The notes under the pieces were generated by a model. The model was not told the DNA's origin, ran no database searches, and saw only the letters and a program-made list of their open reading frames with translations. From NCBI GenBank assembly GCA_945893365.1, contig CAMDED010000047.1, positions 1 through 48,430 on the forward strand: a stretch of 48,430 bases of DNA. The letters run 5' to 3'. Within the stretch, counting starts at the first letter, position 1, and each line of letters opens with the position of its first letter. Below are positions 1 through 48,430 of this stretch, piece by piece. The position numbers and the translations under genes were made by a program. Source of the stretch: Candidatus Sulfopaludibacter sp. SbA3. GTDB taxonomy: Bacteria > Acidobacteriota > Terriglobia > Bryobacterales > Bryobacteraceae.

Positions 1-191
1 GGTTTCGGCTGCCCCTTGTTGCCGTGCTTCACCCATTCCACGCATTCCGCTCCGAAGCGCTTCTTCAGCCTCTTCACCTGCCGCGTGCTCAGGTTCAGGA
101 GTCCCGCTGCCTCCCTCACTGTGATTTTTCCCGTCACCGCGTTTTCCACTACCTTTACTCGTTTCAGTTCGTTTGCTGTCAATTCGATCAC
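1..191 (-). CDS. Transposase N-terminal part (ISNCY-like), cut by window edge
   Basis: On the minus strand a GTG start at 191 opens a frame that stays open to the left edge, about 63 residues. It is preceded by GGAAGGG, a good ribosome binding site. The protein has a helix-turn-helix with the segments ITVREAAGLLNLS and TRQVKRLKKRFG, followed by a basic stretch ending in HGNKGQPK. This is the usual N-terminus of ISNCY-type transposases, which bind the element ends through such a domain; the catalytic domain would lie outside the window. The family call rests on the N-terminal pattern only. The element appears to end at position 243. Confidence 0.7.
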   Translation of the reverse strand, partial: MIELTANELKRVKVVENAVTGKITVREAAGLLNLSTRQVKRLKKRFGAECVEWVKHGNKGQPK

Positions 192-243
192 CCTTCCATT
201 TTGAAATGGGGTGACAGAGTTTCGTTGCAGTTAAGGGGTGACA
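192..243 (-). mobile_element. Probable terminal end of the insertion sequence
   Basis: Upstream of the transposase start the motif GGGGTGACA occurs twice in the same orientation, at 208-216 and 235-243. Read on the minus strand, the element would begin TGTCACCCC at 243, with an internal copy 27 bases further in. A repeated TGTCACCCC near the end is a plausible transposase binding site. The opposite end lies outside the window, so the inverted repeat and target duplication cannot be checked. Confidence 0.5.
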
Positions 244-450
244 TTATTATGGAGCATCTACATGGATAAGACTCGCCGTTGCCATCTCCCTTCGGACCGG
301 TCACAATGGAGAGTTAGCCCGGCTTTCCTCAAAGACCAGCCTGATTCAGTCAACCATGAATAGTTCGAACTGCGCAGTGACGCGGCGGCTTTTCGGTGTA
401 AGGAGGGGGGCGTTGCGTTCCCGCCGCGCGGCGCGCGCCGGCATCTCGAT

Positions 451-3213
451 ATGATCGAGCGGATCAGCGTGCATGGCGCGCGCCAGCACAATTTGAAGAA
501 TATCAGCGTCGAGATCCCTCGGAACACACTCACGGTCGTCACCGGTCTCAGCGGGTCCGGAAAATCGTCGCTCGCCTTCGACACGATCTACGCCGAAGGC
601 CAGCGGCGGTACGTCGAAACCCTCTCCACCTACGCGCGTCAGTTCCTGGATCAGATGGAGCGGCCCGACGTGGATTCCATCGATGGACTGAGTCCCGCTA
701 TCTCCATTGAGCAGAAGACCACCTCGCGCAGCCCGCGTTCCACCGTCGGCACGATCACCGAGATCTACGACTACCTTCGCCTCCTTTATTCCTCCATAGG
801 AATTCCGCACTGTCCGCTCTGCGGTAATCCGATTTCGCAGCAGACCACCGAGCAGATTCTCAAGCATGTCCTCGCCTTGAGTCCGGATGACCGCATCATG
901 GTTCTCGCGCCGGTGGTTCGCGGACGCAAGGGCGAGTACAAGAAGGAACTGGAAAAGTTCCTGAAGCAGGGTTTTCTGCGGGCGCGAATCGACGGCGTGC
1001 TGCGTTCGCTCGACGAAGAGATTCCCCTCGACCGGCGGAAGAACCACACCATTGAAGTCGTCGTGGACCGCCTCCAGGTGAAGCCGGGGATTGAGCGGCG
1101 GCTCGAAGCTTCCCTCGAGACGGCAACCAAACTGGCGGGAGGACTCGTCATCATCGCCGTCGTGAATGGCGAAGACCGCCTCTATTCCCAGAAACTGGCG
1201 TGTACGGAGTGCGGTTCGAGCGTACCCCAGCTTGAGCCGCGCTCGTTCTCGTTCAACAGCCCTTACGGGGCGTGCGAAACCTGCGCCGGCCTCGGCAGCC
1301 GTTGGACGTTCGATCCGGCGAAAGTGATTGCGGACGAAGCCAAGCCTCTGTTCGAGGGCGGGCTTGGACCGGGGGCCGGTTCGGCCTTCATGAAGCACCG
1401 CGTTTCCGAAGCCGCCAAGCGGTTTGGCATCGACCTCGCGAAGCCGTTTGAGAAATTGTCGCGGAAGAATCGGACCCTCCTGCTCGAAGGCGGCAGCGGT
1501 TTTGCGGGAATTCTCAAAACGTTGCAGCAAACCTACGACGAGGCGTCGGAGGACTACCGCGAATGGCTCACGGACTACATGTCGCCGGCCCGCTGCGAGG
1601 CCTGCGCCGGGAAGCGTCTGAAGGCGGCTTCTCTGGCCGTTCGCGTGCACGGCCTCTCGATCGCCGAGCTTACTGAGATGCCCATTTCGCGGACGCTGCT
1701 TACCGTTCGCAGTTGGCGCTTCACCGCTCGCGAAGCTCAGATTGCCGGCCGCGTGGCGGACGAGATTCTGCGCCGCGTCGAGTTCCTCTCCGACGTGGGC
1801 CTCCAGTATCTGAGTCTCGACCGTTCCGCCGCCACGCTTTCGGGCGGAGAGGGACAGCGCATCCGTCTCGCCACGCAAATCGGCTCCCGTCTCCGTGGCG
1901 TGCTCTATGTCCTCGACGAGCCTTCGATCGGCTTGCACCCGCGCGACAACGAACGGCTGCTCCAGACGCTGATCCGGCTGCGCGACCTTGGCAATACGGT
2001 ATTGGTGGTCGAGCACGACGCGGAAACCATCGAAAGAGCCGATTACGTGATCGACCTCGGTCCGGGCGCCGGTCGTCTGGGCGGTGAATTGGTCGCCTGC
2101 GGCACCCCGGCCGCGATTGCGGCGAACCCTAATTCCCTTACAGGACAGTATCTCTCGGGAGCGGTTTCGATCCTCGTGCCGCCCAAGCGAAGACGTGCGG
2201 GCGAGAAGCGCCTGGTCATCAGGGGCGCGCGCGAGCACAATCTCAAGGACGTCACCACGGAGATCCCGCTGGGGCTGCTCACCGTGGTCACCGGCGTTAG
2301 CGGAAGCGGGAAGTCCACGCTCATCAACGATATTCTGTACCGCGCTCTGGCGAAGTCGATTTACGGTTCGCACGAGGACCCGGGGATGCACGATTCCATC
2401 GAGGGGCTGGAGCACCTGGACAAAGTGGTCCGCATCGACCAGTCGCCGATCGGCCGCACGCCGCGCTCGAATCCAGCCACCTATACGGGGCTGTTCACGC
2501 CGATTCGAGACCTGTACGCCATGCTGCCGGAATCGCGCGAACGCGGCTACAAGGCCGGGCGCTTCAGCTTCAACGTCAAGGGCGGGCGCTGTGAAGCCTG
2601 CCAAGGCGATGGCCTCAAGCGAATCGAAATGAACTTCCTGCCGGCCGTCTACGTCACCTGCGACGTCTGCCGCGGACGCCGCTATAATCGCGAAACGCTG
2701 CAAGTGAAGTACAAGGGGAAGTCGATCGCGGATCTGCTCGGAGCCACGGTGGAAGAGGCTCTCGGGCTCATGGAGAATATTCCGCTCATCCGGCCGAAAC
2801 TCGAGACCCTGAACGACGTGGGCCTCGGCTACATTCACCTGGGCCAGTCCTCGACAACGCTCTCGGGCGGCGAAGCGCAGCGAATCAAGCTTGCGCGCGA
2901 GTTGAGTAAGCGTCAGACCGGGCGAACTCTCTACGTCCTTGACGAACCCACCACCGGACTTCATTTCGACGACGTGAGAAAACTTCTCGACGTTCTGGCG
3001 CGGCTCGTGGATCTGGGCAATTCCGTGATCGTGATCGAGCACAACCTGGACGTGATCAAGACGGCTGACTGGATTGTCGACCTCGGGCCCGACGGCGGAG
3101 AGTTCGGCGGCCGCGTGGTGGCGGCCGGCACGCCCGAGCAAGTGGTGAAATCGAAGAAGAGCTATACGGCGCAGGCGCTCGGGAAGGTGCTGAGGAATGG
3201 ACAGGCGGCATGA
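451..3213 (+). CDS. uvrA: Excinuclease ABC subunit A
   Basis: Damage-recognition ATPase of nucleotide excision repair; it works as a dimer with UvrB in the cytoplasm. The 920-residue protein is close to the usual 930-950. It has two ABC modules: Walker A GLSGSGKS at residues 32-39 and GVSGSGKS near 615; signatures LSGGEGQR near 463 and LSGGEAQR near 805; Walker B segments [11 protein letters not shown] and [11 protein letters not shown]. Zinc-binding cysteine pairs are visible ([21 protein letters not shown] and CDVCRGRR). The ATG at 451 gives the standard start, with the family-typical [16 protein letters not shown]. It is transcribed alone and followed by a strong hairpin. No missing motif was seen. 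Confidence 0.97.
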
Positions 3214-3258
3214 CTTGGAATGCAACAACTGTTTCAATGGCAGCCGGTGGGCCGGTGG

Positions 3259-3289
3259 GGCAGGCGATCGGGGTTTGTCGCCTGCCTTT
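3259..3289 (+). terminator. Rho-independent-like terminator after uvrA
   Basis: A perfect 9-bp stem (GGCAGGCGA / TCGCCTGCC) with a 10-base loop is followed by TTT, 45 bases after the uvrA stop. The T-tract is short, as is common in GC-rich genomes. A 12-bp palindrome GGCAGGCCTGCC follows at 3304-3315 and shares the arm sequence, so alternative pairing is possible just before the next gene. Confidence 0.65.
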
Positions 3290-3336
3290 GACGCCGTGCA
3301 CATGGCAGGCCTGCCCAAAACAGTCGACGCTAAGCT

Positions 3337-4296
3337 ATGACTAAGTATCGAAACCTGCCGATGGATCTATCGGCGCTGAAGACGATCCCCATCGAGGCGC
3401 GCGGCGGTAAGGTGCGCATCGAGGACTTCGCCGCGCCTTACAGAAAAGGATCGGGCATTGGCGGACTGCTCGAATCGCTGCCTGCCATTCTCGCGGGCAC
3501 ATCCTTTCGCGCCGTCGTGGACGCGGTGGCGGCGGCGCGAGCTCGCCATAAGCCAGTTCTCTGGGGCATGGGCGGTCACGTCATCAAGTGCGGCCTGGCG
3601 GACGTGCTCGCGGACCTGATGCGGCGGGGCTTCGCCACGGGCTTTGTGATGAACGGATCCGCGGCGATTCACGATTTCGAGATCGCGATCGCCGGACAGA
3701 CGAGTGAAGACGTCGAGGCCGTCCTGCCGGACGGACGCTTCGGGTCGGCCGAGGAAACCGGCCGCGAAATGAACACCGCTATCGCCGAGGGCGACCGGGA
3801 CGGCATCGGCATCGGTGAAGCGCTCGGGCGGTGTTTGAACCGCATTGCCGCTCCCGCCTCGGCAGGACACAGCCTACTGCTCGAAGCCTGGAAAAATGCG
3901 ACGCCGGTGACGGTCCACGTGGCCATGGGAACGGATACGATTCACACGCACCCCGCCGCCGATCCCGCCGCGCTCGGAGCGGGGACGCTTCGCGACTTCC
4001 GTCTGTTCTGTTCGCTTCTTGCGGAGATGAACGGCGGCGGCGTGTACTTGAACGTAGGCTCGGCCGTGATTCTGCCGGAAGTGTTCCTCAAGGCGGTGTC
4101 CGCGGTGCGCAACCTCGGGCATCCGCTTGCGGATTTCACTACGGTAAACTTCGATTTCCTGCAGCACTACCGCCCCAGAGCGAACGTGGTGGAGCGGCCG
4201 CATGCAAAGTCCGGAGGGCGCGGGATCTCGATTACAGGGCATCACGAAATAATGGTTCCGCTGCTCGCGGCCGCGCTTGTCGAAGGCGAGAACTAA
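3337..4296 (+). CDS. Conserved Rossmann-like protein, possibly deoxyhypusine-synthase-like
   Basis: A 319-residue soluble protein without signal peptide. Seen directly: a glycine-rich WGMGGHVIKCGLADVL segment near residue 70, an MNGSAAIHDFE segment near 106, an ETGREMN motif, HVAMGTDTIHTHP near 195, LNVGSAVILPEVFLKAV near 235 and a C-terminal ITGHHEIMVPLLAAAL. I believe these belong to a bacterial family of unassigned function, perhaps with a fold related to the NAD-binding deoxyhypusine synthase superfamily; the name is not secure. A second ATG eight codons in (3361) is an alternative start. The stop overlaps the next start (TAATG), so it is co-translated with the CPBP protease and mtnA. Conserved histidines and acidic residues suggest an enzyme. 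Confidence 0.6.
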   Translation: MTKYRNLPMDLSALKTIPIEARGGKVRIEDFAAPYRKGSGIGGLLESLPAILAGTSFRAVVDAVAAARARHKPVLWGMGGHVIKCGLADVLADLMRRGFATGFVMNGSAAIHDFEIAIAGQTSEDVEAVLPDGRFGSAEETGREMNTAIAEGDRDGIGIGEALGRCLNRIAAPASAGHSLLLEAWKNATPVTVHVAMGTDTIHTHPAADPAALGAGTLRDFRLFCSLLAEMNGGGVYLNVGSAVILPEVFLKAVSAVRNLGHPLADFTTVNFDFLQHYRPRANVVERPHAKSGGRGISITGHHEIMVPLLAAALVEGEN

Positions 4297-5003
4297 TGGA
4301 ATCGGCTGAGCCCGCGGGCCGCGAGGTTTTCTGGGGTTTCGAAGACATCCTCTTATTTATCGGGCTCGCCTGCGTCTCGGCGCTGGCCTCGATGTTTCTG
4401 ATCAAGCCGCTCCACATTCGATCGAAGGGCGTCGAAGCGCTTACCGCCCAGTTTGTGCTCTACGGCTTCCTGTTCCTCGGTCTTTATCTGATATTCAAGC
4501 TGAAGTACGCGCGGCCGTTCTGGCGGTCGCTTGGGTTTGTCCCGGCGGCCGGGGGTTGGTGGATCGCTCCGGCGGGCGTGGCGCTGGCGTTCGGCATTTC
4601 CGGGTTGGGCGTTCTTCTCAAGACTCCGGACCTTGATTCTCCGATGGCGCGGATGCTCTCCGAGCCCACGACCATCGTGTTATTCGCCGTGTTCGGCAGC
4701 ACGCTCGGTCCGCTTTGCGAAGAGCTCGCTTTTCGCGGGCTCCTGCAGCCGCTGCTGGTGCGAAACGCCGGCCCGGCCGCCGGGATCCTGGCCGCGGCCC
4801 TGCCGTTCGGCGTGATGCATCTGCCGCAGTACGGAAACTCCTGTAGACATGCTCTGCTGATCACGCTTGCCGGCGCCACGTTCGGGATCGTCCGCCAAGC
4901 CATGCGCTCGACGCTCGCCGCGACGGTGATGCATTCCGCCTACAATTTCACTTTTTTTCTGGCGCTGATGTCGAAGCGCGAGGAGTTTCCGGCCTTATGG
5001 TAG
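4296..5003 (+). CDS. CPBP-family intramembrane metalloprotease
   Basis: A 235-residue polytopic membrane protein of the CPBP (CAAX/Abi-like) family, whose members cleave prenylated or other substrates within the membrane. The signature is present: the glutamate pair E142-E143 in EELAFRG, the histidine in GVMHLPQ, and the final HSAYN motif near the C-terminus. Several hydrophobic segments run through residues 15-230. The ATG at 4296 shares a base with the stop of the preceding gene, and its own stop overlaps the mtnA start by 7 bases. This start was chosen because a longer open frame reaching upstream runs through the previous gene. The physiological substrate cannot be told from sequence. Confidence 0.85.
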
Positions 5004-6034
5004 AAACGATTGAATGGACCCCGGACGATACGGTCGTCATGATCGACCAGACGCGTCTTCCGCGCGAGGAATCGTACGTAACGTGCCGGACTTACCAGGA
5101 CGTAGCGGAAGCGATCCGCTCGATGGTGATTCGAGGCGCTCCGGCGATCGGCGTGGCCGCGGCGATGGGCGTCGCGCTTGGCGTGCTCCGTACTCCCGAG
5201 GTCTCGCTCGATACGGAGTTTCCTCGTATCTGCGAGACGCTCGCGGCCACGCGCCCGACGGCCGTCAACCTCTTCTGGGCCATAGACCGGATGAAGGGCC
5301 TGTATCTTTCGCTCGACGGCCTTCCCATTGCGGAACGGCGCGCGCGCATGGTTGCCGAGGCGAAACGAATCAAACTTGAAGACATTGCGATTTGCGAGGC
5401 GATCGGCCGCCACGGGGCGGGCCTGGTGCCGGACGGCAAGACCGTGCTCACGCACTGCAACGCGGGTGCGCTCGCCACCGCGGGCTATGGAACCGCTCTC
5501 GGCGTGATTCGCGCGGCCGTTTCGGCTGGCAAGAAAATCGATGTCTACGCGGACGAAACACGGCCCTTCCTGCAGGGCGCGCGCCTCACCGTTTGGGAAT
5601 TGCAGCAGGACGGGATCGCAGCGACGCTGATAACGGATAATATGGCCGGACATTTTCTGAAATCCGGCCGAATTGGCTGTGTGGTTGTGGGCGCGGACCG
5701 GATCGCGGCAAACGGCGACGTCGCCAATAAGATCGGGACGTATTCGGTGGCGGTGCTGGCGAAAGAGAACGGGGTCCCTTTCTATGTCGCGGCGCCGATT
5801 TCGACGCTCGACCTCACGCTCGCCTCCGGCGCCGGGATACCAATTGAACAGCGGGCGGCGGTGGAGGTGACGCACGTATTCGGCGTTCCGATCGCGCCCG
5901 AAGGCACCGCGGTCGAAAACCCCGCGTTCGACGTCACGCCCAACCGGTATGTGACGGCGATCGTGACCGAACACGGTGTCGCCGAGCCGCCCTTTGAGGA
6001 TTCCTTAAGGCGGCTAAGCCGGGATGCCTCGTGA
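4997..6034 (+). CDS. mtnA: S-methyl-5-thioribose-1-phosphate isomerase
   Basis: Converts methylthioribose 1-phosphate to methylthioribulose 1-phosphate in the methionine salvage pathway, which recycles the methylthioadenosine left by polyamine synthesis. The 345-residue length fits. Family motifs are clear: [11 protein letters not shown] near residue 50, [15 protein letters not shown] near 90, THCNAG with the catalytic cysteine C154, [14 protein letters not shown] near 183, and [17 protein letters not shown] with the catalytic aspartate D234. The start overlaps the upstream protease gene, giving a three-gene transcription unit. No other salvage gene (mtnB, C, D, K, N) is in the window. Confidence 0.95.
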
Positions 6035-6245
6035 AACGCGAGGAACCAAAATTTGCACACGGCCGCACAGGCACGCTACACTTCCCGGTAGTGGCGTCTC
6101 CCAAAATGTAAAGTTTCCGAAACGGGAATTTGTAAGTAAAAGAAAACAAATAACTCTTGGGGATCGGGGAATCCCCAGGGTCGTGGCATTCGGCGTGCAA
6201 CAGTCTACCGTCTCGTGGTGTCTTGCGAGGCTCGGCCGGAATTCG
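6035..6245 (+). promoter_or_regulatory. Intergenic control region of the two-component pair, with inverted repeats
   Basis: This 211-base gap is A+T-richer than its surroundings near 6127-6152. It holds a 7-bp inverted repeat TGGGGAT / ATCCCCA (6058-6064 and 6071-6077 shifted by 100, that is 6158-6164 and 6171-6177) with a 6-base loop, and a short palindrome GTTTCCGAAAC at about 6112-6122. The first could end mtnA transcription or act as an operator. A sigma-54-like element lies just downstream of both, so the repeats are in a suitable place for activator binding. Confidence 0.4.
6184..6199 (+). promoter_or_regulatory. Candidate sigma-54 promoter (-24/-12)
   Basis: The sequence TGGCATTCGGCGTGCA has GG at 6185-6186 and GC at 6197-6198 separated by exactly 10 bases, the invariant spacing of sigma-54 promoters. 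The consensus TTGC is reduced to GTGC. It lies about 50 bases before the kinase ATG at 6246, and the operon encodes an NtrC-type activator, so autoregulation is a reasonable inference. A single chance match cannot be excluded. Confidence 0.4.
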
Positions 6246-9200
6246 ATGCTTCAGGAACTCAAATTTCAGCTTTCGACGGCGATCCTCACCGTTCTGACGG
6301 TGGCCGCCGCCATTTCGGCTGGAATCAACTTCCATCAGCAGCAGAGTTTTCATCTTCCCGAAGACGGCGTCACGTGGATAGACAAAGGGGGCTCGGTTAC
6401 CGCGCTGCTGGTGGCCCCGCGAAGCCAGGCTGCGAAGGCGGGGTTGCGCGTGGGCGACCAACTCTTGAAGATCAACGGGTCGCCTGTCGAGCAGGCGAAC
6501 GTCGTCACTCAGGTTCTGGTGGGCGTCGGAACCTGGAACAAGGCTGAGTATCAGATTCGCCGGAACGGGGTGGCGTTCAAAGCCGGCGTGATCGTCGGCG
6601 AGGCGACTGCTGACGCCGCGGTCTACTACCTCTGCGCCGTCGGCATCGCCTATCTGATCATTGGTTTGTTCGTCTATTTCCGCCGCGGGAGCGCTCTGAA
6701 GGCGAGGCATTTTTACATTCTTTGCCTCGCTTCTTTCATATTCTTCACTTTCCATTACACGGGAAAACTGAACAATTTCGACAAAGCGATTTACTGGGGC
6801 AACGTCGCCGCGGGACTATTCGCTCCCACTATTTTTCTGCATTTCTGCCTGACGTTCCCGGAACGGCGCAAGTGGCTTTCGTCGAAATTCTCCGTGATGA
6901 GCCTTTATCTTCCGGCCGTCATCCTGCTCTCCATCTACGTCGGCTCCACCTCGGGCGGCTTGATTGTGGGCATTCCGCTCATCGAGTTACGGATCGCGCT
7001 TGATCGCGTCTGGCTGCTGCTGTGGACCGTTCTTTATCTTGCCGGCGGCTTCGCGCTCAATCGCGAACGCAAGCGGGCCGGAGATCCCATCGTACGGCGG
7101 CAATTGCTCTGGCTCGAGAACGGAGTCTTCTGGGGAATCGTGCCCTTCGCCGCGCTCTACGTTGTGCCGTTCACGGTGGGCGCGCCCGATTTTCCAGCCC
7201 TGCGGATTTCCGTGCTCTCCCTGTTGCTGATTCCGCTGACGTTCGCCTACGCGATCGTGCGCTACCGGCTCATGGACGTCGACGTCCTTTTCCGGCGCGG
7301 TTATGCGTATACGCTGGCTACCTTATGCGTTCTGGGCGCGTTCTACGGAATCGTCTTCTCGCTCGGAAGCCTGGCGCAAAAGAATTTCAAGGATCTCGGC
7401 AATCTGGGCCTGATCAGCGTGATGCTGCTCGCCTCGTTCCTGTTCCAGCCCATCAGAACCTGGATACAGGAACGGCTCGACAAGTACTTCTACCGGGACC
7501 GCTACGACTACCGTCTCACGCTAATTGAGTTCGCGCGCGAATTGAGTTCGGAAACCGATCTCGACGCCATGCTGTCATCGGTGGCCGAGCGGTTGATGCA
7601 CACGCTGTCCATTCATCACGTGGCGTTTTTCCTGGCCGAGGAAGCTGCGCCGTCGATGTTTCAACTGCGCCTCGCGGTTGGGCTCGAAGACCGCTCGGGG
7701 AGGTCTATCGTTCCCGGCGATCCGCTCGATTTGCGCTTCCTCTCCGAAGAACGCGGCAAACCTTACATTTTCTTCGAACGCACCCGCTACCAGTTGGACG
7801 CGATTTCGCGCCAATGGCCAGCCTCGGTCCGCGAGACGATTTCCGATCTGGATCTCACCTACTACCTCCCCTGCTCCGTGCGCGGCCGCACCATTGCCTA
7901 CCTGGGCGTGAGCCGCACCGACTCCGGCGATTTTCTCACCAGTGTGGATCTGGAGCTCCTGGTTACGCTATCCGGCTACGTCGGAATCGCCATCGACAAT
8001 GCGCAGTTGTACCGTTCGCTCGAACGCAAGGCGAGGGAATACGAACGTCTCAAGGAATACAGCGAGAACATCGTCGAATCGATTAACGTGGGCATTCTGG
8101 CGGCGGATCTCGAGGACCGCGTCGAAAGCTGGAATACGCAGATCGAGCAGCTCACCGGCATTCCGCGTCACGAAGCCATGGGGCGCACACTCAAGGAGTT
8201 GTTCCCGCCGGAGTTGACCGTGCAGTTCGACAACGTCCTTGGGCAGACGGGCATTCACCATATCTACAAGTTCACGCTCCGGCCGGCCGCCGGGCATGCG
8301 CGGGGCAAGGGAGCCGGCAATGGGAAAAGCAACGGCAATGGCGGCCATCCCGCGCTTCGCGAGGCGACGTTGAACATCGCCATTGCGCCCCTGGTCTCGA
8401 AGGACAACGAGCAAATCGGCCGGCTGGTCATCTTCGACGACGTAACGGTTCGCGCGGAACTGGAGAGGCGTCTGGTCGAAGCCGACAAGCTCAGCAGCAT
8501 CGGCCTGCTCGCGGCCGGCGTGGCGCATGAAGTCAATACGCCGCTCGCCGTGATTTCCACCTATGCCCAAATGCTCACGAAGCAGGTTGGCGAAGACGAG
8601 CACAAGGCGCGGATGCTCGATAAGATCGCCAAGCAGACGTTTCGGGCGAGCGAGATTGTCAATTCCCTGCTCAATTTTTCGCGCACCTCAACCACCGATT
8701 TCGCCGAAGTGAGTCTGAACCGGGTGATCCAGGAGACGCTCTCCCTGATTCAGCACCAGCTTGAAAAGGTTGGTGTGCGCATCGATCTCGATCTCGCCGA
8801 ACAGTTGAGCCCCATGACCGGCAATCCGGGGAAGCTCCAGCAGGTCTTCCTGAACTTGTTCCTGAACGCCAGAGACGCCATGGAAGCCGGCGGAGTGTTG
8901 ACGGTGCGCACCTCAAATGGAGGGGCGGGCGACGTTCGCGTGGGCGACATCCGCGTGGATGTGAGCGACACGGGCCACGGAATTCCCGAAGCCGCCCTCG
9001 GCCGCATCTACGACCCGTTTTTCACCACTAAGGCCGGCAAGAAAGGCACGGGCCTCGGCCTGTCCGTAACCTACGGCATTGTGCATGAGCATGGTGGTTC
9101 AATCGAAGTTTTCAGCCGGCCAGGCGGCGGAACCCGGTTCCACCTTGAATTCCCGGGTCGGCCGCCGGCCGCCGCCGCGCCATCCTCGGAGGCCGCCCTC

Positions 9201-9281
9201 CCTGCCGCCGGTCTACCTGCCCCCGCAGGGTCAGCCCCCGCCGAATCAGAGGAAGAGGTTAGGGCAGCGGTGAATGCCTGA
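6246..9281 (+). CDS. Membrane sensor histidine kinase with PDZ, GAF and PAS domains
   Basis: About 1011 residues. Order seen: an N-terminal membrane anchor (about 12-30); a PDZ-like domain (about 50-115, with GLRVGDQLLKINGSPV); a block of hydrophobic segments (about 120-360); a GAF-like domain (about 420-590); a PAS domain (about 605-710) with a Gly/Asn-rich insert; then HisKA with the phosphoacceptor H761 in GVAHEVNTPLA; and a HATPase with NLFLNARDAME, DTGHGIP, DPFFTTK and GTGLGLS. A Pro/Ala-rich tail of about 35 residues ends it. The frame is open upstream to 6024, but the ATG at 6246 starts directly before the first membrane segment. It autophosphorylates and presumably signals to the overlapping NtrC-type regulator. 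The PDZ domain faces outward by topology, suggesting an envelope cue. Confidence 0.9.
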   Translation: MLQELKFQLSTAILTVLTVAAAISAGINFHQQQSFHLPEDGVTWIDKGGSVTALLVAPRSQAAKAGLRVGDQLLKINGSPVEQANVVTQVLVGVGTWNKAEYQIRRNGVAFKAGVIVGEATADAAVYYLCAVGIAYLIIGLFVYFRRGSALKARHFYILCLASFIFFTFHYTGKLNNFDKAIYWGNVAAGLFAPTIFLHFCLTFPERRKWLSSKFSVMSLYLPAVILLSIYVGSTSGGLIVGIPLIELRIALDRVWLLLWTVLYLAGGFALNRERKRAGDPIVRRQLLWLENGVFWGIVPFAALYVVPFTVGAPDFPALRISVLSLLLIPLTFAYAIVRYRLMDVDVLFRRGYAYTLATLCVLGAFYGIVFSLGSLAQKNFKDLGNLGLISVMLLASFLFQPIRTWIQERLDKYFYRDRYDYRLTLIEFARELSSETDLDAMLSSVAERLMHTLSIHHVAFFLAEEAAPSMFQLRLAVGLEDRSGRSIVPGDPLDLRFLSEERGKPYIFFERTRYQLDAISRQWPASVRETISDLDLTYYLPCSVRGRTIAYLGVSRTDSGDFLTSVDLELLVTLSGYVGIAIDNAQLYRSLERKAREYERLKEYSENIVESINVGILAADLEDRVESWNTQIEQLTGIPRHEAMGRTLKELFPPELTVQFDNVLGQTGIHHIYKFTLRPAAGHARGKGAGNGKSNGNGGHPALREATLNIAIAPLVSKDNEQIGRLVIFDDVTVRAELERRLVEADKLSSIGLLAAGVAHEVNTPLAVISTYAQMLTKQVGEDEHKARMLDKIAKQTFRASEIVNSLLNFSRTSTTDFAEVSLNRVIQETLSLIQHQLEKVGVRIDLDLAEQLSPMTGNPGKLQQVFLNLFLNARDAMEAGGVLTVRTSNGGAGDVRVGDIRVDVSDTGHGIPEAALGRIYDPFFTTKAGKKGTGLGLSVTYGIVHEHGGSIEVFSRPGGGTRFHLEFPGRPPAAAAPSSEAALPAAGLPAPAGSAPAESEEEVRAAVNA

Positions 9282-10725
9282 GCCTGCATCCGCCTTGCCC
9301 CAACCGGACAAGGGCAGGGTTCTGGTCATCGACGACGAGGCCGATATCCGGGAGAGCCTGCAGGATCTGCTCCTGCTCGAGAACTACCATGTGGAACTGG
9401 CCACGAACGGCGCCGAAGGCCTCCGCATGCTTGAGGCGAAGAGCTACGACCTGGTCCTGCTCGACCTGATGATGCCGGACCGCTCCGGCATGGAAGTTCT
9501 GGCAGAAGTCCGCGAGCGCGACCGCGAAACACCCATCTTCCTAATCACCGCCTACGGTTCCGTGGAGGCTGCCGTCGCCGCGCTAAAAGCGGGGGCCAGC
9601 GACTACTTTTCAAAGCCGTGGGATAACGAAAAGCTGCTGATCGAGATCGATCGCATGATCGCGCGGCGCCGCCTCGAATACGAGAATCGGCATCTGAAAC
9701 GCGCCCTCAACCAGCGTTACGCCTTTCCCAACATCATCGGGAAGAGCGACCGCATGGTGAGGCTGCTCGACATGGTGGCGCAGGTGGCGGCGAGCCGGTC
9801 CACTATCCTTATCACTGGCGAAACGGGCACGGGAAAAGAGCTGATTGCGAAGGCGATTCACGCAAACTCGCCGCGCGCCGACGCGATGTTTGTGGCCGTA
9901 AACAGCGGTTCGCTCCCCCCGGACCTCCTGGAATCCACCCTGTTCGGACACGTCAAAGGCGCCTTTACCAGCGCCGCGCAGTCGCGCAAGGGCTACTTCG
10001 AGATCGCCAACCGCGGCACCATCTTTTTCGATGAGATCGGCACCATTGGCGCCGAGACGCAGACCAAGCTCCTGCGCGTGATTCAGGAGCGCGAGTTCAT
10101 GCCGCTCGGTTCCGGGGAAACCATTCGGGTGGATGTGCGCATCGTCGCCGCCACCAATGCCGACCTCAGAAAGCTCGTCGAAGAAGGAAAGTTCCGCGAG
10201 GATCTCTACTACCGGCTGAACGTTATCAATATCGCGCTGCCGCCCCTGCGGGACCGCAAGGAAGACGTTCCGCTTCTCTCCGCCCATTTCTTCACGAAGT
10301 ACTGCCGGGAGAATGAAAAATTTCTCGACTCGTCAAATGAATCCATCCTGAGTTTCCAGCCCGAGGCGATGCAGCTCCTGATGGACCATCTCTGGCCGGG
10401 GAATGTCCGCGAGCTTGAGAATGTCGTCGAGCGCGCCGTGGTTCTGGCCTCCGACACGTCGGTGCCGGTCGACGTTCTTCCCGAGTATTTGCTTCAGGCA
10501 GGCGGCATTCGAGTGCACAAGCCCGGCGGAGGGCCGCTGCCGGCCGACGCGTCCCTGTTTGAGATCGTGGCGGACTACGAGCGCCGTGTCATCGTGGAAC
10601 GTCTGGAGCAGAGCGGATGGAGCCAGACGGAAGCCGCCGGAAGCCTGCATATTCCGCTCTCCACGCTGAATCAGAAAATCAAGCGCCTGGATATCGACGT
10701 GCGCCGCCGCGGCGAGCGCGTTTAG
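9274..10725 (+). CDS. NtrC-type sigma-54-dependent response regulator
   Basis: 483 residues. Receiver domain at 14-125 with phosphoacceptor D64 (LLDLMMPD) and the switch lysine in FSKPW. AAA+ domain at about 150-380 with Walker A GETGTGKE (182-189), Walker B TIFFDEIG (249-256) and the R-finger region. Fis-type helix-turn-helix at the C-terminus (QTEAAGSLHIPLSTLNQKI). The loop that contacts sigma-54 reads GAFTSA (229-234) instead of the usual GAFTGA; the essential Phe-Thr pair is kept. The ATG overlaps the kinase stop by 8 bases, so the two are co-translated. It probably activates sigma-54 promoters, perhaps including the one before the kinase gene; its targets are unknown. Confidence 0.93.
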   Translation: MPEPASALPQPDKGRVLVIDDEADIRESLQDLLLLENYHVELATNGAEGLRMLEAKSYDLVLLDLMMPDRSGMEVLAEVRERDRETPIFLITAYGSVEAAVAALKAGASDYFSKPWDNEKLLIEIDRMIARRRLEYENRHLKRALNQRYAFPNIIGKSDRMVRLLDMVAQVAASRSTILITGETGTGKELIAKAIHANSPRADAMFVAVNSGSLPPDLLESTLFGHVKGAFTSAAQSRKGYFEIANRGTIFFDEIGTIGAETQTKLLRVIQEREFMPLGSGETIRVDVRIVAATNADLRKLVEEGKFREDLYYRLNVINIALPPLRDRKEDVPLLSAHFFTKYCRENEKFLDSSNESILSFQPEAMQLLMDHLWPGNVRELENVVERAVVLASDTSVPVDVLPEYLLQAGGIRVHKPGGGPLPADASLFEIVADYERRVIVERLEQSGWSQTEAAGSLHIPLSTLNQKIKRLDIDVRRRGERV

Positions 10726-10769
10726 GGTACACTGACGGACACCGGGACTCCCAGGAGAGGACACCCTCG

Positions 10770-11287
10770 ATGTTCAAGAAACCGTCGTCCGCGGTGGGAG
10801 CGCTTCCGCCGACTATCGCAGCGTTGCCCTATGGTTCGGTTTGCGCAAATCCAATGCAAGCCGGCAATCACAACCCAAACGGCCTCTGGTCATTCTGGTA
10901 CACGAGTCCGGCGAACAACTACGAGTTAATTTTAATTAGTCTCATTCAGCCAGCCGTTCGGATTAGCGATTCGTTGGGCAAGCCCCAAGAGTCGTACGCC
11001 GATCTGCCTGGTATCTTCAATTCAAGTCAAATGGCACGGAACAATTTCTTCATGATTGGACTCCCGGCGATGTCGTGGCGCACACCGACTTTTCCCAGCC
11101 CATCGCGATCGTCTGGACTGCGCCCGCGGACACCCGCGTGGCAATCAATCTCGATTTGTGGATGGCGAGGCAAATAGGGCGCAGCTCACGCACCACTTTC
11201 GTCATCGAGAATATTTTCGACATCAATCTGCTGGGATTCGGTCCCGACCAAGCCCATCCTAATCACTGTCGTTCACAAGCCCAGTAG
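10770..11287 (+). pseudogene. Frameshifted secreted beta-sandwich-type protein
   Basis: An ATG at 10770, 12 bases after AGGAG, starts a frame containing HNPNGLWSFWYTSP. This resembles a family of secreted acidobacterial and PEP-CTERM-like proteins that begin with NPNG-W-S. From about 11010 the recognisable sequence continues in another frame: NGTEQFLHDWTPGDVVAHTD, then IAIVWTAPADTRVAINLDLW, ending at a stop near 11287. The change of frame lies between about 10980 and 11015. The first frame runs on to 11177 with unlikely, Ser/Arg-rich sequence. The whole looks like one gene broken by a small indel; a sequencing error would give the same picture. Its function is unknown. It is also less GC-rich than its neighbours. 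Confidence 0.55.
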
Positions 11288-11405
11288 CGATGCCGGCAGG
11301 CTCACATGTGACTATCGGCGTGCTGAGCGACCGCTATCGCCGAGGCGGCGTCGAAGATGCGCGAGGGACCGCCATTCCCCGCCGTCAGGCGGAAACCCGC
11401 CGCCG
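11288..11405 (+). other. Short possible gene relic between pseudogene and exporter operon
   Basis: The plus-strand frame from 11290 reads GSHVTIGVLSDRYRRGGVED. This recalls the VTIGVLSDSY...GGAAAD start of some subtilase-like secreted proteins, then turns into Arg-rich sequence that is antisense to the adaptor gene. It may be a small fragment of a decayed gene. The match is short and from memory only. Confidence 0.25.
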
Positions 11406-12440
11406 TCACGGCAGCAGGAAGGCGTCCACCCGGAGACCGGTCTTGAGCGGCGGACGCCCATCCAACTCGATCAACACTTCCAGCACCTTGGTGTCCACCC
11501 GCTCGCTCGATTCACCAGTCCGGAAGTTCTTCCGCCCCAGCATCTGGCCGATGCGCACCACGCGCCCGGCGAACTGCCGGCCGCGGTAAGCCGCCGCCGT
11601 CACGTAAGCGCTCTGGCCAAGGCGCACGCGGCCGACGTCGATCTCGTCCACGTCGGCGCGCACTCGCAGGCGCGAGAGGTCAGCCACCGTGACGATCGGG
11701 ACGCCTTCGGCCGCCGTTTCCCCGGCGCGCAGATGACGGCGCAGCACCACGCCGTTGATGGGAGATCTGATCGACGTCTTGTCCAGCAGCGCGCGGGCTT
11801 CCTCCAACCGGGCGCGCGCACGCGATAGCTCGGCCTCGGCGCGGGCGCGATCCTCCTCACGAGCGGGGGCGTCCACCAGCCGGAAATGCTCGCGTGCGGC
11901 TTCGTGCCGCTTTTGCTCCGCTTCCATCTCGCGCATGGTACGGTCCACTTCCTCGCGCGCGACGTCGCCTGATGCGTGCAAAGTCTTGCGCCGTTCCCAG
12001 GCGGTGCGTGCGCGCTCCACCAGGGCGGTGGCGGTTTCGACGGCGGCGGCGGCCTCGCGGCGCTCCTGCTCCCTGGCGCCGCCGATCACGCGCCGCAGTT
12101 CGGCCTCGCGGGTTTGCACTTCGGCTTCGGCCGACCTCACGCGGGCCTGGAAGTCCTCGTCCGCCAGCCGCGCAACCGCCTCGCCCGCCCGTACGGAATC
12201 CCCCTCCGCCACCAGAACCGCGCGCAGCCGGCCCGGAAGTTCGGCTGCGAGGGCAATCTCCTCGGACAGCGGCTCCACCCGCCCCGGCGCTGCCACCAGC
12301 CCCGCGGCCGGCGCGGAGTCGATGGCCGCAGCGGCGGCTACGGCCACGCCCGGCGGGGGCGCCGCCACCCATGGCCGCCACACTACTATGGCCGTGCCAA
12401 CGAGCGCCATGATCGCCAGCCACCCCAGGATCCGCCTCAT
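11406..12440 (-). CDS. ABC exporter periplasmic adaptor (DevB/HlyD-like)
   Basis: 344 residues with an N-terminal membrane anchor (about 5-25). A lipoyl-like half motif (RVEPLSEEIALAAELPGRL) comes first, then a long Ala/Glu/Arg-rich coiled coil (about 100-200) and a second half with SPINGVVLRRHLRAGE and LRVRADVDEIDVG, the HlyD_3-type barrel. The protein would bridge the inner-membrane ABC transporter to an outer-membrane channel in a DevBCA/MacAB-like tripartite exporter. Its start overlaps the ATPase stop by four bases (ATGA), so it is the last gene of a three-gene operon read permease, ATPase, adaptor. No TolC-like gene is in the window. The substrate is unknown; cyanobacterial DevBCA exports glycolipid. 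Confidence 0.85.
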   Translation of the reverse strand: MRRILGWLAIMALVGTAIVVWRPWVAAPPPGVAVAAAAAIDSAPAAGLVAAPGRVEPLSEEIALAAELPGRLRAVLVAEGDSVRAGEAVARLADEDFQARVRSAEAEVQTREAELRRVIGGAREQERREAAAAVETATALVERARTAWERRKTLHASGDVAREEVDRTMREMEAEQKRHEAAREHFRLVDAPAREEDRARAEAELSRARARLEEARALLDKTSIRSPINGVVLRRHLRAGETAAEGVPIVTVADLSRLRVRADVDEIDVGRVRLGQSAYVTAAAYRGRQFAGRVVRIGQMLGRKNFRTGESSERVDTKVLEVLIELDGRPPLKTGLRVDAFLLP

Positions 12441-13123
12441 GTCCCCTCCGGCCCCACGATCCGGCCGTCTTCGAGGTATACCACGCGGTCGACGAAAGCG
12501 GAAGCCCGGTTGTCGTGGCTCACGATCACCACCGCCCGGCCCTGCGCCAGGCTGAGTTCGCGGAGCACCCCCAGCACGCCTCGCCCGGCTACCGAATCGA
12601 GCGCGGCGGTTGGTTCGTCGGCCAGAATAATGTCCGGTTCCCCGATCAGGGCGCGGGCGATCGCAACCCGCTGCTTCTCGCCACCGCTCATCTCCCCGGG
12701 GCGGGCCTGCGCTCGCTTCGTCAGGCCTACTGCGTCCAGCAAGGAGCGGGCCCGCACGCGCGCTTCCCGCCCGGCCTTCCCCGCCAGTTCCAGCGGCAGC
12801 GCCACATTCTCTTCCGCCGTCAGCGCGCGGAACAGGTTGAAGCTTTGGAAGACGAATCCCACGTGGCGCAGCCGGATCCGCGGAAGCTCCCGTTCGCTCA
12901 GTACCGTAATCTCGCGGCCCCGAATCCGCACGCTGCCTCTTGTCGGCCGCAGGATGCATCCCATGATGGAGAGCAGCGTGGTCTTTCCGCTTCCCGAAGG
13001 TCCCATCAGCATCACGCCTTCGCCGGGGCGCACGTCCAGGTCGACGCCGTTCAGCGCGCTCACCGCCACCGCGCCGGCGTCGTAAGTCTTGTGCACCCCG
13101 CGAATCGACACGGCCGCTTCCAT
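12437..13123 (-). CDS. ABC exporter ATPase (DevA/LolD/MacB-like)
   Basis: 228 residues with Walker A GPSGSGKTT (41-49), Q-loop FVFQSFNLF, signature MSGGEKQR (145-152), Walker B IILADEPTAALDS and switch histidine H203 in VSHD. The opening MEAAVSIRGVHKTY and the NLFRALTAEENV segment are typical of the LolD/MacB/DevA subfamily that powers export by mechanotransmission rather than uptake. It sits between the permease (3 bases apart) and the adaptor (4-base overlap). The substrate cannot be inferred. Confidence 0.93.
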   Translation of the reverse strand: MEAAVSIRGVHKTYDAGAVAVSALNGVDLDVRPGEGVMLMGPSGSGKTTLLSIMGCILRPTRGSVRIRGREITVLSERELPRIRLRHVGFVFQSFNLFRALTAEENVALPLELAGKAGREARVRARSLLDAVGLTKRAQARPGEMSGGEKQRVAIARALIGEPDIILADEPTAALDSVAGRGVLGVLRELSLAQGRAVVIVSHDNRASAFVDRVVYLEDGRIVGPEGT

Positions 13124-13126
13124 CGA

Positions 13127-14251
13127 TTACTCCCGAAAAACTTCGGCCGGATCGAGCCGCGTTACGCGATGGACCGACACCAGCGACGCCGTCACGCACA
13201 TCAGCAGGGTGAGTCCGAAAATGGCGGCCGTGAGCTGCCAGGGAACCAGGATAGCCGCACCCGCGCCGCGGCTCAGCCGGATCACTCCGAAAGCCGCTCC
13301 CATGCCAAGCCCGTAGCCCGCCACCGCGCTCCAGACCGCCTGCTGCACGATCACGGAATAGACGTAAGAGTTGGACGCGCCGATGGCTTTGAGCGTCCCG
13401 AACTCGCGCAGGTGATCGACCGTGGTCGCGTAGATGGTCTGCGCCACCACGACGCAGCCCACCATCAGGCCCACCAGCGCCGCAACCAGCAGCGCGATCC
13501 CGGCGCCCGTGGTGAAGAGCCAATAGTGCCGTGTGCGCTCGCTGAATTCCTGCCGGGTGAACACGTCCACGTCGCCCAGCCGCTCGCGGAGGCGAGCCTT
13601 CACCTCTTCGGGAGCGGCGCCGGGCCCGGTCCGCGCCAGGACGTACATGGTCTGGTCCTCCGCCGTGGAGGTGTAGTTGAGAGCGTTCTTGAAGGACGTG
13701 AAGACAAACGGCGTGGTAGTGAACGACCGGATGCCCCGGGTCAGGCCGACCACCCGCGCCCTCCGGTTGTTGATCTCCACCTGTTCGCCGAGTTCCCGAA
13801 CGCCCAAGCCTTGGCGATAGAATTCGTCGACTACCACGGTGTCGGCGATTTCCAAATCCCGGAGCGAACCCGCGATCAGGTTCCACGGCCCGCCGGCCCC
13901 CGTTGCCGGATTGAATCCGACCACCACCACGTTGGTCTCGGCGCCGTCCGGCCGCCGCCACGCGGTGAAGCGGACAATCAGTTTGTCGGCGGAGACGATG
14001 CCGGGCGTGCCCAGCGCCAGATACAGCTTGCGTTCGGAAAGAGGGAAGGCGACTTCAAAGTACTGGACACCCTTGGCGGCTATCCAGAGGTCCGCACCCG
14101 AGTGGTCGATGACGGCGGAAGTGGCGACCGTGAATCCGATGAACAGTCCAAGCTGGATCACCACGAGCACGATGGCAAACACGATCCCGGCCAGCGTGAC
14201 GGCGAATCGCGCTTTGTCGTAGAGCAGGTTGCGGCGTGCAAGCAATGGCAT
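13127..14251 (-). CDS. ABC exporter permease (DevC/FtsX-like)
   Basis: 374 residues. One transmembrane helix at about 17-40, a large periplasmic MacB-type core domain (about 45-245), and three C-terminal helices (about 255-280, 300-325, 335-360), the FtsX/MacB topology. The opening PLLARRNLLYDKARFAVTLA and the coupling-helix region HLREFGTLKAIGASN match DevC proteins. It is the first gene of the exporter operon and diverges from the DUF1549 gene over a 121-base gap. It would pair with itself as a dimer. Confidence 0.9.
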   Translation of the reverse strand: MPLLARRNLLYDKARFAVTLAGIVFAIVLVVIQLGLFIGFTVATSAVIDHSGADLWIAAKGVQYFEVAFPLSERKLYLALGTPGIVSADKLIVRFTAWRRPDGAETNVVVVGFNPATGAGGPWNLIAGSLRDLEIADTVVVDEFYRQGLGVRELGEQVEINNRRARVVGLTRGIRSFTTTPFVFTSFKNALNYTSTAEDQTMYVLARTGPGAAPEEVKARLRERLGDVDVFTRQEFSERTRHYWLFTTGAGIALLVAALVGLMVGCVVVAQTIYATTVDHLREFGTLKAIGASNSYVYSVIVQQAVWSAVAGYGLGMGAAFGVIRLSRGAGAAILVPWQLTAAIFGLTLLMCVTASLVSVHRVTRLDPAEVFRE

Positions 14252-14372
14252 GGCAAGCCTCCTAGACTACCACCAGCGGCTGCTCGGGTGGCTCGGGTGG
14301 GACTCGTTTGCGAAGGACCTTGTCCCTTGGTGTATAATCTTGACAGCGCAAGCCGAGAAGGAGCTCTGAACT
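14252..14372 (+). promoter_or_regulatory. Divergent promoter region with perfect -10 box
   Basis: TATAAT lies at 14333-14338, 35 bases before the DUF1549 start, with TTGCGA at 14308-14313 as a weak -35 at a 19-base spacing. AAGGAG at 14356-14361 is the ribosome binding site. A tandem 9-base repeat GCTCGGGTG occupies 14282-14299, between the two divergent genes. A regulator could bind there, but nothing identifies it. Confidence 0.5.
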
Positions 14373-16220
14373 ATGAGCCGAGTTGTATCCGCCGCTATTT
14401 GTACGTTTACCTCCGCCGCCCTGCTGATGGGTGCCGGGAATCCTCCCAAGAAGGCGCAGCCCGAGTCCATGCCGGCCGAAGCCTTTGCCGAAGCCCATGC
14501 CCCGATCTTCCAGCCGCCGCCATCGAAGGATGCCGGTGCGCTGACCGAGAAGGTGGCGCCATCCACGCCGGACGGGAAGCCCGTGGCGCGCGCGGCTCGC
14601 CGCAACTTCATCGACGGATACATCTTCGGGAAAATGGAACGCGAGGGCGTCCCCTACGCGCCGCAATCGACCGACTTTGAATTCCTGCGCAGAGTCTCGC
14701 TCGATCTCACGGGCCGCATTCCTTCGGCGGAAGAGGTGCGCGCCTTCACGGCGGATCGTGATCCGGCCAAGCGCGACAAACTGGTCGACCGGCTGCTGAA
14801 GAGCGAGGAGTTCGTCGACAAGTGGGCCTACTATTTCATGGATCTGTTCCGCGCCAACGGGAAAATGGGCCGTGGCCAGAACCTGTTCCACTATTGGATG
14901 AAAGAGAATCTGCGCGTCGACCGTCCCTACGACGACGTCGCGCAATCCATTATCGCCGCGTCGGCGAAAAGCAACCACGTCGTGGCGGCGTCGAACGTGA
15001 TTGCCCGCGAGCACGTGCAAGGCAAGCCGCAGCCGGACGATGGAAAAGACTGGGGCATGGTGCATCAGCTCGACACCCACGACGAGTTGAACGTGCTCTA
15101 CGGCAAGACGTTCCTGGGCGTGAATCTCTCCTGCATTTCGTGCCATGACGGCAAAGGTCATCTCGAAAAAGTCAATGTCTGGCTCAGCCGGCAGAAGCGG
15201 TCGCAATTCTTCCAAAATTCGGCGTTTATGGGTAACTCCCGCTACCTGATGTATTGGGAGGATGGGAAGCCGCAGTCGGGCGAGTTCCTCATCGACGACA
15301 ATAGCCCCGGCTACAATACCAAGGGCGGAAGCATGATTCGCGTCCCGCGTTTTGGAGGCCCGAACGCTCCCGCTTACATCATGACCGGCGAAAAGCCGAG
15401 GGCGGGAGCGGAGCCGCGCGAGGAGCTCGGCCGCATGATCACCGCCGATCCCCAGTTCGCGCGCGCCACGGCGAACATGTTCTGGGCGAGGCTGATGGGT
15501 TTCGGGATTGTAGAGCCGTTCGACGAGTTCGATCTGGCCCGCCAGGATCCGAAGAACCTTCCGGCCGGATGGGATTTGCAGCCATCGCATCCCGAGCTGC
15601 TGAACGCCCTTGCCAAGGATTTCCGGGCGAACAACTACAGTCTGCGTACTCTGCTCGGCACGATTTGCAAGTCGAGCGCCTACCAGCTATCGGCCCGCTA
15701 CAACGGTGAATGGAAGGACTCTTACACCAAGTATTACGCCCGCAAGTTCGTCCGCCAGTTAAGCGCGGAAGAGATCCACGATGCTATCGCGACGGCCACC
15801 AGCCGTCCCGGTTCGTTCGCTTACGGCGGCGAAAAGATGGGCATGGCGATGCAGTTGAGCGGTCCTGGTGGCGGGGGCGACGTGCGCTACTTCATGCAGA
15901 CGTTCGGCCAGTCGAACCGCAGTAACCCGGCGCGTAATCCAACCGGGTCGCCGCTGCAGCCGCTCTTGTTGATGCAGTCGTCGGTAGTGAACGATCGCGT
16001 CGTAGCAGCCAAAGACAGCCGCGTGCAGCGCCTGCTCGACACTTACAAGACGGACGATAAGCGCGTGGTGGAAGAGCTGTTCCTCGCCACGTTGAACAGG
16101 CCTCCGGAGGATACGGAAAACAAGATTGCGCTGGAAGCTTTGGGCAAGAACCGCATCGACGGCGCGCAGAACCTGCAATGGGCTCTGATCAATCAGGTTG
16201 GTTTCGTGTTCAATTACTGA
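14373..16220 (+). CDS. Secreted DUF1549/DUF1553 protein
   Basis: 615 residues with a signal peptide (about 1-22). DUF1549 is shown by FLRRVSLDLTGRIPSAEEVRAF (too long to be chance) and the conserved YYFMDLFR region. A CxxCH motif is present at C254-C257-H258 (CISCHDGKGH), which may bind haem c. DUF1553 follows, with ATANMFWARLMGFGIVEP, NYSLRTLLGTICKS and RKFVRQLSAEEIHDAI, and the ending AQNLQWALINQVGFVFNY. Such proteins are abundant in Planctomycetes and Acidobacteria and are nearly always followed by a DUF1501 protein, as here with a 9-base gap. They are thought to act on polysaccharides or in associated envelope chemistry; the function is not established. Confidence 0.9.
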   Translation: MSRVVSAAICTFTSAALLMGAGNPPKKAQPESMPAEAFAEAHAPIFQPPPSKDAGALTEKVAPSTPDGKPVARAARRNFIDGYIFGKMEREGVPYAPQSTDFEFLRRVSLDLTGRIPSAEEVRAFTADRDPAKRDKLVDRLLKSEEFVDKWAYYFMDLFRANGKMGRGQNLFHYWMKENLRVDRPYDDVAQSIIAASAKSNHVVAASNVIAREHVQGKPQPDDGKDWGMVHQLDTHDELNVLYGKTFLGVNLSCISCHDGKGHLEKVNVWLSRQKRSQFFQNSAFMGNSRYLMYWEDGKPQSGEFLIDDNSPGYNTKGGSMIRVPRFGGPNAPAYIMTGEKPRAGAEPREELGRMITADPQFARATANMFWARLMGFGIVEPFDEFDLARQDPKNLPAGWDLQPSHPELLNALAKDFRANNYSLRTLLGTICKSSAYQLSARYNGEWKDSYTKYYARKFVRQLSAEEIHDAIATATSRPGSFAYGGEKMGMAMQLSGPGGGGDVRYFMQTFGQSNRSNPARNPTGSPLQPLLLMQSSVVNDRVVAAKDSRVQRLLDTYKTDDKRVVEELFLATLNRPPEDTENKIALEALGKNRIDGAQNLQWALINQVGFVFNY

Positions 16221-16229
16221 GAGGGCGCG

Positions 16230-17630
16230 ATGACGTTCAAAACAGTTGGAGAAGTGACCCAGTCGCGGCGAGACCTGCTGAAGTTCGGCGGAATGGGTTT
16301 GCTCGGCGCGTCGGCGGAGGCCGTGTGGCCGCTGCAAGCGGGGGCTGCCGAATCGAAAGCGAAGCCGCGCGGAACCGCCCTTAACGTGCTCTTCTACGAG
16401 ATCTCCGGCGCCATCAGCCACATTGAGGGCTTCGACTTCAAGGAGTCGAAAGGCCTGCCGAAAGATCTGGACGTTCGCAAAGTGCGCGACGGTTTGTATC
16501 TTTCGAATCTGCTGTTCCCCAGAGTCGCGGAGCAGATGGATAAGGTGGCGATTCTGCGTTCCATGCTGAGCCACGAAGAGGTCCACTTCCGCGGACAGTA
16601 CTATCAGCAGACCGGCCGGCAACTGAACCTGGCGTTCGCGCGGGAGATTCCTTCGATCGGCTCCGTCGTGGCGATGGAGTTGGAGCAGCGCCGGCGGGCC
16701 GCCGACACGTTCCCCACCTATATGTCGTTTTACCTGGAGAAGGGCGCGGCCGGAGCGCTTTCGACCGGCTTTTTGCCTCCCCGATTCTCCGTCGTGGACA
16801 TCAATCCGGAATCGGCGGTGAAGGGCGGGGCGCTGGACCAGAAGGCAGTCGAGCTGCTCGAAGAGCGCTGGCGCCTGTTGCGTGATTTGCGCGAGGCGCG
16901 CGTGGTGCGGCCGGCCTCCTTCGGGCGCGACATGGCGGGCTACGAAGATTACTACGAAACCGCGCACCGGCTGCTCACCGACAACCGCTGGCCTGAAGCG
17001 TTCAAGATTGAGGAAGAGGACCGCAAGCGCTACGGGAACAATCCCGTGGGCATCTCGTGCATTCTGGCGCGCAATGTTTTGGCCCAGGACGCGGGCACGC
17101 ACTACATCCATATCTGCCATCCCGGATGGGATCACCACGTCAAGATCTGGGATAGGCAGGCGGACTCAAACCACTACAAGCTCTGCGCGGAGTTCGATCC
17201 GGCGTTCTCGAGCCTGCTCGAAGATCTGGCCGCCACCAAGTCGAAGAGCGATCCCGCGAAAACGCTGCTTGACGAGACCCTGGTCGTGTGCATGAGCGAG
17301 TTCGGACGGACCACAGGGGCGCTCAATAATATGGCGGGCCGCGACCATTACAACAAGTGCTATCCGGCGCTGTTCGCGGGAGCGGGCGTCAAGGGCGGCA
17401 GAATTCTCGGCGGAACCGATGCCGACGGAGCGAAGGTTCTCGACACGGGCTGGGACCACCGCGAGCAGCCGCGCATGGAGAATATCACGGCGACGATGCT
17501 CTCGGCGCTGGGAATCGATTGGAGCAAGGAAATCCGGAACACTCCATCAAAGCGCGCCTACGCGTATGTGGACCCGCTCGGTCCGAACGGTTACATACCC
17601 ACGGATGAGATTTCCACGATTTACGGATAG
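16230..17630 (+). CDS. Tat-exported DUF1501 protein (sulfatase-like fold)
   Basis: 466 residues. The N-terminus carries a twin-arginine signal SRRDLLKFGG (about 12-21). Conserved family segments: KVAILRSMLSHEEVHFRG near 110, CHPGWDHHVKIWDR near 295, VCMSEFGRTTG near 350, and GRDHYNKCYPALFAGAGVKGG near 370. Histidines and aspartates in these motifs suggest a metal-dependent alkaline-phosphatase-superfamily fold. It forms a pair with the DUF1549 protein upstream and overlaps the SUMF1-domain gene downstream by 26 bases. Substrate and reaction are unknown. Confidence 0.88.
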   Translation: MTFKTVGEVTQSRRDLLKFGGMGLLGASAEAVWPLQAGAAESKAKPRGTALNVLFYEISGAISHIEGFDFKESKGLPKDLDVRKVRDGLYLSNLLFPRVAEQMDKVAILRSMLSHEEVHFRGQYYQQTGRQLNLAFAREIPSIGSVVAMELEQRRRAADTFPTYMSFYLEKGAAGALSTGFLPPRFSVVDINPESAVKGGALDQKAVELLEERWRLLRDLREARVVRPASFGRDMAGYEDYYETAHRLLTDNRWPEAFKIEEEDRKRYGNNPVGISCILARNVLAQDAGTHYIHICHPGWDHHVKIWDRQADSNHYKLCAEFDPAFSSLLEDLAATKSKSDPAKTLLDETLVVCMSEFGRTTGALNNMAGRDHYNKCYPALFAGAGVKGGRILGGTDADGAKVLDTGWDHREQPRMENITATMLSALGIDWSKEIRNTPSKRAYAYVDPLGPNGYIPTDEISTIYG

Positions 17631-18420
17631 GCGGGCGATTCTTGCCGGGGCGCTCGTCTTCCTGGCCCCGCTGTGTCTCGTGAGGGTGTGTTTGGGGGCC
17701 GAGCCCGGCATGACGTTTATTCCGGGTGGCGACTATCTTCGCGGACGGACCCACAAACTCCCCGACGACGACCTTCAGTGGTATCCCGAAATCATGAAGG
17801 ACGACCGCCCCGTGAGGAAAATCTCGATAAGCGCTTTCTATATAGACACTTACGAGGTCACCAATGAGCAATACGGGGAGTTCGTAAAGTCGACCCGCCA
17901 CCGCGCGCCCTATCATTGGCCGCAGGGGCGGATTCCGGAAGGCTACGCGAAAAAACCGGTCGCGAACGTGAGCTGGGAGGACGCGGCCGCCTACGCAAAG
18001 TGGGCGGGCAAGCGGTTGCCCACCGAGGCCGAATGGGAGCGCGCCGCCCGCGGCTTGGCCGAAGGCCGAAAATATCCCTGGGGCGACAGAAATCCTGCCA
18101 AGACGGACGCCCGCTTCGGAGCGGTGGACGGCCCGGCCGAGGTTGGAAAATCGGCGCCGAATTATTTTGGCCTCTACGATATTGCCGGAAATGTCTGGGA
18201 ATGGTGCTCGGATTACTATGAAAAGGATTACTACGCAACTGCGCCCCAAAACGACCCAAAAGGGACAAATAAGGGCTCATATCGCGTGATTCGGGGCGGA
18301 TCCTGGGCCGATGTGCCGAAATATCTGACCTGTGCCAACCGGAGCTGGGCGCGTGCGGCCGAGCGGAGCCCCAACATTGGATTCCGCTGCGCGAAGAGCT
18401 TCCCCGCAACTTCGAAGTAG
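17605..18420 (+). CDS. Exported SUMF1 (formylglycine-generating-enzyme-like) domain protein
   Basis: 271 residues from the ATG at 17605, inside the end of the DUF1501 gene. The N-terminus DRRAILAGALVFLA looks like an export signal. The SUMF1 domain spans about 35-265: GMTFIPGGDYLRG, YIDTYEVTNEQYGEFV, VANVSWEDAAAYAKWAGKRLPTE, YDIAGNVWEWCSDYY, VIRGGSWADV and IGFRC. True formylglycine-generating enzymes carry two cysteines after RGGS; here only one (in YLTCANRS) is in that place, so sulfatase activation is doubtful. The overlap with DUF1501 suggests the two act together, perhaps as a binding or structural partner. Other SUMF1 proteins without the pair have non-enzymatic or different oxidative roles. 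Confidence 0.85.
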   Translation: MRFPRFTDRRAILAGALVFLAPLCLVRVCLGAEPGMTFIPGGDYLRGRTHKLPDDDLQWYPEIMKDDRPVRKISISAFYIDTYEVTNEQYGEFVKSTRHRAPYHWPQGRIPEGYAKKPVANVSWEDAAAYAKWAGKRLPTEAEWERAARGLAEGRKYPWGDRNPAKTDARFGAVDGPAEVGKSAPNYFGLYDIAGNVWEWCSDYYEKDYYATAPQNDPKGTNKGSYRVIRGGSWADVPKYLTCANRSWARAAERSPNIGFRCAKSFPATSK

Positions 18421-18456
18421 ACTTTCACAAAATAATCGCCCACCCCACCGTCACCC

Positions 18457-19254
18457 TTACTTCAGGCGCAGCTTCTTCCAGAACGATGGCGGTTCGGGTT
18501 CGATCCCCAGCGCCTTCAGGTAAGGCTCTCCTTCCGCCGCGCTAAGCGGATTCGCTAAGTCGCGCAGCACCGACGCCTCCCGCAACCGGCAGAAATGATC
18601 GATGCAGTGCCAGCAGGAGTTCACGTGCCGCTCCATCTGCCCCCGGTTCGACCAGGTAGCGCGGCCGTCGATGATGTCGAGAAAAGCTTTAGCCGGTAGG
18701 CAATCCGCGGTTTTCGCGTTGAGCGCCTCGCTTATCAGGACCGCGGCGTTGTCCGCCACGACGCTCCGCCGCCACGAGCTCATCTTGACTCGAAGCAATT
18801 CCGCCGCGCGTTCGCGCGCGCGGACCGCGGTGTCCGGAGCCATTTTCAGCATTCGCGACGCGGGTTGCTCGCCGTAGCTCATGGTCTCAAGCCAGACCGC
18901 CTGTTTCTCCGTGAGCGTCAAAGGCGCGAGCGCTTCCGCGAGCGTCTCCAGATCGAGCGGATATTCAGCCGCAGGAGTGGCGCGGTCCTGCTCCGCCTCC
19001 TCAAGCACGTGCGCCCGCAGGGCCAGGAGAAAGTGGCGCTCCGGCGCGGGATCGAAGGAATCGAACAGACTGCCGCTCGAGGCGCGGAGTGACTTGAGAA
19101 TGCGCTCGATCAGCGCGGAATCGTCCTGGCGCGACGGAAAATAGTGCGCAATCAGCCAGCGGATTACGGGAACATAGCGGGAGACGAAATCCGTCCAGCC
19201 TTGGCGTTTGCCGTCGCGGCAGTCGCGAATCATGTCGTAGCAGGTATAGATCAT
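18457..19254 (-). CDS. Sigma-70-like protein with zinc-finger-like tail
   Basis: 265 residues starting MIYTCYDMIRDCRDG. Residues about 5-80 resemble sigma region 2 (GWTDFVSRYVPVIRWLIAHYF); about 115-180 resemble region 4 (LAPLTLTEKQAVWLETMSYG then MAPDTAVRARERAAELL). The C-terminal third has the His-Cys pattern HVNSCWHCIDHFC, like the zinc-binding anti-sigma (zf-HC2) domain. It may therefore be an ECF-type sigma factor that carries its own sensor, or a diverged regulator that no longer binds polymerase. The start overlaps the radical SAM stop by four bases (ATGA), so it is co-translated with that enzyme. The family is recognised only by pattern. Confidence 0.65.
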   Translation of the reverse strand: MIYTCYDMIRDCRDGKRQGWTDFVSRYVPVIRWLIAHYFPSRQDDSALIERILKSLRASSGSLFDSFDPAPERHFLLALRAHVLEEAEQDRATPAAEYPLDLETLAEALAPLTLTEKQAVWLETMSYGEQPASRMLKMAPDTAVRARERAAELLRVKMSSWRRSVVADNAAVLISEALNAKTADCLPAKAFLDIIDGRATWSNRGQMERHVNSCWHCIDHFCRLREASVLRDLANPLSAAEGEPYLKALGIEPEPPSFWKKLRLK

Positions 19255-20111
19255 GTGGTTGACGTTTGCGCGAGCGCAGCGAACGCTTCGGGTCCGATGG
19301 CAAATCGCCGTCCGGCGGCATGCGCCGCATTCTGCATTCGAAGCGTGAGCGAGGCCTGAAACGCGGGGTCGTGCCACTGTTCATAACCGTGTTTCAGGCT
19401 GACCCGGAAGCCTGCTTCGCGCGTGGTGGCGCCGGCCGATTTGGTCGCGCGCACGTGAAAGGGATCGCCGATCAGGTCGCGGCCGGTGACCTCGATCGCG
19501 GCGTGGACCAGAGCTTCGGGATTGCACGGCAGCACGGGAGCGAGAGTCGCCACGACCGTAATTCCCGCTTCGCGCAAGCGGCGAACGGCGTCGAGACGCG
19601 ATTCGAAAGGTGCGCAGTGGGGCTCGTAAAGCCTCCGCACGCGCTCGTCGTTGGTCGTAATCGAGAAACCGACTCGAAGCGTGGTGCGCGAGGACAGTTC
19701 GCGGAGCCGTTCCAGATCGCGCAGAATAAGAGGCGCGCGCGTCTGAATCGCGAACACTCGCGGAGGCGTGGCGATTACGGCGTCGAGCAAGGCGGGCATC
19801 GTCTCCTCCGTCTCTTCGGCCGGCTGATAAGGATCGACCAGCGGCGAGCAGTAGATGATCTGATGGGGCTTCAAAGACTTCCGCAAGAGGGCCGCCGCGT
19901 TTGCTTTGAACGTGGTGAACTGACCCCAGTGCGTCCAGTCCTCACGCTTCAAACCGCCGTAGACACCCATGGTGGGGACGTAGCAGTACGTGCATCCGAA
20001 CGTGCAGTTCCGGGCAGGCGTGAGCGAGTGGGTGAAGCCCGCCTGCGCGATGAAGCCGGTGGTAGAGCTGAGAATGCTTTTGGCTTCGGAACGATAGATG
20101 GGAAACTGCAT
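19251..20111 (-). CDS. Radical SAM protein (SplB/Rv2578c-like)
   Basis: 286 residues with the iron-sulfur cysteines C36, C40 and C43 in NCTFGCTYCYVP. The segment FIAQAGFTHSLTPARNC before it, and HQIIYCSPLVDPYQPAEE near 108, are typical of the COG1533 group that includes spore photoproduct lyase relatives and the Rv2578c family. The reaction of this group is mostly unknown; DNA lesion repair has been proposed for some. It heads a two-gene operon with the sigma-like protein. A plausible promoter lies just upstream on the minus strand. Confidence 0.85.
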   Translation of the reverse strand: MQFPIYRSEAKSILSSTTGFIAQAGFTHSLTPARNCTFGCTYCYVPTMGVYGGLKREDWTHWGQFTTFKANAAALLRKSLKPHQIIYCSPLVDPYQPAEETEETMPALLDAVIATPPRVFAIQTRAPLILRDLERLRELSSRTTLRVGFSITTNDERVRRLYEPHCAPFESRLDAVRRLREAGITVVATLAPVLPCNPEALVHAAIEVTGRDLIGDPFHVRATKSAGATTREAGFRVSLKHGYEQWHDPAFQASLTLRMQNAAHAAGRRFAIGPEAFAALAQTSTT

Positions 20112-20118
20112 GCGCCGT

Positions 20119-20154
20119 CTATATTCGAGTATAGCGGGCCGCGGACACCGGCAA
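20119..20154 (-). promoter_or_regulatory. Promoter of the radical SAM operon, with inverted repeat
   Basis: On the minus strand TATACT (20133-20128) follows TTGCCG (20154-20149) with a 15-base spacer, upstream of the start at 20111. The -10 is embedded in an inverted repeat CTATA-TTCGAG-TATAG at 20119-20134, which could be an operator. The spacing is shorter than optimal. Confidence 0.4.
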
Positions 20155-20173
20155 CTGCGATAGACTCTTTGCC

Positions 20174-21130
20174 ATGCCGCGAAACAGTCTCGTGCTCTTC
20201 CTGATCTGTCTACCTCTCCGGGCGCAGGACGCAGGCAGCCCCGCCACGGAACCCCAGGCCGCGGCGCTTCGCGCTCTCGTCGAGCAAGCTCCCAGGCTGG
20301 CGCTCGAGAGAACCCGGATCGGGATTCAAGCCCCTGCCCCCGGCTGGGAGATCGGCTACCCCTCGGCGGTCGCGATGGACGGAAGCGGAACGCTCTACGT
20401 GTTGCAGCGGGGCGAGAAGGCGGATCCGGTTCTGGCGCTCGGCCGCGACGGCAAAATCATCCGGTCCTGGGGCAAGGGGATGTACAAGATTCCGCACAGC
20501 ATCCGGATCGACCCGCAGGGCAACGTCTGGACCGTGGATTCCTCAAGCTCGATGGTCCTGAAGTTCACGCCGCGGGGCGAAAAGCTGATGGAGATTGCGG
20601 TAGGCGAGCAACCGGTGGGCAGGGGCCCGACGAACGGCACGACCGATATCGCTTTCGGACCGGATGGGCGGATCTTTATTTCCGATGGCTACGGCAATGC
20701 CCGGATCCTCGAATACACCGCCAAGGGCGAGCGCGTCAGGCAGTGGGGAAGCGCTGGAAAGGGTCCGGGACAGTTCGACCAGCCGCACGGGATTGCCGTC
20801 GACGACCAGGGAATCATCTACGTGGCGGATCGCCGCAACGGGCGGTTGCAGCGCTTCGACCTCAACGGGAAATATCTCGGCGAGTGGGACGATCTCGGCA
20901 TGGTGACCACCGTGACGTTCCGCAACGGAACGCTGTGGATCGGAACTCAGTTTCGCAACGAGCCTACCGGGGCGGACGGCTGGCACATGCGGATCGACCG
21001 GAAGTCCGGAAGGATACTGGGTTACGTGGAGTCGGGGAACAGTCATCACATCCTGAACGTGACGAAGAGTGGAGATCTGCTCTCCGGCGCCAGACCCGAT
21101 GTCGTGTGGTGGTTCCATCAGGCGAAGTAA
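20174..21130 (+). CDS. Secreted NHL-repeat beta-propeller protein
   Basis: 318 residues with a short signal peptide ending near LRAQDA (about residue 18). NHL-type repeats are visible: YPSAVAMDGSGTLYVLQRGE, KIPHSIRIDPQGNVWTVDSS, TDIAFGPDGRIFISDGYGNA, FDQPHGIAVDDQGIIYVADR and a degenerate last blade. The arrangement is like peptidyl-alpha-hydroxyglycine alpha-amidating lyase and other six-bladed propellers. No amidating activity can be assumed. It is transcribed alone, diverging from the radical SAM operon, and precedes maeB by about 200 bases. Confidence 0.85.
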   Translation: MPRNSLVLFLICLPLRAQDAGSPATEPQAAALRALVEQAPRLALERTRIGIQAPAPGWEIGYPSAVAMDGSGTLYVLQRGEKADPVLALGRDGKIIRSWGKGMYKIPHSIRIDPQGNVWTVDSSSSMVLKFTPRGEKLMEIAVGEQPVGRGPTNGTTDIAFGPDGRIFISDGYGNARILEYTAKGERVRQWGSAGKGPGQFDQPHGIAVDDQGIIYVADRRNGRLQRFDLNGKYLGEWDDLGMVTTVTFRNGTLWIGTQFRNEPTGADGWHMRIDRKSGRILGYVESGNSHHILNVTKSGDLLSGARPDVVWWFHQAK

Positions 21131-21332
21131 ACTCGCGAAGTGCGCCTTCCGCCCGCCGGATAATTGCCAGGCTCGCCGCCGGACGGCTGGCGCTGGAGCT
21201 GTTGTGTCGCTCTGCCACCCTCTTGCCCTTTCCCTTGGGTGAATTGACGCTACGGCTCGGGCCGTTTCCTCTTTACAGCGGTGCTGCCGGAGCACCCGCG
21301 TCTTGGCCCAAGCCGTGCAACGGATTTTGGTC
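21131..21332 (+). promoter_or_regulatory. Structured leader before maeB (possible ncRNA or riboswitch)
   Basis: This 202-base region has no gene but several possible stems on the plus strand: GCCAG/CTGGC around 21166-21191, CACCC/GGGTG (21216-21220 with 21237-21241), ACGGC-TCGG-GCCGT (about 21252-21265), and GGTGCT-GCCGG-AGCACC (21280-21296). The last two are tight hairpins shortly before the maeB start. I do not recognise a known RNA family. The same stems could form on the opposite strand. Confidence 0.35.
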
Positions 21333-23645
21333 ATGAAGATCCGCGATGTAGACGCTCTCGAATACCACTCTGCCTGGCCGCCGGGTAAGATCTCGGTAAC
21401 TCCGACCAAGCCTTGTCTAACCCAGCGCGACCTCAGTCTGGCCTACACGCCCGGCGTAGCCGTCCCGTGTCTGGAAATCGAGCGCGACCCCTCTCTGGCC
21501 TATCGATACACAGCCAAGGGGAATCTGGTTGCCGTTGTCACGAATGGAACGGCGGTTCTAGGACTTGGGAACATCGGCGCACTGGCCGGCAAGCCGGTGA
21601 TGGAAGGCAAGGGTGTTCTTTTCAAACGCTTCGCCGATATCGACGTGTTCGACATCGAACTGGCGACCGAAGATCCGCGGGAGATCATCCGCACCTGCCA
21701 GCTCCTGGAGCCGACGTTCGGCGCAATCAATCTCGAAGACATCAAAGCGCCGGACTGCTTCCTGGTGGAGGAAGAACTGCGCAGGACGATGAAAATTCCC
21801 ATCTTCCACGACGACCAGCATGGGACGGCGATCATCGCCGGCGCGGGACTGCTGAACGCGATCGAAATCACCGGAAGGAAGATCGGCGAGGCGAAGGTAG
21901 TCTTCAACGGCTCGGGCGCGGCCGGCATTTCCTGCGCTCTGCACATGGTCCGGCTCGGCGTGCGTATCGAGAACATCACCATGTGCGATTCCGGGGGCGT
22001 CATCTACAAAGGCCGCGTGAAGGGCATGAATCCCTATAAGGAGGGCTTCGCGCGCGAGACGGCTGCGCGCACACTGGCCGACGCAATGCGCGGCGCGGAC
22101 GTGTTCCTGGGGTTGTCGATCGCGAACTGCGTGACGGCGGAGATGCTCGGAACCATGGCTCGCGACCCGATCGTATTCGCGTTGGCCAATCCGGACCCGG
22201 AGATCGCCTACGAGGCCGCCGTGGCCGCCCGCCCGGACGCCATCGTGGCGACGGGCCGCTCGGACTGCCCGAACCAGGTCAACAACGTCCTCGGATTCCC
22301 GTTCATTTTCCGCGGCGCGCTCGACGTGCGCGCCACCACGATCAACGACGAAATGAAACTCGCCGCTACGCGCGCTCTCGCGGCCCTGGCGCGCGAGGAT
22401 GTGCCGGATTCGGTGCGCCGCGCCTATGGCGTCGAGCAACTGGAATTCGGCCGTCAGTACATCATCCCCAAACCCTTCGACCCCCGCGTCCTGATCTGGG
22501 AGACCGTGGCGGTTGCGAAAGCGGCCATGGAAACCGGCGTCGCGCAGCATCCGGTGGATCTGGACGACTACCGCGAGCAGCTTGAGAAGCGTCTCGGCAA
22601 GGCGCACGAAGTGATGCGGGTGATGATTCACAAAGCGCAGCGGCGGCCGAAGCGCATCGTTTTTCCGGAAGGCGAGGAGAACAAGATTCTGCGGGCCTGC
22701 CAGGTGCTGATCGACGAGAAGATCGCGTCGCCGATTCTGCTCGGCAACGCGGATCGGATACGCGAAAGATGCGAGGAGCTGCATCTGCATCTCAATGGCG
22801 TGCCCGTCGTCGACCCGGCCCGCTCGCCGGAGCACGAACGTTACATCGAGGAGCTCTGTGTCGTGCGCCAGCGCAAGGGAATCACGCGAAGCAGCGCCGA
22901 GGAGATGATGCTCAATCGCAACACTTTCGGCTCGATGATGGTGCATATGGGAGACGCCGATGCGCTCATCAGCGGCCTGACGCAGCACTATCCGGAAACA
23001 ATCCGGCCCGCCTTGCAGGTGATTCCGGTGCGCGAGGGACTGCGCCACGTCTCCGGCGTGTACCTGCTCCTCACGCCGCGCGGCGACAGCTATTTCCTTG
23101 CCGACGCCACAGTGAACATCGAGCCGACGGCGGAAGATCTGGCGGAGATCGCGCTTTCGGCTGCCGCCACGGCGCGGCGCTTCGACGTCACGCCGCGGGT
23201 CGCGATGCTATCGTTCTCAAACTTCGGCAGCACGAAACACCCTCTCGCGGATAAGGTCCGCCGGGCCGTGGAGATCGTCAAGCGGCGGGAGCCCGCGTTG
23301 ATGATCGATGGTGAAATGCAGGCGGACACGGCGGTAGTTCCGGAAATCATCGCCGAAACCTATCCGTTCAGTTCGCTCAAGGGCGGAGCCAATGTGCTGA
23401 TTTTCCCGAATCTCGAGTCGGGTAACATCGCTTACAAACTCCTGGCTCGCATCGGCGGCTGCGAGGCGATCGGCCCGATCCTGATGGGCCTTACACGTCC
23501 GGTCCACGTGCTGCAGCGCGGCGCTGAAGTCAACGACATTGTGAACATGGCGGCGATTGCGGTGGTGGAGGCGCAGGAAGCCGTCGAGCGCAGTCCGGGC
23601 GCTGCGCTGGGGCGGCCGGCGCCACGGGAGCTGTCAAAGGTCTAG
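21333..23645 (+). CDS. maeB: NADP-dependent malic enzyme with phosphotransacetylase-like domain
   Basis: 770 residues. The N-terminal part (about 1-430) is a malic enzyme: [50 protein letters not shown] and the nucleotide site [12 protein letters not shown], plus ALANPDPEI. The C-terminal part (about 440-760) is phosphotransacetylase-like ([65 protein letters not shown]) and in MaeB is thought to be regulatory, responding to acetyl-CoA. It decarboxylates malate to pyruvate with NADP. The ATG at 21333 gives the family start. Transcribed alone, with a structured leader. Confidence 0.95.
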
Positions 23646-23674
23646 CGCCGGATTGCGGAAGCTCGCGCAGCCCG

Positions 23675-25654
23675 CTATACGAAAATGCCCATATCGCGCA
23701 GCTTGCGCACGATCGCCGATTTCAGCCTGTGATCGGTGAACGAGAGCACCGTCGGTGAGACAGGCTCGATGCTCTTGTCGATCCCGCGAATGCGCAGCGC
23801 CGTCTCCGCGTCGGGGCAGTCGATCAGTATCGCCTGCCGCATGCTCACCCGGCGGCACGAGTTGAACCAGCCCTTGATCTCACGCTCCACGTTCCCGGGC
23901 AAAGGCTTTGAGCAAGCCGCGCGCAGCGTTTCAAGCGCGGATTCCGAGGTAGATCCGGCTGCGGCGGCATTCAAGACCGACTTCTTCGTAATGCGGAACA
24001 GCGTGCCCGCTTCCCGGCCTCTCCGCTCGGCGAACCGTGAGATGTCCGCCTCCAGCGCCGGCGCGGGGCCCAGGAATACAACATCGAAATTCGGCTGCAC
24101 GACTACCTGCCCCTGCGGCGCCTGCTCCATCTGAAAATCTTTCCGCGCGCCCAGCAGATACAGACCGATTTCGGTCAATTGGATAAGAAGCCGGCCCCCT
24201 GCGTCCCGTCCGACTCTAGCGCCGCCAAGGGGAAACAGGCGGACGCGTAGAAAGTCGAACAGCAGACCGTTCCAACTGCGCTCCAGGTCGTCCGCAGTCC
24301 GCGCATAAGTCATTCCCTGAGGCCCGTAGAGCGGAAAATATTCACCGTCGCGGTAGGTTTTCAGGAATGGGTTCGAGGATTCCCGATACGCCACCATTTC
24401 GTCAAAGGAGAACCACTTCTCGGGACTGAAATTGAGAAAGAACTCACGAACGGCGGTTACAGTGCGGCCGGCCAGTTCCGCGTCGTAGGTGTGCCGGAAT
24501 TCGTAAGGAAGAAATTCGGGCCGCTCCACGTACCTTGAATAGTTGTACTCGCCTTCCGTGTCGTCGCCGTCAAAGTCCTCTTTGCCTTTCGCGGCGTTTC
24601 TCTCTCCGCGAAGCCGGTCCAGAATCGACTTGAGCTGCGCGCGCTCTCCGGATGCCGTCCACGATTTCCCTTCGGGCGTCAGTGCCAAACTCGGATAGCC
24701 GCGGTCGTCAAGCTTGAGCATTCCGAACGACCTGGCAAACTGAAGGGCGAGGTTGATGCGGGTTCTCGAGGATATCCCGAGTAAATCCGCCGCCCATTGT
24801 GGGAGAATCGCCAGAGCGGCTGCAAGAGTTTGCTCGGCCTTCGTGAAGAGTGTAAGATCGTTCACCCGCAACCGCATGGGCTCCGCCGCGCAGGCAATCA
24901 GCGCGGCGCGAATGTCGGCGGTGAGCGCCAACAGGTGGACGCTTTCGGCGGCGGTAGCGACGCGCGGCTCTACTGCCGTCTTCCGGTTCAGCCGCTTGAG
25001 AATCGGTGGCCACAAACCGATCACCGCTTCCCGGCGAAGGTCGCGGAGCGCCGGAAAAAGGATGAAATTGCGGATCAGGAGCCGTATCGTGACGCCCGAG
25101 AAATCGTCGAGTTCCGCGATCGGTATGGGACCGTCCCGCCGGATCGCTTCCCTCACCAGGCTGCGGGCTTCTTCGAATATTTCGAGCGAAGGGAAGTGCG
25201 CCGATTCATCTTCCCTTCGCCCCGGCATGTTGATCGCCCACTCCTCCCGCGTTACGGACAGGAAATCCTCTATCCATTTGGGCGACGCGTACGGCTGAAT
25301 TCTCGAACTTCCGAAATATTGGGAAAGGTCCGTCTGCGTGAAGTGCTCGTACAAATACGTGCTCAACATGTCGCCGCCGGGCTGGGCGTCGTGAACGCGA
25401 ATTCGATCCATGGCCCGGAACGCCCTCCACGGCCCATGAAGATCCGGAGCCACCCTGACACGGACGCCGTCCGTTCCGTAGATCAGGAAATGGCAATCCA
25501 TGAGTTCCCGCAGATTCTTGCCCAGAAACTCGGGCCGCATCAGTTGCGGCGACTCCACAACCGTGAGGAATGCTTGTTTTGCGGCCGGCGGCAACGTCGC
25601 CCAGTGCTTCGCCATCAGCCGCATGACATCCCAATCGACATCGAAAATCTTCAT
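23675..25654 (-). CDS. Helicase-C-like (XPB/Ssl2-type) domain protein without motor
   Basis: 659 residues from MKIFDVDWDVMRLMAKHW. No Walker A or DEAH motif is present. The C-terminal half contains GQVVVQPNFDVVFLGPAPA, then AGTLFRITKKSVLNAAAAG, the pattern of the Helicase_C_3 (XPB/Ssl2 C-terminal) domain found in bacterial helicase-associated proteins, ending AIVRKLRDMGIFV. The middle is mostly helical with winged-helix-like stretches. It is convergent with maeB (29 bases) and divergent from the SRPBCC gene (28 bases). Such proteins may regulate or replace a motor subunit; the function is unknown. The frame is open upstream to 25915, but that part is antisense to the neighbouring gene. Confidence 0.75.
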   Translation of the reverse strand: MKIFDVDWDVMRLMAKHWATLPPAAKQAFLTVVESPQLMRPEFLGKNLRELMDCHFLIYGTDGVRVRVAPDLHGPWRAFRAMDRIRVHDAQPGGDMLSTYLYEHFTQTDLSQYFGSSRIQPYASPKWIEDFLSVTREEWAINMPGRREDESAHFPSLEIFEEARSLVREAIRRDGPIPIAELDDFSGVTIRLLIRNFILFPALRDLRREAVIGLWPPILKRLNRKTAVEPRVATAAESVHLLALTADIRAALIACAAEPMRLRVNDLTLFTKAEQTLAAALAILPQWAADLLGISSRTRINLALQFARSFGMLKLDDRGYPSLALTPEGKSWTASGERAQLKSILDRLRGERNAAKGKEDFDGDDTEGEYNYSRYVERPEFLPYEFRHTYDAELAGRTVTAVREFFLNFSPEKWFSFDEMVAYRESSNPFLKTYRDGEYFPLYGPQGMTYARTADDLERSWNGLLFDFLRVRLFPLGGARVGRDAGGRLLIQLTEIGLYLLGARKDFQMEQAPQGQVVVQPNFDVVFLGPAPALEADISRFAERRGREAGTLFRITKKSVLNAAAAGSTSESALETLRAACSKPLPGNVEREIKGWFNSCRRVSMRQAILIDCPDAETALRIRGIDKSIEPVSPTVLSFTDHRLKSAIVRKLRDMGIFV

Positions 25655-25682
25655 CTGTGTCAGGATATAACGTGCGGCCCCA

Positions 25683-26138
25683 ATGATTGAGGTTTTCTCC
25701 AAGCGCACGCGCCTTAACGCTTCCGCGGCGGTCGTTTTTGCCTGGCACGCGCATCCGGACGCCTTGCGAAAGCTTGTGCCGCCCTGGGAGCCCGTCGAGG
25801 TGTTGGAGCGCATCGGAGGGATTGCCTTAGGCGCCCGCGTGGTCTTGCGGATCGGCCGCGGGCCGCTCAAGATCTCGTGGGTCGCCCGGCACACTAAATA
25901 CGAGGAAAACCGCATGTTTCAGGACGTGCAGGATAGCGGCCCATTCGCGTTCTGGGAGCACACGCATCGCTTCGAGGCCGACGGCCCGGACGCCTGCTTC
26001 CTCGAGGACACGGTTCGTTACACGCTGCCTCTCGCGCCGCTTAGCCACTGGATTGCGGGCGGTCTGGTTCGCAGAAAGATTCAGCGGATGTTCGATTACC
26101 GCCATGAAGCCACCCGGCGCGAAGTGGAGACTCGCTGA
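25683..26138 (+). CDS. SRPBCC (START-like) family protein
   Basis: 151 residues. MIEVFSKRTRLNASAAVVFAW at the start and FAFWEHTHRFEADG, LEDTVRYTLPLAPL and RKIQRMFDYRHEAT later are characteristic of the COG4276 SRPBCC group, a hydrophobic-cavity fold that binds lipid-like ligands or acts as a cyclase. Its stop overlaps the start of ndh by one base, so it is co-translated with the NADH dehydrogenase. This coupling may mean a role with quinones, in analogy to Coq10-type proteins; that is inference. Confidence 0.85.
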   Translation: MIEVFSKRTRLNASAAVVFAWHAHPDALRKLVPPWEPVEVLERIGGIALGARVVLRIGRGPLKISWVARHTKYEENRMFQDVQDSGPFAFWEHTHRFEADGPDACFLEDTVRYTLPLAPLSHWIAGGLVRRKIQRMFDYRHEATRREVETR

Positions 26139-27406
26139 TGCCGCATCGGGTTGTGATTCTGGGCGGCGGCTTTGGCGGACTGTACGCCGCCAAGGCGCTG
26201 CGGCGCGCGCCCGTCGACGTTACGCTGATCGACCGCCGCAATTTTCACCTCTTCCAGCCGCTGCTTTATCAGGTCGCAACCGGCGGGCTGTCGCCGGGCG
26301 AGATTGCCTCACCTCTCCGCCACGTGTTGGCCCGGCAAAAAAATGCGCGCGTATGGATGGGCGAGGCGGCCGATCTCGACGCGGCCCGGCGAACGCTGAT
26401 CCTGAAAGACGGTGAAGTGGAATACGACTCGCTGATCGTGGCCACGGGATCGCGTCATCACTACTTCGGCAATCCGCAATGGGAGGAGCACGCGCCGGGG
26501 TTGAAGACCATTGAGGACGCGACCGCGATACGCGGGCGTATTCTCGCGGCGTTTGAGCACGCGGAGCGTGAACCCGAGCCCGCGAAGAGGAAAGCATGGC
26601 TCACGTTCGCGATCGTGGGCGGGGGGCCCACCGGTGTGGAGCTCGCGGGCACGCTTGGCGAGATCGCGAACGACACGCTGCGCCACGATTTCCGTTCCAT
26701 CAATCCCGCCGACGCTCAGATTCTGCTCGTCGAGGGCGGTCCTCGCGTATTGGCGTCTTTTCCGGCGGATCTTTCGCGCGCCGCCGAAGAGGCGCTCATC
26801 CGCCTCGGAGTCCGTACGCTGCTCGCGAAAGTAACCGGGGTGGATGCCGAGGGAGTGGATGTCGAAATCCGCGGCAGTCGCTCGCGAATTTCCTCGCGCA
26901 CCGTGTTGTGGGCCGCCGGAGTTGCCGCATCGCCGTTTGGCAAGGTGTTGGCGGAGCGCGCCGGCGCCACGCTCGACCGCGCGGGCCGCGTGGTCCTCGA
27001 CCCCGGCCTTTCCATTCCCGGACATCCTGAAATCTTCGTGATCGGCGATCTCGCGAGCGTCATACAGGACGGGAACCCATTGCCCGGAGTTGCGCCGGTC
27101 GCCATGCAACAGGGCAGCTACGCCGCGCGCGCGATTGAGGAGCGCTTAAGGGGCCGAACTCCTCCGCCGTTCCGCTACTTCAATAAGGGCAATCTCGCGA
27201 CCATCGGACGCGCCGCCGCGGTAGCGGATTTTGGCCGTATCCGTTTTTCCGGTCCCATCGCGTGGCTCGCGTGGCTGTTTATTCACCTGATGTACCTGGT
27301 GGAGTTCGACAACCGGCTGCTCGTGCTCACCGAGTGGGCGTACAACTACGCGACCCGAAACCGGGGAGCGCGCCTCATCACTGGCGGACAATCGGGCGGG
27401 CGGTAA
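26138..27406 (+). CDS. ndh: Type II NADH:quinone oxidoreductase
   Basis: 422 residues. FAD-binding Rossmann motif VVILGGGFGGLYAAKAL (about 5-21), quinone-site region FHLFQPLLYQVATGGLSP, NADH-binding motif FAIVGGGPTGVELAGTL (about 163-179), the FAD-contact FVIGDLASV, and VAMQQGSYAARAI near 323. A C-terminal hydrophobic segment WLAWLFIHLMYLVEF anchors it to the membrane. It passes electrons from NADH to quinone without pumping protons. It follows the SRPBCC gene with a one-base overlap and ends convergently with the next gene. Confidence 0.93.
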   Translation: MPHRVVILGGGFGGLYAAKALRRAPVDVTLIDRRNFHLFQPLLYQVATGGLSPGEIASPLRHVLARQKNARVWMGEAADLDAARRTLILKDGEVEYDSLIVATGSRHHYFGNPQWEEHAPGLKTIEDATAIRGRILAAFEHAEREPEPAKRKAWLTFAIVGGGPTGVELAGTLGEIANDTLRHDFRSINPADAQILLVEGGPRVLASFPADLSRAAEEALIRLGVRTLLAKVTGVDAEGVDVEIRGSRSRISSRTVLWAAGVAASPFGKVLAERAGATLDRAGRVVLDPGLSIPGHPEIFVIGDLASVIQDGNPLPGVAPVAMQQGSYAARAIEERLRGRTPPPFRYFNKGNLATIGRAAAVADFGRIRFSGPIAWLAWLFIHLMYLVEFDNRLLVLTEWAYNYATRNRGARLITGGQSGGR

Positions 27407-27412
27407 ACCGCC
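27399..27412. terminator. Small hairpin between convergent genes
   Basis: A 5-bp stem GGCGG-TAAA-CCGCC spans the 6-base gap between ndh and the convergent gene; the ndh stop codon is in the loop. There is no U-tract on either side, so termination is possible but weakly supported. Confidence 0.25.
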
Positions 27413-28522
27413 TTACAGATTCACTCGCCCATCCCCATCGCCCCGCACAAGCTGTACGCGGTCGAGTTCGATGTCCGGGACAAGCTTGGTCAGCTCCGGC
27501 GAAGTCGTCATCAGGTAGTTCGACGGGCCGCTCAACCAGCCACAATCGGCCATGCTCCGCACCCACGTCCGGTGCGACTGGTTGGTGACGAACACGTCCG
27601 CGCCCAACTCTCCAAGCAGTTTGGTCGCCGCTTCGACCGCCGCGCCTTCATAGCCGGGAATCGTCAGCGCGTCCACCAACGTCCCGACCGTCAGATCGCC
27701 GAACTGCGCGTGTCCCTGCATGGAGGTCCGCAGCAGCACCACCCAGCCGATTTCGCGGCTGCCGTCGAACAGTCCGAAACGCACCGAGCGGCGGTCGTTC
27801 TCCAGATGCAGCCAGTCGAGGTTCCGGCGGTCGCGCACCCCGATCATCGAGTACTCCTCGCGGGCCGCGAGCCAGATTCCGTCCGTCCACTCGGGCCAGA
27901 CGCCCGGGACTGGGACGGCGCGCAAGGCGGCGTGGCGTTTCGACTTTGCCCAATGCAGCGCCCCAATCGCCAGCGCGCCCGTGCCGGTCCCCGCGGCTGC
28001 TTGCGCCGCAAGGCGCTTCCACCATGGCTGCCGCAGCGCCCGGATTTCCCGCAGGAAACGCCCCGCGCGATGCACGCGGAAGAAGAACGGAACCGTATGC
28101 ACCCGCCAGCCGAGGCTTCGCTGGATCTCGGGAAGCGGCTGCTTCGATCCGCCCCCGCCCATGCCCACGCCGATCCCGAGAGGATATTCCCGCTTCACCG
28201 TGCGCAAAATGTACAGCCCGACCGGCATGTATCGCTTGTCGACCACGCCTTCGGAAATCGGCATCTGAAGATTTCCCACCAATCGCGTTTCTCCGGCCAC
28301 CCAGAACGGCTGCGCCTGCATCAGGTAGCCGCCATGCACGCCCGTCTCGTCTACGATGAGGTAACTGTTTTTCGAAACGGTCTCCTGCCGTACCGGCATC
28401 GGTTCCGCGGGCGATTCGCAAAGGAAGTAGCCCGGCGCAACGCCGCCGGCGGCCAGCCTGCGGTTTAGTTCGCGGACCTCGGCCGTGTATTCCTGCGTAT
28501 TGGGGACAGCGCGTAAAGGCAT
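27413..28522 (-). CDS. GNAT-fold-like putative acyltransferase
   Basis: 369 residues, unrecognised as a named family. The first half (about 1-165) reads like a GNAT domain (LIVDETGVHGGYLMQAQPFWV, then GIGVGMGGGGSKQPLPEIQRSLGW, where the Gly-rich loop resembles an acyl-CoA pyrophosphate-binding site). The second half (about 215-345) again has GNAT-like strands (SVRFGLFDGSREIGWVVLLR, LTVGTLVDALTIPG). A basic hydrophobic linker lies near 175. It diverges from the methyltransferase gene across a region with inverted repeats and is near the ACP/FkbH pair, so it may transfer an acyl group, possibly from the ACP. Function not proven. Confidence 0.6.
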   Translation of the reverse strand: MPLRAVPNTQEYTAEVRELNRRLAAGGVAPGYFLCESPAEPMPVRQETVSKNSYLIVDETGVHGGYLMQAQPFWVAGETRLVGNLQMPISEGVVDKRYMPVGLYILRTVKREYPLGIGVGMGGGGSKQPLPEIQRSLGWRVHTVPFFFRVHRAGRFLREIRALRQPWWKRLAAQAAAGTGTGALAIGALHWAKSKRHAALRAVPVPGVWPEWTDGIWLAAREEYSMIGVRDRRNLDWLHLENDRRSVRFGLFDGSREIGWVVLLRTSMQGHAQFGDLTVGTLVDALTIPGYEGAAVEAATKLLGELGADVFVTNQSHRTWVRSMADCGWLSGPSNYLMTTSPELTKLVPDIELDRVQLVRGDGDGRVNL

Positions 28523-28546
28523 GGATTAGGCGCAAATCGGGGCGTA

Positions 28547-28596
28547 TTTCACCCCTTCAGGTATCATATCGCGGTGAAATGAGCTGTTTTCATTTC
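28547..28596. promoter_or_regulatory. Overlapping inverted repeats in a divergent promoter
   Basis: The gap between the GNAT-like gene and the methyltransferase gene contains TTTCACC (28547-28553) paired with GGTGAAA (28573-28579), 19 bases apart, and GAAATGA (28576-28582) paired with TCATTTC (28590-28596), 7 bases apart. The shared central element could be an operator controlling both directions. Confidence 0.4.
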
Positions 28597-28623
28597 CTCG
28601 GGTGGTACCATTAGTTGTCACTC

Positions 28624-29442
28624 ATGGACACCAGGTGGATAAGAGGTTTGGCCGCGGTAAACGGGTTGTCGTTGGCCGTGGCTCTGCGGCGGCCGGCGAA
28701 CCTGCGCCGATTCCTGGCCACGATTTGGCACAGCTACCGGGAGTCCGCGGAAATCGGACTGCCGGGCCGCTTTCCCCTGAGCTTTCTTTTTGAGAGCGGC
28801 CGCGCGAGCTTCGACCCGGGCGACAGGATTGTCTTTCCCCCGATTCTCGAGGGTGGCGGCGGTACCGCCACTCACGAGCTGATGCATTTGGCCGCGATCG
28901 CCCACGTGCTGAAACCGGATTGCATCTTTGAAATCGGAACGTTCACGGGCTTGACCACGGCCCTTTTCATCCTGAACTCCCCTCAGGCGCGCGTGATCAC
29001 TATGGATCTGCCGCCGGACGCCAAGACCGCAAGCGGCGACTACATTTCCACCGACATCGACCTGATCCGGTCGCGGGAAGTGGCGCATTACCTCGGCGTC
29101 CTCGGCTTGACGGGCCGGTATGAGCAGTTGTTCTGCGATTCTTTCCAATTCGATCCGGCTCCCTTTGAAAACTCCGTCGATCTCGCTTTTATCGACGGCG
29201 GCCACCACTATGAATGCGTTGTCAACGACACGGAAAAGACGGCGCGCATGATTCGCGATACGGGACTCGTGCTGTGGCACGATTACGGTGGAGTGGGAGA
29301 TTTCCTGCCGCTTGCGGAATATCTTGAAGCCATCGCCCGGCGGGGGAAGATCTACAAGATCCCGGGCACTACCCTGGCTTGGGCGACGGGAAAAGAGCTC
29401 AAACGGGCACTTGGCAGGGTCAACTCGGCCGCCGGCGCGTAG
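28624..29442 (+). CDS. Class I SAM-dependent methyltransferase
   Basis: 272 residues of the Methyltransf_24-like type. SAM-binding motif I is IFEIGTFTGLTTALF (about 101-115), the acidic end of strand 2 is TMDLPPD, and motif IV VDLAFIDGGHHYE (about 185-197) carries the aspartate D191 used for metal or substrate. A helical N-terminus of about 80 residues precedes the Rossmann domain. Family members methylate sugars or small O-acceptors in natural-product and polysaccharide pathways. It is divergent from the GNAT-like gene and convergent with the ACP gene. The ATG at 28624 was chosen; an in-frame earlier start exists at 28615. Confidence 0.85.
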   Translation: MDTRWIRGLAAVNGLSLAVALRRPANLRRFLATIWHSYRESAEIGLPGRFPLSFLFESGRASFDPGDRIVFPPILEGGGGTATHELMHLAAIAHVLKPDCIFEIGTFTGLTTALFILNSPQARVITMDLPPDAKTASGDYISTDIDLIRSREVAHYLGVLGLTGRYEQLFCDSFQFDPAPFENSVDLAFIDGGHHYECVVNDTEKTARMIRDTGLVLWHDYGGVGDFLPLAEYLEAIARRGKIYKIPGTTLAWATGKELKRALGRVNSAAGA

Positions 29443-29487
29443 AGCCGCTCCGCGCGGGTCGGTCAACCGTCCGCGCCACGTCGCCCC

Positions 29488-29730
29488 TCAGGCGGCGGGA
29501 CCCTCTTCAACCAAATGGCCGGCGAGTTCCTGAAACGAGGTCGCGCTCTCGAATTTCTCCCGATCGACGTCGACCGCGAACTCTTCGCCAATCAGCGTCA
29601 ACAAACGGACATGAGCGAGGGAATCCCACTCGCTTAGATTCTCGACGCGAGCCTCCGGGAAGCGGCCCGGATCGATCTTCGGGAAAGCTAAGGAAAAGCA
29701 CTGCGTAAGTTTTTCTCTGACGTTGTCCAT
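29488..29730 (-). CDS. Acyl carrier protein
   Basis: 80 residues, acidic and helical, with the phosphopantetheine site at S37 in WDSLAHVRL. The typical DSL is followed by helix 3 (FESATSFQELAGHLVEE). It overlaps the 3' end of the FkbH-like gene by 43 bases, so the two are translationally coupled. In characterised systems an FkbH-type enzyme loads a glyceryl group from 1,3-bisphosphoglycerate onto such a stand-alone ACP (FkbJ-like). No holo-ACP synthase is in the window. The upstream in-frame extension to 29763 is disregarded because MDNVREKLTQ is the normal ACP opening. Confidence 0.88.
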   Translation of the reverse strand: MDNVREKLTQCFSLAFPKIDPGRFPEARVENLSEWDSLAHVRLLTLIGEEFAVDVDREKFESATSFQELAGHLVEEGPAA

Positions 29731-31484
29731 TTTTCGATGACCTGGTGAAAGAGCGGAGGGCAAGTCCGCTCAAAATCCGCTGCCGGAAGCTCCAACCCTT
29801 GCCGCGGGCGGCCGGCGGTAACCATGCGGCCGAAGAAGGCTTCGATCGGCCCGTTACGGGGCGTTGTCTCGAAGGCGAATTCGATGTTGCCGGCGCCGAG
29901 CTTTTCATACAGCCGCTTTAGAACCTGAAACTCGATGTGGCGCGAAAACGCGCGGCAACTCATGACCCAGACATCCACTTGGCATTGGACAGCGGGGCCA
30001 CTCTCCTCCGGCATACGTTCCGCCGCCAGGCGTCCCGCCAGCACGGCGATTCTGCCGAGCGGTCCGAAGCGGTCCTCGTAGGAAACGGTGATCGCGAAGG
30101 CCCCCGGCTGACGGAAGTAGGATTCCCATTCCAGTTCGGTAAAGCGGCGGCCGTTCAAGTTGAACTGGTTGGTCTTGTTCACCAACTCGAGGGCCCGTCC
30201 GTCGCCCGCGACGTTCGCGAACTCGAGTGTAAGTCTCGCGTCCAGCCCCGCCAGAAAATCGGCCGGGGCCTCCGATGAATGCGCTTCTTCGAGAGCCGCC
30301 GATGCCCGAAGGCTCGCAAGACGCAGCCGGTCCTCCTCCCGCACTTCGCTCTTGCCGAAGCGGCTCCGCAACCGGTACAGCAGTTCAAGGATTGCCGCCG
30401 GATCGTCCGGAGTGAAGCGGAGGCACTCCACCTGGGGGTGCTTCTCTTTGACCTCGGCCAGTTCCATGGGGCTATCATCCACGAAAACCACGGCGTCGGC
30501 GCCGATATTCCAGGCTTTGAGAATCCGCGCAACGCTAGCCGATTTCGCGCCCCACCCCGCCTCCACCGGAAATACCTGCGACGGCTGGAGCAGGATATCG
30601 GGCCGCGCGAAAGCTTCGCGGACTAGCGCGGGATCGTTCTTCGACGCGACGGCGACCAATACGCCCGAGCCGGCGAGCGATGCGAGCAATTGCTGATAGA
30701 GCGCATGCGCTTGCGACTTGCCCTCGAGCGACCACGTGACCCCTTCGCTGCCCGCGTCTCCCAGGATGCCCTTCCACAGCGTGTCATCCAGGTCGGTAAT
30801 GATTCCTTTCGCGGACTCGGCGGGAAACAGACACGGCACGCACAGCGCGGCCGCGGCGTCGGCGTGTGGAAGCGTGTACGGAAACCCCGCCGACAGGTCA
30901 AGCTTGGGATTCGCGCGCGCCGGCGGCGGCGAACTCGCGGCCAAAGCGTGATCGCTTACGATCCGTACGCCACTGAGGCCGCACACCCGGCTAACGAATG
31001 TGGCCAGAGTGGCTCGTAACTGGAGCTCGAAGGGGCTGCACTGCCCCGGCGGCAGATTTACCAGCGGCGGCAGCGCTAGAGCAGGCGCAATCAAGGCGAC
31101 GGGAGTCGCGCGGCCGGGCGCTGCCAACAGCGCTTCCAGGCGTTTGGTTTTCTCTTCGACTTGCGCGAGAATGTCGTCCAGGGTCCGCGCGGCCCAGCCG
31201 GCCGACGCACGCAGTCCGAGCCGCGCGTCGAGATCGCTCCATTCGATGGCGAGGACGATGCCGTCGGATCCGGTCTCGCACGCTCGCCGGAGATTGCCCT
31301 CCAGATCGTTGAACAGGCCGGTGTGTACGCAAATCTCATCGCCCGGGAAATGAAGGTTGAGATGTGCCTGAAGGTAGGTTTCGAAATGCAGCGGGGTGAA
31401 GCCGCAGACAAGGTGGATGTCCCGTTTCCGGCTCCCCTCGAGCGCCGGCTGCGCATTGATCCGCAGTGCTTCGCCGTAGCGCAT
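29688..31484 (-). CDS. FkbH-like HAD-IIIC protein (glyceryl-ACP synthase type)
   Basis: 598 residues. N-terminal SGNH-like/variable domain (about 20-210), HAD-IIIC domain from about 225 with the nucleophile D231 and D233 in TDLDDTLWKGILGD, motif II VASKND, the acidic motif FVDDSPMELAEV near 330, and a C-terminal GNAT-like domain (about 410-560; ELVNKTNQFNLNGRRF, WVMSCRAFSRHIEF). These are hallmarks of FkbH proteins that make glyceryl-ACP. The overlapping ACP gene supports this. The start MRYGEALRIN is about 114 bases from the divergent hydrolase gene. Product could be a glyceric-acid decoration of a polysaccharide or a small metabolite; no polyketide synthase is seen. Confidence 0.9.
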   Translation of the reverse strand: MRYGEALRINAQPALEGSRKRDIHLVCGFTPLHFETYLQAHLNLHFPGDEICVHTGLFNDLEGNLRRACETGSDGIVLAIEWSDLDARLGLRASAGWAARTLDDILAQVEEKTKRLEALLAAPGRATPVALIAPALALPPLVNLPPGQCSPFELQLRATLATFVSRVCGLSGVRIVSDHALAASSPPPARANPKLDLSAGFPYTLPHADAAAALCVPCLFPAESAKGIITDLDDTLWKGILGDAGSEGVTWSLEGKSQAHALYQQLLASLAGSGVLVAVASKNDPALVREAFARPDILLQPSQVFPVEAGWGAKSASVARILKAWNIGADAVVFVDDSPMELAEVKEKHPQVECLRFTPDDPAAILELLYRLRSRFGKSEVREEDRLRLASLRASAALEEAHSSEAPADFLAGLDARLTLEFANVAGDGRALELVNKTNQFNLNGRRFTELEWESYFRQPGAFAITVSYEDRFGPLGRIAVLAGRLAAERMPEESGPAVQCQVDVWVMSCRAFSRHIEFQVLKRLYEKLGAGNIEFAFETTPRNGPIEAFFGRMVTAGRPRQGLELPAADFERTCPPLFHQVIEKWTTSEKNLRSAFP

Positions 31485-31598
31485 CCAACATCCAAGGTAT
31501 CACGGCCAGGGTATTTCGGCGGGTCGGGATCGGCGTCCGGGCAAGGTCCGGGAGTACTCCACGTCGCAGGGCCGGATCCCGCGTGGTTTAATATTTCC

Positions 31599-32543
31599 AT
31601 GCGCAACCGCGGCGCCACCACTCGACGCCAACTGCTGGCAAGCTTCGCCATGGCGCAACCCCCGCCCCGGCGGTCTGTCTCCGGTTCGGTCCTCGTGCAT
31701 GAGCACATCATGGTTGATTTCATCGGAGCCGGAGATATCAAGCCCGGCCGGTATGATGCCGGCGAGGTCTTCCGCGCGGCGAAGCCGAAGCTCGACGAAT
31801 TGAAGTCGCACGGCTGCCGCCGCATGCTCGAGTGTACGCCAAACTTTCTCGGCCGGGACCCGCGGCTTCTGGGGCGCCTCTCGGACGCGGCCGGTATCGA
31901 GATCTGGACGAACACCGGACTATACGGAGCGGCCAATCACAAGTACCTGCCCGCGTTCGCGCGGCAGGAGTCCAGCGATCAGCTCGCGAGGCGTTGGATC
32001 GACGAGGCTCGGCTCGGTATCGACGGCGTCAAGCCGCGCTTCGTCAAAATCGGCGTCAACCGCGGCCCGCTTCACGAATGGGATCGAAAGCTCGCCCACG
32101 CCGCCGCCGTCACGGCGCGTGAAACGGGGCTCACGGTGTCGTCCCACACGGGCGATGGGGCCGCGGCACTGGAGCAGATCGAGATCTTCGTGAATGCGAA
32201 GGCCCCGCCCGCGCAATTCGTCTGGGTCCACGCGCAAAACGAGAAAGACCACAGCTTCCACCGCCGGGCCGCGCGGGCGGGAGCCTGGGTTGAGTTTGAC
32301 GGCATCGGACCGCGGTCGGCAGTTTGGCACCGTGAGTGCGTTCAGTTCATGGCCGCGGAGAAACTGCTGGAACGTACGCTGATCTCGCAGGATTCCGGTT
32401 GGTATCACGTGGGCGAAGCCGGCGGGGGCGACTATCGCGGATACCAGTTCATCTACACGGATTTCCTTCCCGGACTTCAGAACGATGGCTGGGTGCGGAC
32501 GCTGATGGTAGACAACCCGGTCAAAGCATTCGGCGATCTGTAA
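31599..32543 (+). CDS. Phosphotriesterase-family metallohydrolase
   Basis: 314 residues. The N-terminus MRNRGATTRRQLLASFAMAQ resembles a short Tat-like export signal. The binuclear metal ligands of the phosphotriesterase family are all present in order: H34 and H36 (VHEHIMVDF), K150 (VKIGVN, the carboxylated lysine), H183 (SSHTGDG), H211 (VWVHAQNE) and D265 (ISQDSGWYH). Members hydrolyse lactones or phosphotriesters; the natural substrate of this one is unknown. It is followed within 37 bases by a secreted alpha/beta hydrolase and may share a transcript with it. The ATG at 31650 is an alternative start if the export signal is not used. Confidence 0.88.
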   Translation: MRNRGATTRRQLLASFAMAQPPPRRSVSGSVLVHEHIMVDFIGAGDIKPGRYDAGEVFRAAKPKLDELKSHGCRRMLECTPNFLGRDPRLLGRLSDAAGIEIWTNTGLYGAANHKYLPAFARQESSDQLARRWIDEARLGIDGVKPRFVKIGVNRGPLHEWDRKLAHAAAVTARETGLTVSSHTGDGAAALEQIEIFVNAKAPPAQFVWVHAQNEKDHSFHRRAARAGAWVEFDGIGPRSAVWHRECVQFMAAEKLLERTLISQDSGWYHVGEAGGGDYRGYQFIYTDFLPGLQNDGWVRTLMVDNPVKAFGDL

Positions 32544-32580
32544 GCGCGCTCCCCCGGCGGGTACGTCTCGTGATCTAATA

Positions 32581-34572
32581 ATGTCCATGCGTAATTGCCT
32601 TCTGCCCGCCCTACTCGCGCTTGCGGCAAACCTGCCGGGCGCCGTGGTCCGAATCGAAGTCGAAAGCCGTACCGACGTTCTTGGCGACAAGTCCTGGGGC
32701 GCGGCCGGACCTTATGAGCGTATCGTCGGCAAGGTATACTTTGCGGTTGATCCGAACAATGAGGCCAACCGGATTATCGCCGACATCGACAAAGCGCCGC
32801 GCAACGAAAAAGGGCTCGTCGAATTTTCCTCCGACCTCTACTTCCTGAAGCCTCGCGATCCCAAGCGCGGCAACGGCGCGGTGCTCTATGAGGTCTCGAA
32901 CCGGGGCAACAAAGGCATGCTCGCCATGTACAACCGGGCGCCGGGCTCGCTCGATCCCCAAAAGGAAGCCGACTTTGGCGACGGGTTCCTGCTCAATCAA
33001 GGCTACGCGCTTCTGTGGCTCGGGTGGCAGTGGGACCCGCCACTGAATCCCGGCCGCATGCGCCTCTATCCACCGGTGGTGAAAGGCGTGACGGGGCCGG
33101 TGCGCGCCGAATTCGTTCCGGACGCGCGGGAGACGTCGCACTCGCTCGCCGATCGCGATCACCAAGCCTATCCCGCGGTGAACCCGGACGACCCGAAACT
33201 CACTCTCACGGTGCGCGACCGCAATGACGGACCGCGCCGCGCGATCCCGCGCAACGAATGGAAGATCGAGGACCGCACTCGGGTCACGATGGCTTCGGGT
33301 TTCCTGCCGGGCAAGGTTTACGAACTGGTCTATACTTCGCAGGATCCCGCGCTCGTGGGCCTCGGCCCAACCGCGATCCGCGACATGGTTTCGTTTCTGA
33401 AGCACGGAATCGGCAGCGGCGTCATCCCGCTGGGCGACCAGACGAATTTCATAAAACGGGCTCATGGCTTCGGGGTCTCGCAGAGCGGACGCTTCCTCCG
33501 CACCTTCCTCTATTACGGGTTCAACCAGGACGAACAGAAACGGAAAGTCTTCGACGGTGTCCTGGCGCACGTGGCCGGCGGCGGGCGCGGCAGCTTCAAC
33601 CATCGCTTCGCGCAAGCCTCGCGCGACGGCCATCCGTTCCTGAATATGTTCTATCCCACCGATATTTTTCCGTATACCGACATCGAACAGACCGACCCCG
33701 AGACAGGCATTACGGACGGCCTGCTCACGCGCGTGCGGAAGGCCGGAGTCGCGCCGAAGGTTTTCTATACTAATTCCTCCTACGAATACTACGGCCGCGC
33801 CGCGTCGCTGATCCACACGACGATCGACGGTAAGAAGGATGCGCCGCTGCCGGCGGACACTCGCGCTTATCTGTTCGCCGGCGGCCAGCACGGGCCGGGG
33901 GCGTTTCCACCGGTAAAGAATCGCGCCCAACAGAACTCCCCGAATCCGAACCCGTATACCTGGTCCATGCGCGCGCTTCTCGTCGCCATGGATAAGTGGG
34001 TCACGGAAGGCAAGGAGCCTCCGCCTTCGCAGTATCCGAAGGTGTCCGAGGATAAACTTGTGTCGCTCGGCGCGGTGCAGTTCCCCAAGCTTCCGGGCGT
34101 CGCGTTCCCCACGCGCATCCAAAAAGGCTATCGCGCGGATTACGGACCGGAGTTCCGCACAAAGGGAATCGTGACGCAGGAGCCGCCCGGGATTGGAAGC
34201 GCGTTCCCGACGCTCGTGCCGCAGGTCGACCGGGACGGCAACGAAACCTCCGGCATCCGGATGCCTGAAATCCAGGCACCGCTGGCTACCTACACGGGTT
34301 GGAATCTGCGCTCAGCCGATCTTGGCGCTTCAGACGAATTGTTCAGCATGGTGGGGTCCTTCCTTCCGTTCGCGAAGACGAAATCGGAACGCGAGAAGAA
34401 TGGAGACCCACGGGCGTCCATTGAGGAGCGCTACAAGAGCCGTTCGGGCTACATCGCGAAAGTCGAGTCCGCCGCCCGTGAGCTTGCGAAGGATGGCTAT
34501 CTGCTGGAACAGGATGTACCGAAATTGGTGGAGCGCGCCGGGGCGGAGTGGGACTACGCGACCGCCCGGTAA
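32581..34572 (+). CDS. Secreted alpha/beta-hydrolase domain protein
   Basis: 663 residues with a signal peptide ending near NLPGA (about residue 20). It belongs to the large Abhydrolase_10-type group common in Acidobacteria: RTDVLGDKSWGAAGPYERIV near 31, YEVSNRGNKGML near 103, the nucleophile elbow GFGVSQSGRFLRTFLYYGFN with serines S300 and S302, YFYTNSSYEYYGRAASLIHT, and FAGGQHGPGAFPP near 439 for the catalytic histidine region. Probably an extracellular esterase. It follows the phosphotriesterase gene at a 37-base distance on the same strand. Confidence 0.88.
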   Translation: MSMRNCLLPALLALAANLPGAVVRIEVESRTDVLGDKSWGAAGPYERIVGKVYFAVDPNNEANRIIADIDKAPRNEKGLVEFSSDLYFLKPRDPKRGNGAVLYEVSNRGNKGMLAMYNRAPGSLDPQKEADFGDGFLLNQGYALLWLGWQWDPPLNPGRMRLYPPVVKGVTGPVRAEFVPDARETSHSLADRDHQAYPAVNPDDPKLTLTVRDRNDGPRRAIPRNEWKIEDRTRVTMASGFLPGKVYELVYTSQDPALVGLGPTAIRDMVSFLKHGIGSGVIPLGDQTNFIKRAHGFGVSQSGRFLRTFLYYGFNQDEQKRKVFDGVLAHVAGGGRGSFNHRFAQASRDGHPFLNMFYPTDIFPYTDIEQTDPETGITDGLLTRVRKAGVAPKVFYTNSSYEYYGRAASLIHTTIDGKKDAPLPADTRAYLFAGGQHGPGAFPPVKNRAQQNSPNPNPYTWSMRALLVAMDKWVTEGKEPPPSQYPKVSEDKLVSLGAVQFPKLPGVAFPTRIQKGYRADYGPEFRTKGIVTQEPPGIGSAFPTLVPQVDRDGNETSGIRMPEIQAPLATYTGWNLRSADLGASDELFSMVGSFLPFAKTKSEREKNGDPRASIEERYKSRSGYIAKVESAARELAKDGYLLEQDVPKLVERAGAEWDYATAR

Positions 34573-35125
34573 CGCGCGGTAAGCTGCCGCTACGCGATCG
34601 TGCGGCCGCGCGGCGGCGCCGTCCAACTCGTACGGCTCGATGCCATGCCATCGACACCCCTTCCCTGGAGCGGGTGAGACGCGCTGTCTTTCTCGCATGG
34701 ATCGGCAACCGGCAACCATCGGGCCTCGGTCTCCATTTAGGGCGGCGCGGCGAAGCGACTGTCGAGCGGGGCTGCCGCCGCGCTAAGCGATTGACACCAC
34801 CCAGGAGGCACAGAGTCTTTCAAGCTAGGATCGAAGTGAGACCCAACCGGGCGTCTGAACCCGGAAAGCGCACTCTCTGGACGGCGTCGCCAGTGACGAT
34901 GCGGTACATTGCGCTACGCCTACATGACTGAGAAATCGATGGAGTTTGCGACGCTTGCGTCGAAGGACGTGCTCGTCTTCGGAACCGTTGTCAACGCTCA
35001 TCGCCGGTGCTCGACCGCGGAAACGCCGGGAGTAAGGCCGACTGCCGCTCTCCGGAATCCGGTCTTGTGAGAACAAGTACAATAGTGTTCGGGCGCATCC
35101 GGCGCCCGGAAACGGGGAGATCGCC
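34573..35125 (+). promoter_or_regulatory. Gene-poor gap with putative nitrilase promoter
   Basis: No convincing gene was found in these 553 bases. Open frames here have unlikely Arg-rich composition. Near the end, TACAAT (35078-35083) is a possible -10, flanked by CTTGT-GAGA-ACAAG (35064-35077) and GAACA...TGTTC (35071-35075 with 35086-35090), which overlap and could form an operator. No -35 box is clear. Confidence 0.3.
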
Positions 35126-36214
35126 ATGGTGAAACGCAGAGCGCTTCTAACGGGCTTGGGGCTAACGGGCTTGGCTGCCGCGGCCGCGGAGAAAGCCGCT
35201 CCCCCGTCGTTCACGGTGGCTGGCGGCCCGCGCAAGAGCACCTCCGGGTTGCCACCTCGCAAGGTGATCGTCGGCACGGCGATGCAGCCCTTTTGGGGTC
35301 CTTATCCCGGCCTCGAAAAGCGCCTTGAGGAACTCGCCGCCATTGTCGATCGCATGGCGCGGGAATCCAAGAGCAGGTATGGCCGCAGTCTCGATCTCGC
35401 TATCCTTCCCGAGACGGCGATCACGGGCGAAGCCGGCGGCGATGCGCTGTCGCGTTCCGTAGCCTTTGAAGGTCCCGTGGCCAACACATTCGCGCGGACG
35501 GCGCGGGAGCACCGCTGCTACGTCATTGTCCCGACATATTTGCGAGAATCGCACGATCCGAAGCGCTGCTCGAACGCCGCCGTGCTGGTCGACCGGACCG
35601 GCGAGGTGGCCGGGACCTACCGGAAGATGCATCTTGTGGTATCCGGCGACGGCAAGACCATGGAAGGCGGCTCGAGCCCCGGCAAGGAATTACCGGTTTT
35701 CAACTGCGACTTCGGAAAGCTCGGGATCCAGATCTGCTACGACATGGAATTTGACGGCGGGTGGCGGGAACTGGCGCGTCAGGGCGCCGAGCTCATCGCG
35801 TGGCCGACACAGTCCCCGCAAACGTGCCAGCCCGCCGCCCGAGCGAGCGAGCGGCGCTGCTATATCGTCTCCAGCACTTGGCGGCATAACGCCTCGGTGT
35901 TTGAGCCGACCGGCAAAATTTTGGCCCAAATAAAGCCGCCCGGGCAGGTGCTGGTGCAAGAGCTCGATCTCAGCTACGCCATTCTGCCCTGGAGCTCGAA
36001 GCTGCGGCATGGTAAAGCGCTCCAGGAAATGTTCGGTGAGAAGATCGGGTTCCGCTACTACGAAGACGAGGACAGCGGCATCTTCTGGTCGAACGATCCC
36101 AGCATGCCTGTCCGGCAGATGGTTCAGGCGCTCGGAGTCCTCGAGGCGGAGGACGAGTTGGCGCGCGTGCGGGAGTCCTACCGCAAAGCAAGCGTGCCTC
36201 TTTACCGATCATAG
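35126..36214 (+). CDS. Exported carbon-nitrogen hydrolase (nitrilase superfamily)
   Basis: 362 residues. The N-terminal MVKRRALLTGLGLTGLAAAAA looks like a Tat signal (KRR followed by hydrophobic residues). The Glu-Lys-Cys catalytic triad is present: E96 in ILPETAITGE, K167 in TYRKMHLVV and C204 in GIQICYDMEFD. Family folds such as GEVAGTYRK and the Ser/Thr-rich AWPTQSPQT segment are conserved. The substrate is an amide or nitrile not predictable from sequence. It is transcribed alone. Confidence 0.9.
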   Translation: MVKRRALLTGLGLTGLAAAAAEKAAPPSFTVAGGPRKSTSGLPPRKVIVGTAMQPFWGPYPGLEKRLEELAAIVDRMARESKSRYGRSLDLAILPETAITGEAGGDALSRSVAFEGPVANTFARTAREHRCYVIVPTYLRESHDPKRCSNAAVLVDRTGEVAGTYRKMHLVVSGDGKTMEGGSSPGKELPVFNCDFGKLGIQICYDMEFDGGWRELARQGAELIAWPTQSPQTCQPAARASERRCYIVSSTWRHNASVFEPTGKILAQIKPPGQVLVQELDLSYAILPWSSKLRHGKALQEMFGEKIGFRYYEDEDSGIFWSNDPSMPVRQMVQALGVLEAEDELARVRESYRKASVPLYRS

Positions 36215-36253
36215 TCGCTGAGAACGAGCGAGCTCCAGCGGCCTCGTCGTCCC

Positions 36254-37117
36254 TCAGCCGGGCGGTTTCGCCGCGGCCGGGTAGAGCGTCTCTTCGGTCT
36301 TCCTGGATTCTTCGCTGTTTGGGAATTCCGCGATCAGCTTCTTCGCCGCCGCTTCCGCTTTCGCCTTCCGTCCGTCGAGCGCGTAGGCTTGCGCGAGACT
36401 CCATAGACACAGGGGAGTATGCTCGTTCGCCGGCACGCCACGGAGATAGCGTTCAAAGCTCTTCGCCGCCATCCGCCCGTCTCTTAGTTCAAGGTAGTTC
36501 AAGCCCATCTCGCGCAGGATGAGCTCCCACTCCTTTGGACTTTTCTCCGCTCGTTCGTGTCTCGCCGCCCTTTCGAAATACACATTACTCGCTTCGAAGA
36601 AACCGGACGCCCTGAGTCTCCGGCCCATTGCCAACAGGCCCTCGAAATCGTTCTTGTTCTTCCTGAGCGACTGGTCGAACCCATTGATTTCGGAGACATC
36701 CGAAGGGAGCGCGCCGATCAGCGACGACAGATCCCGCGCATTGATAAAGCCGCGGTGATGGATCAGCGTCGTGCCCAGCGAATTCGTGAACACCAGATGC
36801 GGAACGGTCTGCACGTTGTACGCGCGCGCCAGGTCTTTCTGGATGTCGAAATTGATTCGCACGGCGACGATCTTCCGGCTTACCGCGCCGCCAACGGCGG
36901 GATCGACGTAGACCTCCGCGTCCATTCGCTTGCAAGGCTGACACCAGTCGGCCCAGAAATCGATCATGATCGGCCGTCCGGCTTCTCGCGCCGCTTCGCT
37001 GCCCTGCTTCAAGTTGTTGAACCAGTGTATCGGGTAAGCCTCGGCGCGTCCGCCGGAGCGGCCGGCTAGAAGCAGGAGCAAAAGGGCATTCAGCTTCACG
37101 TTCGTCAAACTTCTCAA
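36254..37117 (-). CDS. Exported thioredoxin-fold protein with TPR-like tail
   Basis: 287 residues with a signal peptide (hydrophobic run LLLLLLAG, about 11-20). Thioredoxin domain at about 30-135, active site WCQPC (C59 and C62), cis-proline region QTVPHLVF. The C-terminal half is helical, with TPR-like repeats (GFFEASNVYFERAARHE, GLNYLELRDGRMAAKSFERYL, LAQAYALDGRKAKAEAAAKKL). The start overlaps the TonB-receptor stop by four bases (ATGA). It may reduce or isomerise disulfides of exported partners, possibly the receptor, which has its own cysteines (C-G pairs near residue 180-200). Confidence 0.87.
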   Translation of the reverse strand: MRSLTNVKLNALLLLLLAGRSGGRAEAYPIHWFNNLKQGSEAAREAGRPIMIDFWADWCQPCKRMDAEVYVDPAVGGAVSRKIVAVRINFDIQKDLARAYNVQTVPHLVFTNSLGTTLIHHRGFINARDLSSLIGALPSDVSEINGFDQSLRKNKNDFEGLLAMGRRLRASGFFEASNVYFERAARHERAEKSPKEWELILREMGLNYLELRDGRMAAKSFERYLRGVPANEHTPLCLWSLAQAYALDGRKAKAEAAAKKLIAEFPNSEESRKTEETLYPAAAKPPG

Positions 37118-40113
37118 AACTGGAGCCGCAGCCCCAGTTGGACCTGGAATGGCGACGTTCGCAGCGTGCTGTTGGCGATGTAGGCGCCGGTCTGTGAATC
37201 CCGCACCCGTCCAAAGTTCGGGTTGTTCGAAACCGGCCCCAGCCCGTACGTCATCTGCGCGGCACCGATCTCCACATTGGCGGAGTTCAGCAGATTGAAG
37301 ATTTCCGCCGTCACCGAGAGCCGGCCTTTTTCGTTTCTCAACGCGAAGCCGCGCTGTACCCGCGCGTCGACATTCGTGAAGCCGCGGTTTCGGAACGTGT
37401 TTCGCCGAGGCAGTTGGCCCTCGATCACGGGCCTGTCGCGGACGACGCCGTCGCCGTTCGAGTCCGCTCCCGTCAAGGCGCTGAACGGCCGGCCTGTATT
37501 GAACCGGGTTGCGGTTGACGCCTCGAGCCCGAACGGCAAGTAGAAAATTCCGGTAGCCGCGAACTGGTGCCTCTGGTCGATGTTCGAGTAGCTGTACTCG
37601 TTGGCGAGGTTGAAGGCGTTCTCGTACATGGGCCCGCCGATGCCCCTTTCGTGATCGTCGTGGCTGTGGCTGAATCCGAGCGTGTAGGCGCCGTCGAGAG
37701 TGTACCTTTTACGGCGCACGGTCGTTGTCACCGTCATGCCTTGGTAGAGGGACCGCGCCGAAGGCTCCGTGCGGTAAGCGAATCCGTACCGTGAAAAAGG
37801 CTTGGTGTTGTTCACGTCGCGGAAAATCGGGCGTCCCGTCGCGTCCGGCACGGGGACAGGCAGGTTGACGTTGCGGATGCGGTCGATGCGCGAGACGTTG
37901 ATGTTCGTGTAGTCGATCCCCGCCGTAATTCCCTGGGCGATCTGCCGCTCGATCGCGGCGCGGAACTGAACCGAGCGCGGAAGCTTAAAATTGGGGTCGA
38001 AGAAAAACACGGTTTGCCCCGCGATGCGATTTTCCGGCGCCAACAGACGGTTCAGTTGTCCGCCCGTGAACACCGGCAGGTTGTCCAGCGCGGCCCCGGC
38101 CAGGTTGATCCCCGCGCCTTGAAACGCGCTGAGAATGCTCGCCGCTCCATTGAGCGTGACGCTGCTGCTCAACTCCGGATTGCCGCCGTTGCCTAGCATC
38201 GCCTGTTCGAAGAGCGGCATGTACGGAGGCGCATAATACAGCCCGGCCGCGGCGCGAATCACGGTTTTCGCGTTGTTGTTGACGTCCCACGCCATTCCCA
38301 GGCGGGGCGCGATCAACTTCTTGTCGTCCGGAATCGAGGTCGCCTGCGGAAAGCGGTTCTGCGGAACCGACGCCGGAAGGTAATCCGGAAGAAGCGCCAC
38401 CTCATAGCGGAATCCGGGGCTGATTGTCAGACCCGGCCGCACTCTCCATTCGTCCTGAACGTAGAATGCGATTTGATGAATCGTCGCGGCCAGTTCTCCC
38501 GTGCCGGCGAACTGGGTGTACTGCGCCGGTCTGCGGTCAAGATAGTCCTGAAGGCTGTCAAACCGGTAAGTACCGTTCCAGCCCGGGTTGAACGTCGTCC
38601 TTCCGCGGACGCGGTTCGAATCGAAGCCGAACTTGGCCGTGTGGGCTCCCGTTACGATCGACAAATTGTTTACAATCTGGTACCGCACGTCCGTGAACTT
38701 GTACCCGATATTGCCATAGCTCAGCCCCGTGGCTTGCGGACCGTAGATGGCCAGCGTCTGGATAGGGTTGCCGTTACGCACGGTAACTTCCGGGCCGTTG
38801 CCCGGATCCCACGGACGGTATTCGCGCACGGCCTGGAAACGCAGCTCGTTGATCAACCGGTTCGACAACACCGACGTCAACTGGAGCATCCCGGTGCGAT
38901 CCCTGCGGTCGTTGACGGGCGAAGCGTTCTGCACGGAGCGGTTGGTGGTCGAATCCGCGCCGATGCCCTGCGTCATGATGAAAGGTCCGGCGGTGTCGGT
39001 CACCTTGTTCCGGATGTAGTCGAAGCGGCCCATCACATTGTGGCTCCGGTGCAGACGGTGATCGATGCGGTTGATCGCCGACCGCGACTGGCTTAGGGCC
39101 TCCAACCGGTCTTCCGGAGCGATTCCCAGGAGCGCCTGCGCTCCCGGTACGCCGCGAAGCCCTTGTCTGTCCAGTTCCGAATAGAGTACTTGCACGGGCT
39201 TGGTGTTGTACTGAAAATCGGACCCCATGAAGAAGAACGTCCTGTCCTTTCGAATCGGACCGCCGATCGATCCGCCGAACTGCTGCCCGAGGTCGATATG
39301 CCGGCGTCCGAAAGGATCCAGCCGCGTCAGATCGGCGTTCCGGAACAGGTAGAAGCCGCTTCCGTGAATATTGTTCGTGCCGGACTTTGTGGCGAGATTG
39401 ATGATACCGCCGGTCGAGCGCCCGAACTCGGCCGAGAACGTGCTCCGAAGCACCTGAAACTCCTGAAGCGCTTCCAGGCTGATGCTGGGCGAGAACTCGA
39501 CGTGTCCGCACCAATGCGTGCTCGTGTAGTCGCCGCCGTCGACGTTCAGATTGATGAAAAGACCTCTCTGTCCGGATATCGCGAAGCCGCCGCACTCCGG
39601 TTCGATCTGCGTTGCCGGGGTCAGCAGAAACATGCCTCGGACGCGCCGGCCGTTCGCCGGCAGATTGCGAAGCTGGACGTCCGTCAGCACGGACTTCGAG
39701 AAGGTCTGGCCTGGCTCTATAGCCGTAGCCGGGGCCACGACATTGACGGACTCGCGCACCGGCGCAAGCCCCAGCTTGAAATTCGCGGCCGCCCTTCCGC
39801 CGAGCGAGACGTAGACTTGCTGGCTGACGTGCTCCATGCCTCGTGGCTTCACGGTGACCTCGTAGGCGCCGAGCGGCACGGGGCCTATTGCATACCGGCC
39901 TTCCACGTCCGTCGAAACGGTTCGCGAATAGTTCGTATCGAGGTGGCGCGCGGAAACTTCCAGACCGGCGGCGGCGGCTCCCGTTGGATCGAGCGCCTGG
40001 CCCGCGATCTGACCGCTGCTTGCCGCGGATTGAGCCCGGATCGAAGTGGGAACCGCGGCGAAGACAGCCAACAGAACGATGCTCCGTGGTACGGATACGT
40101 GGTGTAGTCGCAT
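37114..40113 (-). CDS. TonB-dependent receptor (Oar-like) with carboxypeptidase-regulatory domain
   Basis: 999 residues. Signal peptide (about 1-27, ending near SIRAQSA), a carboxypeptidase-regulatory-like domain (about 33-115: GQALDPTGAAAAGLEVSARH, DVEGRYAIGPVPLGAYEVTV), a plug (about 120-260, DVQLRNLPANGRRVRG; SAEFGRSTGGIINLATKSGT) and a long outer-membrane barrel ending in the aromatic QLGLRLQF. Such receptors import large substrates across the outer membrane and are expanded in Acidobacteria. It is the first gene of an operon with the thioredoxin/TPR protein. A promoter with TTGCAG and TAAATA is visible upstream. The substrate is unknown. Confidence 0.92.
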   Translation of the reverse strand: MRLHHVSVPRSIVLLAVFAAVPTSIRAQSAASSGQIAGQALDPTGAAAAGLEVSARHLDTNYSRTVSTDVEGRYAIGPVPLGAYEVTVKPRGMEHVSQQVYVSLGGRAAANFKLGLAPVRESVNVVAPATAIEPGQTFSKSVLTDVQLRNLPANGRRVRGMFLLTPATQIEPECGGFAISGQRGLFINLNVDGGDYTSTHWCGHVEFSPSISLEALQEFQVLRSTFSAEFGRSTGGIINLATKSGTNNIHGSGFYLFRNADLTRLDPFGRRHIDLGQQFGGSIGGPIRKDRTFFFMGSDFQYNTKPVQVLYSELDRQGLRGVPGAQALLGIAPEDRLEALSQSRSAINRIDHRLHRSHNVMGRFDYIRNKVTDTAGPFIMTQGIGADSTTNRSVQNASPVNDRRDRTGMLQLTSVLSNRLINELRFQAVREYRPWDPGNGPEVTVRNGNPIQTLAIYGPQATGLSYGNIGYKFTDVRYQIVNNLSIVTGAHTAKFGFDSNRVRGRTTFNPGWNGTYRFDSLQDYLDRRPAQYTQFAGTGELAATIHQIAFYVQDEWRVRPGLTISPGFRYEVALLPDYLPASVPQNRFPQATSIPDDKKLIAPRLGMAWDVNNNAKTVIRAAAGLYYAPPYMPLFEQAMLGNGGNPELSSSVTLNGAASILSAFQGAGINLAGAALDNLPVFTGGQLNRLLAPENRIAGQTVFFFDPNFKLPRSVQFRAAIERQIAQGITAGIDYTNINVSRIDRIRNVNLPVPVPDATGRPIFRDVNNTKPFSRYGFAYRTEPSARSLYQGMTVTTTVRRKRYTLDGAYTLGFSHSHDDHERGIGGPMYENAFNLANEYSYSNIDQRHQFAATGIFYLPFGLEASTATRFNTGRPFSALTGADSNGDGVVRDRPVIEGQLPRRNTFRNRGFTNVDARVQRGFALRNEKGRLSVTAEIFNLLNSANVEIGAAQMTYGLGPVSNNPNFGRVRDSQTGAYIANSTLRTSPFQVQLGLRLQF

Positions 40114-40125
40114 AAAGTAATTCTC

Positions 40126-40155
40126 TATTTAGCCCGGCGCACGTGCGAGCTGCAA
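40126..40155 (-). promoter_or_regulatory. Promoter of the TonB receptor operon with palindrome
   Basis: On the minus strand TTGCAG (40155-40150) and TAAATA (40131-40126) are 18 bases apart, 13 bases upstream of the receptor start. The spacer contains the 10-base palindrome CGCACGTGCG (40138-40147), a likely operator. The receptor gene near the right end has a similar CACGT-N5-ACGTG repeat at its 5' end. Confidence 0.45.
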
Positions 40156-40186
40156 TAGCTAAAAAGGATTAGGGCGAGACTCCGGC

Positions 40187-40807
40187 TCAGCTTCGAAGAC
40201 TCGCCAGCGCCGCGGCGGTATGCCGCGGCAGGCGCGCTTCCCCTGCCAGGCGATCAAGATCGCGAGGCTCGTCCACGTCGTACCACATCTCGCCAATCGC
40301 GACCGAGAGCCCGCATCGCGCCGCGGCTTCCACGGTCTGAGCAAGCGCGCGCGGACCGGACCACTCGACGCCGTCGAACATGCGAGGGTCCACACGCCGG
40401 CAGGCGATCGCGTAGTAGCCGCCGTCCTCCGTTGGGCCGAGAGCGACGTCGGCGTTGGATTCGAGCAATAAGCCAATGTGGCCGGCTGGCAGCGCCGGCG
40501 AATCGCTTCCGGCAACGATCGCCTGCGGACGGCCCTCCCTTAGCGCGCTTCGCAGGGCGTGGAACATGCGCGCGCCAAGGTCGCCCGCCGCCTGCGGGGC
40601 GCGCGGCACGGCGGCTTCGAGCCACGAGTCCGTGGGGATGTCGGTGTGCAATTCCACTTCGCCGCATTCAGCCAGGTTCTCAAGCGTGTCCGCCACGAAA
40701 GCCGTGTGCAAGGCCGCTGCCTGTTCGGGCGTGATTGATCCCACAAGACGCGTCTTTACGCGGCCGGGTACCGGCGCTTTGGCGAAGACGATGATGACGG
40801 GCGGCAT
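40187..40807 (-). CDS. TIGR04282-type glycosyltransferase-like protein (DUF2064)
   Basis: 206 residues with FAKAPVPGRVKTRL near residue 8, GARMFHAL, IVAGSDSPALPAGHI near 115, and GPTEDGGYYAIA near 140, ending with MWYDVDEPRDLDRLA. These match the DUF2064/TIGR04282 family, a nucleotidyl/glycosyltransferase-A fold named for arsenosugar synthesis in some members. The acceptor and donor are unknown. The start chosen at 40807 leaves only 22 bases to the divergent cytochrome gene, so their promoters must overlap coding sequence. A longer N-terminal extension is antisense to that cytochrome. Confidence 0.88.
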   Translation of the reverse strand: MPPVIIVFAKAPVPGRVKTRLVGSITPEQAAALHTAFVADTLENLAECGEVELHTDIPTDSWLEAAVPRAPQAAGDLGARMFHALRSALREGRPQAIVAGSDSPALPAGHIGLLLESNADVALGPTEDGGYYAIACRRVDPRMFDGVEWSGPRALAQTVEAAARCGLSVAIGEMWYDVDEPRDLDRLAGEARLPRHTAAALASLRS

Positions 40808-40829
40808 GGAAAGATTGTAGAATGGAAAG

Positions 40830-41159
40830 ATGCGGAAATTTTTTGCTATCGCTCTCACCATGACGCTCGGATGCACGCTGGCTCTCGCCCAGAAGAAGGG
40901 AAAAGCCGCGGATGCCGAAAAGGGCAAGGAAGTGTTTCAGCAATGCGGTGTCTGTCACAACGCGGACAGCGATGAAAAAAAGATGGGCCCCGGCTTGAAG
41001 GGATTAATGAAGAAGGATGCCATGGCGAACGGCAAGAAGCCGACCGAGGCCAATGTCAGCGCCAAAGTCGACGAGGGCGGAAACGGAATGCCCGCCTACA
41101 AGGAAATGCTGAGCGACGAGGAGCGGACCGACCTCCTGGCCTACCTCAAGACCCTGTAA
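40830..41159 (+). CDS. Small periplasmic class I cytochrome c
   Basis: 109 residues with a signal peptide ending near ALALAQ (about residue 21). One haem-binding CxxCH motif at C39-C42-H43 (QCGVCHNAD) and the axial ligand M87 in GNGMPAY. A Lys-rich surface (KKGKAADAEKGK, MKKDAMANGKK) is typical of soluble electron carriers. It likely shuttles electrons between periplasmic redox enzymes. It diverges from the TIGR04282 gene. Confidence 0.92.
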   Translation: MRKFFAIALTMTLGCTLALAQKKGKAADAEKGKEVFQQCGVCHNADSDEKKMGPGLKGLMKKDAMANGKKPTEANVSAKVDEGGNGMPAYKEMLSDEERTDLLAYLKTL

Positions 41160-41274
41160 CTGTTAAGTAGGACAGGACTCCCGGCCCAATGTCAATTAGT
41201 TCGCCTCCGAGTCCGAGGCCGATCAGAACGACTGCCGCAAGTGCGGCGGACATGGTATTCGCTGAAGCTTTTAG
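41160..41274 (+). other. Intergenic stretch after cytochrome gene
   Basis: No gene was found. A small hairpin GCCGC-AAGT-GCGGC lies at 41234-41247, without a U-tract. It may end cytochrome transcription but the support is weak. Confidence 0.25.
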
Positions 41275-41697
41275 TCAATCGTGGCCGCTAAGGCTTTGGT
41301 AATCGAAACGGTTGCGGATGTTCCGGTTGAAGAAAACGCCATTGGAATCGGACGCTTGCGTTCCAACGGCGCGTTTCAGTACTTGACCGGCTTGCCAAGC
41401 TTTCCGGATCCTCAAACCTCGTAGGTCATGCGGGTTCGACCTGCGCCACCGGGACCATGCCAAGCTTTTGGCAGCCGCGGCAGAGGTCGCCGACTGTCGC
41501 GATCGCCGAGGAACGCGCTGCGGTAGTGCATCGGCGCGCCTTCGGGGGATAGAAGGCCACGATTCCGCCCGCGCTGAGCGTGACCGCGTCGCAATGGCGG
41601 CGCTTGAAATAATCGAGCCGGTAGGAACATCCAACTTCGGCGGATCGTCCTCGACCAGCGTCAATTGTCCCCATCGCATGGCTCTCCGTGCCACGGC
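41275..41697 (-). pseudogene. Decayed glycosyl-hydrolase-like gene fragment
   Basis: On the minus strand, recognisable pieces are spread over three frames: MRWGQLTLVEDDPPKLDV (start codon at 41679), then RLDYFKRRHCDAVTLSAGG and IVAFYP, then GAPMHYRSAFLGDRDS, then VGDLCRGCQKLGMVPVAQVE. In order they match a protein of the putative glycosyl-hydrolase type (QLTLVEDDPGK...WLDYF...SAGG.VAFYPT...PLHYRS.WLG.RD...CRKLGM) that I recall from Acidobacteria. Several indels separate the pieces, and the rest of the gene (a typical member has 600-700 residues) is missing. This is a relic, not a functional gene. The match is from memory and should be tested. Confidence 0.55.
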
Positions 41698-41864
41698 GCG
41701 GCCTGCCCGTCGAGGGGCGGAAGGGCGGCGGTCTTTATTGCATCCCTGCGGGAGAGCCTGGTGCGGTGAGTTTGTGGAAATCGCGCATCGCAGGACATCT
41801 TAGAACGGCGCGGTTTGTAGCGACAGGTTGTCCCGGGAAAGGCGGGTGGAGCGCCCGCCGGCGA
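41698..41864. other. No gene seen between the relic and the CDF gene
   Basis: These 167 bases are Arg/Gly-rich in every frame and show no recognisable domain. They may contain the lost upstream part of the decayed gene. Confidence 0.3.
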
Positions 41865-42869
41865 TCATTCGATGGGAGGCTCCCGCGGGGTCTTACGCCG
41901 TTCGATCCCCGGGGCGGGTTCCACGTGAATCAGCACGTCCGCAATCCAATCGAGCTGCCTGCTCAGGAGAGTCCGAACTTCTTTGGCCACGGCGTGCGAC
42001 TCCCAGACAGTGGAATTCGGATCGACTTCAAGGTGCAGGTCGACGTGATACCGGAGCCCGGTCTTGCGGGCGAAGCACTTCTCGACGGCGATCACTCCCG
42101 GAACGCGAAGGGCCACCGACCTGATTTCGTCGAGCGAGCCGCCGTCCGGCATGGTGTCCGTCAACTCGAGCGAGGCGTCTCGAATGACACGGAATCCGGT
42201 GAGGGTGACGACGACACCCACCGCGACGCCTCCGTAGTGGTCCGCCGCCAGGAACTCGGCCGGATTGTGCAATGTCAATCCGAGAGCCCCCAAGGCTGCC
42301 GCCGCGGAGAGAATATCCACCCCGTCATTCCAGGCATCGGCTACCAGCGACGAGCTTCGGATACGGCGGCCCACACGGAGTTTGATCGCGAGCATGAAAC
42401 TCCTGACCACAATTGCGCCGAGGAGAGGCCAGACGGCGAATAGGGCAGGCGGATCGTGACCCTCGCCCACTTTTTGCAGGGACCGGTAGCAGATGCCCGC
42501 TCCCCCCGCGGCGAGAATCATGCCGACGATAAGGCCCGCTATCGTCTCGAATCGCCCATGTCCGTAAGGATGATTGGAGTCGGCGGGCTTCGCCGCGATG
42601 TACATTCCCGCGAGCACGAAGGTCGAGGCCAGCACGTCTCCGGCGAATTCCAAGCCCGCCGCAACCACGGAGGTGGAACCGGCGCGCAACCCGATAGTCA
42701 AGTTGGCAGCCGCCAGAAGGGCGCTGGCCAGAATGCTCCAGGCTGCGACGCGGCGTCCGAGTTTTAGCCGCCCCTGTTCTACGTTTGCCGCCACGCGCTC
42801 CTCTGTCGACACATCCGCATTCCCAGTGTCCCCCAGATCCTCGCCGATGTATAATGGCCGCCACTCCAC
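41865..42869 (-). CDS. Cation diffusion facilitator (CDF) family transporter
   Basis: 334 residues with six transmembrane segments and a cytoplasmic C-terminal domain (about 235-320; GVIAVEKCFARKTGLRYHVDLHLEVDP). The HPYGHGRFE motif after helix 2 is the family signature. The first metal site has E74 and D78 (EFAGD) and the helix-5 site has N181 and D185 (AWNDGVD), where most zinc transporters have His/Asp and His/Asp; metal choice may therefore differ (for example iron or manganese). The assigned start at 42869 places the first codons over a promoter of the divergent receptor gene; a GTG at about 42812 is an alternative. Confidence 0.87.
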   Translation of the reverse strand: MEWRPLYIGEDLGDTGNADVSTEERVAANVEQGRLKLGRRVAAWSILASALLAAANLTIGLRAGSTSVVAAGLEFAGDVLASTFVLAGMYIAAKPADSNHPYGHGRFETIAGLIVGMILAAGGAGICYRSLQKVGEGHDPPALFAVWPLLGAIVVRSFMLAIKLRVGRRIRSSSLVADAWNDGVDILSAAAALGALGLTLHNPAEFLAADHYGGVAVGVVVTLTGFRVIRDASLELTDTMPDGGSLDEIRSVALRVPGVIAVEKCFARKTGLRYHVDLHLEVDPNSTVWESHAVAKEVRTLLSRQLDWIADVLIHVEPAPGIERRKTPREPPIE

Positions 42870-42881
42870 GTTTGAGACGTG
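42850..42881 (+). promoter_or_regulatory. Promoter of the second TonB receptor, with inverted repeat
   Basis: TATAAT at 42850-42855 is a perfect -10, 44 bases before the receptor start; no clear -35 is seen. The inverted repeat CACGT-TTGAG-ACGTG at 42867-42881 lies around the expected start of transcription. It recalls the CGCACGTGCG palindrome at the other TonB receptor promoter. Confidence 0.4.
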
Positions 42882-42899
42882 CGGAAAGAGAGGATGACG

Positions 42900-45800
42900 A
42901 TGCGCTTTCCTGAGGCGCGGTTCCTACTTGTGTTGTTTTTGGCCGGCTTCGCGCCCGCCGCGCGGATGCATGGCCAGACCTTCGGAACGATGGCCGGCGA
43001 AATTCGGGATTCCACCGGAGCCGTGATTCCCGGCGCCAATGTCACGGTGCGTAACACGGAAACCAATGTCGCCCGATCTGTGTCGTCCAATGAAGATGGG
43101 ATCTACAATGTTCCGGCGCTCAATCCGGGTATGTATGAAATCAGGGTCGAGAAGAGCGGGTTCAAGTCCGCGAGCAGGAGCGGCATCGAGTTGCAGGTGC
43201 AGCAGACGGCGCGCGTGGATTTCTCGCTCGACGTCGGCCAGGTCAGCGAGACGGTGGAAGTCACGGGCGGAGTCCCGCTCCTCACGACCGAGAATGCCAC
43301 GGTCGGCACGGTGATCGAGAAGCAGCGAATTACGGACCTGCCCCTCAACGGGCGGAACTTTCTCAGCCTCGTCGCGCTGAGCCCGAACGTGACGTACGGT
43401 TTCGCGCCGGCGGCGCAAGCGGCAGGGAGACAGGGTGGCACGCGCGCGGGCGTCACCATGTCCCTTTCCGGATCGAGAGCCACCTGGAGCAACTACACGC
43501 TTGACGGCATTACCAACACCGACATCAATTTCAATCTGTATATCGTGCTGCCGTCGGTTGAGGCGCTGCAGGAGTTCAAGGTGCAAACGGGCATCTATCC
43601 CGCGGAGTTCGGACGTGCGGCCGGACAGGTGAATGTGTCGACCAAGGGTGGAACCAACGAATACCACGGCTCGGCTTTCGAGTTCCTGCGGAACGACAGG
43701 CTTGACGCCAAGCCGTATTTTTTCAAAGATCCCGAAACGCCGAATCAGCTTCCCCCCGACAAGCAGCCTTACCGCCAGAATCAGTATGGGTTCACGCTGG
43801 CCGGGCCCGTCATGATCCCGAAACTCCTGAACGGGAGGAACCGGCTGTTCTTCATGGCGAACTATGAGGGATTCAAATCCCGCCGCACGGTCAATACGTT
43901 CGGCACGACGATGACTCCGGAACAGCGGAGCGGAGATTTCTCCGTGATCGCGAATCCCCTGCAGGACCCCATGACGCGGGTGAGGACGGGCAACACCATC
44001 GCGTCCACGCCCTTCCCCGGGAATCGGATCCCGGCTTCCCGCTTTAGCAAGGGTTCGCTGCTCCTGCTCGACAAGTTCGCCCCGCTGCCGAATCTGGCGC
44101 AGGCCGGCCTTCCGAATCGAAACTATCAATACAGCGCTAAGACGCCGGTGGACAAAGACCAGTTCACGGGGCGGATCGATTTCAACGAGAACGCCAACTC
44201 CCAGTGGTTCGGCCGGTACAGTTGGACCGACGAGTTGACAGTAACGCCCGGCATCAAGTTGAACGGACAGCCGCTCTACACGCGGGCCAGCCAGTGGGTG
44301 GTGGCCAATACGCGCGTGTTTTCCTCGACCAAGGTGAATGAGGCGCGCTTCGGCTACAACTCGCTCTTCAACAACATCAGCCAGGAACTGGCAGGCGTCG
44401 AGAACGTCAATGAACTTCTCGGGACCCCCGTGAAGATCACCGATCCGAATTCGTTCGGCATTCCGAACATCTCGCTCAGCAACAATCTCAGCGCGCTTGG
44501 AAACGACGCGAACGGTCCGTTCACGATTGACGACAAAGTGTACCAGGCGACCGACAATTTCTCCTGGGTCCGAGGCAAGCACACGCTGCGATTCGGCGGA
44601 GAATACCGCTACAACCAGTACCTGCAGCTGGGCAACGAATTCGCCAGGGGCCGGTTCACGACGAACGGAAGTTTCACGGCCAACGCCAACACGTTGACGG
44701 GCGGATACTCCGGAGCCGATTTCCTGATGGGCGCCTTCACGCAGCTCGATAGCGCCGTCGCCTTGGCGAAGGGCGATTTCAGGGATCACGAGTGGGCCCT
44801 GTATTTCGACGATACCTACAAGATCAGGCCGCGTCTCACGATCAACTGGGGCCTTCGCTGGGAGGTTGCCCAGCCCCTGTGGGACAAGTTCGGCAACGAG
44901 GTCAACTTCCAGATCAGGCAGCCGCTTTCGAAGATTCCCAACGACCCGAATCTGGACCGGCATCCGGTCTATGTGCGGTCCGGGAAAGGCAATTTCTATG
45001 ACGGGATCGACTTTCGGTTTACTGGACCCGTGCAACTCGCGAGAGACGGCCGGTTGGGGAAGCGGCTCATCAAGACCGACTACAACAACCTCGCGCCGCG
45101 CCTCGGAATTGCCTATAGCCCTTCGGCGAAGTGGGCGTTCCGCACCGGTTTCGGCATCTTCTATTCGCAGGAAAGCAAGAACTCGATCTTCGATTTGAAT
45201 CGCGGTATGGGGGGCCGCGCCTCGGTTGTTCCGGACGTCCAGGCGCCGCCGCGGCTAACCTATACAAACTTCATCGACGCGAGCCAATTGCCGGTGTTGT
45301 TGTCCAGTCCATCGGGGCTCACCTGGGGCGCCGACTCGAATCTCGCGACGACCTACACGATGTCGTACCTGTTTAACATCCAGAGAACGCTCGGGAACAG
45401 CTCGACGGTTGAAGTTGGATACACCGGAAATCAGAGCCGCAAACTGGCCCTGCTCATCAACGCGAACGGACCGGTTCCGGGCATCACGCCATTCGCAACC
45501 CGCGCGCCCTATCCCGAGTGGCAGGCAATCCAGTTCATCACCGGCGACGGCGTCGGCAGCTACAATGCGCTGAGCGGAAAGCTCACACAGCGTTTCGGTA
45601 GGGATTTCACCACTCTGTTCAGTTTCACGTGGTCGAAGGCGCTCGATGAGAATAGCGCGATTCGCGGCACGGGCGACGATTTCACTCCCGCGAATCCCCA
45701 TTGCCGGTCGTGCGATCATGGGCCTTCCGGATTCAATATCCCCCGCCGCTTCGTGACTTCGATCCTCTACACGCTGCCGGTGGGGAAGGGGAGGAGATTT

Positions 45801-46295
45801 CTCAATCGCGGCGGCATCGTGAACCAGGCGCTGGGCGGCTGGCAATTCAGCACCATCACGGCGGTCCAGGACGGAACTTCGATCACGACGCGCTCGTGGG
45901 ACTCGGCGGGACAGGCTATCGTCCCCGACGGCAATCGCCTCAATTGCGCCGCGGGCGTAAGCCAGGTCGCGGCCGCGCCTACGCCGGACCTCTACTTCGT
46001 TCCCGCGGCGTTCTCGAACACCGTCGCGGGTCAGTTCGGCAACTGCGGCCGGAACAATCTGATCGCTCCCGCCACGTGGAACGTCGACCTTTCCATGCTG
46101 AAGGATTTCCGCGTCGCGGAAACGCATTCGGTTCAATTTCGCATGGAGATGTTTAACGCTCCGAACCACCCGGCATGGGGCCGGCCGACCGCGGCCTGGG
46201 GATCGTCGAACGCGAATCCGTCGGCGGCATTCGGCCGCATTCGCACGACCAGCCAGTTGCGGCAGATCCAGTTCGCGTTGAAGTACAACTTTTAA
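42900..46295 (+). CDS. TonB-dependent receptor (Oar-like) with carboxypeptidase-regulatory domain
   Basis: About 1131 residues. Signal peptide to about ARMHGQ, carboxypeptidase-regulatory domain (FGTMAGEIRDSTGAVIPGAN, NEDGIYNVPALNPGMYEIRV), plug with RITDLPLNGRNFLSLVAL and FPAEFGRAAGQVNVSTKGG-like text near 240, then a long barrel and a final ...QIQFALKYNF. The protein imports a bulky substrate of unknown nature through the outer membrane. The ATG at 42900 is six bases after GAGAGG; an ATG at 42894 and a GTG at 42879 are also in frame. It is transcribed alone, divergent from the CDF gene. Confidence 0.92.
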   Translation: MRFPEARFLLVLFLAGFAPAARMHGQTFGTMAGEIRDSTGAVIPGANVTVRNTETNVARSVSSNEDGIYNVPALNPGMYEIRVEKSGFKSASRSGIELQVQQTARVDFSLDVGQVSETVEVTGGVPLLTTENATVGTVIEKQRITDLPLNGRNFLSLVALSPNVTYGFAPAAQAAGRQGGTRAGVTMSLSGSRATWSNYTLDGITNTDINFNLYIVLPSVEALQEFKVQTGIYPAEFGRAAGQVNVSTKGGTNEYHGSAFEFLRNDRLDAKPYFFKDPETPNQLPPDKQPYRQNQYGFTLAGPVMIPKLLNGRNRLFFMANYEGFKSRRTVNTFGTTMTPEQRSGDFSVIANPLQDPMTRVRTGNTIASTPFPGNRIPASRFSKGSLLLLDKFAPLPNLAQAGLPNRNYQYSAKTPVDKDQFTGRIDFNENANSQWFGRYSWTDELTVTPGIKLNGQPLYTRASQWVVANTRVFSSTKVNEARFGYNSLFNNISQELAGVENVNELLGTPVKITDPNSFGIPNISLSNNLSALGNDANGPFTIDDKVYQATDNFSWVRGKHTLRFGGEYRYNQYLQLGNEFARGRFTTNGSFTANANTLTGGYSGADFLMGAFTQLDSAVALAKGDFRDHEWALYFDDTYKIRPRLTINWGLRWEVAQPLWDKFGNEVNFQIRQPLSKIPNDPNLDRHPVYVRSGKGNFYDGIDFRFTGPVQLARDGRLGKRLIKTDYNNLAPRLGIAYSPSAKWAFRTGFGIFYSQESKNSIFDLNRGMGGRASVVPDVQAPPRLTYTNFIDASQLPVLLSSPSGLTWGADSNLATTYTMSYLFNIQRTLGNSSTVEVGYTGNQSRKLALLINANGPVPGITPFATRAPYPEWQAIQFITGDGVGSYNALSGKLTQRFGRDFTTLFSFTWSKALDENSAIRGTGDDFTPANPHCRSCDHGPSGFNIPRRFVTSILYTLPVGKGRRFLNRGGIVNQALGGWQFSTITAVQDGTSITTRSWDSAGQAIVPDGNRLNCAAGVSQVAAAPTPDLYFVPAAFSNTVAGQFGNCGRNNLIAPATWNVDLSMLKDFRVAETHSVQFRMEMFNAPNHPAWGRPTAAWGSSNANPSAAFGRIRTTSQLRQIQFALKYNF

Positions 46296-46831
46296 GGAGC
46301 TTGTCACAACAGCCACGCCCGCCTCGGCCAAGGCCGCCAGTTGCTCTTTCATTCGCGCCCGGCGGCCTCTGCGTTTCTGAGCGCGTACTTCCTCCGGGGC
46401 GATCGGGTGAGGGCAGCATAGGCGTTAAAATAAGCCCGACTGGCAGGACGTCGTGCATCGCTGCTCAAGAGGGGATTCAGGAGACCGCGCCTGCACTTCT
46501 GCGTGTTGCGCGTTTTACGTCAAGTTGACTCGAACGACTTGACTTGCGGATGGATCGGCCCGGAGCAGCAGGCTAGATATCCAATATCGCCAAGCACTGG
46601 GCCTGCCCTGTTTAAATGAGACAAACAGTTAAGCCGCTGTCCCTCGGATGCTGAATGGAGTTCAGTCAGCGCGGGCCCACGCTACTGAACGTGACACAAC
46701 AAACGACACCGCGCGCGCCGAGGCCTATCTCGGGTTGTCGAGACGCCAGTCAACTAACGCACGGACCTCCATTCGAGAATTAAGCTGAGAGTGTCAGGCC
46801 GGGCCGTCACGCCTTGCCAAGAAGATTGAGA
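46296..46831 (+). other. Gene-poor gap with a possible C-terminal coding relic
   Basis: No intact gene was found in 536 bases. On the minus strand near 46310-46410 a frame reads IAPEEVRAQKRRGRRAR then MKEQLAALAEAGVAVV, which has a natural protein character but no start or recognisable family; it may be the remains of another gene. The rest is of mixed composition. The region precedes the 3' end of the lower-GC DUF4062 gene and may be the edge of inserted DNA. Confidence 0.3.
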
Positions 46832-48355
46832 TCAGAGGACCAGGAGGTGCTCGAACTGCTCTATAAAAGCGTCGTTACGAGCGATAAAGGCGGTGGTTTC
46901 CGTGTATGCCTGGCCGCTCGTGATTTTGAATCCGAGATTCGTGAACATCCCCGCGTATTCACCCATCTGATCGGCGGTGCATCCAACGCAGAACGCTATG
47001 GGATGTGTCGCGCAAAACTTTTCCCATGTCAAGGAATGGTCGAGAATGAAATGGCATTTTCCCACTTCAATCTCCGAGTCGATCTTGTCGGCGGTTAGGA
47101 AGATCACCAACGGTAGGTTGGTGGCGTACATGAAACGCTTAAAGATCTTGTTGTGATAGCTACCAACGTGCGGACCAAAACACTTGCTCAACTCCAGTTC
47201 GTACTCATTTCTCTTCGAGTCAGACAACCCTTTCGGAAACTTCAGCTTGTGCCTCAGGCCGATCTGTAGCCCCGAAGCCGCTCCGAGTAAGAGCACCGGT
47301 CGCTTCATGGTTGGCAGTGAGAACGGTGCCTTGATCAACTGCTGGATTTCCGCCTGTTCCTTCCGATCCAGCCCAGCGCTAGCGTAATCAGGCTTCCTGG
47401 CGACGAGATTCTTGTCGACGCCGCCGTACGAAGCGCCATATGTCGTCTCTTCAGGAGGGCTCCACGGGAACTCAGTGCATGGAATTCTGGCCACGAGCCA
47501 GAGTAACAAATAGGCCAAAATGTTATTAGTGCTAATCTGAATATTCGGCGAACCATCCTCACCAATCGTGACATGACCTTTAAGGAGATGGGAGATCTCC
47601 TTTGCTACAAAGGCGACTGTTGAACCAGATTCCAAGAATAAACTGACTTGCTTTTTACGAATATCATCCATGTAGCACTCGGAAAAGAAATTGGCGAGGA
47701 CACGTTTCTTTTCAGGTTCTTCCGAGCACCGTTCATAAAGTTTCGGGAAACCTTCAAGCTCCTTGATGATGTCGACAATAAATTCGTTCTTGGCTGTCTC
47801 GAGAATCGATCGATCCTCTGGTTCGCGAATGAAGCCCGGCCTGTCCCACCCATATAGATTGTCAGCAAGCGCCAGTGCCACACTGCCCTTAAACTCAGGC
47901 CCCGGCACAAAGATGCTTCGAAAATGGTCGGTAACTCTCTTGTGGAAGTCCTTGAGTTTGCCAAAGTTGCGTAGCTCACCCTCGTCCTTCGTGCAGTCGA
48001 GTTCCGAGCGGCGCTTGGTGATCACGTCGTCATGGAGAATGAACGTCAGCGTCTTCAGCCCATACTCGCGAGCAAGGCTGTACTCGAACTCAGTAAAGCT
48101 GTAATCTTTGCCAGGCACGACCGTACCGTATCGATGGCCGAGGATGGCAATGTAGACTTGGCAGTCCTTCATCGCCCGCTTGATGACCTGCAAGTCACTC
48201 TCGTCCGAGGGCGAGAAATTCTCAAGTGCGATTGGGATGTGGCCTCGCTGAAACACTGCTTCTACGGCCGCCTTGCGCTCGGCCTTCAGATCTTCGAAAG
48301 TAGAGCTAATGAAGATTTGGTAACGCCGATCGGACGGACTAGAAACGTCGTTCAT
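46832..48355 (-). CDS. DUF4062 protein with DeoR-C-like sensor domain
   Basis: 507 residues, no signal peptide. The N-terminal DUF4062 domain (about 10-110) shows QIFISSTFEDLKAERKAAVE, GHIPIALENFSPSDES, CQVYIAILGHRYGTV and YSFTEFEYSLAREYG; this TIR-like domain often occurs with STAND/NACHT modules. No P-loop NTPase motif is seen. Residues about 236-315 (VSLFLESGSTVAFVAKEI, then ISTNNILAYLLLWL, GASYGGV) resemble the sugar-phosphate-sensing C-terminal domain of DeoR-type regulators. The remainder (about 320-507) is unassigned. The gene is visibly less GC-rich (about 43% in one 60-base sample) than its neighbours, suggesting transfer. It may be a ligand-gated conflict or signalling protein; its effector action is unknown. 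Confidence 0.75.
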   Translation of the reverse strand: MNDVSSPSDRRYQIFISSTFEDLKAERKAAVEAVFQRGHIPIALENFSPSDESDLQVIKRAMKDCQVYIAILGHRYGTVVPGKDYSFTEFEYSLAREYGLKTLTFILHDDVITKRRSELDCTKDEGELRNFGKLKDFHKRVTDHFRSIFVPGPEFKGSVALALADNLYGWDRPGFIREPEDRSILETAKNEFIVDIIKELEGFPKLYERCSEEPEKKRVLANFFSECYMDDIRKKQVSLFLESGSTVAFVAKEISHLLKGHVTIGEDGSPNIQISTNNILAYLLLWLVARIPCTEFPWSPPEETTYGASYGGVDKNLVARKPDYASAGLDRKEQAEIQQLIKAPFSLPTMKRPVLLLGAASGLQIGLRHKLKFPKGLSDSKRNEYELELSKCFGPHVGSYHNKIFKRFMYATNLPLVIFLTADKIDSEIEVGKCHFILDHSLTWEKFCATHPIAFCVGCTADQMGEYAGMFTNLGFKITSGQAYTETTAFIARNDAFIEQFEHLLVL

Positions 48356-48424
48356 GGAATGGGCACCTCTGCCGGTCAGGCCTGTCGTTCGCCAGGATGA
48401 GATCGCCTGGCCGTCGAGTCCAGT

Positions 48425-48430
48425 ATTATA
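48425..48430 (-). promoter_or_regulatory. -10 box of the DUF4062 gene at the window edge
   Basis: The last six bases read TATAAT on the minus strand, about 70 bases upstream of the DUF4062 start. The -35 element lies outside the window. AGAGGTG, about 10 bases before the ATG, is the ribosome binding site. Confidence 0.4.

Follow-up and report, generated by a model that had tools for sequence, protein, structure and literature searches.

The 48,430-nucleotide stretch of DNA from Candidatus Sulfopaludibacter sp. SbA3 analysed here (the window) carries a locus for which we give somewhat better than even chances to the following reading: an FkbH protein loads a glyceryl unit on an acyl carrier protein (ACP), an enzyme resembling N-myristoyltransferase (NMT) transfers the unit to an amine, with that of a surface-glycan amino sugar as the likeliest acceptor, and the adjoining methyltransferase is a bystander. 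Judging from its family, FkbH would take the glyceryl unit from 1,3-bisphosphoglycerate, dephosphorylate it, and leave it on the phosphopantetheine arm of the ACP, whose gene overlaps its own. The NMT-like enzyme of 369 aa would move the acyl group from the ACP to the amine. The neighbours found in relatives suggest that this amino group most likely belongs to a sugar destined for a polysaccharide of the cell surface or for the glycan of a pilus or flagellum. A NodB-like protein, encoded on another contig in this genome, probably frees or prepares the sugar amine, and the conserved C-terminal tail of the enzyme with Asp362 may act as a general base, like the C-terminal carboxylate of NMT.

The FkbH-domain gene (29688..31484, minus strand) starts with ATG and encodes 598 aa. 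The protein matched TIGR01686 with 206.4 bits against a curated cut-off of 146.65 and the HAD-IIIC model TIGR01681 with 48.2 bits against a cut-off of 35.75, and residues D231, D233, T235, D336, D337, and C510 of the DxDxT, DD, and SCR motifs were invariant in 18 aligned sequences. Cys510 in the SCR motif (codon 29955..29957, minus strand) is a possible acyl-binding cysteine. PF21211, the FkbH N-terminal domain, was not assigned in the window protein, which gave no match at E values up to 10, and it matched the FkbH of locus L094 with 45 bits; the only PDB relative found by sequence search was 3slr. From its sequence, FkbH is predicted to act as both glyceryl transferase and phosphatase in loading the ACP. 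The stand-alone ACP gene (29488..29730, minus strand, ATG start, 80 aa) scored 19.3 bits with PF00550 (PP-binding), narrowly under the cut-off of 20.8, and its WDSL motif contains Ser37 (codon 29620..29622, minus strand), the predicted phosphopantetheine site. This ACP clustered with 23 other ACP-like genes, nearly all located at the FkbH loci of relatives. The two reading frames overlap by exactly 43 bases (29688..29730, minus strand, from the ORF coordinates), as the initial annotation had reported. Such an overlap is ordinary: with start codons from our own gene finder, the relatives' set, in which the window is counted, had 22 adjacent FkbH-ACP pairs, of which 18 overlapped by 1-43 bases, the window overlap being the largest; in a second set, 10 of 18 adjacent pairs overlapped. 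The family match, the intact motif residues, and the overlap support the idea that the two form a co-expressed module predicted to make glyceryl-ACP.

The NMT-like tandem-GNAT acyltransferase gene (27413..28522, minus strand) lies 965 bases from the ACP gene, with an opposite-strand gene between them, indicating a separate transcription unit. The intervening gene encodes a SAM methyltransferase (28615..29442, plus strand; PF13578, 56.8 bits) and is convergent with the ACP gene and divergent from the GNAT-like gene. Because the methyltransferase sits on the plus strand, a single operon of all four genes was ruled out. The promoter scan detected no sigma-70-like promoter (0 found versus 0.9 in shuffles), and terminators were no commoner than chance (5 found versus 4.2 in shuffles). 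There was no glycosyltransferase or deacetylase near the window genes. A Pfam scan of the eight proteins of 25683-34572 revealed no polyketide synthase (PKS) or AMP-ligase domains, in agreement with the earlier remark that no polyketide synthase or ligase is nearby. FkbH proteins have been described mainly in polyketide pathways, and the roles of FkbH with an ACP described in excerpts of PMC7489565 would allow the pair to feed a polyketide or tetronate pathway through methoxymalonyl-ACP or a tetronate. We consider this very improbable, since the eight scanned neighbours, which speak for the locus and not for remote genes, include no pathway dehydrogenases, FabH-like synthase, or PKS, and the loci of relatives are of the glycan type where annotated. 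A polyketide role at the locus was accordingly dropped.

Neither Pfam nor NCBIfam gave a match for the 369-aa protein. Across 60 family members, Pfam GNAT models produced no hit at E values up to 0.01, and an NMT family model was absent among the Pfam/NCBIfam matches of these 60 proteins. In view of this lack of a family-model match, membership in NMT proper or in a Pfam GNAT family was dropped, and the label NMT-like was used. The AF2 model (pLDDT 92.4, with the final five residues below 50) has a tandem-GNAT fold. Foldseek matched it to N-myristoyltransferase at an E value of 6.7e-12, and VIA aligned it with NMT 4cax over 302 residues (Z 20.0, rmsd 4.7); identity in the structural alignments was about 9%. 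When the GNAT profile of 60 sequences was searched against PDB sequences, only chance-level matches emerged (E 0.49 and 0.5), and a plasmid search with the protein returned no match. As judged by the confident predicted model, together with the fold matches and neighbourhoods, the protein is an NMT-like tandem-GNAT enzyme without a curated family. Its C-terminal tail, RGDGDGRVNL (27416..27445, minus strand), is conserved in the family and, with Asp362 and Asp364, forms in the alignments the candidate catalytic base region. Conservation of the tail in the 70-locus scan is biased, as the search itself was seeded with the RGD tail. Asp364 is not invariant, being Ala in 2 of 60 sequences and, in another alignment, in 2 of 13. 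In NMT, the C-terminal carboxylate serves as the general base.

To place the enzyme in its genomic context, 70 loci with GNAT homologues were collected, of which L158 (no GNAT call) and L164 (an 86-aa fragment) were left out; alignment A2 took in the 59 of 70 with sufficient length. Geothrix paludis and Lysobacter antarcticus, both cultivable, were among the bacteria with the GNAT gene in this collection. Among the remaining 68 loci, which come from many phyla, FkbH occurred within four genes in 25, an AMP-ligase in 21, and both in 2, while 24, some of them on short contigs, had neither. An ACP-type gene was present at 45 loci, a loader or ACP at 52, and a deacetylase-like gene at 45; 6 loci had no FkbH, AMP-ligase, ACP-type, or deacetylase-like gene. 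In the family genomes, among the matches listed, 5 of 18 GNAT places lay within 5 kb of FkbH, compared with 0 of 50 places of AsnB, an unrelated glycan gene (Fisher p 8e-4, kinship ignored). This comparison used the best 50 AsnB places (E ≤1.2e-203) and the first 121 of at least 150 listed FkbH places; by eye, the other 29 listed FkbH places had no contig in common with the GNAT or the 50 AsnB places. These associations support the GNAT-like protein as the likely transferase of the glyceryl-ACP, a role that the initial annotation had put forward as possible.

Viewed from the FkbH side, a tandem-GNAT gene was found within three genes at 11 of 31 loci of relatives (window included), being of the 369-aa type in 3 and of a distantly related type, c5, in 8. 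At the locus of the closest FkbH relative (54-55% identical), c5 and a VOC gene take the place of the 369-aa GNAT, and two same-genus genomes searched contained FkbH and gave no GNAT match. The FkbH tree was built from those 58 of 60 FkbH proteins that had 500 aa or more and no X. The best reading is that loaders have been exchanged between GNAT loci. Such exchange leaves room for a real glyceryl-ACP beside an NMT-like enzyme that uses another carrier or donor, either another ACP or an acyl-CoA, with nearness to FkbH as a relic of exchanged cassettes. The separate transcription unit 965 bases away, the 19 of 68 loci with an AMP-ligase and without FkbH within four genes, and at least six other PF00550 matches in the same genome all fit this alternative. 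However, an ACP was present at 24 of the 25 GNAT loci with FkbH, frequently as an immediate, same-strand neighbour, and the order FkbH-ACP-GNAT recurred in L086, L094, L099, and L124, so that we regard another donor as unlikely.

Most probably, the methyltransferase is a bystander. In a search of the proteins called in the window and in 110 loci, its single-sequence profile hit nothing but the protein itself, and none of the 7 other matches in 150 family genomes was within 10 kb of an FkbH place, among the matches listed. One such match, in genome G065, lay about 18 kb from an FkbH place on the same contig. With its opposite orientation and with no counterpart next to the other FkbH genes examined, the gene probably lies outside the cassette. 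If this enzyme took part, the glycerate group of the product would be methylated, as it is in the flagellin glycan of Campylobacter; a PF13578 methyltransferase does adjoin the pair, and excerpts of PMC3068675 and PMC7099621 describe di-O-methylglyceric acid on pseudaminic acid from a locus with an fkbH-domain gene. Its strand and its absence beside every other FkbH or GNAT locus examined make this product improbable, and they leave the initial suggestion that the methyltransferase could methylate the glyceryl unit unsupported. Conserved gene order beside FkbH-ACP had been set in advance as a test, and the methyltransferase was not conserved there, which is half of what was to count against the proposal. 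Of the four-gene glyceryl-decorating cassette first envisaged, FkbH, the ACP, and the NMT-like enzyme are retained and the methyltransferase is not.

With regard to the acceptor, the NodB-like, deacetylase-like protein PDA12, which accompanies the NMT-like enzyme at other loci, resembles the deacetylase 3rxz and ArnD 8t0j; a PDB sequence search with its profile remained at chance level (best match a chitin deacetylase, E 0.69). The copy in this genome, on another contig, adjoins a PIG-L de-N-acetylase (assigned, like Bac_transf, SDR, and LuxE, by Pfam on a single representative). GNAT (17 genomes) and PDA12 (11 genomes) co-occurred in 8 of 150 family genomes (p 6e-7). A DegT-like aminotransferase cluster, assigned by eye, was near 7 of the 68 GNAT loci and a Bac_transf cluster near 6. 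On a Paludibaculum plasmid, FkbH is clustered with glycosyltransferases, a deacetylase, an O-antigen ligase, and a GNAT, and close relatives of the window FkbH sit in surface-glycan clusters. The surface glycan proposed initially as the target is in keeping with the genes found nearby in relatives (glycosyltransferases, deacetylases, Bac_transf, and the DegT-like aminotransferase), but none of these is in the window. The acceptor might instead be proteinaceous (a pilin, for example), or be a lipid or some small molecule: excerpts of PMC7048800 and PMC4964394 describe proteins as acylation substrates of NMT, and aminoglycosides and peptides as those of Eis-like enzymes, and an operon with a PilO gene precedes both the ACP-GNAT pair of L088 and the second FkbH-ACP pair of L069. 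Against this, the deacetylase-like genes at 45 of 68 loci, together with the glycosyltransferase, Bac_transf, and DegT-like genes, point to sugars, and we judge a non-glycan acceptor to be rather unlikely.

More broadly and more tentatively, at somewhat below even chances, a widespread NMT-fold family may take exchangeable short acyl units from dedicated carriers, glyceryl loaded by FkbH or other acids loaded by AMP-ligases, and pass them to amino sugars readied by a NodB-like partner, with the acidic tail as base, as a plug-in system that diversifies surface glycans in many phyla. What is new here is the NMT-like fold and the loader, ACP, and deacetylase neighbourhoods of a widespread, unnamed GNAT-like family. 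Among the papers listed in searches of mainly openly accessible literature, none described this NMT-like acyltransferase family, which supports, without proving, that it is undescribed. Within the same kind of literature, no paper combined glyceric acid, polysaccharide, acyl carrier protein, and acyltransferase; a gellan search gave only unrelated papers; and among papers on FkbH and glyceryl-ACP, as judged by titles and the beginnings of abstracts, PMC7099621 alone concerned a surface glycan. If our reading is true, the unnamed bacterial NMT-fold family would be the transferase so far missing, by which glyceryl and other short acyl units leave their carriers for sugars of the cell surface. 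Unusual acyl groups on glycans could then be predicted from a gene signature, and the origin of the NMT fold and its C-terminal catalysis could be studied in a bacterial relative.

Among known systems, the glyceryl-ACP modules of polyketide pathways, of the FkbH/OzmB type, share with the window the FkbH domain with HAD motifs and SCR Cys and the stand-alone ACP. In the window, the pair comes with an NMT-fold transferase, and the neighbours scanned lack a PKS, the dehydrogenases of such a pathway, and a FabH-like synthase. In the FK520-type methoxymalonyl-ACP cassette, two dehydrogenases and a methyltransferase are in the operon, while the eight window proteins include no such dehydrogenase and the methyltransferase is on the other strand. 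In the tetronate glycerate-utilisation operon, a FabH-like synthase adjoins FkbH and ACP, and none is among the eight scanned window proteins. The tetromadurin FkbH/ACP modules Mad7/Mad8 and Mad14/Mad12 are described in excerpts of PMC7489565. The flagellin glycosylation islands of Aeromonas and Enterobacteriaceae, as described in excerpts of PMC7874193 and PMC4875605, contain ACP, SDR, and AMP-ligase or LuxE genes, kinds that adjoin GNAT homologues in several of our loci; the window has FkbH in place of the ligase, and those excerpts mention no NMT-fold gene. The Campylobacter jejuni flagellin glycan locus, likened here by description in excerpts of PMC3068675 and PMC7099621 and not by sequence, also has an fkbH-domain gene in a surface-glycan locus and a glyceric-acid type group on a sugar, with methylation being part of the product there and doubtful here. 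Eis-type acetyltransferases (2hv2, with a Foldseek E value of 4.7e-11, and 3n7z) have the tandem-GNAT fold too, and differ in an extra sterol-carrier-like domain and in acetylating from CoA, according to excerpts of PMC4964394. Eukaryotic N-myristoyltransferase differs in its myristoyl-CoA donor, as opposed to the predicted ACP here, in the roughly 9% identity, and in the lack of a family-model match, and it shares with the predicted structure the tandem-GNAT fold over nearly the whole chain and a functional-looking C-terminus.

The window (contig C47 of a genome of 7.88 Mb in 299 contigs) carries on its minus strand the genes for FkbH (29688-31484), a stand-alone ACP (29488-29730) and a predicted tandem-GNAT acyltransferase of 369 aa (27413-28522). 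The methyltransferase gene (28615-29442) lies on the plus strand between the ACP and GNAT-like genes, and a phosphotriesterase-family gene (PF02126, about 31600-32543) is divergent from fkbH. As called from 31161, the latter ORF overlaps fkbH, and this start is probably over-extended because the PF02126 match begins only at residue 174. The 43-base overlap between fkbH and the ACP gene, pointed out in the initial annotation, proved exact and is not unusual, as 18 of 22 adjacent FkbH-ACP pairs among the relatives (window included) overlap, mostly by 4, 8 or 25 bases. FkbH scored above the cut-off of its curated model (206.4 vs 146.65 bits), and its HAD motif residues and SCR cysteine were invariant in an 18-sequence alignment; a Pfam FkbH_N match was sought in its N-terminal part and none was found.

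The methyltransferase, METHYLTRANSFERASE, had also been proposed as a member of a glyceryl-decorating cassette, and methylated glycerate is reported from Campylobacter (PMC3068675). Across the window and 110 retrieved loci, its profile matched itself alone. In the 150 family genomes searched there were eight matches, itself included; the three best others (31-37% identical) lay among glycan-type genes, identified by AsnB or glycosyltransferase profiles, and the FkbH profile matched nothing around them. We therefore left the methyltransferase out of the cassette.

The GNAT-like protein was recognised by no Pfam or NCBIfam model, and 60 homologues gave one stray match in each database. Its AlphaFold2 model (mean pLDDT 92.4, pTM 0.90) was closest in Foldseek to N-myristoyltransferases (NMTs) and Eis-like acetyltransferases (1iyl, E 6.7e-12, TM 0.53, rmsd 6.9; 2hv2, E 4.7e-11). 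With VIA-align, the best 50 entries were all NMTs (4cax, Z 20.0, rmsd 4.7 over 302 residues), and several alignments ended at model residue 364 and NMT chain residue 496. Human NMT1 is described as using the Gln496 C-terminal carboxylate as catalytic base and Phe247/Leu248 as oxyanion hole (PMC7048800). The tail consensus of the GNAT-like family is RGDGDG(P/R)(I/V)(H/N)L. In the 60-sequence alignment, which is biased at the tail by retrieval with a pattern containing RGD[GA][DA]G, Asp362 was present in 60, Asp364 in 58 and a C-terminal Leu in 56 sequences, 55 of them exactly at the tail motif. Among 13 sequences retrieved by plain similarity, Asp362 and the terminal Leu were found in all, RGD in 12 and Asp364 in 11. 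A distantly related second tandem-GNAT type, c5, aligned with this family over 329 columns (hhalign, 94.1%, E 1.3e-7), placing its invariant Asp332 on Asp364. The candidates that we put forward for the catalytic base are Asp362, Asp364 and the terminal carboxylate. The window's protein also has two extra glycines, Gly122-Gly123, found in none of the 59 others of the 60-sequence alignment.

A genome scan recovered 70 GNAT loci from Acidobacteriota, Planctomycetota, Zixibacteria, Neomarinimicrobiota, Hydrogenedentota, Chloroflexi, Verrucomicrobiota, Myxococcales, several Proteobacteria including Pelagibacteraceae, and others. Within four genes in the 68 usable loci, an ACP was near 36 by profile (45 by profile or related clusters), FkbH near 25, an AMP-ligase near 21, and the deacetylase-like clusters PDA12 and PDA10 near 31 and 14, respectively. 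Overall, 52 loci had a loader or ACP and 45 a deacetylase-like gene, and six had none of these. An ACP accompanied FkbH in 24 of 25 loci. Since only two loci contained both FkbH and an AMP-ligase, the two look like alternative loaders. Other neighbours were SDR, LuxE and Bac_transf, named from Pfam matches of representatives, and a DegT-like cluster assigned by eye. In two Pelagibacteraceae (SAR11-type) loci, L146 and L154, the NMT-fold gene occurred alongside both FkbH and the NodB-like PDA12. In a 396-genome draw of the phylum, the profile of those 13 GNAT sequences matched 56 genomes, only 10 at nearly full length and the rest partially and weakly.

Among the 150 family genomes, 102 had FkbH relatives at E up to 1e-3, and a close group (E below 1e-119) occupied 31 places in 30 genomes. 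Within three genes of these, named from Pfam matches, were ACP (23), VOC (11), c5 GNAT (8), hexapeptide transferase (5) and the 369-aa GNAT (3). A phylogeny of 58 FkbH proteins placed that of the window as sister to its closest relative, L057 (support 1.0), in a clade of mostly same-family sequences, some other Acidobacteria and one Planctomycete; GNAT-linked FkbH proteins were scattered across several clades. The close group includes a second copy from the window's own genome, on contig C65 (L069, G000:C65:9500-29000), where a VOC gene and a hexapeptide transferase come after an FkbH-ACP pair; members of the operon 5ʹ of this pair cluster with a PilO-bearing operon of locus L088. An FkbH relative also lies on the 55 kb Paludibaculum fermentans plasmid pPfer1 (NZ_CP063850.1, L217), among glycosyltransferases, a deacetylase, an MBOAT gene, an O-antigen ligase and a divergent GNAT gene.

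GNAT genes occurred in 17 of the 150 genomes, and 5 of 18 GNAT places had a listed FkbH no more than 5 kb away, compared with none of the best 50 places of the control glycan gene AsnB (Fisher p 8e-4, ignoring genome relatedness); at up to 10 kb, one of those 50 had one. FkbH without a GNAT match was the result in the two other same-genus genomes searched, which counts against the proposed link of the two in a glyceryl-decorating cassette. PDA12 was found in 11 genomes at E below 1e-70 (13 at 1e-3) and together with GNAT in eight (p 6e-7, relatedness again ignored). This NodB-fold family (L098:9055-9981 and 29 homologues) is well conserved, with a mean column identity of 57%. Three members scanned had no Pfam match, and the confident PDA12 model (pLDDT 95.6) most resembled the polysaccharide deacetylase 3rxz and ArnD 8t0j. 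The sole PDA12 of the window's genome is on contig C43, where the adjoining genes encode a PIG-L de-N-acetylase and an LPG_synthase_TM protein.

A VOC gene, PF13669 in the two members scanned, adjoins FkbH and ACP in many loci (L057, L062, L071, L103, L131, L145). By analogy with methylmalonyl-CoA epimerase, we speculate that it may encode an epimerase of glyceryl-ACP. The gene cj1301 is annotated as an epimerase (PMC7099621).

Production of glyceryl-ACP by FkbH and ACP is known (PMC7489565), as are glyceric-acid groups on flagellin sugars, with an fkbH-domain gene in the locus (PMC3068675, PMC7099621), and flagellin islands containing ACP, SDR and ligase genes (PMC7874193, PMC4875605). To the extent covered by our literature searches, three things are new: the family with the NMT fold, its association with carrier proteins, and the exchange of loaders between loci.
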